Of a DNA stretch of 64,000 bases, positions 1 through 64,000 are shown in pieces. The first letter of the stretch is position 1, and each line of letters begins with the position of its first letter. A model generated the notes under the pieces. It worked only from the letters and a program-made list of their open reading frames with translations, ran no database searches and had not been told where the DNA came from. The translations under genes were made by a program, and so were the position numbers. Source of the stretch: Microbacterium mangrovi (GTDB lineage Bacteria; Actinomycetota; Actinomycetes; Actinomycetales; Microbacteriaceae); the NCBI RefSeq assembly GCF_000802305.1, contig NZ_JTDK01000006.1, positions 496,001-560,000 of the forward strand, written 5' to 3'.

Positions 1-1013
1 CGGTGACCAGTCGCTGGATGGGCCGCTGGGGCATGCGTCCGGTGCTGACGCTCACCACGATCGTGTGCGCGGTCGCCATCACCGCCCTCGCATTCGTCCC
101 GCCGGTACTCCCGGTGTACGTGGTGCTCGGCGCCCTCGCCGGGCTCGCCACCCCTCCGGTGCAATCCGCCGCGCGCACAATCTACCCGAAGCTCGTCAAC
201 TCCACGCAGCTCACGCCGCTGTTCTCGCTGGACGCCTCGCTGCAGGAGATCATCTGGATCGTCGCCCCGGTGGTCGTGACCTTCGTGTCCACGCAGATCA
301 GCACGGTCGCCGGGCTGCTGATGATCGTGCTCATCCTGCTGGGCGGCGGCGCCTGGTTCATCCTGTCCCCCGAAGTCGGCCGCGTGCGCATCCCGCGCAG
401 CCGCCGGGCGTTCGGCCGCGTGCTGCTGCGGCCCGCCGTGCTGCTGGCCACCGTCGTCGGATTCCTCCTCATCGGCGCCTGCGCCTCGGTCGAAGCGGGC
501 GTCGTGGCCACCTTCGGGCACGACGGAGCCGAAGCCGGCATCGTCCTGGCGGTCTTCTCGCTCGGCAGCCTGGCCGGAGGCCTGCTCTCCGGACGCATCC
601 CGATCAGCCGCTGGGCGATGGCCCGCCGCCTCGCGATCTTTACGGCGGGTCTCGCCCTCACCCTCGTCTCACTGAACGTCTGGTGGCTCGGCGGGTCGCT
701 CGTGGTCGCGGGCATCGGCATCGCGCCCGCACTGGCCGTGCTCTTCGCGATGACCTCGGCGAGCGTGAAGTTCAGCGACACTGCCGAAGCCTTCGGGTGG
801 ATCGGCACCGGCCAGCTGATCGGCGCCGCCGCCGGATCGGCGATCGCCGGGTTCCTCATCGACGGGGCCGGGCCCGTCGGCGCGTTCCTCACCGCGACCG
901 CCTTCGCGGTCGTCGGCCTCGTCGTGTCGGTCGTCTTCGTGCGCGGCTTCCCGGACCTGCGGTTCCGCGACGCGAGCCCGATCCCGGACACAGAACCCGT
1001 CCACCTGCCGTGA
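1..1013 (+). CDS. MFS transporter, 5'-truncated
   Basis: This is the C-terminal part of a major facilitator superfamily exporter in the inner membrane. About 336 residues are visible against roughly 400 for the family, and they form about ten hydrophobic segments. The visible start (SRWMGRWGMRPVL) resembles the loop 2-3 motif A of MFS proteins, so the first two helices lie upstream of the window and the GTG at position 3 is probably internal. The chain ends in a short polar tail. The next gene begins 22 bp later on the same strand, so the two may be co-transcribed. The substrate cannot be told from the sequence. Confidence 0.85.
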   Translation, partial: VTSRWMGRWGMRPVLTLTTIVCAVAITALAFVPPVLPVYVVLGALAGLATPPVQSAARTIYPKLVNSTQLTPLFSLDASLQEIIWIVAPVVVTFVSTQISTVAGLLMIVLILLGGGAWFILSPEVGRVRIPRSRRAFGRVLLRPAVLLATVVGFLLIGACASVEAGVVATFGHDGAEAGIVLAVFSLGSLAGGLLSGRIPISRWAMARRLAIFTAGLALTLVSLNVWWLGGSLVVAGIGIAPALAVLFAMTSASVKFSDTAEAFGWIGTGQLIGAAAGSAIAGFLIDGAGPVGAFLTATAFAVVGLVVSVVFVRGFPDLRFRDASPIPDTEPVHLP

Positions 1014-1035
1014 TCCCGCGGCGAAAGGAGCACCG

Positions 1036-1791
1036 ATGGTCTCGCCCGTGACCCTGCCCCGGCTGAGCTGGGGAGACCCGGCATCCTCCCGGCACGCGCT
1101 CCTCGCGCACGGCCTGGGCTCGACGGGCGCCTTGATGTGGCGGTTCGGGCTGACGCTCGCCGACGCCGGCTGGTTCGCGCAGGCGGTCGACCTGCGCGGG
1201 CACGGCGACGCGCCGCGCGCCCTCGACTACCGCCTCGACGCCTTCGCCTCCGACCTCGAGCACACGCATCCCGACCACGCCGGATCCTGGGACCTCGTGA
1301 TCGGGCACTCCCTCGGCGGGGCGGCCGCGACGCTGGCGAGCGCGCGGCATCCGCGCTGGGCGCGCCGGCTCGTGCTCGTCGATCCCGCGATCCATCTCGA
1401 CGACCACCAGCGCGCCGAGGTGAACGCCGGTCAGGCGGCATCCGCCTCCGCGCCCGGCGTCGACGCGATCCGCAGCGTCAACCCGCACTGGCACGAACTC
1501 GACGTCGAGCTCAAGGCGGATGCCCTGCGGCGGTGCAGCCGGTGGGCGATCGAACAGGTGGGCGTGCAGAACGAGACCTGGGACGTGCGGGACGCCGCCG
1601 CCGCGATCACCGTTCCGACGCATGTCATCGCGGCCGACCCCGAGGTGTCCTCGCTGTTCCACGGCCGCACGGCCGAGGAGGTGCTCGGCAATCCCGCCTT
1701 CTCGATGTCGGTCGTCCCTGGAGCCGGCCACTCCCTGCACCGCGACAAGCCCGAACAGGCCATGACCCAGCTGCTGGAGGCACTCCGATGA
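1036..1791 (+). CDS. alpha/beta hydrolase
   Basis: A 251-residue cytoplasmic alpha/beta-fold hydrolase. It has an oxyanion-hole segment (LLAHGLGSTG, residues 20-29), a nucleophile elbow GHSLGG near residue 94 and a late GAGHSLHRD segment that supplies the catalytic histidine, so the Ser-Asp-His triad looks intact. The ATG is preceded by an AAAGGAG ribosome binding site at 6-7 nt. The stop codon overlaps the start of the acyl-CoA dehydrogenase gene (ATGA at 1788-1791), which points to translational coupling. A role as thioesterase or esterase beside an acyl-CoA enzyme is plausible, but the substrate is unknown. Confidence 0.88.
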   Translation: MVSPVTLPRLSWGDPASSRHALLAHGLGSTGALMWRFGLTLADAGWFAQAVDLRGHGDAPRALDYRLDAFASDLEHTHPDHAGSWDLVIGHSLGGAAATLASARHPRWARRLVLVDPAIHLDDHQRAEVNAGQAASASAPGVDAIRSVNPHWHELDVELKADALRRCSRWAIEQVGVQNETWDVRDAAAAITVPTHVIAADPEVSSLFHGRTAEEVLGNPAFSMSVVPGAGHSLHRDKPEQAMTQLLEALR

Positions 1792-2948
1792 GCGATTTCG
1801 ACCCCGCCGTCCTTCTTCCCGACGACCTTCTGGAGCGCATCCGGTCGCGGGCCGCCCAGGTCGACCACGACAACGTGTTCCCGCAGCAGGACCTCGACGA
1901 GCTCCGCGAGGCCGGGTACCTCGCCGTGCTCGTTCCGGCGGAGCTGGGCGGCGCGGGCCTCGAACTCGCCGAGGTCTCGCTCCTGCAGCAGCGGCTCGCG
2001 ACGGCATCCCCGGCCACCGCCCTCGCTGTCAACATGCACCTGGTCTGGACGGGCGTCGCAAAGGTGATGGGCGATCGCGGAATCGACTCGCTGCGGTTCG
2101 TCCAGGAAGGGGCGGCCGCCGGCGAGGTGTACGCGTTCGGCATCAGCGAGGCCGGCAACGACCTGGTGCTGTTCGGCAGCGACACCGACGCGGTGCCGCT
2201 GCCCGACGGCGGATACGTCTTCACCGGGCGCAAGATCTTCACCTCGCTCGGGCCGGTGTGGACCAGGCTCGGGCTCCACGGGCTCGACACGACCTCACCC
2301 GACGGTCCCAAGCTCGTCTACGCGTTCGTCCCGCGATCCGACGCCGTCGTGACGCGCGACGACTGGGACACGATGGGCATGCGCGGCACGCAGAGCCGCA
2401 CCACCGAGCTGAACGGCGTCGTGGCTCTCCCGGAGCACGTGGTCCGCCGGGTGGATGCCGGCCCGAGCGCCGATCCGATCGTCTTCGGCATCTTCAGCGT
2501 GTTCGAGCTGCTCCTCGCCTCGGTGTACACCGGCGTCGCGCGACGCGCCCTCGACCTCGCCGTCGAGGCCGCCGCACGACGCACCTCGAAGCGCACGGGC
2601 CGTCCCCTCAGCGAGGATCCCGACATCCGATGGCGCATCGCCGGGATGGCGCTGGCGTACGACGCGCTCCCCCTTCAGCTCTCTGTGCTCTGCGCGGACG
2701 TGGATGCCGGGGTCGACCACGGCGCGCGCTGGTTCACGCTGCTGTCCGGCGTCAAGCACCGCGCCGTGACGATGGCCAAGCACGTCGTCGACGAGGCGAT
2801 GCTCACCGCCGGCGGGTCGTCGTACTTCACCCGCAACGAGCTCAGCCGGCTGTACCGCGACGTGCTGGCCGGGATTTTCCACCCCTCCGACCCGGAATCT
2901 GCGCACTCGACGGCAGCGAGCGCCTGGCTCGGCCCGCTGCCGTCCTGA
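1788..2948 (+). CDS. acyl-CoA dehydrogenase family protein
   Basis: A 386-residue flavoprotein of the acyl-CoA dehydrogenase family. The N-terminal helical domain (residues 1-120) contains the VPAELGGAGL segment. The central beta domain has GISEAGND and MGMRGTQSRTTE segments, and the C-terminal helical bundle starts near residue 235. The reading frame stays open upstream, but the ATG at 1788 overlaps the hydrolase stop and opens with the usual family N-terminus, so I chose it. It probably oxidises an acyl-CoA or acts as a related FAD monooxygenase or desulfurase of the same fold. Its partner may be the hydrolase just upstream. Confidence 0.85.
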   Translation: MSDFDPAVLLPDDLLERIRSRAAQVDHDNVFPQQDLDELREAGYLAVLVPAELGGAGLELAEVSLLQQRLATASPATALAVNMHLVWTGVAKVMGDRGIDSLRFVQEGAAAGEVYAFGISEAGNDLVLFGSDTDAVPLPDGGYVFTGRKIFTSLGPVWTRLGLHGLDTTSPDGPKLVYAFVPRSDAVVTRDDWDTMGMRGTQSRTTELNGVVALPEHVVRRVDAGPSADPIVFGIFSVFELLLASVYTGVARRALDLAVEAAARRTSKRTGRPLSEDPDIRWRIAGMALAYDALPLQLSVLCADVDAGVDHGARWFTLLSGVKHRAVTMAKHVVDEAMLTAGGSSYFTRNELSRLYRDVLAGIFHPSDPESAHSTAASAWLGPLPS

Positions 2949-2963
2949 GCGGGCGGCCTCGAC

Positions 2964-4094
2964 TCAGACGCCCATCCGGTCGAGGGCGGCGGCGAGCCGG
3001 GTGACGGTGCCGTCGACGTCGCCGAGCTTGTCGAGTCCGAACAGCCCGACCCGGAAGGTCGAGAACGTGTCCGGCTCACCGCAGTGCAGGGGAACGCCCG
3101 CGGCGACCTGGATCCCGTGGGCGGCGAACGACGAGCCGGTGCGCAGCCCCGGGTCGTCCGTGTGCACGACCACGACGCTCGGGGCGGCGAATCCGGCTGC
3201 GGCCACCGAGGGGAGGCCGTGCTCCGCGAGCAGGTCCCGGACCCGCGCGCCGAGGTCGAGCTGCGCCCCGCGCAGCGTGTCGAGGCCGCGACCGGTGGTC
3301 TCGATCATCTGACCCAGGTTGTGCAGGATCGAGTCGGTCGGCATGGTCGCGTGGTACGCCGCCTTGCCGTCGCGGTATGCGTCGGAGATCTTCAGCCACG
3401 TGCCGAGGTCGACGGCGAAGCTCGTGGTCGTGCCCGATTCCACAGCCGCGCGCCCCGCCGCGCTGAGCATGACGTAGCCGACGCCGGGCGTGCCACTCCA
3501 TCCCTTCTGCGGGGCGCTGAGCAGCACGTCGACTCCGAGAGCCTCCATGTCCACCCACATCGCGCCCGACGCGATGCAGTCCAGCACGAGGAGTCCGCCG
3601 TTCTCGTGCACGGCATCCGCCAGCGCCCGCACATACGCGTCGGGCAGCAGCATGCCCGCCGCGGTCTCCACGTGCGGCGCGAAGACGATCCCCGCGCCCT
3701 GGCTGCGGATCGCCGCCACGACCTCGTCGATGGGTGCCGGCTCCCAGAGCGCCTGATGTCCGTCGCCCGTGGGGCGGGCGGCGCAGACCGTCGTCTCGGC
3801 GGCGATCGACCCCGCGTCGAGGATCTGCGACCACCGATACGAGAACAGCCCGTTGCGCACGACGAGCGCGCGGCGGCCCGTCGCCAGACGGCGCGCGGTC
3901 GCCTCCATGGCATAGGTGCCGCCGCCGTTCACGAGGGCGACGCTGTCGGCTCCGTACGTGCTGCGCAGGATGTCGAGGGTCTCGCGGGCCGCCGCGATGA
4001 ACCGCTGCGACATGTGGTTCAGCGAGCGGTCGGTGAAGACCACCGAGTACTCGAGAAGGCCGTCCGGATCGATGTCAGCGTGGGGAAGGGTCAT
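2964..4094 (-). CDS. class V aminotransferase (alanine-glyoxylate type)
   Basis: A 376-residue PLP-dependent fold-type I enzyme of the alanine-glyoxylate/serine-pyruvate aminotransferase group. Visible features are the phosphate-binding VNGGGTYAMEA segment (residues 55-65), the cofactor aspartate in LVLDCIASGAMWVD, and the Schiff-base lysine in LLSAPQKGWSG (near residue 197). It lies 27 bp downstream of the GMC oxidoreductase gene on the same strand, so the two may form an operon, and it is convergent with the acyl-CoA dehydrogenase gene 15 bp away. The ribosome binding site is weak. The exact amino donor and acceptor cannot be assigned. Confidence 0.85.
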   Translation of the reverse strand: MTLPHADIDPDGLLEYSVVFTDRSLNHMSQRFIAAARETLDILRSTYGADSVALVNGGGTYAMEATARRLATGRRALVVRNGLFSYRWSQILDAGSIAAETTVCAARPTGDGHQALWEPAPIDEVVAAIRSQGAGIVFAPHVETAAGMLLPDAYVRALADAVHENGGLLVLDCIASGAMWVDMEALGVDVLLSAPQKGWSGTPGVGYVMLSAAGRAAVESGTTTSFAVDLGTWLKISDAYRDGKAAYHATMPTDSILHNLGQMIETTGRGLDTLRGAQLDLGARVRDLLAEHGLPSVAAAGFAAPSVVVVHTDDPGLRTGSSFAAHGIQVAAGVPLHCGEPDTFSTFRVGLFGLDKLGDVDGTVTRLAAALDRMGV

Positions 4095-4121
4095 GCGCCC
4101 AGCATCCCACGATGCCGTCGC

Positions 4122-6200
4122 TCACCGCGGCCAGGCCTCCACCAGGCGCTGCGACACGCGGAATGCGTTCGCGACGATCGTCAAGGTCGGGTTCACGGAG
4201 CCGTTGGTGGGATGCAGGGACGAGTCGCACACGTAGATCCGGCGCGTTCCGTGCACGCGGCCACCGGCGTCGGTGGCGGAATGCTCGGGCGAATCGCCCA
4301 TCCGCATCGTGCCGCACGAGTGCTCGCCCGCCGCCGAGGCCGTCGCCGGGCCGGACAGACGACGGACGGCGCGGGCCCCGGCGGCATCCAGCCAGCGCGC
4401 GCCCTCGACCGCCATGCCGTCCTCGACCAGACGGGACGCGGCGTGCACGTTCTTGCGCAGTGCGGCGCCGGGTCGACCCCATCGGTCACGCACCTGGCCC
4501 GCGAGGGTCACCCGCGAGACCGGCATCGGAATCTCCTGCCCCATCCCGAACACCCCGAACACGTGGGCCCGGCCGTCGCGCATCCACTGCTTGTGGCCGG
4601 CGCCCCAGGCGGGAACGCCCTCGTTCGCGGGCGCCATCGCCGACGTGAGCGGAAGCAGACCCATGAGGTCGACGAGCACGCCGCCGCCCCACGGGATGCT
4701 CCCGGCGTGCACGTGGTCCAAGGTGGCGATCGAATGCCCGGGCCCGATGAAGGGCTTCACGGGCTCGTCCACCATTCCCACGATCGTGGTGAAGCGATGG
4801 TCGTGCAGGTGGCGTCCGACGTGGTCATTGCCGATGCCGCTGGCCAGCAGCAGCCGGGGCGTTTCGACGGCTCCCGCCGCGACGACGACGACATCGGCGC
4901 TCACCGTCAGGGTCACCGGCTCCCCCGACGTGTCCGCCATGATGGTGACTCCGGCACCGCTCGGGCCGTCGCGCACCTCGATCACCTCGGCGTCGACGAG
5001 CAGATCGCACCCGCCGGACGCCACAGCCCGTGCCACGAAGGTGTTGTGGGCGCCGTTCTTCGCATCGACCGGACACGCGTGGCCGACGCACTGCGGGCAG
5101 CGCACACAGGCCGGGCGACCGTCGTGCGGCACGCTGTTGATCGCGAGCGGAATCGGCCCCCAGCCCCAGCCGAGTCGCTCAGCGGCGCGCGAGAGCAGCT
5201 CACGCGCCGGTTCGGTGCCCATCGCCGGCATCGGATACCCGGCCGAGCGCGGTGTGCGCCGGGTCAGCGCGCCCGTCTCGCCGGCGACGCCCAGTTCCCA
5301 TTCGGCCCGGGTGTAGTGCGGCTCCATCTCGTCGTAGTCGACGGGCCAGTCCGCCAGGCTCGCGCCTTCCGGGTTGCCGTACTCGCTCGCCATCGCGAAG
5401 TCCTCCGGGAGGAATCGCCACGACATGCCCTGCCAGACCCGCGTCCCCCCGCCGAGGACGTCGGCATTGAGGCCGTATGGTCCGGCGTCGCCGGTGCCGT
5501 CGACGACCTCGTCGTGGTCGCCGGCTCGGATCAGACGCGGATGACCCTGCCCCGGCCCGACCGTCGGCCAATACACGGCGTTGCGTTTGCCGTGCAGGTG
5601 ATCGCCGCGAAGGGCCGAGTTCGGCAGCAGCGGCGCACGCTCCACGAGCAGCACCCGGCGCCCTGCCTCGGTGAGCACCTGTGCGGCGACACCGCCGCCG
5701 GGCCCGGTGCCGACGATGATCGCGTCGTAGCGCGCGGCCACCTGACGCGGCGAGATCGTGGCGGGCAGTGCCGGGTCGATCGGGTCCACGCCGGGCGGCA
5801 CGGCGCGGTAGCCGACCATCTCCAGGCCCGCCGGGCTCCGTCCGTCGGCAGCCGCGTAGTACCCCTCCCAGCAGACCCGGCGCAGCGCCTCGAACTCCGC
5901 CGCTGCGGACTCGCCGGCGAGCAGTTCGTCCTGGCGGTGAACGGGCAGCTCGGCGAACCCGCCGGCCCCGTCCCCTGCAGCCGCGGCATCCAGCCGCCCG
6001 GCGAGCGCCTCCAGGAGCGGTCGCGCCCAGGCGAGATCACGATGGGCCGGTCCGTCCTCATCGGTCAGATACGCCCCCACTCCCCCGACCCAGCCCGACG
6101 GCCATGCGTCGGCCGGGATGATCCGGTCGACGGCTGCCCGCAGAGTCGGAAGGGCGCGACGGAATCCGTCGCGCCCTTCCGCGGACTCACCGGCCGGCAA
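4122..6200 (-). CDS. GMC oxidoreductase with N-terminal gluconate-dehydrogenase-like domain
   Basis: A protein of about 692 residues. Residues 15-150 resemble the small (subunit 3) partner of gluconate 2-dehydrogenase. An FAD-binding GMC domain then begins at DAIIVGTGPGGGVAA (near residue 190). A cysteine cluster, CVRCPQCVGHACP, lies near residue 365, and the C-terminal GMC segment contains HSCGTMRMG and SLHPTNGSVNPTLT with the catalytic His/Asn region. It probably oxidises a sugar or polyol alcohol group. The start is uncertain: the only early in-frame start is TTG at 6200, which overlaps the end of the upstream permease gene and places a perfect inverted repeat (6148-6180) inside the first codons. 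The family N-terminus requires at least residue 20 onward. Confidence 0.8.
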   Translation of the reverse strand: MPAGESAEGRDGFRRALPTLRAAVDRIIPADAWPSGWVGGVGAYLTDEDGPAHRDLAWARPLLEALAGRLDAAAAGDGAGGFAELPVHRQDELLAGESAAAEFEALRRVCWEGYYAAADGRSPAGLEMVGYRAVPPGVDPIDPALPATISPRQVAARYDAIIVGTGPGGGVAAQVLTEAGRRVLLVERAPLLPNSALRGDHLHGKRNAVYWPTVGPGQGHPRLIRAGDHDEVVDGTGDAGPYGLNADVLGGGTRVWQGMSWRFLPEDFAMASEYGNPEGASLADWPVDYDEMEPHYTRAEWELGVAGETGALTRRTPRSAGYPMPAMGTEPARELLSRAAERLGWGWGPIPLAINSVPHDGRPACVRCPQCVGHACPVDAKNGAHNTFVARAVASGGCDLLVDAEVIEVRDGPSGAGVTIMADTSGEPVTLTVSADVVVVAAGAVETPRLLLASGIGNDHVGRHLHDHRFTTIVGMVDEPVKPFIGPGHSIATLDHVHAGSIPWGGGVLVDLMGLLPLTSAMAPANEGVPAWGAGHKQWMRDGRAHVFGVFGMGQEIPMPVSRVTLAGQVRDRWGRPGAALRKNVHAASRLVEDGMAVEGARWLDAAGARAVRRLSGPATASAAGEHSCGTMRMGDSPEHSATDAGGRVHGTRRIYVCDSSLHPTNGSVNPTLTIVANAFRVSQRLVEAWPR
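6148..6180. terminator. Perfect inverted repeat at the permease/GMC boundary
   Basis: Two 16-bp arms (GGAAGGGCGCGACGGA and its exact complement) are separated by one base. The repeat lies 7 bp downstream of the sugar permease stop codon, so it could terminate or protect the 3' end of the ABC operon transcript. No T-rich tract follows on the minus strand, so it may be a processing or stability hairpin. It also falls within the apparent 5' end of the GMC gene. Confidence 0.55.
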
Positions 6201-7086
6201 GCGAACCGCCGATGCCGCCGACGCTGAAGTACTTGTTCAGGAAGGCGAACACGATCACCGGCGGGATCATCATCACGACCGCGACGGCCATGACCGAACC
6301 CCAGTCGGTGGCGTTCTGCTGGAAGAACGTCTCGAGGCCCTTCGGCAGCGTGTACACGCTCTGGTCCTGGAGGAAGATCAGCGCGATCAGGTAGTCGTTC
6401 CAGGCCAGCAGGAACGAGAAGATCGCCGTCGACAGGATGCCCGGCAGCGAGTTGCGCATCACGATCCGCGTGAAGCTGCCGAACACGCTCGCCCCGTCCA
6501 TCCAGGCCGCCTCTTCGAGGGAGATCGGGATGGAGTCGATATACGCGGCCATCATCCAGATCGCCACCGACATCGTCGAGCCGATGTAGACGATCGCCAC
6601 GCTCGCGAGCGTGTTGGTCAGCCCCAGCACCGAGAAGGTGATGAACAGCGGGATGACCGCTGTGACCACCGGGAGCGACTGGATCACGAACAGGATGAGC
6701 GAATACCCCGAGACGAGACGGTTGCGCACCCGCGAGAGCACATAGCCGGCGGGGGCGGCGACCGCCACCGCGACGATGACCGTGGCGAGCGCGACGATGA
6801 GGCTGTTCTTCAGCCACAGCAGCACGTCGGTCTGGGTGAAGACGTAGACGTAGTTCGCGAACGTGAATCCGGTCGCGGTGCTCGTGGACTGGCTGGGCTG
6901 CGTCGACAGCACGACCACGGCGATGATCGGCGCGATGATCAGGAGGGTGATGACCAGGATCAGGAGGAAGCGCCACCACTTGCCGCGCTCCCCCGTGGAG
7001 AGGTCCGCCTTCCCGCTCTTCCCCTTGCTCTCGAGGCCCCCGAGGGTGACGGGCGCCTGCGAGTCGCCATGCAGGATCTGGCTCAT
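6187..7086 (-). CDS. Carbohydrate ABC transporter permease (MalG type)
   Basis: A 299-residue inner-membrane permease of a CUT1-type sugar importer. It has an N-terminal membrane segment (residues 35-55) and the usual block of about five further helices. The EAA loop that docks the ATPase is EEAAWMDGASVFGSF (near residue 190). The ATG at 7086 overlaps the stop of the preceding permease gene by 4 nt (ATGA), so I rejected longer in-frame starts. It forms the channel with the 7083-8066 product. No ATP-binding subunit is encoded nearby. Actinobacterial importers of this class often share a distant MsiK-type ATPase. Confidence 0.93.
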   Translation of the reverse strand: MSQILHGDSQAPVTLGGLESKGKSGKADLSTGERGKWWRFLLILVITLLIIAPIIAVVVLSTQPSQSTSTATGFTFANYVYVFTQTDVLLWLKNSLIVALATVIVAVAVAAPAGYVLSRVRNRLVSGYSLILFVIQSLPVVTAVIPLFITFSVLGLTNTLASVAIVYIGSTMSVAIWMMAAYIDSIPISLEEAAWMDGASVFGSFTRIVMRNSLPGILSTAIFSFLLAWNDYLIALIFLQDQSVYTLPKGLETFFQQNATDWGSVMAVAVVMMIPPVIVFAFLNKYFSVGGIGGSLAGR

Positions 7087-8066
7087 TCGATGTTCACCTT
7101 CTTGATCTGTTGGTAGAGCACCACCGAGATGACCACGAGCACGGCGGTCATGATGAACGCGATCGCGGTGCCGATTCCGGTCTGCAGGTTCTGGAACGCG
7201 TACTGGTACGCGAGCACGATGAGGGTGGTGGTCGCGTTGACCGGGCCGCCCTGGGTCAGCAGGAAGATCGTCGGGAAGTCGTTCACGCAGAAGATGGTCA
7301 TGAGGATCCACGAGATGTACGTGGTCCGGGAGATCATCGGCAGCGTGATGCCCGTGAACGTGTGCCAGCTGCCCGCGCCGTCGACCTTCGCCGCCTCATA
7401 GACGTTGGTGTCGACGGACGCGAGGGCCGACGACATCATCATCATCATGAACGGGAAGCTGATCCAGACCTTGAAGATGCAGACCAGGATCTGAGCGAGC
7501 AGGGGGTCGCCCAGGAAGTTCACGTTGTCCATGCCGAACCACGAGAAGATGATCGGCAGCGGGCTCTGCGGCGTTGCGACCAGCCAGTTCCACGCCGTCG
7601 ACGAGACGACGATCGGGACGATCCACGGCAGCAGGAGCAGAACCTTGAAGGTCGTGTTGGCCGGAATCTTCGTGCGCAGCAGGAGTGCGAGTCCGAGACC
7701 GACGACCCACGAGCCGAAGACGCCGACGATCGTGAAGATCAACGTGAACTCGGCCGCCTGCCAGAACTGCGGCGATGTCAGGACGGTGACGTAGTTCTGC
7801 AGACCGACGAAGTCCGCCTCCCACGGCAGCGTCGATGGTGTGCCGTTCTGCAGCGACTGCAGGAAGGCATAGATGACGGGGAAGAGATTGAGAAGGATGA
7901 GCAGGATCAGCGACGGCAGCGCGAACGCCGACAGCGTCGGCCAGGACCGGCCGAGGGTCGTTCGCCCGCCATTGGGCCCGCGCGGCGCGGGGGCGGCCGG
8001 ACCACGGCCGGCCACCCCCACTCCACGTCTTGCTCTCTTCAGTCCCTCCGCGGCGTTCGCTGTCAT
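7083..8066 (-). CDS. Sugar ABC transporter permease (MalF type)
   Basis: A 327-residue inner-membrane permease and first partner of the MalG-type protein encoded next. A basic, Pro/Gly-rich cytoplasmic N-terminus of about 45 residues precedes the first helix (FALPSLILLILLNLFPVIYA). The EAA loop is YEAAKVDGAGSWHTFTGIT near residue 220. The gene starts 46 bp after the binding-protein gene and ends in a 4-nt overlap with the second permease, so the three form one operon on the minus strand. The sugar is unknown; neighbouring ThuA and Gfo/Idh genes suggest a modified sugar or disaccharide. Confidence 0.92.
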   Translation of the reverse strand: MTANAAEGLKRARRGVGVAGRGPAAPAPRGPNGGRTTLGRSWPTLSAFALPSLILLILLNLFPVIYAFLQSLQNGTPSTLPWEADFVGLQNYVTVLTSPQFWQAAEFTLIFTIVGVFGSWVVGLGLALLLRTKIPANTTFKVLLLLPWIVPIVVSSTAWNWLVATPQSPLPIIFSWFGMDNVNFLGDPLLAQILVCIFKVWISFPFMMMMMSSALASVDTNVYEAAKVDGAGSWHTFTGITLPMISRTTYISWILMTIFCVNDFPTIFLLTQGGPVNATTTLIVLAYQYAFQNLQTGIGTAIAFIMTAVLVVISVVLYQQIKKVNIE

Positions 8067-8112
8067 TGCGACTCCCCTCTGTGCGGTTGCGTCACCGGGC
8101 GAGACTGCCCGA

Positions 8113-9429
8113 TCACGCGGACTCGAGCGCGCTCTGCAGCGTCGTGAGCGCCGCCTTCGCGGTCGTGTTGCCGCCGAGGATACTCTGCGCGAACGCGATC
8201 ATCGGCTGGGTTCCATCGACCTTGGTGACGTTGTAGAACACCGTGTTCTGTCCCGGGGCACCCCAGGTCTTCGAAATGGGCTGCCAGGTCTCGATGATCT
8301 TCGTCGCCTGAGGGTCGTCCGCGTACGCTTCCTTTGCGATCGACTTGAGCGGAGGAAGGCCGATGCCTGTCTTCTTCGTCCAGAGCGTCTTCATGTTCTG
8401 GTAGTAGTAGTTCAGGAACGCCTCCGAGCCTTCCACGCTCGTCGTGTTCTTGAACATGAAGATGTTGTTCGGGAAGTACAGCGCGCCCTTCTGTCCGGAC
8501 GGGCCCACCAGCGGGTCCCCGACCACGAGGTTGCTCGCGACCGACGCGTTGACGTTCGCCGGCGTGCCGGCGCCGTCCCAGATCATGCCGAACTTGCCGG
8601 CGTTCATCTGCGAGTAGGCGTTCGCCGACGTGTAGGTGGCGCTGCGCGGATCGACGTACCCGTTCTTCACGAGGCCGAGGACCCACTCCATCGCCTGGAT
8701 GTTCGCGTCGGTCACGACATCCACGTTCTGGTCCTTGTCGAACAGACCGCCGCCGTTGTTGATCATGTGCGCGACCAGGGTGTGCCCGCCGGTGAAGGCG
8801 CCCGCGCCCGAGTACGTGCCGTAGCCGTAGACGCCGATCTTCTTGAGCGCCTTGCAGGCCGCCTCGAACTCGTCCCAGGTGGTCGGCAGCGAGGCGCCGG
8901 CCTTGTCCATGAGCTGCTTGTTGTACCAGTAGAGCCGCATGTCGAGGTTGTACGGCACGGCCGCATAACCGTTGGCGGTCTTCATGGTGTCGAGCAGCCC
9001 CGGCAGGAAGTCGTCCTTGATGCCGTTGGACGCCCACTCCTTGGCGATGACGTTGTCGGCGTAGTGGATCTTGCCCTGCTTCTCGAACAGGAACGCGGTG
9101 GTCCCACCGCCGGAGCTGACCGACGGGTTGGTGTTGGCCGCCACCGCGGTGGTGAACGTCTGGGTGAAGTTCGCCCACTGGATCTGCTGGTAGGTGACCG
9201 TCGGCAGGCCCTTCTTGGGCTTGTAGGCCGCGACGATGGCCTTGTCTTCGTTCGGGAAGGCCGTCGGGGCGCCCCACGGCATGTTCCAGAACTTGATGGG
9301 CTTGGCACCGGAGGACGAGGAGCCTCCTCCGGGGGTACACGCCGCCAGAAGCGTCGCGGCGGCCGCCGTGCCGGCGACGCCCATGAAGCCTCGCCGGGTG
9401 AGACCGCTTGCCTTCGATTCGGATGTCAT
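8113..9429 (-). CDS. Extracellular sugar-binding lipoprotein of an ABC importer
   Basis: A 438-residue family 1 solute-binding protein. The N-terminus has a twin-arginine-like TRRGFMG, a hydrophobic stretch and a lipobox LLAAC with Cys31 as lipidation site, so it is anchored on the outer face of the membrane. The mature part is rich in W, N and Y residues, as in carbohydrate binders. The ATG at 9429 is preceded by GGAAGGAG at 6-7 nt. This is the first gene of the importer operon. The upstream region carries a TTGACA element and a LacI-type half-palindrome, so LacI control is likely. The ligand cannot be read from the sequence. Confidence 0.93.
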   Translation of the reverse strand: MTSESKASGLTRRGFMGVAGTAAAATLLAACTPGGGSSSSGAKPIKFWNMPWGAPTAFPNEDKAIVAAYKPKKGLPTVTYQQIQWANFTQTFTTAVAANTNPSVSSGGGTTAFLFEKQGKIHYADNVIAKEWASNGIKDDFLPGLLDTMKTANGYAAVPYNLDMRLYWYNKQLMDKAGASLPTTWDEFEAACKALKKIGVYGYGTYSGAGAFTGGHTLVAHMINNGGGLFDKDQNVDVVTDANIQAMEWVLGLVKNGYVDPRSATYTSANAYSQMNAGKFGMIWDGAGTPANVNASVASNLVVGDPLVGPSGQKGALYFPNNIFMFKNTTSVEGSEAFLNYYYQNMKTLWTKKTGIGLPPLKSIAKEAYADDPQATKIIETWQPISKTWGAPGQNTVFYNVTKVDGTQPMIAFAQSILGGNTTAKAALTTLQSALESA

Positions 9430-9562
9430 CTGGGACTCCTTCCGTGCCCGCCTTCCCTGGCGGGCAACTCGTTCTCCGTCGAACTGCTGGTGCACGTTGC
9501 AGCCTCGCGCCGTGCTCCCACGTCATCGAGGTGCGCTCTAGTTTCCAGTGCTTTGTTGTGCT

Positions 9563-9601
9563 TGTCAACATTTAGGTCACCGAGCTATGCAAGCGCTCCC
9601 A
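9563..9601 (-). promoter_or_regulatory. Promoter/operator region of the sugar importer operon
   Basis: On the minus strand there is an exact TTGACA (9563-9568). Some 20 bp upstream of it lies TGCAAGCGCTCCCA (9588-9601), an imperfect palindrome with the central CG and AGCGCT core typical of LacI-family operators. A clear -10 box is not obvious. The region sits between the lacI-type gene and the binding-protein gene. Function is inferred. Confidence 0.45.
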
Positions 9602-9654
9602 TTCGCGGAATGGAGCCTATCTCCCCCTGGGCGATTTGCACCCGGCGGATGGTC

Positions 9655-10707
9655 TCACCTCGGTAACAGATCTCCTTCCGCGTGCACATCGAGGGGCGCT
9701 GCGGCGGATTCGCGCACCACCAGCTCCGTCGCGAGCTCCTCGCGGGGAGCCGTCGTCTCGGGGTCGTCACGCAGCCGCAGCAGCATCCGCAGCGCGGCCG
9801 CGCCCATGTCGGCGACAGGCTGTCGCACGGTGGTCAGCGCCGGTGTCGTCCAGGCCGCTTCGGGCAGGTCGTCGAACCCCACCACGCTCAGTTCGCGGCC
9901 GATCCGGATGCCGCGCTCCGCGGCCGCCCGATACACCGCAAGGGCGAGGGGGTCGGTGCACGCGAAGACCGCGGTCGGCGGGTCGGCCGCATCGAGGAGG
10001 CAGCCGATCGCGACATCGTCGGCTCCCCCGCCGGCGTGCACGACCCGTGACGCGTCGAGCGAAGCGCCGTCCGCGGCCAGCGCCGAGCGGAAGCCGTCCA
10101 GACGCGCCTGGCTGTACAGATGACCCGGCGGGCCGGCGACCACCGCGAACGATCGATGACCGAGTTCGAGCAGATGCCGCCCCGCGGCGTGACCGCCCGC
10201 CCAGTTCGACGCTCCCACGCTCGGGACGTCGGCGGCCGGTGCAGCGACCGGGTCAAGCAGGACGATCGGGATGCCGGCGGCCCGGAGGGCGGCCAGCTCA
10301 CCGGCGGTGGGCGAGACCAGAGCCAGCACCGCACCACGAGACGGACGCGCGAGCAGTCGCTCCAGCCAGCTGCGCGGGCCGACGTCCCTGGCCAGCATCA
10401 CGACGACGTCGAGACCGGCGCCCGAGGCGGCGCGCTCCACACCGCTCAGCACCAGGTTCGCCCACGAGCCTTCCACGCCGCTGATCACGAGGTCGACCAG
10501 GTGGAGATCGGGCGGTGCGGCGGACCCGCGCCGTCGAGTCCGGCGGTATCCCGTCTCGGCGAGGATCCGAAGCACGCGATCGCGCATCTCGGCGGACACG
10601 TCCGAGCGTCCGTTGAGCACCTTGGACACGGTGGGCACCGTCGTGCCGGCCCGGGCGGCGATGTCCGCCAGGGTCACCGCACCGCCCTCGTCCGTCATGG
10701 GGGCCAT
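9655..10707 (-). CDS. LacI family transcriptional regulator
   Basis: A 350-residue repressor of the LacI/GalR family. The N-terminal helix-turn-helix (VTLADIAARAGTTVPTVSKV, residues 11-30) and hinge region are followed by a periplasmic-binding-protein-like effector domain (LVISGVEGSWANLVLSGVE onward). It lies between the importer operon, which it precedes on the same strand, and the divergent dehydrogenase/ThuA operon, with palindromic operator candidates in the intergenic DNA. It therefore most likely represses both in the absence of the sugar. Starts at 10707 and 10698 are both possible; neither has a strong ribosome binding site. Confidence 0.9.
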   Translation of the reverse strand: MAPMTDEGGAVTLADIAARAGTTVPTVSKVLNGRSDVSAEMRDRVLRILAETGYRRTRRRGSAAPPDLHLVDLVISGVEGSWANLVLSGVERAASGAGLDVVVMLARDVGPRSWLERLLARPSRGAVLALVSPTAGELAALRAAGIPIVLLDPVAAPAADVPSVGASNWAGGHAAGRHLLELGHRSFAVVAGPPGHLYSQARLDGFRSALAADGASLDASRVVHAGGGADDVAIGCLLDAADPPTAVFACTDPLALAVYRAAAERGIRIGRELSVVGFDDLPEAAWTTPALTTVRQPVADMGAAALRMLLRLRDDPETTAPREELATELVVRESAAAPLDVHAEGDLLPR

Positions 10708-10716
10708 GATGCCACT

Positions 10717-10728
10717 ACTTGCGCAACT
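10717..10728. promoter_or_regulatory. LacI-type operator candidate (proximal to lacI)
   Basis: ACTTGCGCAACT is an almost perfect 12-bp palindrome with the TTGCGCAA core. It lies 10 bp upstream of the regulator start and is followed by a partial repeat (ACTTGCAT). It is the same core as the site at 10804-10815, which suggests autoregulation. Confidence 0.5.
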
Positions 10729-10803
10729 TGCATAGGCTTCCAGGGGCTTGATTTCCGATCTTCCGCCGTGCCAGACTCAAGAATCTCGGTGACGTCCGTC
10801 CCG

Positions 10804-10815
10804 AGTTGCGCAACT
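10804..10815. promoter_or_regulatory. LacI-type operator candidate (proximal to Gfo/Idh operon)
   Basis: AGTTGCGCAACT is a perfect 12-bp palindrome with a central CG, as expected of LacI-family operators. It lies 16 bp upstream of the dehydrogenase start codon and overlaps the probable promoter or leader. It pairs with the similar site 87 bp away. Confidence 0.6.
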
Positions 10816-10831
10816 TTGCGGGAGGGTGACG

Positions 10832-12019
10832 GTGCCGTCACAACAACTACTGCGGGTCGGAATGGTCGGATATGCCTTCATGGGCGCCGCGCATTCGCAG
10901 GCTTGGCGGACAGCCCACCGGTTCTTCGATCTGCCTCTCACCCCCGAGATGACGGCGCTCGTCGGCCGCGACGAGCAGCGCGTGCAGGCTGCGGCGGAGC
11001 GGATGGGGTGGGGCTCGGTCGAGACGGATTGGCGGCGCCTCATCGAGCGCGATGACATCGACCTGATCGACATCTGCACCCCGGGCGACACGCACCGAGA
11101 GATCGCGGTGGCGGCACTCGCGGCCGGCAAGCACGTGCTGTGCGAGAAGCCGCTGGCCAACACCGTCGCCGAGGCCGAGGAGATGGCGGCCGCCGCCGAA
11201 GCCGCGGCGCAGCGCGGAGTGTTCGCGATGTGCGGCTTCACGTACCGGCGCACGCCCGCCCTGGCCCTCGCCCGGCGCTTCGTGCAGGAAGGCCGCCTCG
11301 GACAGATCCGGCACGTGCGCGCGCAGTACCTGCAGGACTGGCTGAGCGATGCCGACGCACCTCTGACCTGGCGCCTCGACAAGGACAAGGCCGGAAGCGG
11401 AGCCCTCGGCGACATCGGCGCGCACAGCATCGACCTCGCCCAGTGGCTCACCGGTCAGCGCATCGCCGGCGTCTCGGCCCTGATGCACACGTTCGTCACC
11501 GAGCGCCCGGTCGGCGGCGACTTCGTCGGCCTCGGCGGACACGGTGCCACCGGACAGGACGCGGCCCGGGGCCCCGTCACGGTCGACGACGCCACCGCCT
11601 TCACGGCACGGTTCGACGGCGGGGCGATCGGCGTCTTCGAGGCGACCCGATTCGCCCTCGGCCGCAAGAACGCCGTCCGCATCGAGATCAACGGGACGGC
11701 CGGATCTCTCGCGTTCGACTTCGAGGAGTCCAACGTGCTCCAGTGGTTCGACGCCGCCGATGCGGCGGATGCCCAGGGCTTCCGCCGCATCATCGTCACC
11801 GAGCCGGTGCATCCGTACGTCGGCAACTGGTGGCCCGCCGGACACGGCCTCGGCTACGAGCACGGCTTCACTCACCAGGTGGTCGACCTCGTCACCGCGA
11901 TCGCCGCCGGCGAGCAGCCGCGCCCCTCGTTCGCCGACGCGCTGCAGGTGCAGCGCGTCCTCGCCGCCATCGAAGCCTCCGCGGAGAACTCCTCCGCCTG
12001 GCAGTCCACCACCGACTAG
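10832..12019 (+). CDS. Gfo/Idh/MocA family oxidoreductase
   Basis: A 395-residue NAD(P)-dependent sugar or inositol dehydrogenase-like enzyme. The Rossmann motif GMVGYAFMGAAH lies at residues 11-22, the catalytic EKP of CEKPLANTV lies near residue 105, and the C-terminal alpha/beta domain with DIGAHSIDLAQWL follows. I chose the GTG at 10832 because GGGAGG at 10820-10825 gives normal spacing; the GTG at 10826 would abut it. This is the first gene of an operon with a ThuA-like gene and a second Gfo/Idh gene, under apparent LacI control. Such sets are known in oxidation of sugars to 3-keto derivatives; the precise substrate is not known here. Confidence 0.9.
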   Translation: MPSQQLLRVGMVGYAFMGAAHSQAWRTAHRFFDLPLTPEMTALVGRDEQRVQAAAERMGWGSVETDWRRLIERDDIDLIDICTPGDTHREIAVAALAAGKHVLCEKPLANTVAEAEEMAAAAEAAAQRGVFAMCGFTYRRTPALALARRFVQEGRLGQIRHVRAQYLQDWLSDADAPLTWRLDKDKAGSGALGDIGAHSIDLAQWLTGQRIAGVSALMHTFVTERPVGGDFVGLGGHGATGQDAARGPVTVDDATAFTARFDGGAIGVFEATRFALGRKNAVRIEINGTAGSLAFDFEESNVLQWFDAADAADAQGFRRIIVTEPVHPYVGNWWPAGHGLGYEHGFTHQVVDLVTAIAAGEQPRPSFADALQVQRVLAAIEASAENSSAWQSTTD

Positions 12020-12030
12020 GCCCGGAGACC

Positions 12031-12780
12031 ATGTCGCACCCCACGCGCAATGCGCTCATCGTTCGCGGCGGATGGGACGGGCACCAGCCCGTCGAGACCA
12101 CCGCGCTGTTCCTCCCCTTCCTCGAGGCGAACGGCTTCGCCGTGCGGATCGAGGACTCCACCGCCGTCTACACCGACGCCGAGTACATGTCGACCGTCGA
12201 CCTCATCGTGCAGGTCAACACGATGAACACCATCGAGAAGGACGAACTGGCCGGGCTCATCGCCGCCGTCCGCGCCGGCACGGGCATGGCCGGGTGGCAC
12301 GGCGGCATCGCCGACTCGTATCGGAACAGCGCGGACTACCTCCACATGATCGGCGGCCAGTTCGCGCACCACGCGTCCAAGGCGGCGCCCGAGGAGCTGT
12401 CCGGCGAGCAGTCCGACAACTACATCCCGTACACGGTGCACATCACGCCCCTCGGGCAGCGGCATCCGATCACCGCCGGCGTCGCCGACTTCGATCTCCT
12501 CACCGAGCAGTACTGGGTCCTGAGCGACGAGTACAACGACGTCCTGGCGACCACCACGCAGACCGTCCGGCCGTGGGATGCCTGGGACCGCCCGGTCACC
12601 GCACCGGCGATCTGGACCCGGCAGTGGGGCCGCGGCCGCATCTTCGTCTCAGCCCCCGGCCACCGGCTGGAGGTCGTCGAGGATCCGAACGTGCGCGGCA
12701 TCATCGAGCGCGGCATGCTGTGGGCCGCGCGCGGGTCCGAGCTGCCCGCGCCGCGCGAGAACGAGGAGGCCGCGTCATGA
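12031..12780 (+). CDS. ThuA-like domain protein
   Basis: A 249-residue cytoplasmic protein of the ThuA (trehalose utilisation) family, which has a glutamine-amidotransferase-like fold. Visible are the N-terminal ALIVRGGWDGHQP, the central GMAGWHGGIADSYRNS and the conserved IGGQFAHH. The start follows the dehydrogenase stop by 11 bp, and its end overlaps the next dehydrogenase start (ATGA, 12777-12780). In sugar operons ThuA proteins accompany Gfo/Idh dehydrogenases that act on disaccharides or 3-keto-glycosides, and that is the best guess here. The reaction itself is not settled by the sequence. Confidence 0.88.
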   Translation: MSHPTRNALIVRGGWDGHQPVETTALFLPFLEANGFAVRIEDSTAVYTDAEYMSTVDLIVQVNTMNTIEKDELAGLIAAVRAGTGMAGWHGGIADSYRNSADYLHMIGGQFAHHASKAAPEELSGEQSDNYIPYTVHITPLGQRHPITAGVADFDLLTEQYWVLSDEYNDVLATTTQTVRPWDAWDRPVTAPAIWTRQWGRGRIFVSAPGHRLEVVEDPNVRGIIERGMLWAARGSELPAPRENEEAAS

Positions 12781-13877
12781 CCGCGGAGCCGCTGCGCATC
12801 GGCATCGTCGGCGTCGGCAACATCAGCGCGCAGTACTTCGAGAACCTCCCGAAGCTTCCGGGCCTGCGCCTGGTCGCCGTGGCGGACATGGATGCCGCCC
12901 GCGCCGCGACGGTCGCCGAAGCACAGGACGTCGCCGCGCGCTCGGTCGACGAGCTGCTCGCCTCGGACGACATCGACGCGGTGCTGAACCTCACCATCCC
13001 CGCCGCGCACGTCGAGATCGGCACGCGGGCGCTCCAGGCCGGCAAGCACGTCTACGCGGAGAAGCCGCTGGGGATGTCGACCGCCGAGGCGGCGCCGATG
13101 CTGGACCTGGCCCGCGAGCGCGGACTCCGGGTCGGAAGCGCCCCCGACACGGTGCTCGGCACCGGCATCCAGACCGCTCGGGACCTGCTCGACAGCGGCG
13201 CGGTCGGCGCGCCCGTCGCGGCCTCCGTGCACTGGACGGCGCCCGGCCACGAGCTCTGGCATCCCGCGCCGCAGTTCTACTACCAAGCCGGCGGCGGACC
13301 GCTCCTGGACATGGGCCCGTACTATGTCACGGCGCTGATCACTCTCTTCGGACCCGTCGTGCGCGTCACCGGCGTGACCTCCCGGTCCGCCCGCGAGCGC
13401 CTCGTCGCGACCGGTCCGCAGGCCGGTCAGGGCGTCCCGGTGGACGTCGACACCCACGTGACGGCGATCCTCGAGCACGCGAACGGCGTGACCGCGACCG
13501 TGACCGTCAGCTTCGAGGTGTGGGCATCCCGCGCCCCGCTGTTCGAGGTGTACGGCGTGGCCGGCACGATCGCCGTGCCCGACCCGAACCGGTTCTCCGA
13601 CCCGGTCGAGGTGTACACGGCCGAGCGACGCGAGTGGACCGCGGTACCCGAATCGGCCGGCTACGCCGATGCGGGGCGCGGGTTCGGCCTCGCCGACATG
13701 GCGCGTGCGATCGCGACCGACCGCCCCCACCGGGCCTCCGGCGAGCTGGCGTTCCACGTCCTCGACGTCATGGAGAGCGTGCTCGTCGCTGGCGCCGAGC
13801 ACCGCGTCGTGGACATCCGCAGCTCGGTCGAGCGTCCGGCGCCGGTGCCGTTCGGCTCCGCCCCGGACTCCTGGTAG
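12777..13877 (+). CDS. Gfo/Idh/MocA family oxidoreductase
   Basis: A 366-residue NAD(P)-dependent dehydrogenase-like protein. The Rossmann motif IGIVGVGNISAQY is at residues 8-20, the EKP segment AEKPLGMST near residue 96, and a C-terminal substrate domain contains GGGPLLDMGPYYVTAL. It is the third gene of the LacI-controlled operon and overlaps the ThuA gene by 4 nt. It is only distantly similar to the first dehydrogenase, so the two probably catalyse different steps (for example oxidation and reduction) on related sugars. The stop lies inside a hairpin shared with the convergent regulator gene. Confidence 0.9.
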   Translation: MTAEPLRIGIVGVGNISAQYFENLPKLPGLRLVAVADMDAARAATVAEAQDVAARSVDELLASDDIDAVLNLTIPAAHVEIGTRALQAGKHVYAEKPLGMSTAEAAPMLDLARERGLRVGSAPDTVLGTGIQTARDLLDSGAVGAPVAASVHWTAPGHELWHPAPQFYYQAGGGPLLDMGPYYVTALITLFGPVVRVTGVTSRSARERLVATGPQAGQGVPVDVDTHVTAILEHANGVTATVTVSFEVWASRAPLFEVYGVAGTIAVPDPNRFSDPVEVYTAERREWTAVPESAGYADAGRGFGLADMARAIATDRPHRASGELAFHVLDVMESVLVAGAEHRVVDIRSSVERPAPVPFGSAPDSW

Positions 13878-13902
13878 CCGCCGGCCGGAGGACCGGCGCT
13901 AC
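13874..13902. terminator. Convergent hairpin between dehydrogenase and CsoR-like gene
   Basis: The arms GTAGCcGCCGG and CCGGCGCTAC pair except for one bulged C and overlap the stop codons of both convergent genes. There is no T tract on either strand, so termination strength is uncertain. Confidence 0.4.
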
Positions 13903-14174
13903 GAGCGGGAGTCGAAGTCGAACGCCTTCAGCAGCTCGGTCACGGCCTGGTCGCGTTCCTGGCCGCCCTCCTCGAACATGTGCGTGACGTGCGTGCGCAG
14001 GTGGTTCTCCAGCATGAGCTTGTTCAGAGACTCGAGGGCTTTCTGGATCGCACGGGACTGACCGATGATGTCCATGCAGTACTCGTCGTTCTCGATCATC
14101 TTCGCAAGCCCGCGCACCTGGCCCTCGATGATGGCGGTGCGGTGCTTGGCACGCTTCTTGATGTCGTCGATCAC
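13899..14174 (-). CDS. CsoR/RcnR family metal- or aldehyde-sensing repressor
   Basis: A 91-residue all-helical DUF156 repressor. The family pattern is clear: HRTAIIEGQVRGLAKMI (residues 11-27), Cys33 in EYCMD, and then NHLRTHV. Copper-type CsoR has Cys-His-Cys ligands with spacings of 25 and 4 residues. Here the same spacing gives Cys33-His58-His62, so the third cysteine is a histidine, as in RcnR or FrmR relatives, and there is no His near residue 3. It may therefore sense something other than Cu(I). The GTG start has a leaderless -10 (14181-14186). Neighbouring genes do not reveal its target; a CsoR-type operator exists at 28840-28854. Confidence 0.88.
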   Translation of the reverse strand: MIDDIKKRAKHRTAIIEGQVRGLAKMIENDEYCMDIIGQSRAIQKALESLNKLMLENHLRTHVTHMFEEGGQERDQAVTELLKAFDFDSRS

Positions 14175-14180
14175 CCAGCC

Positions 14181-14186
14181 AGGCTA
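14181..14186 (-). promoter_or_regulatory. -10 element for leaderless CsoR-like gene
   Basis: TAGCCT on the minus strand lies 6 nt upstream of the GTG start. This position implies a transcript that begins at or near the start codon. Confidence 0.45.
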
Positions 14187-14215
14187 CTCGCCGCAGACAG
14201 TGCAAGGATGACCGG

Positions 14216-15493
14216 ATGCCGCGTACTCCGACCTCCCTGCTGAGCCCGGCCGACCGGGAAAGGCTCCGGGCGCTCCGGCGCATGAAGTCCGTCTGCCTCG
14301 GTGCCCTCATCGGCCTGGCGCTGGTGTTCGCGATCTCGTTCGCCCTGGAGGCGCAGGTGACCTGGCTCCAGTACGTGCGCGCCGCAGCCGAGGGCGGCAT
14401 GGTGGGCGCGCTCGCGGACTGGTTCGCGGTCACCGCGCTGTTCCGGCATCCGCTCGGGCTGCCGATCCCGCACACCGCGATCATCCCCACCCGCAAGGAC
14501 GAGATCGGGCGGAGCCTGGGCGAATTCGTCGAGACCAACTTCCTGTCCACCGACGCGGTCCGCACGAAGCTCGCCGCCACGCCGATGGCGGAGCGGCTGG
14601 GCACGTGGCTGGCCGAGCCGGAGCACGCCGCGCGGGTCGTGCAGGAGGCGTCCGGGGTCGCCTCCGGCATCCTGCGCGCACTCAGCGACGACGACGTGCA
14701 GGAGGTCCTGGAGCAGCTCGCCCGAGAACACCTCCTCGAGCCCGAATGGGGCCCGGCCGCGGGCGCGTGGCTCGAACGCGTCGTCGCCGCGGACGCGCAC
14801 CGGGCCGCCGTCGACCTCGCTGTCGACAGCGTCGCCACGTGGCTCGACGCGAATCGGGCGGCCTTCGACGGGCTGGTCTCGCGCCGGCTGCCCTCGTGGG
14901 TCCCGTCGGTCGCGCACCGATTCGTCGACGAGACGGTGTACCGCGAGGCGGTCGGGTTCGTGCAGGCGGTGCAGGACGACCCGCAGCATCCGGCCCGGGC
15001 CGCCATCGACGGCTATCTCGACCGGCTCGCCGGCGCGCTCCAGGAGGATCCTGCGATGATCGCCCGGGTCGAGGGCGCCAAGCGCGCGGTGTTCGACTCG
15101 CCGCGGGTGCGGGAACTGGCCGCGCAGGCGTGGGATGCCGCGAAGACCGGCCTGCTGACCGCGCTCGGCGATCCGCACAGCGCCCTGCGGTCCCGGGCGG
15201 TGAGCGCGGTCGCCGACATCGGCGCGCGCCTCGCCGCCGACCCGGCCCTGCAGCACCGCGTCGACACCTGGCTGACGGATGCCGCCGTCGCCGCCGTGGG
15301 CCGCTACCGTCACGACATCGCGTCGATCATCGTCGAGACGGTGGAACGGTGGGATCCTGCCGAGACGACCGAGAAGATCGAGCTCATGGTCGGTCGCGAC
15401 CTGCAGTACATCCGCCTGAACGGCACGATCGTCGGCGCCATCGCGGGCCTGGTGATCTTCACCGTCGCCCACGCGCTGATCCCGGTGGGCTGA
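14216..15493 (+). CDS. DUF445 family membrane protein
   Basis: A 425-residue protein of the DUF445 family (YjiN-like). It has an N-terminal membrane helix (LGALIGLALVFAISFAL, near residues 30-47), the conserved EGGMVGALADWFAVTALFRHP segment after it (residues 60-80), a long, mostly helical central part, and a C-terminal hydrophobic helix (GTIVGAIAGLVIFTVAHALI). The function of the family is unknown. The gene starts 41 bp from the divergent CsoR-like gene and is followed directly by the intergenic repeat array. AAGGAT lies 6 nt upstream of the ATG and could be a leaderless -10. Confidence 0.88.
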   Translation: MPRTPTSLLSPADRERLRALRRMKSVCLGALIGLALVFAISFALEAQVTWLQYVRAAAEGGMVGALADWFAVTALFRHPLGLPIPHTAIIPTRKDEIGRSLGEFVETNFLSTDAVRTKLAATPMAERLGTWLAEPEHAARVVQEASGVASGILRALSDDDVQEVLEQLAREHLLEPEWGPAAGAWLERVVAADAHRAAVDLAVDSVATWLDANRAAFDGLVSRRLPSWVPSVAHRFVDETVYREAVGFVQAVQDDPQHPARAAIDGYLDRLAGALQEDPAMIARVEGAKRAVFDSPRVRELAAQAWDAAKTGLLTALGDPHSALRSRAVSAVADIGARLAADPALQHRVDTWLTDAAVAAVGRYRHDIASIIVETVERWDPAETTEKIELMVGRDLQYIRLNGTIVGAIAGLVIFTVAHALIPVG

Positions 15494-15494
15494 G

Positions 15495-15692
15495 CGTTTC
15501 GACTCGCTGCGCTCGCTCAACGACCGCGGGGGCAGCGACACCCGGTCGTTGAGCGAGGACGCGCGAAGCGCGACCGAGACGAAACGTCATCCCAGCAGGC
15601 CAAGCGTTTCGACTCGCTGCGCTCGCTCAACGACCGGGGAGCGACACCCGGTCGTTGAGCGAGGACGCGCGAAGCGCGACCGAGACGAAACG
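15495..15692. repeat. Array of inverted intergenic repeat units (four copies)
   Basis: Two head-to-tail pairs of one element fill this gap. The forward unit (CGTTTCGACTCGCTGCGCTC and on to CAACGACCG) is at 15495-15526 and 15605-15636. The reverse unit (CGGTCGTTGAGCGAGGACGC and on to GAAACG) is at 15543-15586 and 15649-15692. Each forward unit can pair with the following reverse unit to give a long stem. The units contain internal GAGCGCAGCG-like palindromes. They resemble REP/BIME-type elements. No transposase is present. Confidence 0.8.
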
Positions 15693-15722
15693 CGTCACGT
15701 TCCGAACGTCGGACCCCGGGCA

Positions 15723-15728
15723 TAGAGT
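15723..15728 (+). promoter_or_regulatory. -10 element for leaderless GIY-YIG gene
   Basis: TAGAGT lies 6 nt upstream of the ATG at 15735, and no ribosome binding site is visible. Confidence 0.4.
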
Positions 15729-15734
15729 CCTGCG

Positions 15735-16046
15735 ATGGCTCACGTCTACATCCTGCGATGCGCAGACTGTACGTACTACGTCGGCAGCACGAACGATCTC
15801 CGGCGACGCCTCGACCAGCATGCAACGGTTCACGGCAGCGCGTACACCCGTCGTCGCCTCCCGGTCGAGCTGGCCTGGTGCTGCGAGTTCGAACGGCTCG
15901 AAGATGCGTTCCTGTGGGAGAAGCGAATCCAGGGCTGGAGTCATGCGAAGCGGAAGGCTCTGATCGAGGGCGGCTTCGAGGCCGTTCGCGGATGGAGCGC
16001 CCGCCACCGGCGAGCAACGGCTGCTCGGGTGCCCACGGAGGGCTGA
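15735..16046 (+). CDS. GIY-YIG nuclease family protein
   Basis: A 103-residue small GIY-YIG domain protein of the YhbQ/UPF0213 kind. The domain spans residues 1-80: VYILRCADCTYYVGST carries the first (here VYI...YVG) motif, RRRLDQH supplies the conserved arginine and histidine, and EKRIQGWSHAKRKALIEG contains the catalytic-type glutamate. Stand-alone members are thought to be DNA-repair-type nucleases, though most are untested. The gene is flanked on both sides by copies of the inverted repeat family, which is notable because repeat-processing enzymes are sometimes small nucleases. A leaderless -10 precedes it. Confidence 0.88.
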   Translation: MAHVYILRCADCTYYVGSTNDLRRRLDQHATVHGSAYTRRRLPVELAWCCEFERLEDAFLWEKRIQGWSHAKRKALIEGGFEAVRGWSARHRRATAARVPTEG

Positions 16047-16057
16047 GACGCACGACG

Positions 16058-16132
16058 CGTTTCGACTCGCTGCGCTCGCTCAACGACCGGGGCACCACGT
16101 GATTCGACTCGCTGCGCCCACTCAACGACCGG
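16058..16132. repeat. Two further copies of the intergenic repeat unit
   Basis: A complete forward unit lies at 16058-16090. A degenerate one (GATTCGACTCGCTGCGCCCA to CGACCG) lies at 16101-16132. Both have the same orientation, and no reverse partner follows. They are the same family as at 15495-15692. Confidence 0.75.
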
Positions 16133-16159
16133 GGGCGAAACGAGGGCGGCCGTGGGACG

Positions 16160-16648
16160 ATGCAGAACATGATCAGCGTTGCACTGGTGCGCCATGCGAA
16201 ATCCGACTGGGGCGACCCGAACCTGCCCGATCACGACCGTCCCCTCAATCAGCGCGGGACGCGGGACGCGCCCGCACAGGCAGCCCGGCTGGCGGACACC
16301 GGGTTCCGCCCCGACGTGATCCTGTCGTCCACGGCGCTGCGCGCCCGCACCACCGCGCAGGCGTTCGCCGGCGAGTTCGGGCTCGAGATCGACCTTCAGC
16401 GTCAGCTCTACGGCGCACCCGCGCCCACCCTGCTGCGCGCGATCGAGACCGCCGGGCTCGCCGGAGCCGAGTCGGTGCTCATCGTCGCCCACGACCCCGG
16501 GATGAGCGACCTCGCCTACGCCCTGTCGGCCGAGCGGATCGACCGGATGCCGACCTGCGCGATCGCCCGGTTCACGTGGCAGGAATCGGACTGGCCGGTG
16601 ATCGACTCCGTCGAGCCCGACGAGTGGGAGCTGATGACGCCGCGATAG
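16160..16648 (+). CDS. Histidine phosphatase family protein (SixA-like)
   Basis: A 162-residue protein of the histidine phosphatase (phosphoglycerate-mutase-like) superfamily. The active-site motif LVRHAKS is at residues 9-15, followed by the SixA-type HDRPLNQRG. The second histidine is in VAHDPGMSD (near residue 115). The length and the short insert fit the SixA/phosphohistidine phosphatase group. The substrate may be a phosphohistidine protein or a small metabolite. A second ATG at 16169 is also possible; neither start has a clear ribosome binding site. Confidence 0.88.
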   Translation: MQNMISVALVRHAKSDWGDPNLPDHDRPLNQRGTRDAPAQAARLADTGFRPDVILSSTALRARTTAQAFAGEFGLEIDLQRQLYGAPAPTLLRAIETAGLAGAESVLIVAHDPGMSDLAYALSAERIDRMPTCAIARFTWQESDWPVIDSVEPDEWELMTPR

Positions 16649-16682
16649 CCGTTCCCCGGCCATCGCGGCGCCCATCGGCCGC

Positions 16683-17840
16683 TCAGGCGATGACGACGCC
16701 GTCTTTGTACACGCGCTCGATGATCGGCACCCCCGGCCGGTAGGCCAGGTGGACCCGGGTCGGGGCGTCGAGCAGCACCAGGTCCGCCCGCTTGCCCGGC
16801 CCGATCACCCCGATGTCGTTGCGGCGAAGCGCCCGCGCGCCGCCCGCGGTCGCCGCCCACACGGCCTCGGCGGTCGTCATGTGCATCTCGCGCACGGCGA
16901 GGGCCACCATCAGCGGCATCGAGTTGGTGAAGCACGAACCCGGATTGCAGTCGCAGGCGATCGCCACGGTCGCGCCCGCGTCGATCAGGCGGCGGGCATC
17001 CGGGTACGGCTGCCGCGTCGAGAACTCGACGCCCGGCAGCAGGGTCGCGACCGTGTTCGACCCGGCGAGGGCCGCCACGTCGTCGTCGCTCAGGAAGGTG
17101 CAGTGGTCGACGGACGCCGCACTCATCTCGACGGCGACCTGCACGCCCTCCCCCGGGCCGAGCTGGTTGCCGTGCATGCGCGGGATGAGACCCGCCGCGA
17201 TCCCCGCGGCGAGGATGCGGCGCGCCTCGTCCGCGGTGAACGCGCCGCGCTCGCAGAACACGTCGATGTACTTGGCGTGCGGCGCGACCGCGCGCAGCAT
17301 CGGACCCGTGACGAGGTCGACGTAGTCGTCCCGGGCATCCGCGTACTCGGCGGGGACCACGTGCGCACCGAGGAACGTCACCTCGGGGGTGATCTCCGCG
17401 GCGATCCGCGCCGCCCGGGCCTCGTCGGCGACCGTCAGGCCGTAGCCGGTCTTCACCTCGAGCGTGGTCGTCCCCTGTCGCGCGCTCTCGGCGACGAGCG
17501 CGGCGAGACGCTCGCGCAGTTCCTCGTCGGATGCCGCACGGGTCGCGGTCACGGTGCGCCGGATCCCGCCGGCAGCGTACGGCACGCCCGTCATCCGCGC
17601 CTCGAACTCGTCCGCGCGGTCGCCGGCGAAGACCAGGTGGCTGTGGCTGTCGACGAAGCCGGGGATGACGGCGCGGCCGCCGGCATCCACGACCTCCGCA
17701 TACGCCGGAGCGTCGGCGGCCTGACCCACCCACGTGATGAACCCGTCTTCGATCAGCACGGCGGCGTCGGTCAGGGTGCCGCACCGGTCGTCCCCGATCG
17801 GCACGTTCGTCGTCAGTTCGCCGATGTTCGTGATCAGCAT
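16683..17840 (-). CDS. hutI: Imidazolonepropionase
   Basis: A 385-residue metal-dependent amidohydrolase that opens 4-imidazolone-5-propionate to N-formimino-L-glutamate, the third step of histidine degradation. Metal ligands are visible in the DSHSHLVF segment (near residue 65), in [10 protein letters not shown], and in the late ACDCNPGS segment. An FITWVG N-terminal strand precedes the barrel. It is the last gene of the hut operon, starting 4 bp after hutF, with AGGAGAGGTG upstream of its ATG. It is convergent with the phosphatase gene. Confidence 0.95.
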
Positions 17841-17844
17841 GGGC

Positions 17845-19074
17845 TCACCTCTCCTGAGGACGGGTCATGCGACCCGCCACGATCGTCGCGGTCACGTCGC
17901 CGGACCGGGCGACGAGCGGCAGCTGGTGCACGTCGGCACCCCACGTCCGGGTCGAGCCGGTGTCGACCTCGACCGCGTCGAAGGCGTCCCCGACCCGGAA
18001 TCCGTCGGTCGCGGACCCCGCTCGCCACAGCTGCGCCGGCGAGAAGACGCCCCGCCGCTGCAGCCGGAGCCGCTGGTCGAGCTCGAGCCGCGCGGTCTCC
18101 TCCCATGGGTCGATCACGGCGTTCTGGTCCGATCCGATCGCCAGCCGCGCACCCGCCGCGAGCAGCTCGGGCGCCGGCCCGATCCCGTCGCCGAGGTCGG
18201 CCTCGGTCGTCGGGCACATCACGATCGTCGCCCCGGCGGCGCCGAGCAGCTGGATGTCGAGGTCGGTGAGGTGCGTCGCGTGCACGGCCGACAGCCGCTC
18301 GGTGACCAGGCCGTGGGCTGCGAGCAGCTGGGTCGGCGTCACCCCGTGGGCGGCCAGGCACTGCTCGTTCTCGGCGGGCTGCTCGGACACGTGCACGTGC
18401 AGCGGCACCTCGGCCGGCAGTCCCGCCGCGACCGCGGCCAGGTCGGTCGGCTCGACCGCCCGCACCGAGTGCACCGCGGCACCGAGCTCGGTGAGCGGAT
18501 GCCCCGCCAGGGCGTCGCGCAGCGCGTGCCAGCGGGCCAGCCAGCCGTGCACGTCACCGTCGCCGAACCGCCGCTGCTCTTCTGCGAGCGGGGCGCCCAC
18601 CCCGCCGCGCAGGTACACCGTGTCGAGCAGGAGCAGCCGGATGCCGGCCGAGGCCGCGGCGTCCGCGAGTGCGATCTCCATGTCGTGGGCGGGGTACGGA
18701 GTGCCGTCCGGCCGGTGGTGCACGTAGTGGAACTCGGCGACCGAGGTGTAGCCGGCATCCCGCATCTCGGTGAACACCCGGGTCGCGAGGTCGCGGTATC
18801 CGTCGGGGGTCAGCGCGCCGGCTTCGGCGTACATGCGGGTGCGCCACTGCCAGAAGTCGCCGCCGTCGTCGTGGGTGCGGCCGCGCAGCAGCCGATGGAA
18901 GGCGTGCGAGTGCGCGTTGACGAAGCCGGGCACGACCGTCGTGAGCTGCACGTCGCCGGCCTGGGCGTGGGTGCCCTGGTCGATTCCGGTGATCGCACCG
19001 TCCTCGGTCTCGATGCGCACCCCGGGCACGAACCGGCCAGCAACGAGCGCGAGCGCGCAGTGGAATGCGGTCAT
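17845..19074 (-). CDS. hutF: Formimidoylglutamate deiminase
   Basis: A 409-residue amidohydrolase-superfamily enzyme that converts N-formimino-L-glutamate to N-formyl-L-glutamate and ammonia. The metal-binding [14 protein letters not shown] is near residue 52, followed by [21 protein letters not shown] and [10 protein letters not shown], in the order of HutF proteins. The start at 19074 overlaps the stop of the upstream amidohydrolase gene (ATGA), which excludes longer in-frame starts. Its presence means this pathway follows the formylglutamate route and so needs a formylglutamate hydrolase next. Confidence 0.93.
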
Positions 19075-20300
19075 GAGGCGTCCCCCGCGAGGTCGCGCAG
19101 CACATCCGCGAGCGCGCGGGCACCGGCTTCGCAGTCCTCGTCGCGCGCCCCTTCGCCCGGCGCGTGCGACACCCCGGTGGGGTTGCGCACGAACACCATC
19201 GCCGTCGGCACGTGCGCGGCGAGGATGCCCGCGTCGTGGCCCGCGCCGGTGGGGATCGCCGGGACGCCGCCGAGCACGGCGGCGATGCGGTCCGTGAGAG
19301 CCGGGTCGAACGCGACGATGGGCGAGAAGGACTCCTCGGCGACGGTGAGGACGCAGCCTTCCGCCGCGACCGCACGGCCGGCGGCCTCGATCGTTGCCGC
19401 GAGCTGCGCGCGCACGTCGTCGTCTTCGGCTGCACGGATGTCGAGCCAGGCCTCGACGCGGGACGCGATCACATTGGTGCCGTTGGGCGTGACCTGGATG
19501 CGGCCGATCGTGGCGCGCGCGGCGGGTCCGGCCGCGCGTGCGGTGTCGCGGACCGCGAGGATCGCCGCCGCCAGGGCCACGACCGGATCGCGGCGCCCGG
19601 CCATCGGCGTGGTCCCGGCGTGGTTGCCCTCGCCGTCGACGGTCAGCCGGTAGCGGCCGTGCGGGATGATCGCCGACGCCACGGAGAGCGGCATCCCGCG
19701 ATCCTCGAGGTCCCGACCCTGCTCGACGTGGAGCTCCACGAACGCGCCGAGGTCCGCCAGCCGGGCCGGATCGGCCCCGAGCGTGGCCGGGTCCAGGCCG
19801 GCGTCGCGCCACGCCTGCTCGAACGTGATCCCGTCGGGATCGCTGCGCGCCCGGACGGCGGCGGGGTCGGATGCCCCGACCAGCAGCCGCGACCCGAGGC
19901 AGGGAAGCCCGAAGCGGCTCCCCTCCTCCTCGGCGAAGGCGACCACGGCCACGGGCCTCGCCGGCCGGAAGCCGGCTGCCTGCAGCTGAGCGACCGCCTC
20001 GAGGGCGCTCACGACGCCGAGCGGGCCGTCGTACGCGCCCCCGCCGGGGACGGAGTCGAGGTGGCTGCCGGTCGCCACGGCATCCGGCCCGCGCGCGCCC
20101 CACCAGGCCCACAGGTTGCCGTTGCCGTCCTGTTCGACCTCGAGTCCCAGGTCGGCCGCGGACCCGCGGAACCAGGCCCGCAGGGCCAGATCCGCGTCAT
20201 CCAGCAGGTGCCGGGAGTATCCACCGCGAACCGGGTCGCGGCCGATGTCGGCGATCTCGCGCATCCTGGCTGCGACGCTGGAGCGCGCGCGCACCGTCAT
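19071..20300 (-). CDS. M20 family amidohydrolase (allantoate/N-carbamoyl-amino-acid type) in hut operon
   Basis: A 409-residue dinuclear-zinc M20 peptidase-family enzyme of the allantoate amidohydrolase/N-carbamoyl-L-amino-acid hydrolase group. Metal and active-site segments are ATGSHLDSVPGGGAYDG (near residue 80), AEEEGSRFG, ELHVEQGRDLEDRG, GEGNHAGTTPM and AGHDAGILA. It is embedded in the hut operon, 1 bp after hutU and overlapping hutF. No hutG-type N-formylglutamate amidohydrolase lies in the cluster, so this enzyme probably hydrolyses N-formyl-L-glutamate to glutamate and formate. That role is inferred from position; by sequence alone it would be called allantoate amidohydrolase. Confidence 0.88.
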   Translation of the reverse strand: MTVRARSSVAARMREIADIGRDPVRGGYSRHLLDDADLALRAWFRGSAADLGLEVEQDGNGNLWAWWGARGPDAVATGSHLDSVPGGGAYDGPLGVVSALEAVAQLQAAGFRPARPVAVVAFAEEEGSRFGLPCLGSRLLVGASDPAAVRARSDPDGITFEQAWRDAGLDPATLGADPARLADLGAFVELHVEQGRDLEDRGMPLSVASAIIPHGRYRLTVDGEGNHAGTTPMAGRRDPVVALAAAILAVRDTARAAGPAARATIGRIQVTPNGTNVIASRVEAWLDIRAAEDDDVRAQLAATIEAAGRAVAAEGCVLTVAEESFSPIVAFDPALTDRIAAVLGGVPAIPTGAGHDAGILAAHVPTAMVFVRNPTGVSHAPGEGARDEDCEAGARALADVLRDLAGDAS

Positions 20301-20301
20301 G

Positions 20302-21962
<1,661 letters not shown>

Positions 21963-21966
<4 letters not shown>

Positions 21967-23519
21967 CGGTTCTCCTTGGTGTTGGTGAAGGCGGCAGCGG
22001 CGACGGCGCCGCTGATCACGAGGTCGGTGACGGCTTCGATGTCGGGCGACACGAAGTGGTCGGGCCCTGGGCCGGGGACGACGGTGCGGACGAGGTCGCG
22101 CACGGCGCCGGTGGCGGTTCCGGGCTGCAGCGGGGCGCGCAGGTCCAGCGCGCGGCAGCCGGTGACGACCTCGACCGCGAGCACGCGGGAGAGACCGTCG
22201 ATGGCGCGGCGGAGCTTGCGGGCGGCGGCCCAGCCCATCGAGACGTGGTCCTCCTGCATGGCGGACGACGGGATGGAGTCGACGGATGCCGGCACCGCGA
22301 GGCGCTTGAGCTCGGAGACGATGCCGGCCGCGGCGTACTGCGCGATCATCAGGCCGGAATCGACCCCGACCTCGTGCGCGAGGAACGGCGGCAGGTCGCG
22401 GTTGCGGGCGACGTCGAGGGCGCGGTCGGTGCGGCGCTCCGAGATGGATGCCAGGTCCGCGACGGCGATCGCGAGGAAGTCCAGCACGTAGGCCACGGGC
22501 GCCCCGTGGAAGTTGCCGTTGGATTCGACGCGGCCGTCGACGGTCACGACGGGGTTGTCGACCGCCGAGGCGAGCTCGCGCAGGGCGACGGTGCGGGCGT
22601 GGTCGGCGGTGTCACGAGCCGCGCCGTGCACGATCGGCGAGCACCGCAGCGAGTACGCGTCCTGCACGCGGCCGTCCTCGGGCCCCTTGTGCGAGGCGAT
22701 GATCGGCGAGTCCGCGAGCAGCGCGCGCAGGTTCGCGGCCGAGGCGCCCTGCCCGACCTGGGGGCGCAGCGCCTGCAGGTCGGCGGCGAACACCGCGTCG
22801 GTGCCCATCTGGCTCTCCACCGAGAGGGCCGCCGCCAGGTCGGCGGTGTCGAACAGGGTCTGCAGGTCGTGCAGCGCCAGCAGCAGCATGCCGAGCATGC
22901 CGTCGGTGCCGTTGATGAGGGCGAGGCCCTCCTTCTCGCGCAGCTCGACCGGCGCGATGGATGCCGCGGCGAGCGCGTCGGCGGCATCCTGCTCGGTGCC
23001 GGCGGCGTCGCGCACGCGTCCTTCGCCCATCGCGGCCAGCGCCACGTGCGACAGCGGCGCGAGGTCGCCGGAGCAGCCGAGCGAGCCGTATTCGCGCACG
23101 ATCGGGGTGATGCCGGCGTTGAGCATGGCCGCGTAGGTCTCGACGACGAGCGGGCGCACGCCGGTGCGCCCGGTGGCGAGGGTCTGCAGGCGCAGCAGGT
23201 GCAGGCCGCGCACGACCTCCCGCTCGACCTCGGGGCCGGTGCCGGCCGCGTGGGAGCGGATCAGGCTGCGCTGCAGCTGCACGCGCCGCTCGGGCTCGAT
23301 GAACTTGGTCGCGAGGGCGCCGAAGCCGGTGGAGATGCCGTAGTGCGGCACGGGGTCGTCGGCGAGCGCCTCGATGAGGGCGCGGGAGGCGGCGACGCGC
23401 TCGAGCGCCGCGGGGGCGATCTCGACGCGGGCGCCGAAGCGGGCGACGGCGACGACGTCGGCGGGGGTGAGGACGTCGGCCCCGACGACGACGACGGAGG
23501 CGGGAGCGGTGGTGGTCAT
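21963..23519 (-). CDS. hutH: Histidine ammonia-lyase
   Basis: A 518-residue enzyme that deaminates L-histidine to urocanate, the first step of the pathway. [16 protein letters not shown] (near residue 55) and the prosthetic-group segment [18 protein letters not shown] (near residue 140) are diagnostic. The MIO cofactor tripeptide is Cys-Ser-Gly rather than the commoner Ala-Ser-Gly; I recall the Cys form from other actinobacterial HutH proteins. I chose the ATG at 23519 over the upstream Met at 23534 because family N-termini begin near here. First gene of the operon, 61 bp from the divergent IclR-type regulator. Confidence 0.95.
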
Positions 23520-23580
23520 GTTCTGATTCCACACCGCGGCAGGTGTCGGCGCGAGGGGTTTGTGGCATCATGTGTCTGGG

Positions 23581-24345
23581 ATGACAGACAAACCACCGCA
23601 GGTTCCGGCCGCCGATCAGACCCTCCGGATCCTCACGTACCTCGCCCGCCAGCCGGCCCCCGTTCCGGCGGCGGCGATGGCGCAGGCGCTCGGCATCCCG
23701 CGCTCGAGCGTCTACCACCTGCTCGACGCCCTCGCCCAGCACGGCTATGTCGTGCACGTCCCCGCGGAGCGCCGCTGGGGCCTGGGGACGGCGGCGTTCG
23801 AGCTCGGCGGCGGCTACAGCCGCCAGCAGCCGATCGCCCGGCTCGGCCGGCGCCTGGTCGCCACGCTCGCCGACCGCACCGGCGAGAGCGCCCACCTGGC
23901 GATCATGAGCGGACGCGACGTCGTGTACATCGTCGAGGAGCGCGCGCCCCGGCGTCCGGCGCTCGTGACCGATGTGGGCGTGCGCCTGCCCGCCCACCTG
24001 ACCGCGACCGGACGCGCGATGCTCGCGGCGCTGCCGGCGGCGCAGATCCGCGCGCTGTTCCCCGACGCCGCGAGCTTCACCGACCGAACCGGCCACGGGC
24101 CCGCGACACCGGGAGCGCTGCGCGAGGTGCTGCGCCGCGTGCGCGCCGACGGCTACGCCTCGGAGGACGGCGAGATCACGCTCGGCCTTCGCTCGGTCGG
24201 CGTGGCCGTGCTCGACCATGCCGGCTGGCCGGTGGCCGCGGTCGCGACCACCTGGGCCGAGGATGCCGCGCAGGATGCCGCATCCCTCGTCCCCGCGGTG
24301 CGCTCCGCCGCCGCGGAGCTGCAGCGGCGCCTCTACGGCCGGTGA
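23581..24345 (+). CDS. IclR family transcriptional regulator, probable hut regulator
   Basis: A 254-residue IclR-type regulator. The N-terminal winged helix (TLRILTYLARQ to SSVYHLLDALAQHGYV, residues 13-58) is followed by the C-terminal effector domain (GRRLVATLADRTGESAHLAI onward). It is transcribed away from the hut operon with only 61 bp between start codons, so it very probably controls hut expression and may sense urocanate or histidine. The ATG at 23581 places the domain normally; a GTG 21 nt upstream is in frame but would add an atypical extension. Confidence 0.88.
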   Translation: MTDKPPQVPAADQTLRILTYLARQPAPVPAAAMAQALGIPRSSVYHLLDALAQHGYVVHVPAERRWGLGTAAFELGGGYSRQQPIARLGRRLVATLADRTGESAHLAIMSGRDVVYIVEERAPRRPALVTDVGVRLPAHLTATGRAMLAALPAAQIRALFPDAASFTDRTGHGPATPGALREVLRRVRADGYASEDGEITLGLRSVGVAVLDHAGWPVAAVATTWAEDAAQDAASLVPAVRSAAAELQRRLYGR

Positions 24346-24390
24346 TCAGTTTCTGAAAGACCCTTTTACTTCCCTTCGTCCCGTCGTATT

Positions 24391-24420
24391 CTGAAAGCAC
24401 TTTTCGAAATGCTCTTTCAG
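24391..24420. promoter_or_regulatory. Nested palindrome upstream of the winged-helix regulator
   Basis: CTGAAAG (24391-24397) and CTTTCAG (24414-24420) flank a perfect inner palindrome, TTTCGAAA (24402-24409). A further CTGAAAG occurs at 24353-24359. The site ends 14 bp before the start of the regulator gene, and a weak TATTCT -10 overlaps its left edge. It looks like an autoregulatory operator. Confidence 0.55.
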
Positions 24421-24434
24421 GATTGGATGCCGTC

Positions 24435-25013
24435 ATGGACGAGAACCGTCGCCGTCTCGACGACCCGGAGGCCCTGGAGGCGCTCGCGCACCCCCTCCGG
24501 CTGAATCTCCTCGGCTACCTCATGTCGGCCGGGCCAGCGACCGCGTCGGCCTGCGCCCGGGCCGTCGGCGACTCCCCCTCCAACTGCAGCTACCACCTGC
24601 GTGTGCTGGCGCGCCACGGCCTCGTCGAGACCGCGGAGACCGAGGACGGCCGCGAACGGCCGTGGCGTGCCACCGTCACTGGCCTCGAGACCCCGCTCGA
24701 CGCCGCCGACCCCGACCTGGCCGCGACGGCCACCGACCTGATCGCGGCCTCGCTGCAGCTGGAGTACCAGCTCGCGCGGGAGCATTTGCGCAGCCGCGAT
24801 TCGCTCGACCCGCAGTGGCGGGAGGCGGACGCACACCTCAACTACGGAGTGCGGGTGACCCCCGCAGAACTGCGTGCGCTCATCGAGCAGATCGATGCGC
24901 TCGTTCGCCCCTACATCGCCGCCACCCGCACGGACGCCCCGGAGGATGCCGCGATCGCGGAACTCTCTCTCCTCGCGTTCCCGCGGCCGACGTTCGGGAA
25001 GCCGAGGACATGA
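24435..25013 (+). CDS. ArsR-like winged-helix transcriptional regulator
   Basis: A 192-residue regulator with an N-terminal ArsR-type winged helix: LEALAHPLRLNLLGYL (residues 14-29), SCARAVGDSPSNCSYHLRVLARHGLVE-like recognition region (residues 38-66), then a helical C-terminal half with no recognised ligand motif. Classical ArsR metal cysteines are lacking. It overlaps the MFS gene that follows (ATGA at 25010-25013), so it most likely controls that transporter and itself through the palindrome just upstream. The inducer is unknown. Confidence 0.87.
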   Translation: MDENRRRLDDPEALEALAHPLRLNLLGYLMSAGPATASACARAVGDSPSNCSYHLRVLARHGLVETAETEDGRERPWRATVTGLETPLDAADPDLAATATDLIAASLQLEYQLAREHLRSRDSLDPQWREADAHLNYGVRVTPAELRALIEQIDALVRPYIAATRTDAPEDAAIAELSLLAFPRPTFGKPRT

Positions 25014-26251
25014 ACGGCGCACAGCGGGCGCGCAGTGCGCTGGCCGCGCCCGCGTTCCGCCGTCTGTGGCTGGCCGGAGTCGTGTCGGACACCGGGGATT
25101 GGTTCCTCTTCGTCGCGCTGCCCCTCGTCGTCCTGCGTCTCAGCGGGTCGGCGGCCGGGGCCTCCCTCGCGTTCGTCCTCGAACTCGCGCCGACGGTGGT
25201 GCTCGCCCCCGTGGCCGCACGCCTCGCGGTCCGTTTCGACCGGCGCCTGCTCATGGTGTGCACGAACCTCGGGCAGGCGCTGGCGCTCGTGCCCCTGGTG
25301 TTCGTCCACGAGGCGTCGCAGCTTCCGATCGTGTACGTCGTCATCGCCGCGCACGCGTCGCTCGCCGCCCTGTTCGAACCGGCGAAGAACTCGCTCCTGC
25401 CGGCGCTCGTCGACGAGGATCAGCTCGTCTCGGCGAACGGCCTGGTGGGCCTCGGGCAGAACCTCGGCCGGCTCGTCGGCGGTCCGCTGGGCGGGGTGGC
25501 CCTCGCTGCGGGCGGGCTCCCCCTGGTCGCCGCCGTCGACGCGGCGAGCTTCGTGGTGTCTGCCGTGCTCATCGCGTCGCTGCCGCGAGGCGCGGGTCGC
25601 CGCATCGCGCCGGCGCCCGAGGCGGAGACGGATGCCACTCCGGGCGTCCTGGCCGCCTTCCGTCTGCTGCCCCTGCGTCCCGTGTTCCTCATCGTCTCCC
25701 TCGCGAGCGTCGCCCAGGGCATGTTCCTGGTGCTGTTCCTGCTGTTCGTGACGGGCCCGCTGGAGGGCACCGCCGCCGACGTCGGGGTGCTGCGCGGGGT
25801 GCAGGCCGTCGGGGCGATCCTCGCCGGCCTCGCACTGGGCTTCCTCGCCCGCGGCGCCACGCCGCGGGCGCTCACCGTCGGCAGCGTCCTCGCCTTCGGC
25901 CTGCTCTCTCTGATCACGTGGAACCTGCCGCGGCTGACGACCGAGCTGTGGCCCTACGTGGTGCTCTTCGCCGTCGTCGGCGCACCGGGGGTCGTCATGA
26001 TGACCGGGGTCGTCAGCGTGCTGCAGACCTCGGCGCCGGCCCGCAGCCTTCCTGCGGCATTCGCCGCGCTCGGCTTGATCGCCGCCGTGGGTCAGGCCGC
26101 CGGCATCCTGATCGCGGGGCTCGCCGGCATCCCGGGCCTGCTGCAGCCCCTGCTCGACGTGCAGGCGGCGCTCTACCTCTGCACGGGGGTCGTGGGGCTC
26201 GTCTGGCTGCGTCGCCCGGCGCCCGCGAAGACCGCCCTCAGTCGACCTTGA
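25010..26251 (+). CDS. MFS transporter
   Basis: A 413-residue major facilitator exporter with about twelve hydrophobic helices. FRRLWLAGVVSDTGDWF opens the protein, as in macrolide-efflux-like (MefA/ENTS-type) MFS proteins. The frame is open far upstream, but the ATG at 25010 overlaps the regulator stop and gives the expected N-terminus. Its 3' end overlaps that of the convergent YbaK-like gene by 14 nt. Co-expression with the winged-helix regulator suggests inducible export of a toxic compound; the substrate is unknown. Confidence 0.88.
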   Translation: MNGAQRARSALAAPAFRRLWLAGVVSDTGDWFLFVALPLVVLRLSGSAAGASLAFVLELAPTVVLAPVAARLAVRFDRRLLMVCTNLGQALALVPLVFVHEASQLPIVYVVIAAHASLAALFEPAKNSLLPALVDEDQLVSANGLVGLGQNLGRLVGGPLGGVALAAGGLPLVAAVDAASFVVSAVLIASLPRGAGRRIAPAPEAETDATPGVLAAFRLLPLRPVFLIVSLASVAQGMFLVLFLLFVTGPLEGTAADVGVLRGVQAVGAILAGLALGFLARGATPRALTVGSVLAFGLLSLITWNLPRLTTELWPYVVLFAVVGAPGVVMMTGVVSVLQTSAPARSLPAAFAALGLIAAVGQAAGILIAGLAGIPGLLQPLLDVQAALYLCTGVVGLVWLRRPAPAKTALSRP

Positions 26252-26714
26252 CGACGTCGCCGCCGGTCAGGCGCACGAGCTCGTCGTAGGTGAGCGGAAA
26301 CACGGTGTGCGGGGTGCCGCCCGCCGCCCAGATCTCCGGGTACGCCGCCAGCGCCTCGTCCACGTAGGTGCGGATCGGCGCCGGATGCCCGGTCGGGGCG
26401 ACCCCGCCGATGGCCTGCCCGGTGGCTTCGCGGACCTGGTCGGGCGTGGCGCGGGCGATCCTGCCGGAGCCGATGCGTTCCGCCAGGAGCTTCGTGTCGA
26501 CCCGGTGGGCACCGCTGGTCATCACCAGGAGCGGCGCATCGTCGGCCCAGAACACGAGGCTGTTGGCGATCGCTCCGACCTCGACCCCGAGCGCCGCTGC
26601 GGCAAGGGCGGCGGTGGCCGCCGAGTCCGGCAGCACGACGATCTCGCCGGAGATGTCCGCAGCGCGCAGCGCGTCGTGGACGAGTCGGCTTCGAACGGGC
26701 AGGTGCGTGGTCAT
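26238..26714 (-). CDS. YbaK/EbsC family aminoacyl-tRNA deacylase-like protein
   Basis: A 158-residue single-domain protein of the YbaK/ProX family, which removes wrongly attached amino acids from tRNA in trans. Visible family segments are AALGVEVGAIANSLVFWAD (residues 38-56), the lysine of VDTKLLAERIG, and the GGVAPTGHP loop near residue 103. It is a free-standing editing domain with no synthetase attached. A leaderless -10 (TAGGCT) precedes the ATG by 6 nt. It is divergent from the metal ATPase gene (34 bp) and convergent with the MFS gene. Confidence 0.88.
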   Translation of the reverse strand: MTTHLPVRSRLVHDALRAADISGEIVVLPDSAATAALAAAALGVEVGAIANSLVFWADDAPLLVMTSGAHRVDTKLLAERIGSGRIARATPDQVREATGQAIGGVAPTGHPAPIRTYVDEALAAYPEIWAAGGTPHTVFPLTYDELVRLTGGDVVKVD

Positions 26715-26720
26715 TCCGCC

Positions 26721-26726
26721 AGCCTA
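26721..26726 (-). promoter_or_regulatory. -10 element for leaderless ybaK-like gene
   Basis: TAGGCT on the minus strand lies 6 nt upstream of the ATG at 26714, with no ribosome binding site. Confidence 0.45.
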
Positions 26727-26748
26727 GGGCGTCTGCCAAAGTGAGGGC

Positions 26749-28629
26749 ATGTCGTTCCTGCGGTGGTTCGCCCGTTTCCCGGTCGTGTGGATCACGGTGC
26801 TCGTGCTCGTGCTCGTCCTCGCCCTGAACGCCGCCGGATACCTTCGCACGGCGCACTGGATCGCCGTCGTCTACGTCTCGATCATCATCGCGTGGACGAT
26901 CATCGGCATGATCCGCGACGTGCTGCGCGGTCATGTCGGCCTGGACGTCCTCGCCGTGGTGGCCATGATCGCCACGCTCGCGGTCGGCGAGGACATCGCC
27001 GCGCTCGTCATCGTGCTGATGCTGTCCGGCGGGGAGGCCCTGGAGGACTACGCCGGCCGGCGCGCGAAGCGGGAGCTGTCCGCATTGCTCGACCGCTCGC
27101 CCCAGATCGCCCACGTCCTCGTGCACCCGAACTCGGACAGCGACGAGGTCCAGGATGCCGCGGCCGACGATGTCGCGATCGGCGACGTGCTGCTGATCCG
27201 CCCGTCCGAGATCGTGCCGGTCGACGGCGTGCTGCTCAGCCCCGAGGCGTCCTTCGACGAGTCCTCCCTCACCGGCGAGAGCCTTCCGGTGCACCGATCC
27301 GCGGGCGACGAGGTGCTCTCCGGATCGGTCAACGGGTCGCGAGCGGTGCGCATGCGCGCCACCCGCCGCAGTGCCGACAGCCAGTATCAGCAGATCGTCG
27401 CGCTCGTGCAGCAGGCCGAGGACGACCGTGCCCCGACCGTGCGCCTGGCGGACCGCTTCGCGATCCCGTTCACCGCGGTCTCGCTCGTCATCGCGGGTGC
27501 GGCGTGGGCGATCTCGGGTGATCCGACCCGGTTCGCCGAGGTCCTCGTGCTCGCCACGCCGTGCCCGCTGCTGATCGCCGCGCCGGTCGCGTTCCTCGGC
27601 GGCCTGTCCCGGGCGGCCAAGGCGGGCGTGATCGTCAAGGGCGGGGCGATCATTGAGCAGCTCGCCCGGGTGCGCTCCGCCGCGTTCGACAAGACCGGCA
27701 CGCTCACCGCCGGGCGCCCCGACCTCGTCGCGGTGCACCCGGCAGGACTGGATGCCGACGAGCTGCTGGCTCTGGCGGCATCCGCGGAGCAGTACTCCAG
27801 CCACGTGCTCGCGGACGGCATCCGCCGCGCCGCCGACGCCCGCGGCATCCCGCTGCGACCGGCCGACGAGGCCAGCGAGGTCGCCACCAACGGGGTCACC
27901 GCCCGCATCGGCGGCCGCTCGGTCGTCGTCGGAAAACCCGCCTACGTGGCCTCCCTGGCACCCGACACCGTGCGCCAGGAGATCGGTTCGGGCGAGGCGG
28001 CCGTGTACGTCGCCGTCGACGGCCGGTTCGCCGGGGTCCTGGTGCTCGCCGACGATCCGCGCCCCGAAGCGGGCTCGGTCGTGTCGTGGCTGCGCGCCCG
28101 GGGCGTGCAGCGCGTGTCCATGCTCACCGGCGATGCCCGGGCCACGGCGGAGGCGGTCGCCCACGAGGTCGGCATCGACGACGTCCACGCCGAGCTGCTT
28201 CCGCCCGACAAGGTGCATCTCGCCGCCGGCCTGCGCCCGCGCCCCGTGCTGATGGTCGGCGACGGCGTCAACGACGCGCCCGTGCTGGCGGCGGCCGACA
28301 TCGGCATCGCGATGGGCGCCAAGGGCTCCACCGCGGCCGGCGACGCGGCGGACGCCGTCATCCTCGCGGACTCGCTCGCCAAGGTGGCCGACGTCGTCGC
28401 GATCGGCAAGCACACGCTCAGCGTCGCCTACGTGGCGATCTGGATCGGGATCTCGATCAGCATCGTGCTGATGCTCGTCGCGACGACCGGCGTCATCCCC
28501 GCCGTGGCGGGGGCGCTCATCCAGGAGGGCGTCGACCTCGCCACGATCCTGTACGCCCTGCGGGCACTGACCGGGCCTCCGACCGGCCTCGAGACGGCGC
28601 CGGTTCAGGCGGCACGGGCGGCGGTGTAG
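26749..28629 (+). CDS. Heavy-metal P-type ATPase (P1B)
   Basis: A 626-residue metal-transporting P-type ATPase. Visible are two N-terminal helix pairs, the actuator motif SSLTGES (near residue 170), the membrane metal motif ATPCPLLIAAP (near residue 270), the phosphorylated aspartate in DKTGTLT (near residue 315) and the hinge GDGVNDAPVL (near residue 505). There is no N-terminal metal-binding domain. The membrane motif is TPC rather than the CPC of Cu or Zn pumps, and the usual HP dipeptide of the nucleotide domain is HV (QYSSHVLAD). The metal is therefore uncertain. Its 3' end overlaps a convergent copper-chaperone gene. Confidence 0.92.
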   Translation: MSFLRWFARFPVVWITVLVLVLVLALNAAGYLRTAHWIAVVYVSIIIAWTIIGMIRDVLRGHVGLDVLAVVAMIATLAVGEDIAALVIVLMLSGGEALEDYAGRRAKRELSALLDRSPQIAHVLVHPNSDSDEVQDAAADDVAIGDVLLIRPSEIVPVDGVLLSPEASFDESSLTGESLPVHRSAGDEVLSGSVNGSRAVRMRATRRSADSQYQQIVALVQQAEDDRAPTVRLADRFAIPFTAVSLVIAGAAWAISGDPTRFAEVLVLATPCPLLIAAPVAFLGGLSRAAKAGVIVKGGAIIEQLARVRSAAFDKTGTLTAGRPDLVAVHPAGLDADELLALAASAEQYSSHVLADGIRRAADARGIPLRPADEASEVATNGVTARIGGRSVVVGKPAYVASLAPDTVRQEIGSGEAAVYVAVDGRFAGVLVLADDPRPEAGSVVSWLRARGVQRVSMLTGDARATAEAVAHEVGIDDVHAELLPPDKVHLAAGLRPRPVLMVGDGVNDAPVLAAADIGIAMGAKGSTAAGDAADAVILADSLAKVADVVAIGKHTLSVAYVAIWIGISISIVLMLVATTGVIPAVAGALIQEGVDLATILYALRALTGPPTGLETAPVQAARAAV

Positions 28630-28817
28630 CCGGCTTCGGCGACGGCGGCGATGACGGCCGCCTCATCGACCGGTCCGGAGGCCTCGACCACGAGCCGGCC
28701 GGTGGCTGCGCTCGCCTCGGCGGAGGCCACGCCGGGGACCGCGCCGACCTCGCTGCGCACGGATGCCTCGCAGTGCCCGCACGACATGCCGGTCACCTGG
28801 AACTCGATCGTGGTCAT
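28605..28817 (-). CDS. copZ: Heavy-metal-associated domain protein (copper chaperone)
   Basis: A 70-residue stand-alone HMA domain. The metal loop GMSCGHC (residues 10-16) has the CxxC pair that binds Cu(I), and the rest follows the beta-alpha-beta-beta-alpha-beta ferredoxin-like fold. Such proteins carry copper to P-type ATPases and repressors. A perfect CsoR-type operator lies 23 bp upstream, so copper induction is likely. Its 3' end overlaps the convergent ATPase gene by 25 nt. Confidence 0.93.
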   Translation of the reverse strand: MTTIEFQVTGMSCGHCEASVRSEVGAVPGVASAEASAATGRLVVEASGPVDEAAVIAAVAEAGYTAARAA

Positions 28818-28839
28818 CGCCTCGCCTCTCTGATACCTA

Positions 28840-28854
28840 TACCCCCTGGGGGTA
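28840..28854. promoter_or_regulatory. CsoR-type operator upstream of copZ
   Basis: TACCCCCTGGGGGTA is a perfect palindrome around a central T and matches the known G-rich/C-rich CsoR operator form. On the minus strand a -10-like TATAGG overlaps its edge, so bound repressor would block the copZ promoter. No csoR gene is adjacent; the nearest candidate is at 13899-14174. Confidence 0.75.
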
Positions 28855-28916
28855 CTGACTCACTCAGTGTACGACATCCGGCCCGGTCCCGCTCCATGCA
28901 CCCTCGTTGCCGGTCC

Positions 28917-29025
28917 CTCACTCGTCACGAAGCACGGACCGAGGTGCGCATCGTGACGAGCGAATCCGGAAAGCGAGCCTCACTCGTCATGAAACGCGGA
29001 CCCGGGTGCGCATCGTGACGAGCGA
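28917..29025. repeat. Two tandem hairpin repeats, 62-bp period
   Basis: Two near-identical 47-bp units (28917-28963 and 28979-29025) lie between copZ and the acyl-CoA ligase gene. Each contains an inverted pair, CTCGTCACGA or CTCGTCATGA on the left and TCGTGACGAG on the right, with 20 nt between. Units differ at about six positions. They may be REP-like elements or repeated protein-binding sites. No gene overlaps them. Confidence 0.7.
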
Positions 29026-29062
29026 AGCCGACAGGCCTCGGCCCGGGAGCCTGCCCCCGGTT

Positions 29063-29099
29063 CGGAACTGAGTTCCGCCATCCCTGGAACTCAGTTCCG
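29063..29099. promoter_or_regulatory. Paired palindromic operator upstream of acyl-CoA ligase
   Basis: Two 13-bp palindromes, GGAACTGAGTTCC (29064-29076) and GGAACTCAGTTCC (29086-29098), are spaced 22 bp centre to centre, about two helical turns. Together they form a larger perfect inverted repeat (14-bp arms, 9-nt loop). The region lies 90 bp upstream of the ligase start. TetR-type control would fit, but no regulator gene is adjacent. Confidence 0.65.
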
Positions 29100-29188
29100 T
29101 CACGGGGAGGGCGCGTGGCATGATGGGGGCACCGGCGAGGATGCCGGTGCCCGCCTGCGACGACGCACGACGAATGGGAGCCCCCAAC

Positions 29189-30781
29189 GTGTTCACAAGC
29201 CCGTACCCGGATGTCGAGATCCCCGAGCTGAGCATCTACGACTATCTGTTCGGCAGCCTCGACGACGACGACCTCGCCCGCGTCGCCCTCATCGACCCGT
29301 CCTCGGGCACCGAGACGACCTACCGTGCGCTGCGCGGCCAGATCGACGCGTTCGCCGGGGCGCTCGCCGCGCGCGGCGTCGACGTCGGCACCGTGCTCGG
29401 ACTCCTCTGCCCCAACGTCCCCGCCTTCGCCACCGTGATGCACGGCGCGCTCCGGGCGGGAGCGACCGTGACCACGATCAACTCCCTGTACACCGCCGGC
29501 GAGATCGAGAAGCAGCTGCGGGATGCCGGGGCCACCTGGCTCGTCACCGTGAGTCCGTTCCTCCCGCAGGCGACCGCGGCCGCCGAGGCCGTGGGCATCC
29601 CGGCCGACCGTGTCATCGTGATCGACGGGGCGGAGGGGCATCCCTCGCTCGGTCAGCTGATCGGCGAGCAGAACGCCACGCCCGCGGTGAGCTTCGACCC
29701 CGCGGAGCACATCGCCGTGCTCCCGTATTCGTCGGGCACGACCGGCATCCCGAAGGGCGTGATGCTCACGCATCGCAACCTGGTCGCGAACGTGCAGCAG
29801 TGCCGCGCGAGCCTCGATCTGGAAGCCTCCGACCGCGTCCTGGCCGTGCTGCCGTTCTTCCACATCTACGGGCTCACCGTCCTGTTGAACCTCGCTCTGC
29901 GCCAGCGGGCGAGCCTCGTCACGATGCCGAAGTTCGACCTTGTCGAGTTCCTCTCGAACATCCAGCGGTTCAAGTGCACCTACCTCTACATCGCACCGCC
30001 GATCGCCGTCGCCCTCGCGAAGCACCCCATCGTCGACCAGTACGACATCTCGACCGTGCACACCGTCTTCTCGGGAGCGGCCCCACTGGATGCCGAGACC
30101 GCGGAGGCCGCCGGCCACCGCATCCACGCGCACGTGCTGCAGGGGTACGGGATGACCGAGTCGAGCCCGGTGTCGCACGCGATCCCGGTGGAAGCCACCG
30201 ACATCCCGGTGAGCTCGGTGGGCCGCCTGCTGCCGAACATGCAGGCCAAGATCGTCGACCTGGAGACCGGCGAGGAGATCACCGAGATCGGCCCCGACGG
30301 CGTCACCGAGCGCGGGGAGCTCTGGATGCGGGGACCCAACATCATGCTCGGCTACCTGAACAAGCCCGAGGCGACCGCCGACACCCTCGACGCGGACGGA
30401 TTCCTGCACACCGGGGATGTCGCCGTCTACCACGAGGGCGACTACTTCTCGATCGTCGATCGCGCCAAGGAGCTCATCAAGTACCACGGCTACCAGATCG
30501 CGCCCGCCGAGCTCGAGGCGCTCCTGCTCAGTCACCCCAAGGTGATGGACGCGGCCGTCATCGGCGTGCTCGACGACGAGAAGCAGGAGGTGCCGAAGGC
30601 CTTCGTCGTCGCGCGCCCCGACTCGGGACTCACCGCCGAGGAGGTCATGGCCTTCGTCGCCGACAACGTCGCCCCGCACAAGAAGGTGCGCCGCGTCGAG
30701 TTCATCGACCAGATCCCCAAGTCGACCGCGGGCAAGATCCTCCGCAAGGACCTCCGCGCCCGCGAGGCCGCCGTGGCCTGA
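29189..30781 (+). CDS. AMP-forming acyl-CoA ligase (4-coumarate/fatty acid type)
   Basis: A protein of about 530 residues that activates a carboxylic acid to its CoA thioester through an acyl-AMP. Core motifs are YSSGTTGIPKGVMLTH (near residue 180), GYGMTESSP (near residue 320), the hinge DRAKELIKYHGYQI (near residue 425) and the catalytic lysine in PKSTAGKILRKDL near the C-terminus. It resembles 4-coumarate-CoA ligase-like enzymes. I chose the GTG at 29189 because GGGAG lies 8 nt upstream; the ATG at 29174 lacks a site. Paired palindromes upstream indicate repression. Substrate range is unknown. Confidence 0.9.
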   Translation: MFTSPYPDVEIPELSIYDYLFGSLDDDDLARVALIDPSSGTETTYRALRGQIDAFAGALAARGVDVGTVLGLLCPNVPAFATVMHGALRAGATVTTINSLYTAGEIEKQLRDAGATWLVTVSPFLPQATAAAEAVGIPADRVIVIDGAEGHPSLGQLIGEQNATPAVSFDPAEHIAVLPYSSGTTGIPKGVMLTHRNLVANVQQCRASLDLEASDRVLAVLPFFHIYGLTVLLNLALRQRASLVTMPKFDLVEFLSNIQRFKCTYLYIAPPIAVALAKHPIVDQYDISTVHTVFSGAAPLDAETAEAAGHRIHAHVLQGYGMTESSPVSHAIPVEATDIPVSSVGRLLPNMQAKIVDLETGEEITEIGPDGVTERGELWMRGPNIMLGYLNKPEATADTLDADGFLHTGDVAVYHEGDYFSIVDRAKELIKYHGYQIAPAELEALLLSHPKVMDAAVIGVLDDEKQEVPKAFVVARPDSGLTAEEVMAFVADNVAPHKKVRRVEFIDQIPKSTAGKILRKDLRAREAAVA

Positions 30782-30785
30782 GGCG

Positions 30786-31310
30786 TCAATCGACGGCCGG
30801 GATGCTCCCGCTCAGTGCGGCCCATCGCTCGATGAGCGGTGCAGGATCACGGAGCCTACTGATCGTAATGTCGTCCGGAACGGTCGCCGTCGCGACGATG
30901 AGGACGTAAGCGGTCCCATCGATGAACTGCGCGAATCCGCGGCCGCCGTGGGCGGCAAGCAGAACGTGCGTTCTGTCGCCGTCCCACTGCGAAGGCCTGG
31001 GCGGCTGTCCGGTTGTGATGCCCATGCGGTGACGGAGTCGATCGATCTCCTTTCCGGTGGCGGGACTGACCCCGATCCTGAGCAGCGGAGGGCTGCGAAC
31101 TGTGTCGTCGGACTGCTCCCAGGCACCGGTCCATACGTAGGAAGGACCGGTGTCTGGGAGCGGGAAATCCACGAGAGCAGAGAAATAGCCCGGGTCCGTC
31201 ACGATGTAGGCGACCGCCTCGGCTTCGCCCATTCGCGCCACGACGTCATCGCGGATCCGGCGCGCCTCGCCCGGCGCAAGATCGCGCGCGGCCATCTCAC
31301 GTTCACCCAT
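30786..31310 (-). CDS. Hypothetical protein
   Basis: A 174-residue soluble protein that I do not recognise. It has no signal peptide or membrane segment. The first 45 residues are charged and helical (ARDLAPGEARRIRDDVVARM); the middle is rich in W, P and D (FPLPDTGPSYVWTGAWEQSDD), and the C-terminus is beta-rich. A GAGGA ribosome binding site lies 6 nt before the ATG at 31310, which decided the start. It is convergent with the acyl-CoA ligase gene (4 bp) and lies 68 bp downstream of the antiporter gene on the same strand. Confidence 0.65.
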   Translation of the reverse strand: MGEREMAARDLAPGEARRIRDDVVARMGEAEAVAYIVTDPGYFSALVDFPLPDTGPSYVWTGAWEQSDDTVRSPPLLRIGVSPATGKEIDRLRHRMGITTGQPPRPSQWDGDRTHVLLAAHGGRGFAQFIDGTAYVLIVATATVPDDITISRLRDPAPLIERWAALSGSIPAVD

Positions 31311-31378
31311 GTGTGTCCTCCGATCGGTGAATCGGCCGGGACTGCCTCCAGCAAACCAGGAACTGGAGGAGGCCAGAG

Positions 31379-32551
31379 CTACGCCGCGCCGGGCGCGGGG
31401 GCGCTGGTCCGATCCGTCGGGGCGGCACCCCCGCGTCGTGCGGCCAGCGACGTCGCTGCGGTCGCGATGGCGACCGTGATGAGCGCGCCGAGGAGGATTC
31501 CGGCGCCTTCGCCAGGACCGAGGGCCCGGGTCTGGATGCCGAGCGCCACCGCCGCGATGGGGACGCCGAGCTGCCCGCACGCCGCGACCGCCTGCACCCA
31601 CGGCAGCCCGGCCGCGCGGGCCGCGAGGTGGGCGACGGCCGCGCCGACTCCCAGGGCCGCGCCGAGGAGGATCATCTCGGGATGCGTGGCGAACGCGCGC
31701 AGGTCGATCGATGCGCCCAGCCAGACGAAGAAGAGCGGAGCGAAGAACCCCTCGGTGATTCCGAACAGCTGGCGGGCCAGGCGCCGCGGCTCGCCGGCCG
31801 CGGCGAGCACGAGCCCGACCGAGAAGCCGGCGATCATCACCGACACGTGCGTCAGCTGGGCGATCGCGGCGAGGACGAACAGCACGAGCAGGCTCACGCG
31901 CAGTTCGAGCGCGAACCGCCGCCGCTCGGAGAACGCGTGGATCCGCGCGCGCAGCCCGTTGCGGGTGAGAAGGTGCAGGCCGATGCCCGCGAGGACGGCG
32001 ATCACCGTGATCGCGAGCGCCCCGAGGGCCGTGGTGAGCACGCGCGACGGCTCCATGACCAGGGGCAGCGCCACGATGCAGGCGATGTCGGCGACCGCGA
32101 TCTGGGCGACGAGGCGCGGCACGCGCTCCGCGCCGATTCCGAGTGACTGCAGCATCGGCAGCACGAGCGCCGCGGACGAGGATGCCAGGAGCACGGCGTA
32201 AAGCGCCGCGTGCGCCGATCCGATCAGCGCGGCGATCCCCACGCCGAGCCCGGCTGCGACGATGCCGACCAGCAGCGCGCCGAGCAGCCCGCGTCCGACG
32301 GCGGCTCGCACCGCGGCATCCCGCACCGGGATGTGCGAGCCGATCACGACCATGGTCAGACCGAAGCCGATCTCGGCGAGGAACGTCAGGGTCGGGTCCG
32401 CCGGATCCACCAGATGCAGGCCGGACGTCCCGATGACGAGACCGGCGGCCAGCTCCCCGATCACGACGGGGATGTGCCACCCCTGCCGTGCGCTCAGCAG
32501 CGGCCCGAGGAGGCCGGCCAGCACGATGAGCGCGAGTGTCGCGAAGGTCAT
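31379..32551 (-). CDS. Cation:proton antiporter (CPA2/Kef type)
   Basis: A 390-residue inner-membrane antiporter of the monovalent cation:proton antiporter-2 family, with about twelve hydrophobic segments. The N-terminus (IPVVIGELAAGLVIGTSGL) and the broken-helix region (LFVWLGASIDLRAF) are typical. There is no C-terminal TrkA-N regulatory domain, so it is a short form. It probably exchanges K+ or Na+ for H+. A leaderless -10 (32558-32563) precedes the ATG by 6 nt. Confidence 0.88.
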   Translation of the reverse strand: MTFATLALIVLAGLLGPLLSARQGWHIPVVIGELAAGLVIGTSGLHLVDPADPTLTFLAEIGFGLTMVVIGSHIPVRDAAVRAAVGRGLLGALLVGIVAAGLGVGIAALIGSAHAALYAVLLASSSAALVLPMLQSLGIGAERVPRLVAQIAVADIACIVALPLVMEPSRVLTTALGALAITVIAVLAGIGLHLLTRNGLRARIHAFSERRRFALELRVSLLVLFVLAAIAQLTHVSVMIAGFSVGLVLAAAGEPRRLARQLFGITEGFFAPLFFVWLGASIDLRAFATHPEMILLGAALGVGAAVAHLAARAAGLPWVQAVAACGQLGVPIAAVALGIQTRALGPGEGAGILLGALITVAIATAATSLAARRGGAAPTDRTSAPAPGAA

Positions 32552-32557
32552 GGCGAA

Positions 32558-32563
32558 ACGCTA
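32558..32563 (-). promoter_or_regulatory. -10 element for leaderless antiporter gene
   Basis: TAGCGT on the minus strand lies 6 nt upstream of the ATG at 32551. Confidence 0.4.
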
Positions 32564-32599
32564 GTCCGAAGGCGCACCCGCGGACAGCGACGCGCGGCG

Positions 32600-33697
32600 C
32601 TACCGGGCGTGCAGGACGTGCCAGGGACGCACGGCGTGCTCGGCGGGGGTGCCGTCGAGAACGCGCGCCTCCCGGTGCGCCGGATCCAAGATCACCGTCG
32701 CCAGGCTCGCCCACCGTTCGCCGAGACGGGCATCCGGCGCCGGAAGACACGTGAGCGCGGGTTCGCCCTCGCCCGTGATCAACTCGGCGAGCATGGCTTC
32801 CGGCGTCTCGGGGAGCGACGCAGTGAGCCGGTCGACGAGGAACCCGTACCGCTCCCCCGAGTCCGGCTGGTACGTCGTCTTCTCGGCGGCAGCCGGCTCC
32901 GCGGTGAGGAAGTGGTTGGTGCGCACGCGGATTCCGGGCAGGACGGCGGGCGCCTCGAAGACGCCGACCGGGCTGAGGTCGAGCAGCACCGCTCGATCGC
33001 GATCGAAGACCAGGAACGAGCCCGAGGAGGCGATCGGCGCCTCGCGCACGAGTTCGACGGCGTGCGCGGCATCCTCGGCCTCTTCAAGCACGAGCGCTGC
33101 GAGCACGTGCATCGGGATGCCGCCGACGCCGTCCAGCGTGTGACCGAGGATGTTGAAGTGCAGGGCGACGCCCGCGCCGTTCACGCCGATCTTCGCGAGG
33201 ATGCCGTCCTCCGTGATCCCGGCATAACGGTGCGCCCCGCCGTCGGCGTCCAGCGTGTGCCAGTAGTCGCTGAGTTCGGCGTGCCAGTCCCAGGTCTGCA
33301 CGCCGACGTTGCGCGTGGCGCCCGCCACGGCGGCGTCAGGGAGCGAGCGCACCACCGTGGAGCATTCGCCGGGCGGCACGGCGCGGCTGCGGGCGAGGAT
33401 CTCGGTGCGGGCGTTGAGGGCCGCGACCCGCCACGGGTCGACACCGGCACCCGCGGCGACGCCGGCGATCTGCTCCGCCAGACCGCCTCGGTGTGCGGCG
33501 ACGGCGTCAAGCGCGCGTTCGGCGTCCGAGCGCACGGTCGCGGCATCCAGCCCGCCGGCGGCGAAGAGCCGGTCGTAGGCGTCGATCGCACCGGGGAGGA
33601 TGCCGCGCAGCGCCTCGCCTCGCTGGCGTCCGCGCGCCTGGGGGTCGCGCGCCGCGGTGCTCACGTGCAGCCGGTTCTCGGGACGGGGGAATGACAC
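32600..33697 (-). CDS. C45 family autoproteolytic acyltransferase/hydrolase
   Basis: A 365-residue Ntn-hydrolase of the C45 family (isopenicillin N acyltransferase-like). The precursor is cut before a conserved cysteine, which becomes the N-terminal nucleophile; here it is Cys112 in PPGECSTVV, preceded by the family segment VAALNARTEIL. The beta chain contains WDWHAELSDYWHT and a GINGAGVALHFNILG-like strand. Bacterial members hydrolyse or transfer acyl groups on amides, and true substrates are mostly unknown. The GTG start has an AGGAG site at 6-7 nt. A palindromic operator candidate lies 23 bp upstream. Confidence 0.85.
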   Translation of the reverse strand: MSFPRPENRLHVSTAARDPQARGRQRGEALRGILPGAIDAYDRLFAAGGLDAATVRSDAERALDAVAAHRGGLAEQIAGVAAGAGVDPWRVAALNARTEILARSRAVPPGECSTVVRSLPDAAVAGATRNVGVQTWDWHAELSDYWHTLDADGGAHRYAGITEDGILAKIGVNGAGVALHFNILGHTLDGVGGIPMHVLAALVLEEAEDAAHAVELVREAPIASSGSFLVFDRDRAVLLDLSPVGVFEAPAVLPGIRVRTNHFLTAEPAAAEKTTYQPDSGERYGFLVDRLTASLPETPEAMLAELITGEGEPALTCLPAPDARLGERWASLATVILDPAHREARVLDGTPAEHAVRPWHVLHAR

Positions 33698-33719
33698 GGG
33701 TGCTCCTGATTCGCCGCTC

Positions 33720-33739
33720 TATTGAATGCGTGCTCAATA
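33720..33739. promoter_or_regulatory. TetR-like palindrome in divergent C45/LLM region
   Basis: TATTGA and TCAATA form a perfect 6-bp inverted pair around 8 bases (ATGCGTGC). It is the most A+T-rich stretch in the area. It lies between the divergent C45 and LLM oxidoreductase genes and resembles TetR-family operators. Confidence 0.5.
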
Positions 33740-33773
33740 TAGCACCGCGGCCTGGCGGCATCGGCGGCGGGCG

Positions 33774-33779
33774 TAGCCT
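33774..33779 (+). promoter_or_regulatory. -10 element for leaderless LLM oxidoreductase gene
   Basis: TAGCCT lies 6 nt upstream of the ATG at 33786, without a ribosome binding site. Confidence 0.45.
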
Positions 33780-33785
33780 GACGCC

Positions 33786-34652
33786 ATGCGCTCAGGCATC
33801 CACCTCTGGAACTACACCACCCCCGGCCCCTCGTCCGACATCGCCTCCCTCGTCACCCGCACGGCGCAGGTCGCCGAAGCCGGCGGCTTCGACCAGTTCA
33901 CGGTCATGGACCACTGGTTCCAGATGGAGGCGGCCGGCCCCGCCGAGCAGCCCATGCTCGAAGCGTTCACCACCCTCGGCTTCGTCGCCGGCCAGACCTC
34001 GCGCATGCGCCTCGGCCCCCTCGTGGCCGGAGTCACCTACCGGCATCCGGCCCTCCTCGCCAAGATCGCGACGACGCTCGACGTGCTGAGCGGCGGCCGG
34101 GCCGTGTTCGGTCTCGGCGCCGCCTGGTACGAACGCGAGCACCACGGACTCGGCGTTCCCTACCCGGCGATCTCGGAGCGCTTCGAGCGCCTCGAGGAAG
34201 CGCTCCAGATCGCCCTGCAGATGTGGGGTCCGGATGCCGCCGCCTACGAGGGCACGCACTACTCGCTCGCCGAGACGCTCAACTCCCCCGCGCCCGTGGG
34301 CCACCCGCATCCGCCGATCATGATCGGCGGCAAGGGCGAGCGCAAGACGCTGCGCATCGCCGCCCAGTACGCCCAGATCGTCAACCTCACGGCCTACGAG
34401 CCCGAGACCGTGGCCCACCTGCTCGACGTGCTGCGCCGCCACTGCGACACCCTCGGCACCGACTACGACGCGATCGAGAAGCAGATCATCACCACGCGGC
34501 TCGACCCCACCGGCGCCGAGTACTGGCGGATGGCCGAGGAGTGGTCGCGGCTCGGCATCGACCTGGTGGTCATGGGCGTCCGGCCGAACGACCAGGTCGG
34601 CTCGACCGAGCGCCTCGCCGCGGAGGTCGTGCCGCGCCTGGCCGAGCTGTGA
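33786..34652 (+). CDS. LLM class F420-dependent oxidoreductase
   Basis: A 288-residue TIM-barrel protein of the luciferase-like monooxygenase family in its F420-using branch. Typical segments are the N-terminal GIHLWNY strand, the DHWFQM loop (near residue 42), TSRMRLGPLVAGVTYRHPALLAKIA-type cofactor region, GRAVFGLGAAWYEREH (residues 103-118) and PPIMIGGKGERKTLR (near residue 180). It acts in the cytoplasm on an unknown substrate. Two LLM proteins in this window imply that the host makes F420, but no F420 synthesis gene is present here. Confidence 0.9.
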   Translation: MRSGIHLWNYTTPGPSSDIASLVTRTAQVAEAGGFDQFTVMDHWFQMEAAGPAEQPMLEAFTTLGFVAGQTSRMRLGPLVAGVTYRHPALLAKIATTLDVLSGGRAVFGLGAAWYEREHHGLGVPYPAISERFERLEEALQIALQMWGPDAAAYEGTHYSLAETLNSPAPVGHPHPPIMIGGKGERKTLRIAAQYAQIVNLTAYEPETVAHLLDVLRRHCDTLGTDYDAIEKQIITTRLDPTGAEYWRMAEEWSRLGIDLVVMGVRPNDQVGSTERLAAEVVPRLAEL

Positions 34653-34676
34653 ACCGCTCGCCTGCGACGGCCGGGC

Positions 34677-35795
34677 TCACACCCGGGTGAGCCCGTGCGG
34701 ACGACGGTTCAGGTCGTCCACGCCGTCGTCGGTGACGACCACGATGTCTTCGATGCGGGCGCCCCACCGGCCCGCGAAGTAGACGCCGGGCTCGATGCTG
34801 AAGGCCATTCCGGGCTGCAGCTCGAGCTCGTTGCCGGCGACGATGTACGGCTCCTCATGCACCGAGAGTCCGATGCCGTGCCCGGTGCGATGCAGGAAGC
34901 GATCGGCGAGCCCCGCGGCCCGGAGGACGTCGCGGGCGGCGGCATCCACGCTCTCGGCGGTCACCCCGGGGCGCACCGCCGCGACCGCCGCGCGCTGCGC
35001 CTGCTCGAGCGCGTCGTACGCCGATCGCACGTCGTCGTGAACGTCGCCGGTCGCGTACGTGCGGGTGCTGTCCGAGTTGTAGCCGAGCGGCACCGGCCCT
35101 CCGATGTCGACGACGACGGTCTCGCCGACGCCGATCACCCGGTCGCTGACCTCGTGGTGCGGGTCCGCGCCGTTCGGCCCGGAGCCGACGATCACGAAAT
35201 CCGCCGCCTCGTGCCCTTCGGCGACGATCGCCGCGGCGATGTCCGCCGCCACCTCCCGCTCGGTCCGGCCGGGGCGCAGCCACTCCGGCACCCGCGCGTG
35301 CACGCGGTCGATGGCGTCGGCGGCCTGCCGCAGAGCGGCGATCTCCGCGGCGTCCTTCTGCATCCGCAGACGTCGCAGCACACCGGTCGCCAGCTCCGGA
35401 GGCGTGCCCGCCGCGGTCGCGAGGGGCACAACGTGCAGCGCCGGGGTGGCCTCGCTGAACCCGAGGCGCAGGCGGCCACGCGCGGTGGTGCCGAGCGCGA
35501 TCGCGTACGGATCGTCGCCGTCCACCCACTCGCGCACCTCCACGCCCATGTCGGCCAGGGCGGAGGAGCGCAGCGCGGCGCGCTCCATCGTCGGAGCGAC
35601 CACGAACGGGTCCCCTCCGGCCGGGACCACCAGCGCGGTGAGCCGTTCGAAGGTCTGCGCGCGCGAGCCCACGAGGTACTGCAGGTCGGGCCCCGGCGCG
35701 ACGATCAGGGCGTCCAGACCCGCCTCGCCCGTCAGCTCCCGGGCGCGGGCGATCCGGCGGAGGTAGACGGATGCGGTGAATCGATCGTCGCTCAT
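34677..35795 (-). CDS. M24 family metallopeptidase (Xaa-Pro peptidase)
   Basis: A 372-residue protein with a creatinase-type N-terminal domain (residues 1-130) and a C-terminal pita-bread metallopeptidase domain. Metal-binding segments are VVDIGGPVPLGYNSDSTRTY (two aspartates), HRTGHGIGLSVHEEPYI (histidine) and SIEPGVYF followed by GARIEDIV (two glutamates), so the active site looks intact. It probably cleaves Xaa-Pro dipeptides or acts as a peptidase on short peptides. The ATG at 35795 is the first in-frame start; CATCAT lies 6 nt upstream and could be a leaderless -10. Confidence 0.9.
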   Translation of the reverse strand: MSDDRFTASVYLRRIARARELTGEAGLDALIVAPGPDLQYLVGSRAQTFERLTALVVPAGGDPFVVAPTMERAALRSSALADMGVEVREWVDGDDPYAIALGTTARGRLRLGFSEATPALHVVPLATAAGTPPELATGVLRRLRMQKDAAEIAALRQAADAIDRVHARVPEWLRPGRTEREVAADIAAAIVAEGHEAADFVIVGSGPNGADPHHEVSDRVIGVGETVVVDIGGPVPLGYNSDSTRTYATGDVHDDVRSAYDALEQAQRAAVAAVRPGVTAESVDAAARDVLRAAGLADRFLHRTGHGIGLSVHEEPYIVAGNELELQPGMAFSIEPGVYFAGRWGARIEDIVVVTDDGVDDLNRRPHGLTRV

Positions 35796-35811
35796 GAAGC
35801 CATGATGCCCG

Positions 35812-36585
35812 TCACGCGGAGCCGATGGGGGATGCCGGTGCGGCCGCCGGGCGAGACGGCACCACGACGGCGTCCCAGCCGCGACCCGAGGCCCACAGCT
35901 GGTGCAGGCCGGTGAGCGTGGCGTCGAGCCCGATCGCGAAGACCACGTCGTGGGGGCGGGCTCGACTGTCGCCGACGGCATCGGCGAACGCCTCGTAGGT
36001 GCGGGCGAGCAGCGGGGACTGCGCCGGATCGTGCGGCGCATACACGTCGTCGGGGCCTGGGGTGTCCAGTGCGGCGCCGAAGATGAACGTCTCCAGGATG
36101 CTCATCGAGGCGATGATGCTCTCCGGCGGCCAGCCCGCCGCGGAGAACCCGCCGACGACCCGCTGGTACATGGCCGAGGTGCGCGGGGCCTGGGCGACCG
36201 GGACGGCCACGATCACCGGGACGAGCTCGGGCTGCTCGCGCAGCCGGCCGAGGTAGCTCCAGGCCCAGCGGGCGAGTGCCTGGCGCAGCGGGACCGACCC
36301 GAACCCGGAGACGTCGAGCCCGGTCACGAACCGCTCCTGGACGGCCGCCAGCACGGCCGCGCGCGACGGCACGTGGTTGTAGAGGGCACTCACGGCGACT
36401 CCGAGGCGGTCCGCGAGCGAGCGCATCGTGAGACCCTCGAGTCCGTCCGCGCGCAGCTGGGCGAGGGCGGCGTCCACGATCCGTTCGCGGTCGATCACCG
36501 CGGTCCGCGGCCGGCCGCGTCCGCGGCCGGGTGGGGGCGAGGTCTTCACCACTCCACGGTACGCGAAAATGAACACGGCCTGCAC
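35812..36585 (-). CDS. TetR family transcriptional regulator
   Basis: A regulator of up to 257 residues. The N-terminal helix-turn-helix covers IVDAALAQLRADGLEGLTMR and SLADRLGVAVSALYNHVPSR (residues 36-75), and a TetR C-terminal ligand domain follows. The start is uncertain: the GTG at 36585 gives an odd hydrophobic leader (VFIFAYRG), whereas GTG codons at 36552 or 36549 give a normal short N-terminus but have poor ribosome binding sites. It is divergent from the putrescine oxidase gene with about 165 bp between, so control of that gene, perhaps in response to a polyamine, is likely. Confidence 0.86.
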   Translation of the reverse strand: MQAVFIFAYRGVVKTSPPPGRGRGRPRTAVIDRERIVDAALAQLRADGLEGLTMRSLADRLGVAVSALYNHVPSRAAVLAAVQERFVTGLDVSGFGSVPLRQALARWAWSYLGRLREQPELVPVIVAVPVAQAPRTSAMYQRVVGGFSAAGWPPESIIASMSILETFIFGAALDTPGPDDVYAPHDPAQSPLLARTYEAFADAVGDSRARPHDVVFAIGLDATLTGLHQLWASGRGWDAVVVPSRPAAAPASPIGSA

Positions 36586-36749
36586 TGCACCGGCCGTATT
36601 CCAGCGGGTCCATCCCAGCTAAATGAACAACGGACTCCGGATGCTGGCCCGGGCCGATGGGTCCTTCCTAGCATCGAGGGGCACCGCCGCAGGCGCGATG
36701 AGGCACCCCGACGAGCGGGCCCCGGCCTGCACCGTCGAAAGGACACCTC

Positions 36750-38174
36750 GTGAACGACCTCACCCCCGCCGCGGCGACCGACGTTGCCGCCCCCGCCGTG
36801 CTGCAGCGCGACGTGGTGGTGATCGGCGCCGGGATCAGCGGCCTCATGGCCGCGCGGCGCCTGGTCGAAGCCGGGCACAGCGTCGCCGTCCTCGAAGCGC
36901 GGGACCGCGTCGGCGGCCGCACCTGGTCGGACACCGTCGACGGCGAGTTCTTCGAGATCGGCGGCCAGTGGGTCTCGTCCGATCAGGACGCTCTGATCGC
37001 CCTGCTCAAGGAGCTCGGCAAGGAGACCTACTCGCGCTACCGCGACGGCAACTCGGTGTACATCACGCGGGACGGCGTCCGGCACGAGTTCCGCGGGGAC
37101 TTCCCGGTCAGCGCCGAGACGCTCGCCGAGATCGACAAGCTCGTCACGGCCCTCGACGCCCTCGCCGCCGAGATCGACGCCGCCGAGCCGTGGCGGCACC
37201 CGCGCGCCGCCGAGCTCGACAACATCCAGTTCAGCTCGTGGCTGGCATCCCTCACCGACGACGACGAGGCGGCGCGCATCGTCGACCACTACATCGCGGC
37301 GGGGATGCTCACCAAGCCGTCGCAGACGTTCTCGGTGCTGCAGGCGATGCTCATGGTCGCGTCGGCCGAGAAGTTCGAGCATCTCATCGACGAAGGCATC
37401 CTGCTCGATGAGCGCGTCGTGGGCGGAATGCAGTCGGTCTCGCAGCAGATCGCCGACGAACTCGGTCCCGACGTCGTGCACCTGTCGACGCCCGTCCGGC
37501 ACGTGGAGTGGTCGGATGCCGGCGACGGCCGGCCGGCATCCGTGACCGCGCACGGCGAACGGGTGACCGTCAGCGCCCGCTATGCGGTGCTCGCGGTTCC
37601 GCCGAACCTGTACTCCACCATCGAGTACACGCCCGCACTCCCCCGCATGCGCCAGATCGCGCACCAGCACCAGTCGATGGGACTCGTGATCAAGGCGCAG
37701 GCCGTCTACGAGACGCCGTTCTGGCGCGAGCGCGGGCTCTCCGGCACCGGTTTCGCCTCACACGAGCGCGTCTGCGAGGTGTACGACAACACCCTTCACG
37801 GCAGCGACCACGGCACGCTCGTCGGCTTCATCGTGAGCGAGCGCGCCGACCAGACCTGGGCCCTCCCGGAGGCGGAGCGCAAGCAGGCCGTGCTGGAGTC
37901 GTTCGCCGCCTACTTCGGCGAGGATGCCCGGCATCCGATCGCGTTCTACCTGTCCGACTGGGGCAGCGAGGAGTACACCCGCGGCGCGTACGCCGCCAGC
38001 TGGGAGCTCGGTGGCCTCAGTCGGTGGGGCCACCTGCAGAACGAGCCGGTCGGCCCGCTGTTCTTCGCCAGCTCCGACATCCAGGGCGCCGGCTACCTGC
38101 ACGTCGACGGCGGGGTGCGCATCGGCAGCGACACCGCCGCCCGCATCAGCGCCGGTCTGCGCGCCGACGGGTGA
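36750..38174 (+). CDS. puo: Flavin amine oxidase, putrescine oxidase-like
   Basis: A 474-residue FAD-dependent amine oxidase. The dinucleotide-binding motif VVIGAGISGLMAARRL is at residues 24-39, followed by the flavin GGRTWSDT and FEIGGQWVSSDQ segments. HQHQSMGLVIKAQAVYETPF and YLSDWGSEEYTRGAY follow. The whole chain closely matches my memory of actinobacterial putrescine oxidases, which convert putrescine to 4-aminobutanal, ammonia and hydrogen peroxide. The GTG start has a GAAAGGA site. It lies opposite a TetR gene. The substrate is a family-based inference; the symbol is tentative. Confidence 0.85.
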   Translation: MNDLTPAAATDVAAPAVLQRDVVVIGAGISGLMAARRLVEAGHSVAVLEARDRVGGRTWSDTVDGEFFEIGGQWVSSDQDALIALLKELGKETYSRYRDGNSVYITRDGVRHEFRGDFPVSAETLAEIDKLVTALDALAAEIDAAEPWRHPRAAELDNIQFSSWLASLTDDDEAARIVDHYIAAGMLTKPSQTFSVLQAMLMVASAEKFEHLIDEGILLDERVVGGMQSVSQQIADELGPDVVHLSTPVRHVEWSDAGDGRPASVTAHGERVTVSARYAVLAVPPNLYSTIEYTPALPRMRQIAHQHQSMGLVIKAQAVYETPFWRERGLSGTGFASHERVCEVYDNTLHGSDHGTLVGFIVSERADQTWALPEAERKQAVLESFAAYFGEDARHPIAFYLSDWGSEEYTRGAYAASWELGGLSRWGHLQNEPVGPLFFASSDIQGAGYLHVDGGVRIGSDTAARISAGLRADG

Positions 38175-38202
38175 CCGTCGGGCCGGGCCCTCGTTCATGA
38201 CA

Positions 38203-38208
38203 TAGTCT
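38203..38208 (+). promoter_or_regulatory. -10 element for leaderless SLC13 gene
   Basis: TAGTCT lies 7 nt upstream of the GTG at 38216. Confidence 0.45.
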
Positions 38209-38215
38209 GAGCCAC

Positions 38216-39781
38216 GTGGACCCGGTCGTCGCCACACTGGTGGTCCTCGCGCTGGCGGTACTCGCGTTCATGAGCAACCGGGTCCCGCTCGGTGTCGTGG
38301 CCATCGGGGTTTCGCTCGCGCTGTTCTTCACGGGTGTGCTGACGTTGCCGCAGGCACTCGCGGGGTTCGGCGACCCGACGGTCATCTTCATCGCCGCCCT
38401 CTTCATCGTGAGTGAATCGCTGGATGCCTCGGGCGTCACTGTCTGGGCCGCGCAGAAGGTCATCGGGCGCGCCGGGACGAAGCGGTCGTCGCTCCTCATC
38501 GCGATCTCGCTGCTCGTCGCACTCGTCACGGCCGTCATCAGCATCAATGCGGCAGTCGCCGCGCTGCTGCCGCTCGTGGTGGTCGTCGCAGCACGCGCTC
38601 GCATCTCGTCGTCACAGCTGCTCATCCCCCTGGCGTTCGCGGCGCATGCCGGGTCGCTCCTGCTCCTGACCGGCACCCCGGTGAACATCATCGTCTCCGA
38701 GATGGCGGCGGAGCACGGCGGGCGCGACTTCGGCTTCTTCGAGTTCGCACTCGCCGGACTGCCGCTGCTCGTCGGGACGGTCGTCATCATGCTGCTCTTC
38801 GGGCGGCACCTCCTGCCCGATCGCGCCGGTGCACTCATGCCCACCGACCTCGCGCGCCACGCGCGTGTCTTGCGCGACCAATACGCGCTGAGCCTCGACA
38901 CGGGCGCGCTCCTGAATCCGACGACCGGGGTCACCGAGGTCGTGGTCGCGCCGCGCTCGCCGCTCATCGGCGAGCGGCTGTGCCCCGGGATGACGACTCC
39001 CGCCGGCGACCTCGTCGTGCTCGCCGCCCGCCGCGGCGACGACCAGCTGAAGGGTCAGGAGTTCACTGTGCAAGCGGGAGATGCCCTTCTTCTGCAGGGC
39101 ACCTGGGACGATCTCACGCGCCGGACGGATGAGCCCGGAGTGCTCGTCGTCGACACTCCGCCCGCACGGCTTCGCCGATCGGTCCCGCTCGGTCGTGGAG
39201 CGACGCGTTCCCTCGTCGTGCTCGGGATCATGGTCGTACTCCTCGCGACGGGGCTCCTCCCACCCGCGGTCGTCGCACTGCTGGCAGCCTGCGCGCTCGT
39301 GCTCACACGGGCGGTCTCGGTGCCACAGGCCTATCACTCGATCTCCTGGACCACGGTCATCCTCATCGCCGGCATGATCCCGCTCTCGACGGCCTTCACC
39401 GAGACGGGAACCGCCGACCTGGTGGCGCGCGGCCTGTTGTCCGCGATCGCCGGAGCGGGCCCAACCGTGGCGCTGCTGGCCCTGTGCATCCTCACGATCG
39501 CGCTGGGGCAGCTCATCAGCAATGTCGCGACTGTGCTGATCATCGCGCCCATCGCGCTCGCGGTGGCGGACGAGCTCCATGCGTCGGTGACGCCGTTCAT
39601 GATGGCGCTGACGGTGGCCGGGACCGCCGCGTTCCTGACGCCGATCGCCACGCCGGCGAACCTCATGGTGATGGAGCCCGGCGGGTACCGGTTCGGTGAC
39701 TACTGGAAGCTGGGTCTCCCCTTGGCCCTGTTCTTCCTCGCCTTCGCGGTTCTGGTCGTGCCGCTCATCTGGCCGTTCTGA
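38216..39781 (+). CDS. SLC13-type anion/sodium permease with RCK_C domain
   Basis: A 521-residue inner-membrane protein of the SLC13/DASS-like family. About ten helices are split by a cytoplasmic insert (residues 235-315: VTEVVVAPRSPLIGERLCPG to GDALLLQGTWDDL) that matches an RCK_C/TrkA_C regulatory domain. The first helical half has GDPTVIFIAALFIVSESLDA, and the second half has the paired TATPANLMVMEPGGYRFGDYWK-type segment. It probably imports sulfate or a dicarboxylate. The gene ends in a strong terminator shared with tRNA-Ala. Confidence 0.87.
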   Translation: MDPVVATLVVLALAVLAFMSNRVPLGVVAIGVSLALFFTGVLTLPQALAGFGDPTVIFIAALFIVSESLDASGVTVWAAQKVIGRAGTKRSSLLIAISLLVALVTAVISINAAVAALLPLVVVVAARARISSSQLLIPLAFAAHAGSLLLLTGTPVNIIVSEMAAEHGGRDFGFFEFALAGLPLLVGTVVIMLLFGRHLLPDRAGALMPTDLARHARVLRDQYALSLDTGALLNPTTGVTEVVVAPRSPLIGERLCPGMTTPAGDLVVLAARRGDDQLKGQEFTVQAGDALLLQGTWDDLTRRTDEPGVLVVDTPPARLRRSVPLGRGATRSLVVLGIMVVLLATGLLPPAVVALLAACALVLTRAVSVPQAYHSISWTTVILIAGMIPLSTAFTETGTADLVARGLLSAIAGAGPTVALLALCILTIALGQLISNVATVLIIAPIALAVADELHASVTPFMMALTVAGTAAFLTPIATPANLMVMEPGGYRFGDYWKLGLPLALFFLAFAVLVVPLIWPF

Positions 39782-39813
39782 CGCCGGACGAACCGGTACC
39801 GAGGACAGAAAGC

Positions 39814-39860
39814 AAACGCCCGGTCGGCACACTTTCGTGCGGCTGACCGGGCGTTTCTTT
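39814..39860. terminator. Bidirectional terminator between SLC13 gene and tRNA-Ala
   Basis: The stem arms AAACGCCCGGTC (39814-39825) and GACCGGGCGTTT (39845-39856) are perfect, with an inner GCAC/GTGC stem, and CTTT follows on the plus strand. On the minus strand the same structure lies just downstream of the tRNA. Confidence 0.85.
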
Positions 39861-39935
39861 GGTGGACCTGAGGGGATTCGAACCCCTGACCTCTTCATTG
39901 CGAACGAAGCGCGCTACCAACTGCGCCACAGGCCC
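39860..39935 (-). tRNA. tRNA-Ala (anticodon CGC)
   Basis: A 76-nt cloverleaf on the minus strand that includes the encoded CCA end. The acceptor stem pairs GGGCCTG with CAGGTCC, the anticodon loop is TTCGCAA (anticodon CGC, reading GCG), and the T-arm loop is TTCGAAT. Confidence 0.95.
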
Positions 39936-39983
39936 TTGAACCTCAATGAGCCTATCACGGCTCGACGGGCCCTCCGGACACGG

Positions 39984-40973
39984 TCAGCCGGCCGCGCGCT
40001 TCTGCAGGAGTTCGCGGCAGTGCGCCTCGATCGCCGCGTCGTCGAGCGTGCCGGCCGGCGCCTGCCGGATCGAGTCGATCGCCACCGGACGCTGCTGCTC
40101 GGCGCGCTCACGCATCGCCTCTTCGAGTGCGGCCTGACGAAGCCGTTCCCGGGCATCCGCCTCGTCGAGCACGGCGGACGCCTGCGAGCCCTGCGAGGCC
40201 GTCAGCGGCTTCGGCAGCGTGCGCGGCGACCAGGCGCGCTCATCGACGAGCGAGACGTCCTGCACCGGGGCCGGCTCGCGGGTCGCGACGGACGGAGCCG
40301 CCATCTGCGGAGCCGGGCGCCGGGCCCGCAGGTGCGCGACGCGCACCCCCAGCCACAGCGTGCTGCCCACGATTGCCGCCGCGATCCACAGCAGCAGCGC
40401 GGAACCGGTCGCCACGAGGCTCCACAGCCCGAGCCCGGCGCAGACGAGGGCGAGGACCCACAGCGACAGCACGAGCGTGCGGGCACGCATCCGGGCGCGC
40501 GCGCGGCGCGCCTCCGGACGAGCAGACGCCGCCGCCCGCTGCACGCGTGCCCGTTCGAGGCCGATGAGCTCGCGTTCGCGCTGGGCCCGTTCGTTCTCGA
40601 TCAGGGCCTGCCGGGCGATCGCGTCGCGTTCGGCCTGCGACCGCTTCGCGTGGGCGTCGCGCTCGGCCTGGGCGCGCTGCGCGGCGCGGTCCACCTCTGC
40701 CTGGGCCTTCTTGGCCTCGGCCTCGCGCGCGGCCTGCGCCCGCCGCGCGGCACGCTGCTGCACGAACGCCGTGCGGGTGTTCAGTTCGAAGGTGACCTCG
40801 TCCGGCGTCTCACTCGTCTCGGCGAGCACGCGCAGCGCCTGGTTGAGGCGCAGGGCATTGCGCTCCGCGGTCAGGTACTGATGCCGGCGGACCCAGGACG
40901 GCAGCAGATACAGCAGCCACAACGCGACGGCGACGAGAATGATCACTCCCCCGCCAAGTACTTGCCCACCCAT
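39984..40973 (-). CDS. Membrane protein with coiled coil, unknown function
   Basis: A 329-residue protein I do not recognise by function. It has an N-terminal membrane helix (VLGGGVIILVAVALWLLYLL, residues 4-23), then a long Ala/Arg/Glu-rich coiled coil (residues 75-160). Two closely spaced helices follow (LVLSLWVLALVCAGLGLW and ALLLWIAAAIVGSTLWLGV, near residues 170-210), then a polar C-terminus. Similar proteins are common in Microbacteriaceae and may be envelope-associated scaffolds. I chose the ATG at 40973 because a TACCGT -10 lies 6 nt upstream, and the longer open frame has no plausible start. Confidence 0.75.
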   Translation of the reverse strand: MGGQVLGGGVIILVAVALWLLYLLPSWVRRHQYLTAERNALRLNQALRVLAETSETPDEVTFELNTRTAFVQQRAARRAQAAREAEAKKAQAEVDRAAQRAQAERDAHAKRSQAERDAIARQALIENERAQRERELIGLERARVQRAAASARPEARRARARMRARTLVLSLWVLALVCAGLGLWSLVATGSALLLWIAAAIVGSTLWLGVRVAHLRARRPAPQMAAPSVATREPAPVQDVSLVDERAWSPRTLPKPLTASQGSQASAVLDEADARERLRQAALEEAMRERAEQQRPVAIDSIRQAPAGTLDDAAIEAHCRELLQKRAAG

Positions 40974-40979
40974 GCATCC

Positions 40980-40985
40980 ACGGTA
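40980..40985 (-). promoter_or_regulatory. -10 element for leaderless coiled-coil gene
   Basis: TACCGT on the minus strand lies 6 nt upstream of the ATG at 40973. Confidence 0.4.
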
Positions 40986-41049
40986 GGCCAGGTCAACAGC
41001 TGGTTCCGACGATCTCCGGCGTGTCGGAGTCTCGACTTCAAGATGAAGT

Positions 41050-41688
41050 TCAGTTTTCGTCGTTCTGATCGCGATCCGAGGGTGGAATCGTCGCGGCATC
41101 CTCGGGCGCGCGTCCGGCGAGCCAGCGCTGCAGAACCCCCTCGTAGACGTCTTCGCGCACGAGCGCGAACGCATAGTGGTCGCGCCAGTCGCCGTCGATG
41201 TGGATGTAGCGGCGACGGAGTCCCTCGTAGCGGAAGCCCAGCTTCTGCACGACGCGCAGACTCGCCTTGTTCTCGGGCCGGATGCAGATCTCCATGCGGT
41301 GGATGCGCAGCTCGCGGAAGCAGATGTCGGTGGCCAGCGCCACCGCGATCGGCGTGATGTTGCGCCCCGCGAACCGTTCGCTCACCCAGTAGCCGATGGT
41401 CGCCGACGCGAGCGAGCCGCGGGCGATGCCCCACACGTTGAGCTGCCCGACGACCTCGCCGTCCCACTCCATGACGAACGGGACGCCGACCCCGTCGCGG
41501 TACTGCTGCAGCAGGCGGCGGATCCCCAGGCGCATGTCGAACGAGACGGGACCGTCGGGACTCGTGGCCTCCCACGGCCGCAGCCAGTTGCGATTGGCCA
41601 TCAGCTCGTGCTGCAGGACGCGGGCATCCTTCGACTTGATCAGCCGGATGCTCACGTTCCCGTGCGACTGGGGCGCCGCCAGATCCAC
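41050..41688 (-). CDS. GNAT family N-acetyltransferase (RimJ-like)
   Basis: A 212-residue acetyltransferase of the RimJ/RimL group. It has the N-terminal NVSIRLIKSKDARVLQ strand-helix, VGQLNVWGIARGSLASATIGYWV strands, the acetyl-CoA loop FAGRNITPIAVALAT (Q/RxxGxG/A-like) and the late ENKASLRVVQKLGFRYEG. It probably acetylates a protein N-terminus or ribosomal protein. I chose the GTG at 41688 because GAGAGGA lies 5 nt upstream; the longer frame would overlap galU by 31 nt. It follows galU on the same strand with a 17-bp gap, so it is likely in the same operon. Confidence 0.88.
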   Translation of the reverse strand: MDLAAPQSHGNVSIRLIKSKDARVLQHELMANRNWLRPWEATSPDGPVSFDMRLGIRRLLQQYRDGVGVPFVMEWDGEVVGQLNVWGIARGSLASATIGYWVSERFAGRNITPIAVALATDICFRELRIHRMEICIRPENKASLRVVQKLGFRYEGLRRRYIHIDGDWRDHYAFALVREDVYEGVLQRWLAGRAPEDAATIPPSDRDQNDEN

Positions 41689-41705
41689 GTCTTCCTCTCG
41701 GGTGG

Positions 41706-42590
41706 TCAGAGTTCGGACGCGAAGTCGCGCAGCCACGGGCGCAGCTCGTCGCTCAGGTCGTCGCGGTCGACCGCCATCTGCAGGATGGCCTTGATGTAGC
41801 CGACCTTGTCGCCGGTGTCGTACCGGCGGCCGCGGAAGACCACGCCGTAGACGCCCTGCTCGGGGTCGGCGGCGATCACCTGCAGCGCGTCGGTCAGCTG
41901 GATCTCGCCGCCCTTGCCCGGCTGGGTGTGCTCGAGGACGTCGAAGACCGCCGGGTTGAGCACGTAGCGGCCGATGATGGCGAGGTTGGACGGGGCGTCC
42001 TCGGCCTTGGGCTTCTCGACCAGGCCGACCACCTTGACGACGTCCTCTTCGTCGGTGTGCTCGACCTCGGCCACGCCGTAGAGGTGGATGTGCTCGGGGT
42101 CCACCTCCATGAGGGCGATGACGGTCGCACCGTGGCGGTCGTACTCCGAGAGCATGCGGGTGAGCAGCGGGTCGCGCGCGTCGATGAGGTCGTCGCCCAG
42201 CATGACCGCGAACGGGTGGTCGCTGACGTGCCGCTTGGCGCGCAGCACGGCGTGGCCGAGCCCCTTCGGCTCGCCCTGGCGCAGCGTGTAGATGTCGGCG
42301 AGGTCGCTCGCCCGGCGCACGGACTCGAGACGCGCGTCGTCGCCCTTGTTGCGGAGGTTGAGCTCGAGCTCCGGCACCGAGTCGAAGTGGTTCGCGATGT
42401 TCGCCTTGTTGCGACCGGTGATGATGAGCACGTCGTCGATGCCGGCATCCACGGCTTCTTCGACCACGTACTGGATCGCCGGCTTATCGACGACCGGCAG
42501 CATCTCCTTGGGCATCGCCTTCGTGGCCGGAAGGAAGCGCGTGCCGAGGCCGGCCGCGGGGATCACCGCTTTGAAGGGCTTGTGAGACAT
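41706..42590 (-). CDS. galU: UTP-glucose-1-phosphate uridylyltransferase
   Basis: A 294-residue cytoplasmic nucleotidyltransferase that makes UDP-glucose from UTP and glucose-1-phosphate for cell-wall and glycan synthesis. Hallmarks are AVIPAAGLGTRFLPATKAMPK at the N-terminus, VDKPAIQYVVEEA, MLGDDLIDA (metal-binding aspartate) and GLVEKPKAEDAPSNLAIIGRY-type sugar-binding region. Length is normal. The promoter is leaderless in form and lies head to head with that of the folate gene. Confidence 0.96.
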   Translation of the reverse strand: MSHKPFKAVIPAAGLGTRFLPATKAMPKEMLPVVDKPAIQYVVEEAVDAGIDDVLIITGRNKANIANHFDSVPELELNLRNKGDDARLESVRRASDLADIYTLRQGEPKGLGHAVLRAKRHVSDHPFAVMLGDDLIDARDPLLTRMLSEYDRHGATVIALMEVDPEHIHLYGVAEVEHTDEEDVVKVVGLVEKPKAEDAPSNLAIIGRYVLNPAVFDVLEHTQPGKGGEIQLTDALQVIAADPEQGVYGVVFRGRRYDTGDKVGYIKAILQMAVDRDDLSDELRPWLRDFASEL

Positions 42591-42596
42591 GAGCCC

Positions 42597-42602
42597 ATGC
42601 TA
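42597..42602 (-). promoter_or_regulatory. -10 element for leaderless galU
   Basis: TAGCAT on the minus strand lies 6 nt upstream of the ATG at 42590. Confidence 0.45.
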
Positions 42603-42642
42603 TCGACCGAGGAGGACTCCGCCGCGCTCTCGGCCCCTCCTT

Positions 42643-42648
42643 TAGACT
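42643..42648 (+). promoter_or_regulatory. -10 element for leaderless 5-formyl-THF cyclo-ligase gene
   Basis: TAGACT lies 7 nt upstream of the ATG at 42656. Confidence 0.45.
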
Positions 42649-42655
42649 CGACAGC

Positions 42656-43252
42656 ATGTCCGACGCGATCCAGGCAGACAAGCGCGCCCTGCGCGCCGAG
42701 CTGCGCGAGCGGCGCAGCGTGATGTCCGAGAACGCGCGGGATGCCGCGGCCCGCGGCATCCACGAGCAGCTCGAACACCTGGTGGAGCAGCACGGCGCCC
42801 GATCGGTGTCGTGCTACCTGTCGACCTCGACCGAACCGGGCACCCGCGCGTTCATCGACGCGGCACTGGCCCGCGGCATCCGCGTGCTCCTTCCGATCAG
42901 CCGCACCGACGGGCTGCTGGACTGGGCCGTCGCCGTCCCCGGCGGTGACGTGGTCGAAGGCATCCTGGGCATCGACGAGCCCACCGGCGATCTGCTCGGG
43001 CCGATCGCCGTGAACGACGTCGACCTCATGATCATCCCCGCGGCGGCGGTCGACGCCGCCGGCATGCGGATGGGCTGGGGGCGCGGATACTTCGACAAGA
43101 CCCTCGGATCGATGGCCCGCCGCCCGCCGGTGTACGCCGTCGTCTACGACTCCGAACTGCTCGACGAGGTGCCCGCCGACGAGCTCGACCAGCCGGTCAC
43201 CGGCGTCGTCACCCCGACCCGCATCGTGTCCCTCGCGCCGAGCCGGCGCTGA
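42656..43252 (+). CDS. 5-formyltetrahydrofolate cyclo-ligase
   Basis: A 198-residue ATP-dependent enzyme that returns 5-formyl-tetrahydrofolate to 5,10-methenyl-tetrahydrofolate. Family features are the N-terminal KRALRAELRERR (residues 9-20), LSTSTEPGTRAFIDAAL, PAAAVDAAGMRMGWGRGYFDKTL (ATP and Mg site, near residue 130) and the C-terminal VVTPTRIV. It probably forms an operon with the FmdB-type gene that starts 14 bp later and perhaps mscL. Confidence 0.94.
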   Translation: MSDAIQADKRALRAELRERRSVMSENARDAAARGIHEQLEHLVEQHGARSVSCYLSTSTEPGTRAFIDAALARGIRVLLPISRTDGLLDWAVAVPGGDVVEGILGIDEPTGDLLGPIAVNDVDLMIIPAAAVDAAGMRMGWGRGYFDKTLGSMARRPPVYAVVYDSELLDEVPADELDQPVTGVVTPTRIVSLAPSRR

Positions 43253-43266
43253 TCCGAAAGGCCTCC

Positions 43267-43560
43267 ATGCCGACCTACGCCTACGCCTGCAAGCAGTGCG
43301 GCCACCGTTTCGACCAGGTCCAGTCGTTCTCCGACCCGACCCTCACCGAGTGCCCCGTCTGCGGCGGCGCGCTCCGCAAGGAGTACGGCTCGATCGGCGT
43401 CACCTTCAACGGCAGCGGGTTCTACCGCACCGACTCGCGTGCCGGCGCCGCGAAGCCCGCGGCGGGCAAGACGGAGTCGTCTTCCTCGTCTTCGTCGTCC
43501 TCGTCTTCGTCATCGGGCTCGTCGGCCTCCGGCACTTCCTCCACGCCCGCCGCCTCCTGA
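43267..43560 (+). CDS. FmdB family zinc-ribbon protein
   Basis: A 97-residue regulatory-type zinc ribbon. The metal site is formed by CKQCG (residues 8-12) and CPVCGG (residues 34-39). After residue 65 the chain becomes low-complexity, with thirteen consecutive serines (about 43468-43511) and a Ser/Gly/Thr/Ala tail that is probably disordered. A GAAAGG site precedes the ATG. It lies between the folate enzyme gene and mscL, an order that is common in actinobacteria. The function of FmdB proteins is poorly known. Confidence 0.9.
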   Translation: MPTYAYACKQCGHRFDQVQSFSDPTLTECPVCGGALRKEYGSIGVTFNGSGFYRTDSRAGAAKPAAGKTESSSSSSSSSSSSSGSSASGTSSTPAAS

Positions 43561-43620
43561 CCCGGTAGCCTTTCGGTCGCGGCCGACCGGTCGCATCCGG
43601 AACCTCCAGGAGGAAAACCC

Positions 43621-44046
43621 GTGCTCAAGGGCTTCAAAGAGTTCATCCTTCGCGGCAACGTCATCGACCTCGCGGTCGCCGTCGTCATCGGCGCAGCCTT
43701 CACCGCCATCGTCAACACCATCGTCAGCAGCATCATCAACCCGCTGATCGGCCTCGTCTTCAAGGCCAGCAGCCTCGACAAGGCGTTGATCTGGACGGTG
43801 CCCGCGATCGTTCCGCACACCGACCCGGCCCAGTTCAAATTCGGTGCCGTCCTTGGCGCCGTGATCACGTTCCTCGCGGTCGCGGTGGTCGTGTACTTCG
43901 TCTTCGTCCTGCCGATGAACCACATGCGCGAGCGTGCCGCCGCCCGTGCCGCGGCGGGGCTCCCCGACCCGGAGGTGCCGCCCACCGAGACCGAGCTGCT
44001 GATCGAGATCCGCGACCTCCTGGCCGCGCAGCAGCGCACCGAGTAG
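43621..44046 (+). CDS. mscL: Large-conductance mechanosensitive channel
   Basis: A 141-residue MscL protein that opens under membrane tension to release solutes in osmotic downshock. The N-terminal amphipathic KGFKEFILRGN leads into the first pore-lining helix (VIDLAVAVVIGAAFTAIV, residues 14-31). The second helix (GAVLGAVITFLAVAVVVYFVFV) follows a short periplasmic loop, and the C-terminal helix (TETELLIEIRDLLAAQ) forms the bundle. The GTG start has an AGGAGG site at 7 nt, so unlike many neighbours it has a leader. Confidence 0.96.
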   Translation: MLKGFKEFILRGNVIDLAVAVVIGAAFTAIVNTIVSSIINPLIGLVFKASSLDKALIWTVPAIVPHTDPAQFKFGAVLGAVITFLAVAVVVYFVFVLPMNHMRERAAARAAAGLPDPEVPPTETELLIEIRDLLAAQQRTE

Positions 44047-44076
44047 CGGCATCCGCGTCCGACGGGGCGTCCCTCC

Positions 44077-44271
44077 TCAGTAGTGGGGTGGGACGTCCCT
44101 CTTCATGCGCTCGTCGTTGGGTCCCGAATCGGACGAGGCGGATGCTTCGGCCCCGCGGTCTTCATCGGCCGGACGCGGCTCCCCCGTCGTGCCGGGCGCG
44201 GCCGTCAGCCGCGCGCGACGGGATCCGGCGACCTTCTCGACGTGCTGGCGCGGTGCCCGGTCAGGAGCCAT
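44077..44271 (-). CDS. Small hypothetical protein coupled to helicase-like gene
   Basis: A 64-residue basic then acidic protein beginning MAPDRAPRQHVEKVAGSRRA and ending NDERMKRDVPPHY. I do not recognise a domain; the middle is Pro/Glu/Asp-rich and probably disordered. Its ATG lies within the last codons of the helicase-like gene (11-nt overlap in another frame), suggesting translational coupling. The conserved-looking C-terminal DVPPHY is reminiscent of short uncharacterised actinobacterial proteins. Being short, it could still be a chance frame. Confidence 0.55.
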   Translation of the reverse strand: MAPDRAPRQHVEKVAGSRRARLTAAPGTTGEPRPADEDRGAEASASSDSGPNDERMKRDVPPHY

Positions 44272-47200
44272 CGCCGAAGTCCAGCGGCTGCGTCTCGGGG
44301 TCGACGACAGGCGCCTCCGGCGTGATGCCGAGCAGCGCCGCGACGCGGAGCGCGACCTGCGCCGGATCGCTGTACAGGTCGAACGCGTGGACGCGCACAT
44401 AGTGCCAGCCGAGGCGGCGCAGGATCTGGGGCCGCAGCCGCAGCGACTCGCGCAGCGACTCGCCCACGGTCTCGGGGTCGCTCTCGGCGACGACGGCCTT
44501 GCCGTCGTGCTGGGCGACCAGCGGCAGGAGTCCGCGATAGTTCACGTCGACCGAGACGCCGAGCCGGCGCAGCTCCCGGGCGAGCGCCCGGGTGAGCGGA
44601 TCGGCGAGGTCTTCGAGCCGCGCCTCGCGGGCACGGGCGGCGATTCCGCCGAGCACCGCCATGAGGGTGGCCGCGCCGTACTCCAGGCGCCCCTCGTCGA
44701 ACGCGGACGGGCGGATCGACGACACAATGACCATGGAACGACGCGCCCGGGTCATCCCGACCGTCAGCAGGCGTTCGCCGTCGGGGCTGGACAGGTCGCC
44801 GAAGTCGGTGAGCACCCGGCCGTGGCGGGTGAGGCCGAAGCCGAGAGAGAAGATGACGCGGTCGCGGCTTTCGGCGACGGCGTCTTCGAGGGTGAGGACG
44901 GCGAACGGCTCGGCCGTGTCGCGCCCCACGAAATCCGCGACGTCGGATCGTCCGGCGAAGGCCGTGCCCACCGCGGCGCGCACGCGCTCGGCGTGCTTGC
45001 GGCTGGCGGTCACCACCATCAGAGACTCGCGGCCGCGGTTGAGCGCGTGCTCCACGACGAGCGTGACGACGCGGGCCACCTCGGCATCCGGGCTCTCCAC
45101 GGCGCCGGTCTCCGGGTCGGGCACGCCCGTCCCGCCCTCGACGTAGTCGACGCCGAGGCTGCCGCGGCCGAGGTAGGAGCCCGCCCAGGGCAGCGAGACG
45201 ATCTCGCCGCCGTAGAACGCGTCGTTGACGAGTTCGGCGAGGTCCTCTCCGCCCGCGCGGTAGCTGCGGGTGAGGGTCTCGACCGGCACCAGCTCGGCGA
45301 GGCGCTCGAAGACGCTCACCTCGTCGAAGGGCTCCGTGTCGTCGGCGTCCGCCGGGACGCGCGGCGCGGGGCCGGAGGCGACCTGGAACGGCGTGGGCTT
45401 CTGCGTGACCGGATCGCCGAAGACGACCACCTGTCGCGCGCGGCGAAGCGCGGGCGCCGCCTCGGCGAGCGAGACCGCCGCGGCATCCGCGATGATCACC
45501 ACGTCGAACTCGAGCGACTCCGGGATGAGGGGCACGTCGTAGGGGGATGCGATCCACGCCGGAGCGAGCGTGCGCACCAGGTTCGGCGCCACGCTGACGA
45601 CGGCCCGCGCACTCACGGAGCCGGACGTCAGCGCCCGCTTCAGGCGGTCGGCCTCGCGCTCGTTGTCGACGATGCCGATGCGCCACTGCGTCGCCAGCCG
45701 GGCCGCCAGCAGGGGTCCGGATGCCGCGGCATGCGCCTCGTCGACGAGACGGAAGTCGCGTTCCAGCCGGTCGACGACCGACGTGTTCGCCCCGAGCAGC
45801 GCCTTGTCGGTGCGCAGCAGATGATCGAGCGCCGACTGCCACCAGGCGAACTCGAGTTCCTGCCGCACGTCGGATTCGGGAACGTGCCGCACGGAGAGTT
45901 CGAGCAGGAGCGGCTCGAGCCCCATGGCGGCCAGCTCGGCCCGCAGCGCCGCGCGCTCGACGAGGTTCTCGAAGTAGGCGGAGTCGGCCGCCAGCCCTGC
46001 GAGAGTGCGCACGAGATCCTGGACCGGGAGCGTCGCGAGGGTGCGCGGGCGGCTCAGGATGCCGTCGAGCTCGGACAGCTGGGCATCCACCCGCTGCCAC
46101 GCCACGTGCACGTCCGCCATGCCGGTGGGCACCTCCGGCGCGACGCCGGCCAGGGCGTGCTCGGCCCATTGGGCCCGCTGCAGATCGATGCGGACGAGCG
46201 CCTCGTGCATGTCGGCCACGTGCACCCCGGGGCGCACGTACTCGCGCGCCAGGCGCTTCAGCCGGCGGCGATCGCGCCCGGACATCGCGGGCGCGTCCCG
46301 CCGCGAGCCGTGCGCCTTGATGAGGTCGTCCAGCGGTCGCTCGAAGGCGACCGGAAGGAATTTGTCCAGCGAATCGCGGATGCCCTGCAGCATCCGCAGG
46401 TACACCCCGAGTTCGTCGATGCTGCGGAAGGGCCGCAGGCGTGTCTGAGCGATGAGCTCGTAGCCGCGCTCGAGCAGCGCCGGCACGTCGTGATGGTGGA
46501 GCTTTCCGGCCAGGCCGTGGGCGCTGCGGGCCTGTTCGGTCGAATCGAACGACACGCCGTACCACGCGGAATCGTCCGGACCGAACCGGAACTCCCCGAG
46601 CCGGGCCGCCGCAGCGAGTTTGTCGGCCGCGGCATCCCTCGCACCCGAGAGCCGGCGCAGCGTCTCGGCGTCGAAACGCGTGCGCGTGGGCGGCACGTCG
46701 CCCGAGGCGGTGAGTTCGGCCAGTCGGCGCACCACGTCGAGCGCCGAGACGCCGAGCGTCCGGCCGGGTTCTGCCAGCGCGCCCCGGTAGTCGCGCAGCA
46801 CGGCCCGCAGACGCACCAGCGCTTCGTCGATCTCGGCGACCTTGGGCTGCTCGGCCTTCTCGTTGCGACCGATCGCGCGGATGAAGTCGCGCCGGACGTG
46901 TCCGGGCGAGATCGCCAGACCGTCCAGGCCCACGCCCGCCAGCCGGTGACGGATGCCGTCGAGCGTCGCCCGACGGGCGCTCACGACCAGGACCCGCTTG
47001 TCGTCGGAGATCAGCGCGCCGAGCGCATTGATGACGGTCTGCGTGCCGCCGGTGCCCGGCGGGGTGTGCACGGCGATCGACTGGCCGTCGACGATGCGTG
47101 CGAGCACCGCCTCCTGCTCGGCGTCGGCGTCCAGCAGCAGGTTGTCCGAGGCCGGCGTCCGCTCGTCGGGTCCGGGGGCGGCGGGCGCGGGACGCCGCAG

Positions 47201-47968
47201 CGACAGGTGCTCGCGGTCGTCGACGTGCCCGGCCAGGGCGTTGAGGATGGGGTGGTCGAGGTCCTGGAGGTCGCGGCGCATGGTCGCGCCGACGTCCGCG
47301 AAGGTTCCCACGATCAGGCGCGGCACCACGGTGAACCCGGGGATGTGCCCGGCGAGGGCACGCAGGTAGTCGATGACCGGCTGCGGCTTGAACACGCGCC
47401 CGTCGTACGCGAGCGCGGCGATGCGCTGCCCGTCGAGCTCGACGCCGTGATGGAGCGCCAGGATGCGGACGAGCTCGGGGTTGACGGTGAACGCGCCGTT
47501 GAGCTTGACCTCGAAGTCGCGGTGGTGGCGGCGGATCGCCGTCGGCCGGAGCAGCACCGGCGCGGTGAACGTCTCGGTCTCTTCGGGCCAGGATGCCAGC
47601 CCGACGCCCAGGCGGACCGCCTCCAGTCCGCGCGCTGTCCGCAGCTCCACGTTCTTCGCGGTCAAGCGCTCCGCGGCCAGTCGTGCCGTGCGCAGCGCCA
47701 CTTCGTCGCGAAAGAGATTGGAAAGCAGCGTCGAACGGCCGGTGAGAAGCTGAGGCAGGCTCCCCGGGTGCGCTTTCGTGATCTCGATTCCGGAATCCGC
47801 GGAATCGACGAAATGCAGCAGAGTGGATGCCCCTCCGAGTTCGCTCGCCTGTTCGCGAATTCGCACCCGCTCGGCCTCCGCGACGTGCACCACCGTCACC
47901 CCCGGCTCGGCGACGCCGAGGGCGTCAGGGGTCACGTCGGGCAGGTCGTCTTCGCCGCCCGCCACGAC
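44261..47968 (-). CDS. Degenerate SF1 helicase-like protein with C-terminal nuclease-like domain
   Basis: A 1235-residue protein. Residues 290-1080 have the layout of a UPF1-like superfamily 1 helicase. The Walker A site reads PPGTGGTQT, with Gly308 in place of the essential lysine. The DEAQ box is replaced by IIADAAAVS (near residue 825). Motif III (VFGDPVTQKP), the LTRSYRAGGE segment and motif VI (VGMTRARRS) survive. The C-terminal region (about 1120-1195: VDVNYRGLLPLVA, then LRRLGWHYVRVHAFDLYSDP) resembles the REase_MTES_1575 endonuclease fold, a Pfam family named after a Microbacterium testaceum gene. I chose the GTG at 47968 because AAGGA lies 6 nt upstream. It is divergent from an Ogt-like gene. 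Confidence 0.82.
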   Translation of the reverse strand, partial: VVAGGEDDLPDVTPDALGVAEPGVTVVHVAEAERVRIREQASELGGASTLLHFVDSADSGIEITKAHPGSLPQLLTGRSTLLSNLFRDEVALRTARLAAERLTAKNVELRTARGLEAVRLGVGLASWPEETETFTAPVLLRPTAIRRHHRDFEVKLNGAFTVNPELVRILALHHGVELDGQRIAALAYDGRVFKPQPVIDYLRALAGHIPGFTVVPRLIVGTFADVGATMRRDLQDLDHPILNALAGHVDDREHLSLRRPAPAAPGPDERTPASDNLLLDADAEQEAVLARIVDGQSIAVHTPPGTGGTQTVINALGALISDDKRVLVVSARRATLDGIRHRLAGVGLDGLAISPGHVRRDFIRAIGRNEKAEQPKVAEIDEALVRLRAVLRDYRGALAEPGRTLGVSALDVVRRLAELTASGDVPPTRTRFDAETLRRLSGARDAAADKLAAAARLGEFRFGPDDSAWYGVSFDSTEQARSAHGLAGKLHHHDVPALLERGYELIAQTRLRPFRSIDELGVYLRMLQGIRDSLDKFLPVAFERPLDDLIKAHGSRRDAPAMSGRDRRRLKRLAREYVRPGVHVADMHEALVRIDLQRAQWAEHALAGVAPEVPTGMADVHVAWQRVDAQLSELDGILSRPRTLATLPVQDLVRTLAGLAADSAYFENLVERAALRAELAAMGLEPLLLELSVRHVPESDVRQELEFAWWQSALDHLLRTDKALLGANTSVVDRLERDFRLVDEAHAAASGPLLAARLATQWRIGIVDNEREADRLKRALTSGSVSARAVVSVAPNLVRTLAPAWIASPYDVPLIPESLEFDVVIIADAAAVSLAEAAPALRRARQVVVFGDPVTQKPTPFQVASGPAPRVPADADDTEPFDEVSVFERLAELVPVETLTRSYRAGGEDLAELVNDAFYGGEIVSLPWAGSYLGRGSLGVDYVEGGTGVPDPETGAVESPDAEVARVVTLVVEHALNRGRESLMVVTASRKHAERVRAAVGTAFAGRSDVADFVGRDTAEPFAVLTLEDAVAESRDRVIFSLGFGLTRHGRVLTDFGDLSSPDGERLLTVGMTRARRSMVIVSSIRPSAFDEGRLEYGAATLMAVLGGIAARAREARLEDLADPLTRALARELRRLGVSVDVNYRGLLPLVAQHDGKAVVAESDPETVGESLRESLRLRPQILRRLGWHYVRVHAFDLYSDPAQVALRVAALLGITPEAPVVDPETQPLDFGDGS

Positions 47969-48171
47969 GTTTCCTTCTGCTCGCCACACACGGTCCAGCC
48001 TAAGCGGCCGCACCTGGGACCGGCGGTATTCCTTCTCCGTGTGGCGCAGATCAATGGGACACGCACCGCATCTTCGTCCACAGGCGTGCGATTTCACGGC
48101 CTCGGGCGCATCTGTCCACAGTTGCCGATGGTCGCGCCCGTGCACCGCCGCACGCCCGCCAGGATGGACCC

Positions 48172-48687
48172 ATGAAACGCGCCGCATTCGCCATCCATCC
48201 GACCCCGGTCGGTGACGCCCTGCTGATCTTCTCCGACGCGGGCCTCGCGGCCCTCGACATCATCGACGACGGAGACGACGTCACCGCGCTCCTGCTCGGG
48301 GCGGAGAATCGCCTCGGCATGCCCGTCGAGCACGACGAACAGGCGGCCGCGGCGGTCACCACCCAGCTCGACGAGTACTTCGCGGGCGAACGACGCGACT
48401 TCGACGCGCTCCTCGATCTGACCGGCACCACCGAGTTCGGCACGCGGACCCTCGAGCAGATCACCCGCATCCCCTACGGTCAGACGGCATCGTACGGCGA
48501 GATCGCCATGCGCGCGGGCAAGCCGCGCGCGGCCCGCGCTGTCGGTTCCATCTGCGCAACCACGCCGATCTCGATCGTGGTCCCGGTGCATCGAGTCGTA
48601 CGTTCCGACGGCTCCGTGGGCCAATACGGCCGGCATCCCGAGGCGAAGGCATTCCTCCTCGACCTCGAACGCGAATCCACCGATTAG
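48172..48687 (+). CDS. Ogt/MGMT-like protein lacking the catalytic cysteine
   Basis: A 171-residue protein with the full two-domain layout of methylated-DNA-protein-cysteine methyltransferase: an N-terminal RNase H-like domain (residues 1-85) and a C-terminal DNA-binding domain with YGQTASYGEIA and the arginine finger RAVG. The active-site motif PCHRV is PVHRV, with Val139 (codon 48586-48588) instead of the alkyl-accepting cysteine. The asparagine-hinge region is also altered (ICATTP). It cannot work as a suicide methyltransferase and is better read as an alkyltransferase-like damage-recognition protein, though those usually carry Trp or Ala and lack the N-terminal domain. Confidence 0.85.
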   Translation: MKRAAFAIHPTPVGDALLIFSDAGLAALDIIDDGDDVTALLLGAENRLGMPVEHDEQAAAAVTTQLDEYFAGERRDFDALLDLTGTTEFGTRTLEQITRIPYGQTASYGEIAMRAGKPRAARAVGSICATTPISIVVPVHRVVRSDGSVGQYGRHPEAKAFLLDLERESTD

Positions 48688-48820
48688 TCGAAATTGTCGA
48701 TGACCCGAAAGCAGCGAATCGTCGAAATCCGCTGCAATGACTTTGCCGATCGACACACGTTCACAATGGATTCACGGAAAGACATCGGCGTGCGCGTCGT
48801 CGTCGAGGCGCGCCATTCGA

Positions 48821-48826
48821 TATCGT
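48821..48826 (+). promoter_or_regulatory. -10 element for leaderless lsr2
   Basis: TATCGT lies 7 nt upstream of the ATG at 48834, in an A+T-richer segment than its surroundings. Confidence 0.5.
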
Positions 48827-48833
48827 CTATCGC

Positions 48834-49187
48834 ATGGCCAAGAAAATCATCCACCAGCTGGTCGACGACCTCGACGGAACCGTCCTTGAACCCGGAGCAG
48901 GCGAGACCGTTCTGTTCTCCCTCGACGGCCGCGCATACGAGATCGATCTGACCGATGCGAACGCCGCCGCCCTGCGCGACGCATTCGCCGCGTACATCGC
49001 CGCGGGGCGCAGCGTGGGCCGGGAAGCCGCAGGCACGCGCGCCGCTGCGCCGCGTCGTCGCTCGGCGCGCAGCAACGCCTCCGAGAATGCGGCGGTGCGT
49101 TCCTGGGCGAACGAGAACGGCTTCACCGTTTCGGAGCGCGGACGCATTCCGGCATCCGTGCAGCAGGCATACGAGGCAGCCCACTGA
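48834..49187 (+). CDS. lsr2: Lsr2 nucleoid-associated protein
   Basis: A 117-residue histone-like xenogeneic silencer that bridges A+T-rich DNA. The N-terminal dimerisation domain (AKKIIHQLVDDLDGT to IDLTDANAAALRDAFAAYI, residues 2-58) is followed by a basic linker and a C-terminal DNA-binding domain (VRSWANENGFTVSERGRIPASVQQAYEAA) that contains the RGR minor-groove hook. It is intact. A strong terminator follows. Confidence 0.96.
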   Translation: MAKKIIHQLVDDLDGTVLEPGAGETVLFSLDGRAYEIDLTDANAAALRDAFAAYIAAGRSVGREAAGTRAAAPRRRSARSNASENAAVRSWANENGFTVSERGRIPASVQQAYEAAH

Positions 49188-49202
49188 CGACTCGACGCAA
49201 AA

Positions 49203-49243
49203 GCGTTCGGCCCCGCTCCACCGAGCGGGGCCGAACGCGTTTC
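49203..49243. terminator. Bidirectional terminator between lsr2 and DHA2 exporter
   Basis: Perfect 15-bp arms, GCGTTCGGCCCCGCT (49203-49217) and AGCGGGGCCGAACGC (49224-49238), enclose a 6-nt loop. GTTTCC follows on the plus strand and TTTTG on the minus strand, so it serves both convergent genes. Confidence 0.88.
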
Positions 49244-49251
49244 CGGGCAGG

Positions 49252-51879
49252 TCAGCGCTTCTGCTTCTTCTGCTTCTTCTGTTCCTTCTGCATGGCCTCG
49301 AGCGCCTCGCGCGCCTCGCGACGGGTCATGAGGCGCACCTGACCGTCGGAACCGATCACCTCGAGGGGTCCGGTCTCCACCTTGGACGGATCAGCGGTCG
49401 ACGGCGCCGGCTTGAGCGTCGGCTCCTCGGGCGCCGGAACGGGGTCTGCGGACTGCGCGGGCTCACCGGCGGACTCCCCCGCATCGTCGGGTACGTCGGG
49501 CCCCTCGGCCGCGGCAACCGGTTCGGCCGGTCCGTGCTCGCCCGCTGCCGCCGTCTCGGCCGCCGCGATCACCGCTGTCTCGTCCGCCGGAACCGCAGCC
49601 TCCTCCACCGGAGCCGCCGGCTTCGCGGGCGGGGCTTCCTCGGCGGGTGACGCCTCAGGCTCCGCCACCATCGCGTTCTCCTCGGTCGCGGCTTCTTCCG
49701 CCTCCGGCTCGGCGTCGAGGTCGTCCTCTCGTTCGGCGAGAGCCGTCGCGGTGCCGAGGGTGACGACTGCCGGCTGGGCGCCGGACGCGTCAACGTCCGC
49801 CGCCTGGGGAACGCGCACGGGAGACGTCATCGGTTCGACGAGGCCGCCCATCGTGTCGGCGGCCTGCTTCGCCGCGATCGCGGCATCCTCGTCGGCAGCC
49901 TGTTGCAGTGCGGACTTCTGCCGCAGCGGCGGCGTCTTGAAGAAGAGCGCGAGGATGAACGCGATCACCATCACGAACAGGCCCACCCAGTAGACCGTGA
50001 CCATCGACATCGTGAACGCCTGCAGCACCGGCTTGCTCAAGCGCGGGTCGGCTCCGTTCAGGAACGACGTGTCATCCATCGCGCTCGAGCTAAACGAGGT
50101 GGAGTTGCCGCCCTTCGAGAACTGCGACTTCATCTTGGGGACGATCGAGGCGACGAACGCCGTGCGGTCCTCCTGCTTCGAGAGGTCGAGGGTGACCGTG
50201 CCGTCGGACGCGACCTTCGACCCGGGGATGTTCTTCTCGATGGCCTGGGTGACGGCATCCGTCGCCTGCTGGACCGCCTGCTGCTCGGCCTGCTGCTGCT
50301 GGTCGGCCGGGATCTGGCCGGCCTTCACCTGCGCGTCGACGGCATCCTTCGCCTTCTGCTGCGCGGCCGCCATCGTCGCATTCGCGGAATCGGTGACCTG
50401 CTTGGTGACCTTGGTCGTGATCGGAGTGTAGATCTGCTCCATGATCGCCGCGTTGGCCGGGTCGGTCGCGACGGCGGGATCGAACGCCGCCTCGAGCGCG
50501 TGGGTGAGCGTGTCGGTGTCGGCGAAAGTCGTCTTGATGTTCGCCGGGATGACGGTGAACATCAGCGACAGCAGCACCGCGGTGCCGAGCGTTCCGCCGA
50601 TCTGACGGAAGAAGGTCGACGCGCTCGTGGCCACACCCATGTCGCGGGGCTCCACGGAGTTCTGGCTGGCGATGGTGAGCGTCTGCATCAGCTGGCCGAG
50701 GCCGAGGCCGAGCAGCAGCATCGCGCCGGCGATGAACCAGTATCCCGTGTTGTACTGCAGATGCGTGAGCCAGAAGTAGCCGCCCGCCAGGAACGCCGTG
50801 CCGAGCACCGGGAAGACGCGGTATCGGCCGCTGCGGGAGATGATCTGACCGCTCCCGATCGAGGCGATCATCATGCCGAGGATCATCGGGAAAAGCTGGA
50901 AGCCGCTCTCGGTCGGTGACGAACCGAGGACGATCTGCAGGTACAGCGGCAGGGTCATCATCGCGCCGAACATGCCGAAGCCGACGAGGACGCCGATGAC
51001 GGTCGCCATGGAGAATGTGGGAGACCGGAAGAGCTTCAGCGGGATGAGCGCGTCGTCCTTCATCAGCGTCTCGGCGATGACGAAGGCGATGATGCCGAGC
51101 CCGCCGATGACGTAGCAGGCGATCGCGATCGGCGAGTCCCAGCCCCAGACGCGGCCCTGCTCGGCGACCAGCAGCAGCGGCACGAGCGCGATGATGACGG
51201 TCGTGGCCCCCCACCAGTCGATACGCACCGAGTGGCGGGAATGTCGCGGCACGTGCAGGAACATCAGGACGATGATCAGCGCGAGGATGCCGATGGGCAC
51301 GTTGATGAGGAACACCCAGCGCCAGCCGGCGATGCCCAGGATCGTCTCGGCGCCGGCGAACAGGCCGCCCACGAGCGGGCCGATGACGCTGGAGACGCCG
51401 AACACGGCGAGGAAGTAGCCCTGGTATTTCGCCCGCTCACGTGGCGCGAGGATGTCGCCCATGATCGCGAGCGGCATGGACATGAGGCCGCCGGCGCCGA
51501 GGCCCTGCACCGCGCGGAAGAACGCGAGCTGCGTCATGGACTGCGAGAACGACGCGAGGATCGAGCCGATCACGAAGATGACGATCGCGATGATGAACAG
51601 CGGCCGCCGCCCGAAGATGTCGGACAGCTTGCCGTAGATCGGGGTCGCGATCGTCGAGACGATGAGGTAGGCCGTGGTGACCCACGCCTGCTGGCTCAGG
51701 CCGTGCAGATCGTCGCCGATGGTGCGGATCGCGGTGCCGACGATCGTCTGGTCCAGCGCCGACAGGAACATGCCGGCCATGAGACCGAAGATCACGAAGA
51801 GGATCTGACGGTGGGTCATCACCGGATCCGCAATCCGATGCGAACCAGTCCGTGGCTTCTTCACTGCAGTATCTGACAT
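49252..51879 (-). CDS. MDR-type MFS transporter (DHA2) with long C-terminal extension
   Basis: An 875-residue drug:proton antiporter of the 14-helix DHA2 (EmrB/QacA) group. Motif SALDQTIVGTAI lies at residues 40-51, GKLSDIFGRRPL gives motif A, and LGAGGLMSMPLAI gives motif B-like helix 4. An unusually long extracytoplasmic loop (about residues 450-620, Gln/Ala-rich and helical) precedes the last helix. A cytoplasmic tail of about 210 residues, rich in A, E and P, follows and ends in a charged QVRLMTRREAREALEAMQ module and a poly-KKQ end. Ordinary members are 450-550 residues. GAGGA precedes the ATG. The substrate is unknown. Confidence 0.88.
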   Translation of the reverse strand: MSDTAVKKPRTGSHRIADPVMTHRQILFVIFGLMAGMFLSALDQTIVGTAIRTIGDDLHGLSQQAWVTTAYLIVSTIATPIYGKLSDIFGRRPLFIIAIVIFVIGSILASFSQSMTQLAFFRAVQGLGAGGLMSMPLAIMGDILAPRERAKYQGYFLAVFGVSSVIGPLVGGLFAGAETILGIAGWRWVFLINVPIGILALIIVLMFLHVPRHSRHSVRIDWWGATTVIIALVPLLLVAEQGRVWGWDSPIAIACYVIGGLGIIAFVIAETLMKDDALIPLKLFRSPTFSMATVIGVLVGFGMFGAMMTLPLYLQIVLGSSPTESGFQLFPMILGMMIASIGSGQIISRSGRYRVFPVLGTAFLAGGYFWLTHLQYNTGYWFIAGAMLLLGLGLGQLMQTLTIASQNSVEPRDMGVATSASTFFRQIGGTLGTAVLLSLMFTVIPANIKTTFADTDTLTHALEAAFDPAVATDPANAAIMEQIYTPITTKVTKQVTDSANATMAAAQQKAKDAVDAQVKAGQIPADQQQQAEQQAVQQATDAVTQAIEKNIPGSKVASDGTVTLDLSKQEDRTAFVASIVPKMKSQFSKGGNSTSFSSSAMDDTSFLNGADPRLSKPVLQAFTMSMVTVYWVGLFVMVIAFILALFFKTPPLRQKSALQQAADEDAAIAAKQAADTMGGLVEPMTSPVRVPQAADVDASGAQPAVVTLGTATALAEREDDLDAEPEAEEAATEENAMVAEPEASPAEEAPPAKPAAPVEEAAVPADETAVIAAAETAAAGEHGPAEPVAAAEGPDVPDDAGESAGEPAQSADPVPAPEEPTLKPAPSTADPSKVETGPLEVIGSDGQVRLMTRREAREALEAMQKEQKKQKKQKR

Positions 51880-51945
51880 GGGTCCTCGCGAGTCGGGGTC
51901 CGTGGGCGGCGGTGAAACCAGGTCTCAGGCCACGAACGTTCAATC

Positions 51946-52431
51946 TTAGTCCTGACGCGCCTGCGCCTTCTCAGGAAGAGGCAGTGCGCGGGATTCGACG
52001 ACGTGCTTCATGACAATTGTCGACACCATCCGGGGTTTTCCCGGGAGGCGCGTCAGGTGGTCGTCATAAAGGCGCTGATAGGCGGTCAGATCGGGCGCCA
52101 CAATGCGGATGAGGTAATCCGGATCGCCGAACAGCCGCTGCGCCTCGACGACCTGGGGCAGGTCGGCGAGCATCCGGTCGAAGTCCGCCAGTTCGCCGAG
52201 GTCGCCGAGGGTGGCGAAGACGAGCACTTCGAATCCGAGCCCGACGGCCGCGGCATCCACCGTCGTGCGGTACCCGGTGACGACGCCGGCGGCCTCGAGT
52301 TCGCGCAGCCGGCGCTGACAGCGCGAGACGCTCAGCGGAAGGCGGCCGGCCAGTTCGGTGAGCGTGATGCGCCCTTCGTCCTGCAGGATCGCAAGCATCT
52401 TGCGATCGACGGCATCCAGGCGAGTTTCCAT
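51946..52431 (-). CDS. Lrp/AsnC family transcriptional regulator
   Basis: A 161-residue feast/famine regulator. The N-terminal winged helix (LDAVDRKMLAILQDEGRITL to LSVSRCQRRLRELEAAGVV, residues 5-48) is followed by the RAM ligand-binding domain (FEVLVFATLGDLG to VVEAQRLFGDPDYLIRIVA). It is divergent from the MalY-type aminotransferase gene (70 bp apart) and so probably controls it in response to an amino acid. Its start lacks a clear ribosome binding site and GAGAAT lies 6 nt upstream, again a leaderless form. Confidence 0.9.
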   Translation of the reverse strand: METRLDAVDRKMLAILQDEGRITLTELAGRLPLSVSRCQRRLRELEAAGVVTGYRTTVDAAAVGLGFEVLVFATLGDLGELADFDRMLADLPQVVEAQRLFGDPDYLIRIVAPDLTAYQRLYDDHLTRLPGKPRMVSTIVMKHVVESRALPLPEKAQARQD

Positions 52432-52488
52432 TGCCTCATTCTCCGGTCAAGTGCGAGGATAGACAACCATTTTGCGCCCGATCCTGCA

Positions 52489-52494
52489 TAGTCT
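52489..52494 (+). promoter_or_regulatory. -10 element for leaderless MalY-type gene
   Basis: TAGTCT lies 7 nt upstream of the ATG at 52502, with TTGCGC 16 nt further upstream as a possible -35. Confidence 0.5.
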
Positions 52495-52501
52495 GTGCGG
52501 C

Positions 52502-53728
52502 ATGGTCCCGACATCCACCCTCGCGCGCGTCGCGAACCCGCTCGGCCGGCTCTCGCTGGCTCAGCTGCGGGAGCGCACGAGCACCAAGTGGGTCACCCAT
52601 CCGTGCGACGTGATCCCGCTGTGGGTCGCCGAGATGGACGTGCCGCTCGCACCGGTCGTGATCGATGCCCTGCAGGGAGCGATCGCCGCCGGCGACACCG
52701 GGTACCCCGCGGGCACGCGCTACGCCGAGGCGCTGGCCGCTTTCGCGAGCCGACGCTGGGGATGGGACGGTCTGGATGTCGGCCGCACACGCGTCGTCGC
52801 CGACGTCATGACCGGCATCGCCGAACTGCTTCGGATCGTCACCGACCCGGGCGACGAGGTGGTCATCGCCTCCCCCGCCTACTCGCCCTTCTTCGCCTTC
52901 ATCGAGCACACCGGCCGCCTCGTCCGCGAGGCCCCGCTCGGCCCCGACCTGCGCCTGGACCCGGAATCCCTCGACACCGCGTTCGCGGCGGCCGCGCGCC
53001 GCAGCCGGCGACCGGCCTTCCTGCTCTGCAATCCGCACAATCCGACCGGCACGGTCCACACCCGTCGCGAACTCGAGGAGGTCGCAGCCGTCGCCCACCG
53101 TCACGGCGTGCGGGTGATCTCCGACGAGATCCACGCTCCGCTCGTGCTCGCCGGCGCCCGGTTCACCCCGTACCTGTCGGTGGCAGGAGCCGAGGACGCC
53201 TTCGCACTGACCTCGGCATCCAAGGCGTTCAATCTTGCCGGGCTCAAGGCGGCGGTGGCGATGGCGGGCCCGGCCGCGGCGGCCGACCTCGCCGCGATCC
53301 CGGGCGCGCTCGCGCACGGGCCGAGTCACCTGGGCGTCATCGCCCACACCGCGGCGCTGGAGCGCGGCGGCGATTGGCTCGACGCCCTGCTCGGCGGGCT
53401 GGCGGAGAACCGCGCACAGCTGCGAGGGCTGCTGGCCGAGCATCTGCCCGAGGTGGGCATGACCACGCCGGAGGGCACCTATCTCGCGTGGCTCGACTGC
53501 CGCGCGCTCGGCCCGTTCCCCGACGAACGAACCGCCGGCGCGGGATGCCACGGAGTCTCCGACCTGGCCGGTCCCGCGCGGATGTTCCTCGATCGTGCCC
53601 GCGTCGCCCTCAGCTCCGGACACGTGTACGGGTCCGGGGGCTCAGGTCACGTCCGGCTCAACTTCGCGACCTCGTCCGAGATCCTCGGCGAGGCCGTCGC
53701 CCGGATGGGGCGAGCCGTCCACGCCTGA
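52502..53728 (+). CDS. MalY/PatB family PLP aminotransferase (C-S lyase)
   Basis: A 408-residue fold-type I PLP enzyme of the MalY/PatB group, many of which cleave cystathionine or other C-S bonds. Features are [19 protein letters not shown] (residues 40-58), [33 protein letters not shown] (near residue 180), DEIHAPLVL and the Schiff-base lysine in [14 protein letters not shown] (near residue 243). The divergent Lrp-type gene probably regulates it. It may act in methionine/cysteine metabolism or release of thiols; activity as an ordinary transaminase is also possible. Confidence 0.9.
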
Positions 53729-53742
53729 GTCACAGGCTCCGG

Positions 53743-56658
53743 TCAGTGCGGGATCGTCCAGGTCTGGGCCGCCGCGGCGGTGCAGGTGCGGATGACGAGC
53801 GCCACGCTGGATGTTCCGCGCCCCGAGGCATCCGTCAGGCACTTCCCGGACTGCGGATTGCGCAGGGATCCGTGCGTGCCGAGCACCCAGACCTGCGCCC
53901 CCGTCCCGTTGCACGACCACAGGTCGACCCGCGCGCCGTTCGTCCGCGCCGAGTGGTAGACGTCCAGGCACTTGCCGAACGCCCGGACGGTGTGCCCCGC
54001 CGGAAGCGTCCAGATCTGGGCAGCGGTCCCGTTGCACCGGTAGGTCTGCACGATCGTCCCGTTCACGGTCGAGGAGTGACGGACGTCGACGCAGGATCCG
54101 TTCAGCCCGCGGATCGGGCCGCGCGGCACGCCCGTGCCGGTCAGGGTGATCGTCTTCGCACCGGTGCCGTCGTCGCCGGTCACGATGTAGGTGCCGGTGA
54201 ACGTACCGCCCTTCGTCGGAGCGAACTGCACCGGGACGGACAGCGAGTCGCCCGGCTCCAGCTGCTGGCCTTCGGCGATGGGATAGACAGCGGTGAACGG
54301 AAGCGTCGGAGGCGCAGCCTTCATGATCGTCAGCACGATGTTGCCGGTGTTCTGGATCGTGAACGACCGCCGCACCGCCGTGCCGGCGGGCACGGCCCCG
54401 AACGCGATCGACATCGGTCCGATCGCCAGGTGCGATGCTCCCACGACACCGGTGCCGCTGATCGGGACGGTGACCGATCCCGCGGATGTGGCGACGACCA
54501 GCGTCGTGTTCACCGGGCCGCCGGTCGCGGTGGTCGGGGCGAAGGTGACCGGCAGAGAGATCGAGGCCGCGGCCGGAATGACGGTGCCGACGGCCGGCAT
54601 CACCGTCGTGAACGGCGCCGACGGCCCGGTGACCGCCGACACCGTCTCGGGCACCGAGTCGGTGTTCGCGATGCTCACGGTGTAGGTCACGCGCGCGCTG
54701 GTGGGGACGATCCCGAAATCGAGCGCGGTCGGTGCGGCCGACAGGCCGGGCGCGGTGCCGGTGACCTGTAGGCCGAAGCTGACCGGACCCGCGTCGGTCG
54801 TGAGTTCGATCGTGCCGGATGCCGCGCCCGTGGCGGTGGGCTGCGCGGTCACGGGGATCGTGACCGTGTCACCGACCGCGAGGGTCACCGGCAGGGTGGG
54901 CGCGGGGGTCCCGATCGAGAACGGTCCGGTGGTCGCCGCGCTCTGGATGGTCACGGACTTCGCCGCCGTGACCGTGACGTTCGCCGTGGCCGTGCTGCCC
55001 ACGGCCACGAACCCGAAGTCGGTGCCGGAGCCGGTGAGGGGCGAGGTCGTCGGCCGTCCCACTCCGTACACGACCCCGTCCCGCGTGCCGACGTAGACGC
55101 GGCCGGCATCCGTCGCGGCCACCGAGAACTTGGCCCCCGTCCCGATCGGGATCGAGTAGCGCAGGGCCAGGACGCCGTTCACCGGGACCGCGTCGTACGC
55201 CCGCAGCGACGCACCGACTCCATTCGTCCCGGGGTTGTCGACCGCCCAGACGAGCGCCGACCCGGACGTCGCCCCGTCGGAGGTCACGACCGGCGAACCG
55301 GACGTGTGCCCCCAGGTGTCCGTCGTCTGTCCGACCAGAGCGAGCGCCGGCATCCCTGCGGCCGTCTTCGTCACCTGGAAGGCGCTCAGCGGACCGTCGC
55401 TGGTGATCGTGTACACGTAGCCGCCGCTCCCGCCCCAGAAGGCCGGGTGCCCCCACATCCCCCGGTAGGGTCCCAGGGCCTGCAGCACCTTGTCCGTCCC
55501 CCCGGCACCCTGGCCCATTCCGCCCAGGTCGTCGCGGTCGAGCAGGAAGATCCGTCCGTCTTTGCCGCCCTGCACCAGCAGATGCGGATGCGCCGCGGAG
55601 CCGTAGCCGTCCGGAAGCGCCACCGGTCCCGCCGCCCCCAAGTCACTGTCGTCCCGATCCAGGTTGGTGTTGTTGACGGGGCTGAAGAAGTCCCGCGCCG
55701 ACAGCCGTCCGTCGGGGTTCACCTGGAGGCGCACGACCGACTCGGCGAGCTGGTTCGGCGGGGAGCTTCCCGGGCTCGGCGCCGGGGACACCCCGTTTCC
55801 GGTGGTCACGAAGAGGCGCCCGGGGCCGTCGGACACGATTCCGCCGCCCGACTGCCAGATGCCGGCCTTCTGGCTCGCCGAGCCCGCCTCGGTCGACCAC
55901 ATGGTCGTCTGGGCCCCCGACGTCGCGTTCACTCCGACCACGTACCCGACGTAGGGGCCGTGATCGCAGTGGCTGCCGAACGCGGCGTACACCACGCCGC
56001 CGAGCAGCAGGAGCCCGGGCCGTTGCATCGCGGTCTCGGGATTGAACGGGTGGCCCGGGTCATTCGAGGGGCTCCCGGCGATCGTGGTCGGGAAACCGGC
56101 ACGCTCGGCCCCGGTGGTGATGTCGATCGCGTGCAGGTACCAGTGCGGAGACGCCGCCGTCGCGCCGTCGTTGACCTTGGCCGTGAAGTAGGCGGTGCCG
56201 GTGGCGGAATCGACGACCGGGGTGGCGGTGATCCCGACGTTCGGGGCGAGGTCGCCGCAGCCGAGCGTGGCCGCAGGCCAGGCCGGCCCGACGCTGCGCT
56301 GCCACTTCACGGCTCCCGTGACGGGGTCCAGCCCCGACACCTGGTCGTTCTCGGTCGCCACCAGGAGCACGCCGTGCGACACGACGGGCTGGGCGTAGAT
56401 CTGGCCGGAGACCTGCGTCGCGAACAGCTTGCCGAAATCGGAGGCGGTCACGTCGGTCGGAGTCAGCCGCGGTTCATTCGAATCCCACCCCGTGCGCAGC
56501 GCGTCGTGCGAAACCGTCTCATCGACGGCGCGGCTCGGCGCCGTCCCCGTCAGCACGCCCGCGAGCACGACGAGAACGGCGAGCGCGCAGGCGGCCGGTC
56601 GCACGATCGCCGATACGGCCCCATCCAGGCGCGTTCGGGCGCGCCGATCACTCCCCAT
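53743..56658 (-). CDS. Secreted beta-propeller/Ig-like/ricin B-lectin protein
   Basis: A 971-residue exported protein. It has an N-terminal signal (basic residues, then AACALAVLVVLAGVLTGTAPSRA, cleavage near residue 45). A PQQ-like beta-propeller follows (residues 60-480, repeated IYAQPVVSHGVLLVATEND and GGKDGRIFLLDRDDLG-type blades). Three Ig-like repeats of the choice-of-anchor-D/ASPM-SPD-2-Hydin kind cover residues 490-830. A C-terminal ricin-type lectin domain has QxW-like repeats (NGTAAQIWTL, NGTGAQVWVL, AAAQTWTI). There is no sortase or membrane anchor. It probably binds glycans outside the cell; no catalytic site is evident. GAGG precedes the ATG at 56658, which decided the start. Confidence 0.85.
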   Translation of the reverse strand: MGSDRRARTRLDGAVSAIVRPAACALAVLVVLAGVLTGTAPSRAVDETVSHDALRTGWDSNEPRLTPTDVTASDFGKLFATQVSGQIYAQPVVSHGVLLVATENDQVSGLDPVTGAVKWQRSVGPAWPAATLGCGDLAPNVGITATPVVDSATGTAYFTAKVNDGATAASPHWYLHAIDITTGAERAGFPTTIAGSPSNDPGHPFNPETAMQRPGLLLLGGVVYAAFGSHCDHGPYVGYVVGVNATSGAQTTMWSTEAGSASQKAGIWQSGGGIVSDGPGRLFVTTGNGVSPAPSPGSSPPNQLAESVVRLQVNPDGRLSARDFFSPVNNTNLDRDDSDLGAAGPVALPDGYGSAAHPHLLVQGGKDGRIFLLDRDDLGGMGQGAGGTDKVLQALGPYRGMWGHPAFWGGSGGYVYTITSDGPLSAFQVTKTAAGMPALALVGQTTDTWGHTSGSPVVTSDGATSGSALVWAVDNPGTNGVGASLRAYDAVPVNGVLALRYSIPIGTGAKFSVAATDAGRVYVGTRDGVVYGVGRPTTSPLTGSGTDFGFVAVGSTATANVTVTAAKSVTIQSAATTGPFSIGTPAPTLPVTLAVGDTVTIPVTAQPTATGAASGTIELTTDAGPVSFGLQVTGTAPGLSAAPTALDFGIVPTSARVTYTVSIANTDSVPETVSAVTGPSAPFTTVMPAVGTVIPAAASISLPVTFAPTTATGGPVNTTLVVATSAGSVTVPISGTGVVGASHLAIGPMSIAFGAVPAGTAVRRSFTIQNTGNIVLTIMKAAPPTLPFTAVYPIAEGQQLEPGDSLSVPVQFAPTKGGTFTGTYIVTGDDGTGAKTITLTGTGVPRGPIRGLNGSCVDVRHSSTVNGTIVQTYRCNGTAAQIWTLPAGHTVRAFGKCLDVYHSARTNGARVDLWSCNGTGAQVWVLGTHGSLRNPQSGKCLTDASGRGTSSVALVIRTCTAAAAQTWTIPH

Positions 56659-56827
56659 GTGTGCCTCTTCCCCAGAAGAGTCGCCCTGCGGACGATTCGG
56701 GTCGTCGGCAGGATCCGCGTCGCTGCGCGGTTGAGAGAACGATAGACCCGGAGGCATGCCCAGGGCAACGGGCGATCCGCGCGGATTCAGCCGCGCGCCC
56801 GCGGCACCGTTACAATTGACCGGCCTG

Positions 56828-56899
56828 GCCTCTGTAGCTCAATGGAAGAGCAGTTGCGTCCTAAGCAAACGGTTGGGGGTTCGAGTCCCTCCAGGGGCA
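56828..56899 (+). tRNA. tRNA-Arg (anticodon CCT)
   Basis: A 72-nt cloverleaf. The acceptor stem pairs GCCTCTG with CAGGGGC, the anticodon loop is GTCCTAA (anticodon CCT, reading AGG), and the T-loop is TTCGAGT. The 3' CCA is not encoded (ACCGG follows). AGG is a rare codon in a genome of this base composition. Confidence 0.92.
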
Positions 56900-56959
56900 C
56901 CGGTCTGTCGGGTTCCACGGATGCCCGCCCACGTCGTGTCGACTGCGTGTTCCCGCGTC

Positions 56960-56965
56960 TACGCT
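56960..56965 (+). promoter_or_regulatory. -10 element for leaderless Pr6Pr gene
   Basis: TACGCT lies 6 nt upstream of the ATG at 56972. Confidence 0.4.
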
Positions 56966-56971
56966 GAGGCC

Positions 56972-57694
56972 ATGCTCATCGCACTGCGACCCGTCGCACT
57001 CGCCTATCGTCTCGTGGCGGTCGTGCTCATCGCCACCGGCATCCTGCGCGTCAGCAATCTGCTCACACCGGAACCGACCCCGAAGGCCTTCCTCTTCTAC
57101 ACGGTCCAGAGCAATGTCCTCTGCCTCGTGTGGATGCTGCTCGCCGTCGTCGTCACGATCATCGACCTGTCCCGGCACGGCTTCCGCGGGAGCTCGACGC
57201 CGTCGGCGCGCTGGGCGGGCGCGATCATGATGGCGATCACCGTCACGATGCTGATCTACCTCGTGGTGCTCGTGCCGGTGGCCTTCGCCCAGCCGGGCGC
57301 CTACGAGCCTTTCACGCTCACCGACAACCTCGTGCACATCGTGACGCCGTGCCTCGTGATCGCCGATTGGCTGCTTTTCACTCCGAAGGGGCGGATGCGC
57401 TGGTACGACCCGTTGCTGTGGGCGCTCATCCCCTACGCCTACCTGGTGTGGGCGTTCGCCGCCGGAGCGGCGGGGGTCGAGTTCGTCGCCGGGACGACCT
57501 ACCCCTACCCGTTCATGGATGTCGCAACCCTCGGCGTCGGCGGGGTCGCCGTGCAGATCGCCCTGCTCACCGTCGCGCTCCTGGCGGTCGGATTCGTGTA
57601 CGTCGCGGTCGACCGGCTGCTCGGCCGCGCCGCAATGCGACGTGTCTCCGCTCGGTCGGGCGTCTCGGCCGGCGCAGTGGACGCCGAGGCCTGA
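56972..57694 (+). CDS. Pr6Pr family membrane protein
   Basis: A 240-residue inner-membrane protein with six hydrophobic helices, the first at ALAYRLVAVVLIATGILRV. The pattern YTVQSNVLCLVWMLLAVV, LVHIVTPCLVIADWLLF and YPFMDVATLGVGGVAVQIALL matches the six-helix Pr6Pr family, whose function is unknown. The frame is open upstream through the tRNA, but the ATG at 56972 gives a normal N-terminus and has a leaderless -10. A strong terminator follows. Confidence 0.82.
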   Translation: MLIALRPVALAYRLVAVVLIATGILRVSNLLTPEPTPKAFLFYTVQSNVLCLVWMLLAVVVTIIDLSRHGFRGSSTPSARWAGAIMMAITVTMLIYLVVLVPVAFAQPGAYEPFTLTDNLVHIVTPCLVIADWLLFTPKGRMRWYDPLLWALIPYAYLVWAFAAGAAGVEFVAGTTYPYPFMDVATLGVGGVAVQIALLTVALLAVGFVYVAVDRLLGRAAMRRVSARSGVSAGAVDAEA

Positions 57695-57737
57695 CCCGCA
57701 GGTTCCAGGTGAATCGGGCCCGCGGTCTCGGTGGGTC

Positions 57738-57782
57738 GAGCCCCCCGGTCGCATCTCTGGGGATCGATGCGACCGGGGGCTC
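57738..57782 (+). terminator. Terminator-like hairpin after Pr6Pr gene
   Basis: GAGCCCCCCGGTCGCATC pairs with GATGCGACCGGGGGCTC, with one extra C in the left arm and a loop of about 10 nt. TCTTGG follows. It lies 43 bp after the stop codon. Confidence 0.75.
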
Positions 57783-58024
57783 TTGGGAAGCACCCACTGG
57801 GAAAGGGTGCGTACGGCACGCTAGGGGCACAAGAAGGGTTCTGTCAACGCGAAGGAATCACCTAGCGACCTCATGTCGCAAACTGAACGGTGCCATAGGC
57901 AAAAGTCTCGGAGATCACCGAATCAGACGTGTCGATAACCGGTTCCGGGGGGAATGGCAAGCCCCTTCGCCTTTCCCATTCGGTCCGCCACCGTGGCATG
58001 GATCGAACCCGGGAGGGAGCCACC
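57783..58024. other. Intergenic region upstream of F420 oxidoreductase
   Basis: No gene is supported in these 242 bases. The stretch 57815-57950 is more A+T-rich than its surroundings and contains a small GCGAC/GTCGC hairpin near 57866-57880. It probably holds the promoter of the next gene, but I could not place -35 and -10 boxes with confidence. Confidence 0.5.
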
Positions 58025-59008
58025 ATGACACGGTTCGGATACACGCTGATGACGGAGCAGAGCGGTCCGCGGGAGCTGGTCGGCTACGCACGGGCAGCGG
58101 AGGATGCCGGCTTCGACTTCGAGGTCTCGAGCGATCACTACTCACCCTGGCTGATGAGCCAGGGACATGCCCCGTACGCATGGTCGGTCCTCGGCGCGGT
58201 GGCTCAGGCAACGGAGCGGGTCGGGCTCATGACCTACGTCACGTGCCCGACGATGCGGTACCACCCGGCGGTCGTCGCGCAGAAGGCCGCGACCATGCAA
58301 CTGCTCAGCGACGGCAGGTTCACCCTCGGGGTGGGTTCGGGCGAGAATCTCAACGAGCACGTCGTGGGCAGGGCGTGGCCGTCGGTCGACGTGCGACAGA
58401 ACATGCTCGCCGAGGCCGTGCAGATCATCCGGGCGCTGCACACCGGCGAGCTGACGACGTTCGGCGGGAAGTACTTCCGGGTCGACTCCGCGCGCATCTG
58501 GGACGCGCCGGACGGCGGCGTCCCGATCGGGATCGCCGTCTCCGGCGAGGATTCGATCGACCTGTTCGCTCCGCTCGGAGACCACATGATCGCCGTTCAG
58601 CCCGACGCCGGGCTGGTGTCGGGCTGGGATGCCGCGCGCGCCGGATCCGCGGCGGGATCCCGCAAGATCGGTCAGGTCCCGATCTCGTGGGGGCCGGACA
58701 GGGATGCCGCGATCGACCGCGCGCACGAGCAGTTCCGCTGGTTCGGCGGCGGCTGGGCGGTGAACTCGGATCTTCCCACACCGGCAGGATTCGCGGCGGC
58801 GAGCCGGTTCGTCCGGCGCGAGGACGTCGCGTCGTCCATCGCCTGCGGCCCCGATCTGGACGCCCTGGCCGCGAGCGTCCAGCCCTACCTCGAAGCGGGC
58901 TTCACCGACATCGCCCTGGTGCAGGTGGGTGATGAGCTGCAGCAGCGCTTCCTCGACGAAGCCGCCGGACCGCTGCTCGAGCGGCTGCGCTCCCTCGCCG
59001 CGGACTGA
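58025..59008 (+). CDS. F420-dependent oxidoreductase (LLM, G6PDH-like)
   Basis: A 327-residue LLM-fold enzyme close to the F420-dependent glucose-6-phosphate dehydrogenase-like group. Segments are FGYTLMTEQSGPRELVGYAR (residues 3-22), DFEVSSDHYSPWLMSQGHAPYAW, YVTCPTMRYHPAVVAQKAATM (near residue 80), GRFTLGVGSGENLNEHVVG and the late EAGFTDIALVQVG. It uses reduced or oxidised F420 in the cytoplasm; the substrate is unknown. An in-frame ATG lies upstream at 57995, but GGGAGGGAG sits 6 nt before 58025 and fixes the start. Confidence 0.9.
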   Translation: MTRFGYTLMTEQSGPRELVGYARAAEDAGFDFEVSSDHYSPWLMSQGHAPYAWSVLGAVAQATERVGLMTYVTCPTMRYHPAVVAQKAATMQLLSDGRFTLGVGSGENLNEHVVGRAWPSVDVRQNMLAEAVQIIRALHTGELTTFGGKYFRVDSARIWDAPDGGVPIGIAVSGEDSIDLFAPLGDHMIAVQPDAGLVSGWDAARAGSAAGSRKIGQVPISWGPDRDAAIDRAHEQFRWFGGGWAVNSDLPTPAGFAAASRFVRREDVASSIACGPDLDALAASVQPYLEAGFTDIALVQVGDELQQRFLDEAAGPLLERLRSLAAD

Positions 59009-59014
59009 GCCTCG

Positions 59015-59881
59015 TCAGATCGAGCGGGTGGCCTCGATGAAGGCGGCCACGTGGGCTTCCCGCCGGGATGTTTCGCTCCATGCGACGCCGAGGCGGCGCT
59101 GGATCGGCGTGCGAAGGGGGACGTAGGCGATGCCGGCATCCGTGCGTCCGGGGCGCACGGGGAGGATGGAGACGCCGAGGCCCGCACCCACCAGCGCGCG
59201 CATCGTCTCGATCTCGCTGCCCTCGTAGGTCATCTGCACGCGATCCGGCAGCAGCCGGGCGATGACCGCGTGCAGTTCGGTCGCCGGGGAGAAGCCGATG
59301 TACGGCATCCCGCGCAGATCCGCGGGCACGATGTCGGCACGGTCGGCGAGCGCGTGTCCGGCCGGGACGGCGAGCATGAGGTCCTCCCCCGCCCGGTCGA
59401 CCCAGTGCACGCCCGGGACGGTGCGCAGCGGCGCGGCCGCGAGGACGACATCGATGAGTTCCCGGGAGAGCCAGTCGTAGAGTTCCGGGCCGAATCCCTG
59501 CCGCACGTCGACGTGCACGTCGGGGCGCCGGGTGCGGAACGCCGCGATCGCGGGCGGCAGCATCCACCGGCCGACGGAATGGAGGAATCCGATCCGCACG
59601 GATGCCACCTGCGACCCGAACGCGTCCAGCCGCCGCCGGGCATGTTCGATGGCGCGCAGCACCGCTTCCGCCTCGACGCGGAACAGCGCCCCGCGCCGGT
59701 TGAGCTGCAGGCGGCGGCCGCGACGATCGAAGAGCTCGCCGCCGGTGTGCTCCTCGAGCCGCGCCAGGCTCCGGGACACGTTGGACTGGTTCACGTGCAG
59801 GATCGCGGCGGCATCCCGCATGTTCTCCGTCTCGGCCAGGAGAAGGAACACCCGCAGCGTCTGCTCATCCATCGCACTCAT
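59015..59881 (-). CDS. LysR family transcriptional regulator
   Basis: A 288-residue LysR-type regulator. The winged helix (LRVFLLLAETENMRDAAAIL to NQSNVSRSLARLEEHTGGEL, residues 9-50) is followed by the substrate-binding-protein-like effector domain (SVRIGFLHSVGRWMLPPAI onward). It is divergent from the MFS gene with 70 bp between, so it most likely activates that transporter. Starts at 59881 and 59872 are both possible. It is convergent with the F420 oxidoreductase gene (6 bp). Confidence 0.9.
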   Translation of the reverse strand: MSAMDEQTLRVFLLLAETENMRDAAAILHVNQSNVSRSLARLEEHTGGELFDRRGRRLQLNRRGALFRVEAEAVLRAIEHARRRLDAFGSQVASVRIGFLHSVGRWMLPPAIAAFRTRRPDVHVDVRQGFGPELYDWLSRELIDVVLAAAPLRTVPGVHWVDRAGEDLMLAVPAGHALADRADIVPADLRGMPYIGFSPATELHAVIARLLPDRVQMTYEGSEIETMRALVGAGLGVSILPVRPGRTDAGIAYVPLRTPIQRRLGVAWSETSRREAHVAAFIEATRSI

Positions 59882-59951
59882 GCATTCTGCGCATCAATTG
59901 TCCTGTTTGAATCATTATGGGGATCGAGCTCTCGCTGTCAACCTCGATCGG

Positions 59952-61202
59952 GTGACCGGTCTTCCCTCGACGCTTCCCGTGCGCGTCGCCCCCGCCCTCC
60001 TGCGGCCGCGGACCTCCGCCTACCGGACGACGATGCTCGTCGTCGCCGCCGGCGGCCTCGTGAACTTCGCGCTGCTGTACTACGTGCAGCCGCTTCTTCC
60101 GGCCCTCGCGCACGACTTCGGAGTCGCCCCCGCGGATTCCGGGCTGGCGCTGTCGGTGTGCACGCTGGGGATGCTCGCCGGCCTCGTCATCACGGGACCC
60201 CTCGCCGATCGCCTCGGCCGGACGCGCGTGATGGCGGCCTCCCTCGTGATCGCCGGGGCGCTCAGCCTGCTGGGCGCCTTCGCACCGTCCTGGCCGCTGT
60301 TCCTGGCCGCGCGGGCGGCGGCCGGGATCGCCCTCGCGGGCTTCCCCTCCATCGCACTGGCGACCCTGCGCGAGCGCATCCACGAGGATGCCCACGCGCG
60401 CGCGAACGCGACCTACATCGCCGCCACCGCCGTCGGCGGAGCCCTCGCCCGGGTGTTCCCCGGTCCACTGGCCGCGGTCGGCGGGTGGCGCCTGCCCACC
60501 TACCTGTTCGGGGCGGTGACGGTGCTCATCGGCGTCTTCGTCGTGGTCGTCCTCCGCGGGCGAGAGAACACCGTGCGCACAGCGGGCGCCTCCGGGGATC
60601 TCGGCGCGACCTTCCGGGCGCTGGCCGATCGGCGCACCGCGCTTCTCTGCCTTCTCGGCGGCGTCAACATGGCGGTCTTCGTCGGCGTCTACAACGCCGT
60701 CGCCTTCCGCCTGGAGGCGGCGCCGTTCACGCTCGGCGCCTCCGAGGCGCTCGTCTACCTCGCCTATCCGATCGGGATCCTCGCCCCGGCCGTCTTCCGC
60801 CTGGTGAGCACGCGGTTCTCGCGGCGGACCACGGCCGGGGCGGGGGCGGTCCTGCTCGCCGTCGCCGTCGCCGTGCTCATCCCGAGCGCGCTCCCCACCG
60901 TGCTCGTCGGCCTCGGCATCCTCACCTTCGGATTCCTCGGCACCCACGGCGTCCTCAGCGCCTGGGTGGTCGACGCCGCGCACCGCGCCGGCCGCAGCAC
61001 GACCGGGGCATCCAGCGCCTACCTGCTCGTGTACTACCTCGGAAGCACGGTCGCCGGGGCGGCGTCGACCTCGCTGTGGTCGGCCGGCGGCTGGGCGGCC
61101 ATCACCGGACTGGGGTTCGTGATGGCCGCCGTCTCGGGAATCCTCGTCGCCGCGCTCAGGTCGTCGGAGCGGCGGGGGCGGTCGATCCGTACGACACGCT
61201 GA
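59952..61202 (+). CDS. MFS transporter
   Basis: A protein of about 416 residues from the major facilitator superfamily with twelve predicted helices. The first, MLVVAAGGLVNFALLYYVQPLLPALA, resembles the YNFM/AraJ-like inner-membrane transporter group, and GPLADRLGRTRVM gives motif A. The start is uncertain: GTG codons at 59952 and 59979 are possible and neither has a good ribosome binding site. The divergent LysR gene probably regulates it. Its 3' end overlaps the convergent G1 peptidase gene by 47 nt. The substrate is unknown. Confidence 0.85.
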   Translation: MTGLPSTLPVRVAPALLRPRTSAYRTTMLVVAAGGLVNFALLYYVQPLLPALAHDFGVAPADSGLALSVCTLGMLAGLVITGPLADRLGRTRVMAASLVIAGALSLLGAFAPSWPLFLAARAAAGIALAGFPSIALATLRERIHEDAHARANATYIAATAVGGALARVFPGPLAAVGGWRLPTYLFGAVTVLIGVFVVVVLRGRENTVRTAGASGDLGATFRALADRRTALLCLLGGVNMAVFVGVYNAVAFRLEAAPFTLGASEALVYLAYPIGILAPAVFRLVSTRFSRRTTAGAGAVLLAVAVAVLIPSALPTVLVGLGILTFGFLGTHGVLSAWVVDAAHRAGRSTTGASSAYLLVYYLGSTVAGAASTSLWSAGGWAAITGLGFVMAAVSGILVAALRSSERRGRSIRTTR

Positions 61203-61932
61203 AGCCGTCCTTGGCCGGGTCCGGAGCGGACGGGGTGGACACCTGCACCCCGTGCTGCACCATCGCGCCGCCGTCGGAGGCGGTCAAACCGGGAGAAGCT
61301 CCGTTGACGGTGCCGGGGTCGAAGGTCGCGGAGCCGTAGTGCGCAAGGGTCGCCACCCGGCCCCCGATGCTCGGCGCCTCCTCGATCCACTCCGCCGACG
61401 TCAGCGGACCGCTGTACGCGTGGGTCGTCGTCGACTTCGCACCCGTCGTCGCGTCGGCGATGGTGATCGTCCAGACTCCGCCCGCTCCGCGGCTGATCGA
61501 CGCGTTGATCAGGTCACCCGGACTCACCGTCATCGTGGTGATGGGGGTCTCCGCGGCGGGAAGGATCTCCCACCACACCGCGTAGTGCGCCGCGCGATTG
61601 TAGTAGTCCGATTCGGTGCCGGTCTGGATCAGGCTGGAGTTGTTGAAACCGTCGATCCCGATCCAGTTCGAGGAGTAGCTCGCCGTCTTCGTCGCCGACA
61701 CCGACGGCACCCTCCAGGTGCCGGTGATCGACGTGAACGGGGTGCCGGCGGATGCCACCGCGTACCCGGACCAGTTGGACGACGCCCACCCGAGGTTCCC
61801 GGCGTGCGTCGCGTTCGCGGGAACCCGCGGCTTGTGGGAGATCGCACTCGCGTCCGCGGCCACCGGGCCCAGCAGCGCTGCCGCCGCCAGCCCCGCAGCC
61901 GACACCGATGCGATCAAGGAACGCCAGACCAT
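61156..61932 (-). CDS. Secreted G1 family glutamic endopeptidase
   Basis: A 258-residue exported protease of the peptidase G1 (eqolisin) family. A signal peptide (SLIASVSAAGLAAAALLGPVAADA) ends near residue 29. The mature part has the family segments SSNWSGYAV (residues 52-60), SSNWIGIDGF, SSLIQTGTESDYY with the catalytic-type glutamine, VWWEILPA, and AEWIEEAPS with the catalytic-type glutamate (near residue 185). Both residues of the Gln/Glu dyad are thus present. Such enzymes work at acid pH and are best known in fungi. GAGGTGG precedes the ATG. Confidence 0.9.
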   Translation of the reverse strand: MVWRSLIASVSAAGLAAAALLGPVAADASAISHKPRVPANATHAGNLGWASSNWSGYAVASAGTPFTSITGTWRVPSVSATKTASYSSNWIGIDGFNNSSLIQTGTESDYYNRAAHYAVWWEILPAAETPITTMTVSPGDLINASISRGAGGVWTITIADATTGAKSTTTHAYSGPLTSAEWIEEAPSIGGRVATLAHYGSATFDPGTVNGASPGLTASDGGAMVQHGVQVSTPSAPDPAKDGFSVSYGSTAPAAPTT

Positions 61933-62042
61933 TCGCCACCTCGCTCATCCGGGGATCGCCGGCCCCCGTGGCGGCGTCGCGCACGCAAGCCTAGATCCGG
62001 CCTCCCCGTCTCCGCGAGAGCGCGAAGCTGGGAAGTCGGCAT

Positions 62043-62098
62043 GACGCGCCGATCGGCTCCCCGGCCACCGTGGTGGTCCGAGGGGCCGATCGCGCGTC
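62043..62098 (-). terminator. Hairpin downstream of small membrane protein gene
   Basis: GACGCGCCGATCGGC and GGCCGATCGCGCGTC pair with one bulge, and an inner GGCCACC/GGTGGTCC stem extends the structure. It lies 8 bp after the stop of the minus-strand membrane protein gene. No long T tract follows. Confidence 0.55.
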
Positions 62099-62105
62099 GC
62101 GGTGC

Positions 62106-62738
62106 TCACACGATGGACGGCTCCGGCAGCCGGGACCGCGTCGCCCGACCGCTCAGGAAAGCGATGCTCATGACGACCATGACCAGGACGTAGGCGAAGT
62201 ACGTGAAGTAGAACGGGGCGAGGATGCCGCACACGCCCCCGAACACGGCGACGACCCGCAGCCAGATCGGCATCCGTCCGCGCATCGCGAGCACGATGAC
62301 GATCACGCCGACGCACAGGGCGGGTCCGCAGGCGGCCATGAGGTGCCCGATCTCCGTCGCCAGATAGACGGCCGTGTGCGGTGTCTGCTCACGGACCGCG
62401 GCGCCGCCCTCCAGCATGCCCACCGCGACACCGCCCGCGAGCAGGGAGCCGGCGACGCTCAGAGCGGCACCGACCGTCGCCAGGGCGGCGAGGGGCTGGC
62501 CGATGCCGGGCAGCCGCCGCAGACCCGCGCCGAAGACCACCAGGGCGAGGGCACCGAGCGCGGCGACGTACCAGGCGACGAAGGCGGTGACGGCGTGCGC
62601 CGGATCGATGTACGCGAGGACGTCGGCGTCGGCGTAGTCGCCCCCGGGCGCACCGGAGAACATGAACGCGACGAGGGTCGCGAGGGTGTAGACGAGCAGG
62701 CCGATGCCGGCCCAGCGCGGAACGGTCGAAACGGACAT
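62106..62738 (-). CDS. Small polytopic membrane protein, unknown function
   Basis: A 210-residue inner-membrane protein with about six hydrophobic segments: AGIGLLVYTLATLVAFMF, AVTAFVAWYVAALGALALVV, ALATVGAALSVAGSLLAGGV, ALCVGVIVIVLAM, VVAVFGGVCGILAPFYFTYF and VLVMVVMSIAFL. I do not recognise the family; it faintly resembles DUF4386-type proteins in layout only. GGAGGAA precedes the ATG at 62738 with good spacing. It is divergent from the histidine kinase gene, with 218 bp between, so the kinase might influence it. Confidence 0.75.
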   Translation of the reverse strand: MSVSTVPRWAGIGLLVYTLATLVAFMFSGAPGGDYADADVLAYIDPAHAVTAFVAWYVAALGALALVVFGAGLRRLPGIGQPLAALATVGAALSVAGSLLAGGVAVGMLEGGAAVREQTPHTAVYLATEIGHLMAACGPALCVGVIVIVLAMRGRMPIWLRVVAVFGGVCGILAPFYFTYFAYVLVMVVMSIAFLSGRATRSRLPEPSIV

Positions 62739-62956
62739 GATGATTCCTCCCCAGAGGATGAGGCGCCCGGATCTCGGGTGCTTTCCGAACCGTACGAGCC
62801 GGGAGGGTTCCGGCGCGTCGTGACCGCAGACGATCTTCTCGTCGTCCGACGAGGCGGCCGCGGCTCCTCCGTGCGGAGGTCGTCCTCCGCGGTGACGACG
62901 GGCAGATCCTGCGTGAGGAGGATGCGCGGGCGCGGGCGGAGTCGTACGGTGAGTGC

Positions 62957-64000
62957 GTGAAGCGCCGAAGCTGGGCTTTCGACATCGCGATCGCCGTGGC
63001 CGTCGCCGCGGCCGGCGTCGCGGAGGCGTTCTGGGGCGTCGACTCGACGCACCGGCAGGGGCCACCCGCCGCCGAGGCCGCGGTGTACGTCGTGACCGGA
63101 CTGCTGCTGGTGATCCGGCGCGTCGCGCCGCTCTGGTGCCTGGCGGCGATCGTGGCGGTCAGCGCGGTCGAGTTCGCGATCTTCGGGTCGCCGGAAGGCC
63201 TCGGAGTCGCCGCCCCCGGCGCCATCGCCGGGTACTCGGTGGGACGATACGTGGACCGCCGGCGCTCCTGGTGGGGGCTGGTCCTCATCGCGCTGCTGTG
63301 GATCGTGTGGGACGGATTCGACCCGACGATCACGACCCCGCTCATGCGGGTCGAGCAGCTCGGCTGGATGGGCCCGTGGGTCGTCGCCTGGCTCATCGGC
63401 GCGCTGGTGCGCAGCCAGGTGCTCCATGCCGCCCAGCGGCGCGCGGTGCAGCGGGAGCGCGAAGCGCGGGCGACGGTCGAGGAGCGCAACCGCATCGCCC
63501 GCGAGCTGCACGACGTCATCGGCCACAGCGTGAGCGTGATGACGGTGCAGGCGTCCGCGGTGCGCCGGCGGCTCACACCCGACCAGGTGCAGGAGCGCCA
63601 GGCGCTCGAGACGGTGGAAGCGGTCGGGCGTGAAGCGATGACGGAGATGCGCCGCGTCGTGGGGATGCTGCGGCAGGACGACGACGACCTCGACCGGCAT
63701 CCCGCGCCCGGGCTCGACCAGGTCGACGCCCTCGTGGCGAAGTTCCGAGACGCGGGCCTTCCCGTGTCGCTGCGCGTGGACGAGGGATGCGCCGGCCTGC
63801 CCCCCGGTCTCGACCTCACCGCCTACCGCATCGTCCAGGAGGGCCTGACGAACGCGCTTCGGCATGCCTCGACCCCGCAGCACGTGGACGTGAGCGTCGG
63901 CCGCGGCGAACGGGAGACCGTCGTGGCGATCCGCGACGACGGTCAGGGCGGCGATCCGCATCCCGAACCGGGCCACGGACTTCTCGGGATGCGCGAACGT
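62957..64000 (+). CDS. Sensor histidine kinase (HisKA_3/NarL type), 3'-truncated by window end
   Basis: At least 348 residues of a membrane histidine kinase. Four or five hydrophobic helices (residues 6-150) form the sensor; the dimerisation and phosphoacceptor motif ERNRIARELHDVIGHSVSVM follows, with His185 as phosphorylation site. An ATPase domain contains the N-box-like RIVQEGLTNALRHA, then IRDDGQGG and GHGLLGMRER at the window end. Its partner response regulator should lie just beyond. The GTG at 62957 is the only start after an in-frame stop at 62915; GGTGAG lies 4 nt upstream. Confidence 0.92.
   Translation, partial: MKRRSWAFDIAIAVAVAAAGVAEAFWGVDSTHRQGPPAAEAAVYVVTGLLLVIRRVAPLWCLAAIVAVSAVEFAIFGSPEGLGVAAPGAIAGYSVGRYVDRRRSWWGLVLIALLWIVWDGFDPTITTPLMRVEQLGWMGPWVVAWLIGALVRSQVLHAAQRRAVQREREARATVEERNRIARELHDVIGHSVSVMTVQASAVRRRLTPDQVQERQALETVEAVGREAMTEMRRVVGMLRQDDDDLDRHPAPGLDQVDALVAKFRDAGLPVSLRVDEGCAGLPPGLDLTAYRIVQEGLTNALRHASTPQHVDVSVGRGERETVVAIRDDGQGGDPHPEPGHGLLGMRER

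Follow-up and report, generated by a model that had tools for sequence, protein, structure and literature searches.

Introduction

What keeps a helicase-like protein in a genome once the residues expected in its ATPase site are gone? This question is raised by an open reading frame of Microbacterium mangrovi, found in a stretch of 64,000 nucleotides (here called the window), whose orthologs are labeled "AAA family ATPase" in public records, a label that the sequence contradicts. A preliminary description proposed a non-hydrolyzing nucleic acid binder or scaffold presenting a C-terminal restriction endonuclease (REase)-like domain, possibly a repurposed defense effector. No paper on this protein was among the matches listed in the open-license literature. 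We compared it with two sets of loci, 80 named loci (nearly all from Microbacterium) and 145 Microbacteriaceae loci from 82 genera, and with relatives from other families that retain the Walker A lysine.

Results

Motif organization of the predicted protein

The features of the reading frame are as follows:

44261-47968, minus strand: ORF of the predicted pseudo-helicase/pseudo-nuclease, 1235 aa from a GTG start
47096-47125, minus strand: Q-motif DADAEQEAVL, Gln kept in 80/80 named and 144/145 family loci
47036-47062, minus strand: Walker A (motif I) PPGTGGTQT, Gly in place of the Lys of Lys-bearing orthologs
46952-46999, minus strand: motif Ia KRVLVVSARRATLDGI, mostly conserved
45566-46906, minus strand: long insert separating motif Ia from motif II, helical throughout (about residues 316-762 of the AlphaFold2 model)
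45470-45508, minus strand: Walker B (motif II) FDVVIIADAAAVS, without its Asp and with Asp at the Glu position
45395-45418, minus strand: motif III GDPVTQKP, Thr where Lys-bearing orthologs have Gln
45245-45265, minus strand: motif IV SYRAGGE, with the Arg present in 80/80 named and 143/143 scorable family loci
44849-44887, minus strand: motif V EDAVAESRDRVIF, without QG
44735-44758, minus strand: motif VI GMTRARRS, with the Arg present in 80/80 named and 135/143 scorable family loci
44312-44635, minus strand: Vsr/REase-like domain at the C-terminus, with Pro (44522-44524) instead of the first catalytic Asp; the Glu (44483-44485) and the Asp (44477-44479) are still present

An alternative ATG start at 48187 would give a protein of 1308 aa and would overlap the divergent Ogt-like gene (48172-48687, plus strand).

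Active-site residues are lost across Microbacteriaceae

The glycine first noticed in the Walker A motif is encoded by GGC at 47045-47047, and the loss extends well beyond this locus: lysine was found in 0/80 named and 0/145 family loci. All 80 other named loci carry Gly at this position, encoded by GGC (64), GGA (6), GGT (5), or GGG (5). Fixation of GGT holds for the named loci, whereas nine residues occur family-wide (G 106, A 16, Y 5, L 5, V 5, S 4, I 2, T 1, R 1), and only the absence of Lys is fixed. The Walker B Asp is missing from 80/80 and 145/145 loci, and the Glu position is occupied by Asp in 80/80 and 144/145. The loss of this motif is real; the closest relatives with an intact motif carry DEAS, not the DEAQ box named in the preliminary description. 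The later motifs, initially described as kept, are so only in part: the arginines of motifs IV and VI remain, but motif III has lost its Gln and motif V its QG.

The same pattern was found in the C-terminal domain, where 0/80 named and 1/142 scorable family loci retain the first catalytic Asp, so that the idea of a protein presenting a working nuclease is not supported. A working nuclease with an inactive helicase as its guide nevertheless has some points in its favor, namely the retained Glu/Asp and last Asp (the latter in 80/80 and 142/142 loci), the lowest dN/dS of the protein in this domain (0.013, its most constrained part), and relatives in the group coded f6, in which four of nine rows lack the Walker A Lys and have the complete Asp-Glu-Asp set. 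Set against the nearly complete loss of the first Asp in Microbacteriaceae, this reading appears improbable.

Several lost motifs could also mean a pseudogene or a decaying gene. However, the frame is open, more than 90% of its length being filled in 80/80 named and 143/145 family loci (the two exceptions are partly retrieved stretches), the median dN/dS of the gene is 0.033, which indicates purifying selection, and Gly is held across four synonymous codons. The integrity of the 1235-residue frame is thus confirmed, assembly error or recent pseudogenization is rejected by the open frames, the low dN/dS, and the fixed absence of Lys, and decay has almost no credibility as an explanation. Some relaxation is suggested by the Walker B part, which has the highest dN/dS (0.063, maximum 0.182), and the absence of the motif VI Arg from 8/143 scorable family loci shows that erosion has not halted everywhere. 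Helicase motifs are thus lost in a conserved protein under selection, one trait of a pseudohelicase, which would also lack ATPase and unwinding activity and still bind nucleic acid.

The lysine was lost repeatedly

Orthologs from other families, for example Knoellia, retain GKS, DEAS, and QG. The Knoellia-type ortholog L208 (family code f18), which matches a protein of K. locipacati at 100%, groups on the tree with other full-length orthologs, and mscL lies near the gene in three other f18 stretches; its DUF4011, AAA_11, AAA_12, and MTES_1575 matches are all above cut-off. It differs from the M. mangrovi protein in its intact GKS, DEAS, QG, and REase Asp-Glu-Asp. Relatives that keep GKS/DEAS lie on the same tree branch as the M. 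mangrovi protein, and some also share its mscL neighbor.

A single loss of Lys was rejected (AU test, p 0.002). When two losses within f18 were granted, one loss for all others was not rejected (p 0.268), and the starred branches of a quick tree force four losses, this tree comprising 60 hand-chosen rows, 22 of them of unusual composition, with SH-aLRT as the only branch support. The lysine was lost independently at least three times, and four times on the best tree.

Could the protein still be an ATPase or helicase, with the remaining Arg and an Asp replacing the canonical Lys and Asp-Glu pair? The conserved Q-motif Gln and motif IV Arg, the Asp that occupies the Glu position of Walker B, and seven loci of the family coded f38 with Lys replaced by Arg would fit this reading, and the Gln, both arginines, and the Asp together make weak or unusual ATP use conceivable. 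Against it, Lys, the Walker B Asp, the motif III Gln, and the motif V QG have gone together, and the nine residues found at the Lys position fit a lost need better than a substituted mechanism; we consider continued ATPase activity very unlikely.

A near-universal gene among housekeeping genes

The gene was found in 149 of the 150 sampled Microbacteriaceae genomes, including 24 of the 25 genomes of 2.0 Mb or less, and is retained even in genomes of 0.9-1.4 Mb. Only a weak match was found in one nearly complete family genome (G124), and none in an incomplete one (G094). In the source genome it is single-copy, one match being detected at E ≤ 0.001; a same-genome paralog supplying the missing activity was accordingly rejected at this threshold. 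The locus is syntenic in Microbacterium and flanked by housekeeping genes. Its neighbors in the window are:

43561-44043, plus strand: mscL, a neighbor common to orthologs in several families
48172-48687, plus strand: divergent Ogt/MGMT-like gene with PVHR replacing PCHR, a genus-level neighbor

The Ogt-like product lacks the Cys in 80/80 loci having the gene, the source locus included. A search of about 1.5 kb around the gene detected no Ogt at loci L083-L110 and L121-L140, outside the genus, or at L120, within it; a functional pair with the Cys-less neighbor was therefore rejected, and its Cys loss is a separate observation.

The best matches in the curated defense and NCBI libraries were antiphage_ProA (293 bits), PDC-S37 (295 bits), and Hhe (156 bits), which would suggest an anti-phage effector of this kind, inactivated or acting by binding only. 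The ProA and Hhe scores are far below the corresponding NCBIfam cut-offs (1500 and 2000 bits), and two Lys-bearing orthologs also fall under the ProA cut-off (815 and 780 bits). Moreover, defense genes are typically patchy, mobile, and found in defense islands, whereas this gene is near-universal, single-copy, syntenic, and kept in small genomes. The proposal of a repurposed defense effector is not supported by this comparison, and an anti-phage role is unlikely.

Predicted fold and known systems

The model predicts two RecA domains in an Upf1-like arrangement, that is, an SF1B fold resembling Upf1/IGHMBP2, and a C-terminal domain with a Vsr/PD-(D/E)xK nuclease fold. In the comparison with PF18741 (MTES_1575), the scores (21.1 bits for the whole protein, 26.3 bits for the fragment) do not reach the gathering score of 38.2 bits. 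Some orthologs have a precomputed PF18741 domain, and AAA_11, AAA_12, and MTES_1575 all score above their Pfam thresholds in two Lys-bearing orthologs. Foldseek alone gave no match at E ≤ 0.001 for the C-terminal fragment. The SF1B proteins UPF1, IGHMBP2, SETX, Aquarius, and Dna2 are eukaryotic and hydrolyze ATP, and are not known to have a C-terminal Vsr-like domain.

An alternative is a factor associated with RNA polymerase or the ribosome, such as a HelD-like protein, in which the helicase fold would serve protein-protein contacts, the long helical insert would enter a partner machine, and nucleic acid would be secondary. However, HelD ranked below UPF1, IGHMBP2, and Dna2 in the fold search, its 269-275 aligned residues being limited to the SF1-common RecA part, and the AAA_11, AAA_12, and MTES_1575 matches of the Lys-bearing orthologs also argue against this reading, which is conceivable but unlikely. 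In the same search the AddAB chain 4cej_A appeared at rank 41, and AddB/RecC were not prominent, a result that does not argue against a relationship with them.

DUF4011/MTES_1575 helicase-REase proteins (ProA NF058533, Hhe NF042953, PADLOC PDC-S37) have the same order of parts, in which SF1 RecA domains carrying a long insert are followed by a C-terminus resembling MTES_1575. The DUF4011-like N-terminus is weak in the M. mangrovi protein and above cut-off in five relatives. They differ in profile length (1550-1911 versus about 1235 aa), and the protein studied here lies under every curated cut-off, has lost its catalytic motifs, and is near-universal rather than patchy.

Discussion

Key active-site residues of both domains are missing in almost every copy, which points to a non-catalytic nucleic acid-binding part. 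We consider it probable that this near-universal core protein of the family is a non-catalytic nucleic acid-binding scaffold rather than a gene in decay or a defense effector of the usual kind, and the non-hydrolyzing role first proposed is still the best reading of the fixed Lys loss, the intact frame, and purifying selection. The ancestor was likely an active helicase-nuclease. Key residues normally needed for ATP hydrolysis have since disappeared (the Lys of Walker A, the Asp of Walker B, the Gln of motif III, and the QG of motif V), as has the first Asp of the REase-like domain, normally needed for DNA cutting; the Q-motif Gln, the arginines of motifs IV and VI, and the final REase Asp persist under strong purifying selection. 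Without ATP hydrolysis, which is presumably absent, there would be no translocation; nucleic acid may still be gripped, both in the cleft of the helicase part and by the inactivated REase domain, and a bound nucleotide, or a partner, might control this grip through the base-side and Arg contacts that remain. The protein would then be an ATP-independent, perhaps nucleotide-sensing, scaffold.

PriA is an SF2 helicase. In Deinococcus radiodurans it is a pseudohelicase for which both the lack of ATPase activity and retained DNA binding were measured (PMC4504706); like the protein studied here, it is a core bacterial helicase that lost its motifs in one lineage and was kept, with another fold and other partners. 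The inactivated helicase domains of AddB/RecC have an SF1 fold, lack most catalytic motifs, and serve as a nucleic acid scanner (PMC4824097). They are UvrD-like subunits of a motor complex, unlike the Upf1-like SF1B protein described here.

DUF4011/MTES_1575 helicase matches should not automatically be taken as defense systems; in Pseudomonas aeruginosa, too, a DUF4011 gene is reported to be a core gene present in every isolate (PMC10250203). The existence of Lys-bearing and Lys-less orthologs side by side makes the proposed role directly testable. More tentatively, Actinobacteria may carry an undescribed core factor for genome maintenance: a helicase-nuclease whose ATPase disappeared independently at least three times, the protein being kept for its actual task, the ATP-independent recognition of a nucleic acid structure. 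It would then be a scanner of the AddB/RecC type that operates apart from the known resection complexes and uses nucleotide binding as a switch. The repeated loss of the motor residues and the retention of the protein even in genomes of 0.9-1.4 Mb suggest that the ancestor already had a second, ATP-independent job, which has remained under selection.

Reading frame and coding assignment

The pseudo-helicase gene lies on the minus strand, and the preliminary description of its motifs was borne out: the frame is open and the motifs are encoded as described. The features concerned are as follows.

44261-47968, minus strand: pseudo-helicase/pseudo-nuclease ORF, GTG start, 1235 aa, open
47045-47047, minus strand: Gly codon GGC at the Walker A Lys position, read in the window
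48172-48687, plus strand: Ogt/MGMT-like gene, divergent to the pseudo-helicase gene, with PVHR in place of catalytic PCHR

An alternative ATG start at 48187 would give a longer ORF, overlapping the divergent gene at 48172. An antisense open frame of 1356 codons (plus strand, 44105-48175) spans the whole gene, and in 15 of the 21 stretches compared, frames of this kind fall into an ORF cluster; such frames are expected at high GC, and this one is taken as a shadow because the homology found is on the minus frame. The gene is present in a single copy in the window's own genome, and the nearest named relatives of its product are from Microbacterium.

Distribution and gene neighborhood

The gene is a core gene of its family, matched in 149 of 150 family genomes (the window's genome counted), in all 137 high-quality genomes and in all 85 genera. 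One genome (G124) gave a weak match only, and the sole miss among the 150 (G094) is a genome 82% complete. Small genomes have it too: 24 of the 25 listed family genomes no larger than 2.0 Mb carry the gene, down to 0.9 Mb. Any homologue at E <= 0.001 was found in 243 of 248 genomes of the order; at class level 99 of 296 genomes matched. Class-level hits that come from neither the order nor f38 (a group outside the order) are in most cases partial hits to larger paralogues.

In Microbacterium the neighbors, assigned with Pfam, are constant across 81 loci, a count that takes in short contigs and the locus of the window itself: Ogt-like (80/81), 5-FCL (80/81), GNAT (77/81) and an NTP transferase (76/81), the last presumably galU-like. 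The catalytic Cys position of the Ogt-like protein is Val in 74 and Ala in 6 of the 80 loci with the gene (79 others and the window), and the two further Ogt copies in the window's genome are both PCHR. Known alkyltransferase-like proteins have Trp at this position. In 20 longer stretches (6 from f1, taken as Microbacteriaceae, and 14 from other families), mscL was near the gene in 11, including one f5 and three f18 (Knoellia-type) stretches with a Lys-bearing copy; none was seen in f6, f2 and f12 stretches. A putative HNH-endonuclease-like gene, so named from its sequence (cluster c8), occurs in stretches L244, L246, L247, L248, L253 and L254. Four of these belong to f1 and have it close to the orthologue; in the other two, from f7, the distance is about 5 kb or more.

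Conservation of motif residues and selection

Motif positions were scored in 80 named loci, almost exclusively from Microbacterium. They were also scored in 145 whole-genome f1 loci from 82 genera, made up of 133 of the 148 other family genomes with a match (15 being left out) plus 12 from the order-level search; a few genomes are present in both sets.

Residues at motif positions (named loci; f1 loci)
Walker A Lys retained: 0/80; 0/145
P-loop first Gly retained: 80/80; 145/145
Walker B Asp missing: 80/80; 145/145
Asp at the Walker B Glu position: 80/80; 144/145
Q-motif Gln: 80/80; 144/145
Motif IV Arg: 80/80; 143/143 scorable
Motif VI Arg: 80/80; 135/143
REase-like domain, first Asp: 0/80; 1/142
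REase-like domain, last Asp: 80/80; 142/142

The preliminary description had proposed a test of whether GGT is fixed across Microbacteriaceae; it is fixed in the named loci (Gly in 80/80) but not across f1, where the position is G in 106, A in 16, Y, L and V in 5 each, S in 4, I in 2, and T and R in 1 each, yet never Lys.

In 80/80 named and 143/145 f1 loci the frame stays open for >90% of the aligned length; the other two are stretches retrieved in part only. In 17 close Microbacterium pairs out of the 25 closest listed, some sharing members, the whole-gene median dN/dS was 0.033 (maximum 0.048), with 0.032 for the N-terminus, 0.025 for the first RecA part, 0.031 for the insert, 0.063 for the Walker B part (maximum 0.182), 0.020 for the second RecA domain and 0.013 for the REase-like domain. 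Four different codons write the conserved Gly at the Walker A position. The open frames, the median dN/dS and the use of four codons rule out a decaying gene.

Origin of the Lys loss

Relatives with GKS/GKT, DEAS and QG are present in f5, f18, f45 and f36, one f18 protein being a 100% match to a Knoellia locipacati protein. A quick tree of 60 rows (motif columns taken out, rooted on large paralogues, 22 rows of odd composition) makes Lys the ancestral residue and needs four changes. A single change was rejected (p-AU 0.002). Once the two losses inside f18 are allowed for, a single loss in the remaining rows was not rejected (p-AU 0.268); therefore, Lys was lost at least three times, and four times on the best tree. 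The two f18 loci, L197 and L210, lost Lys on their own inside an otherwise Lys-bearing group, which makes them good natural comparisons.

In f38, seven loci (L224-L228, L232, L234) have GRT for GKT and L233 has GTT, possibly an independent loss; the first REase Asp is gone in the five rows checked (L224, L225, L228, L232, L233).

In the 60-row panel of the tree, the REase Asp plus Glu/Asp are kept in 14/14 Lys-bearing rows, a set that includes four outgroup paralogues. Of the Lys-less rows, 10/46 keep them; four more have Glu for the first Asp and were left uncounted. Within the 60 rows, nuclease-residue loss is confined to rows with ATPase-residue loss.

Related families and proposed function

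The best curated models for the window's protein are antiphage ProA, Hhe and PDC-S37, and the protein scores under such cut-offs as exist for them; two Lys-bearing orthologues also fell short, with 815 and 780 bits against ProA (cut-off 1500) and 547 and 561 bits against Hhe (cut-off 2000). The MTES_1575 domain is named from an M. testaceum protein that is at least 2161 residues long and combines HEPN, transglutaminase and wHTH parts (PMC3710099), an architecture that differs from that of the window's protein.

Hydrolysis by SF1 proteins requires the Walker A Lys and the Walker B Asp-Glu, and the first acidic residue of PD-(D/E)xK nucleases is a metal ligand. Judged from these residues, the window's protein probably retains neither ATP hydrolysis nor nuclease activity. 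The helicase cleft and the dead nuclease domain would be the sites of nucleic-acid binding. With its Q-motif Gln and Arg pair still in place, the protein may also use nucleotide as a switch. D. radiodurans PriA, without ATPase and unwinding, binds DNA, with evidence for DnaB contact (PMC4504706), and in AddB/RecC, Chi is recognized by inactivated helicase domains (PMC4824097). By analogy, and with membership in neither group claimed, these proteins are the nearest working models for the window's protein.
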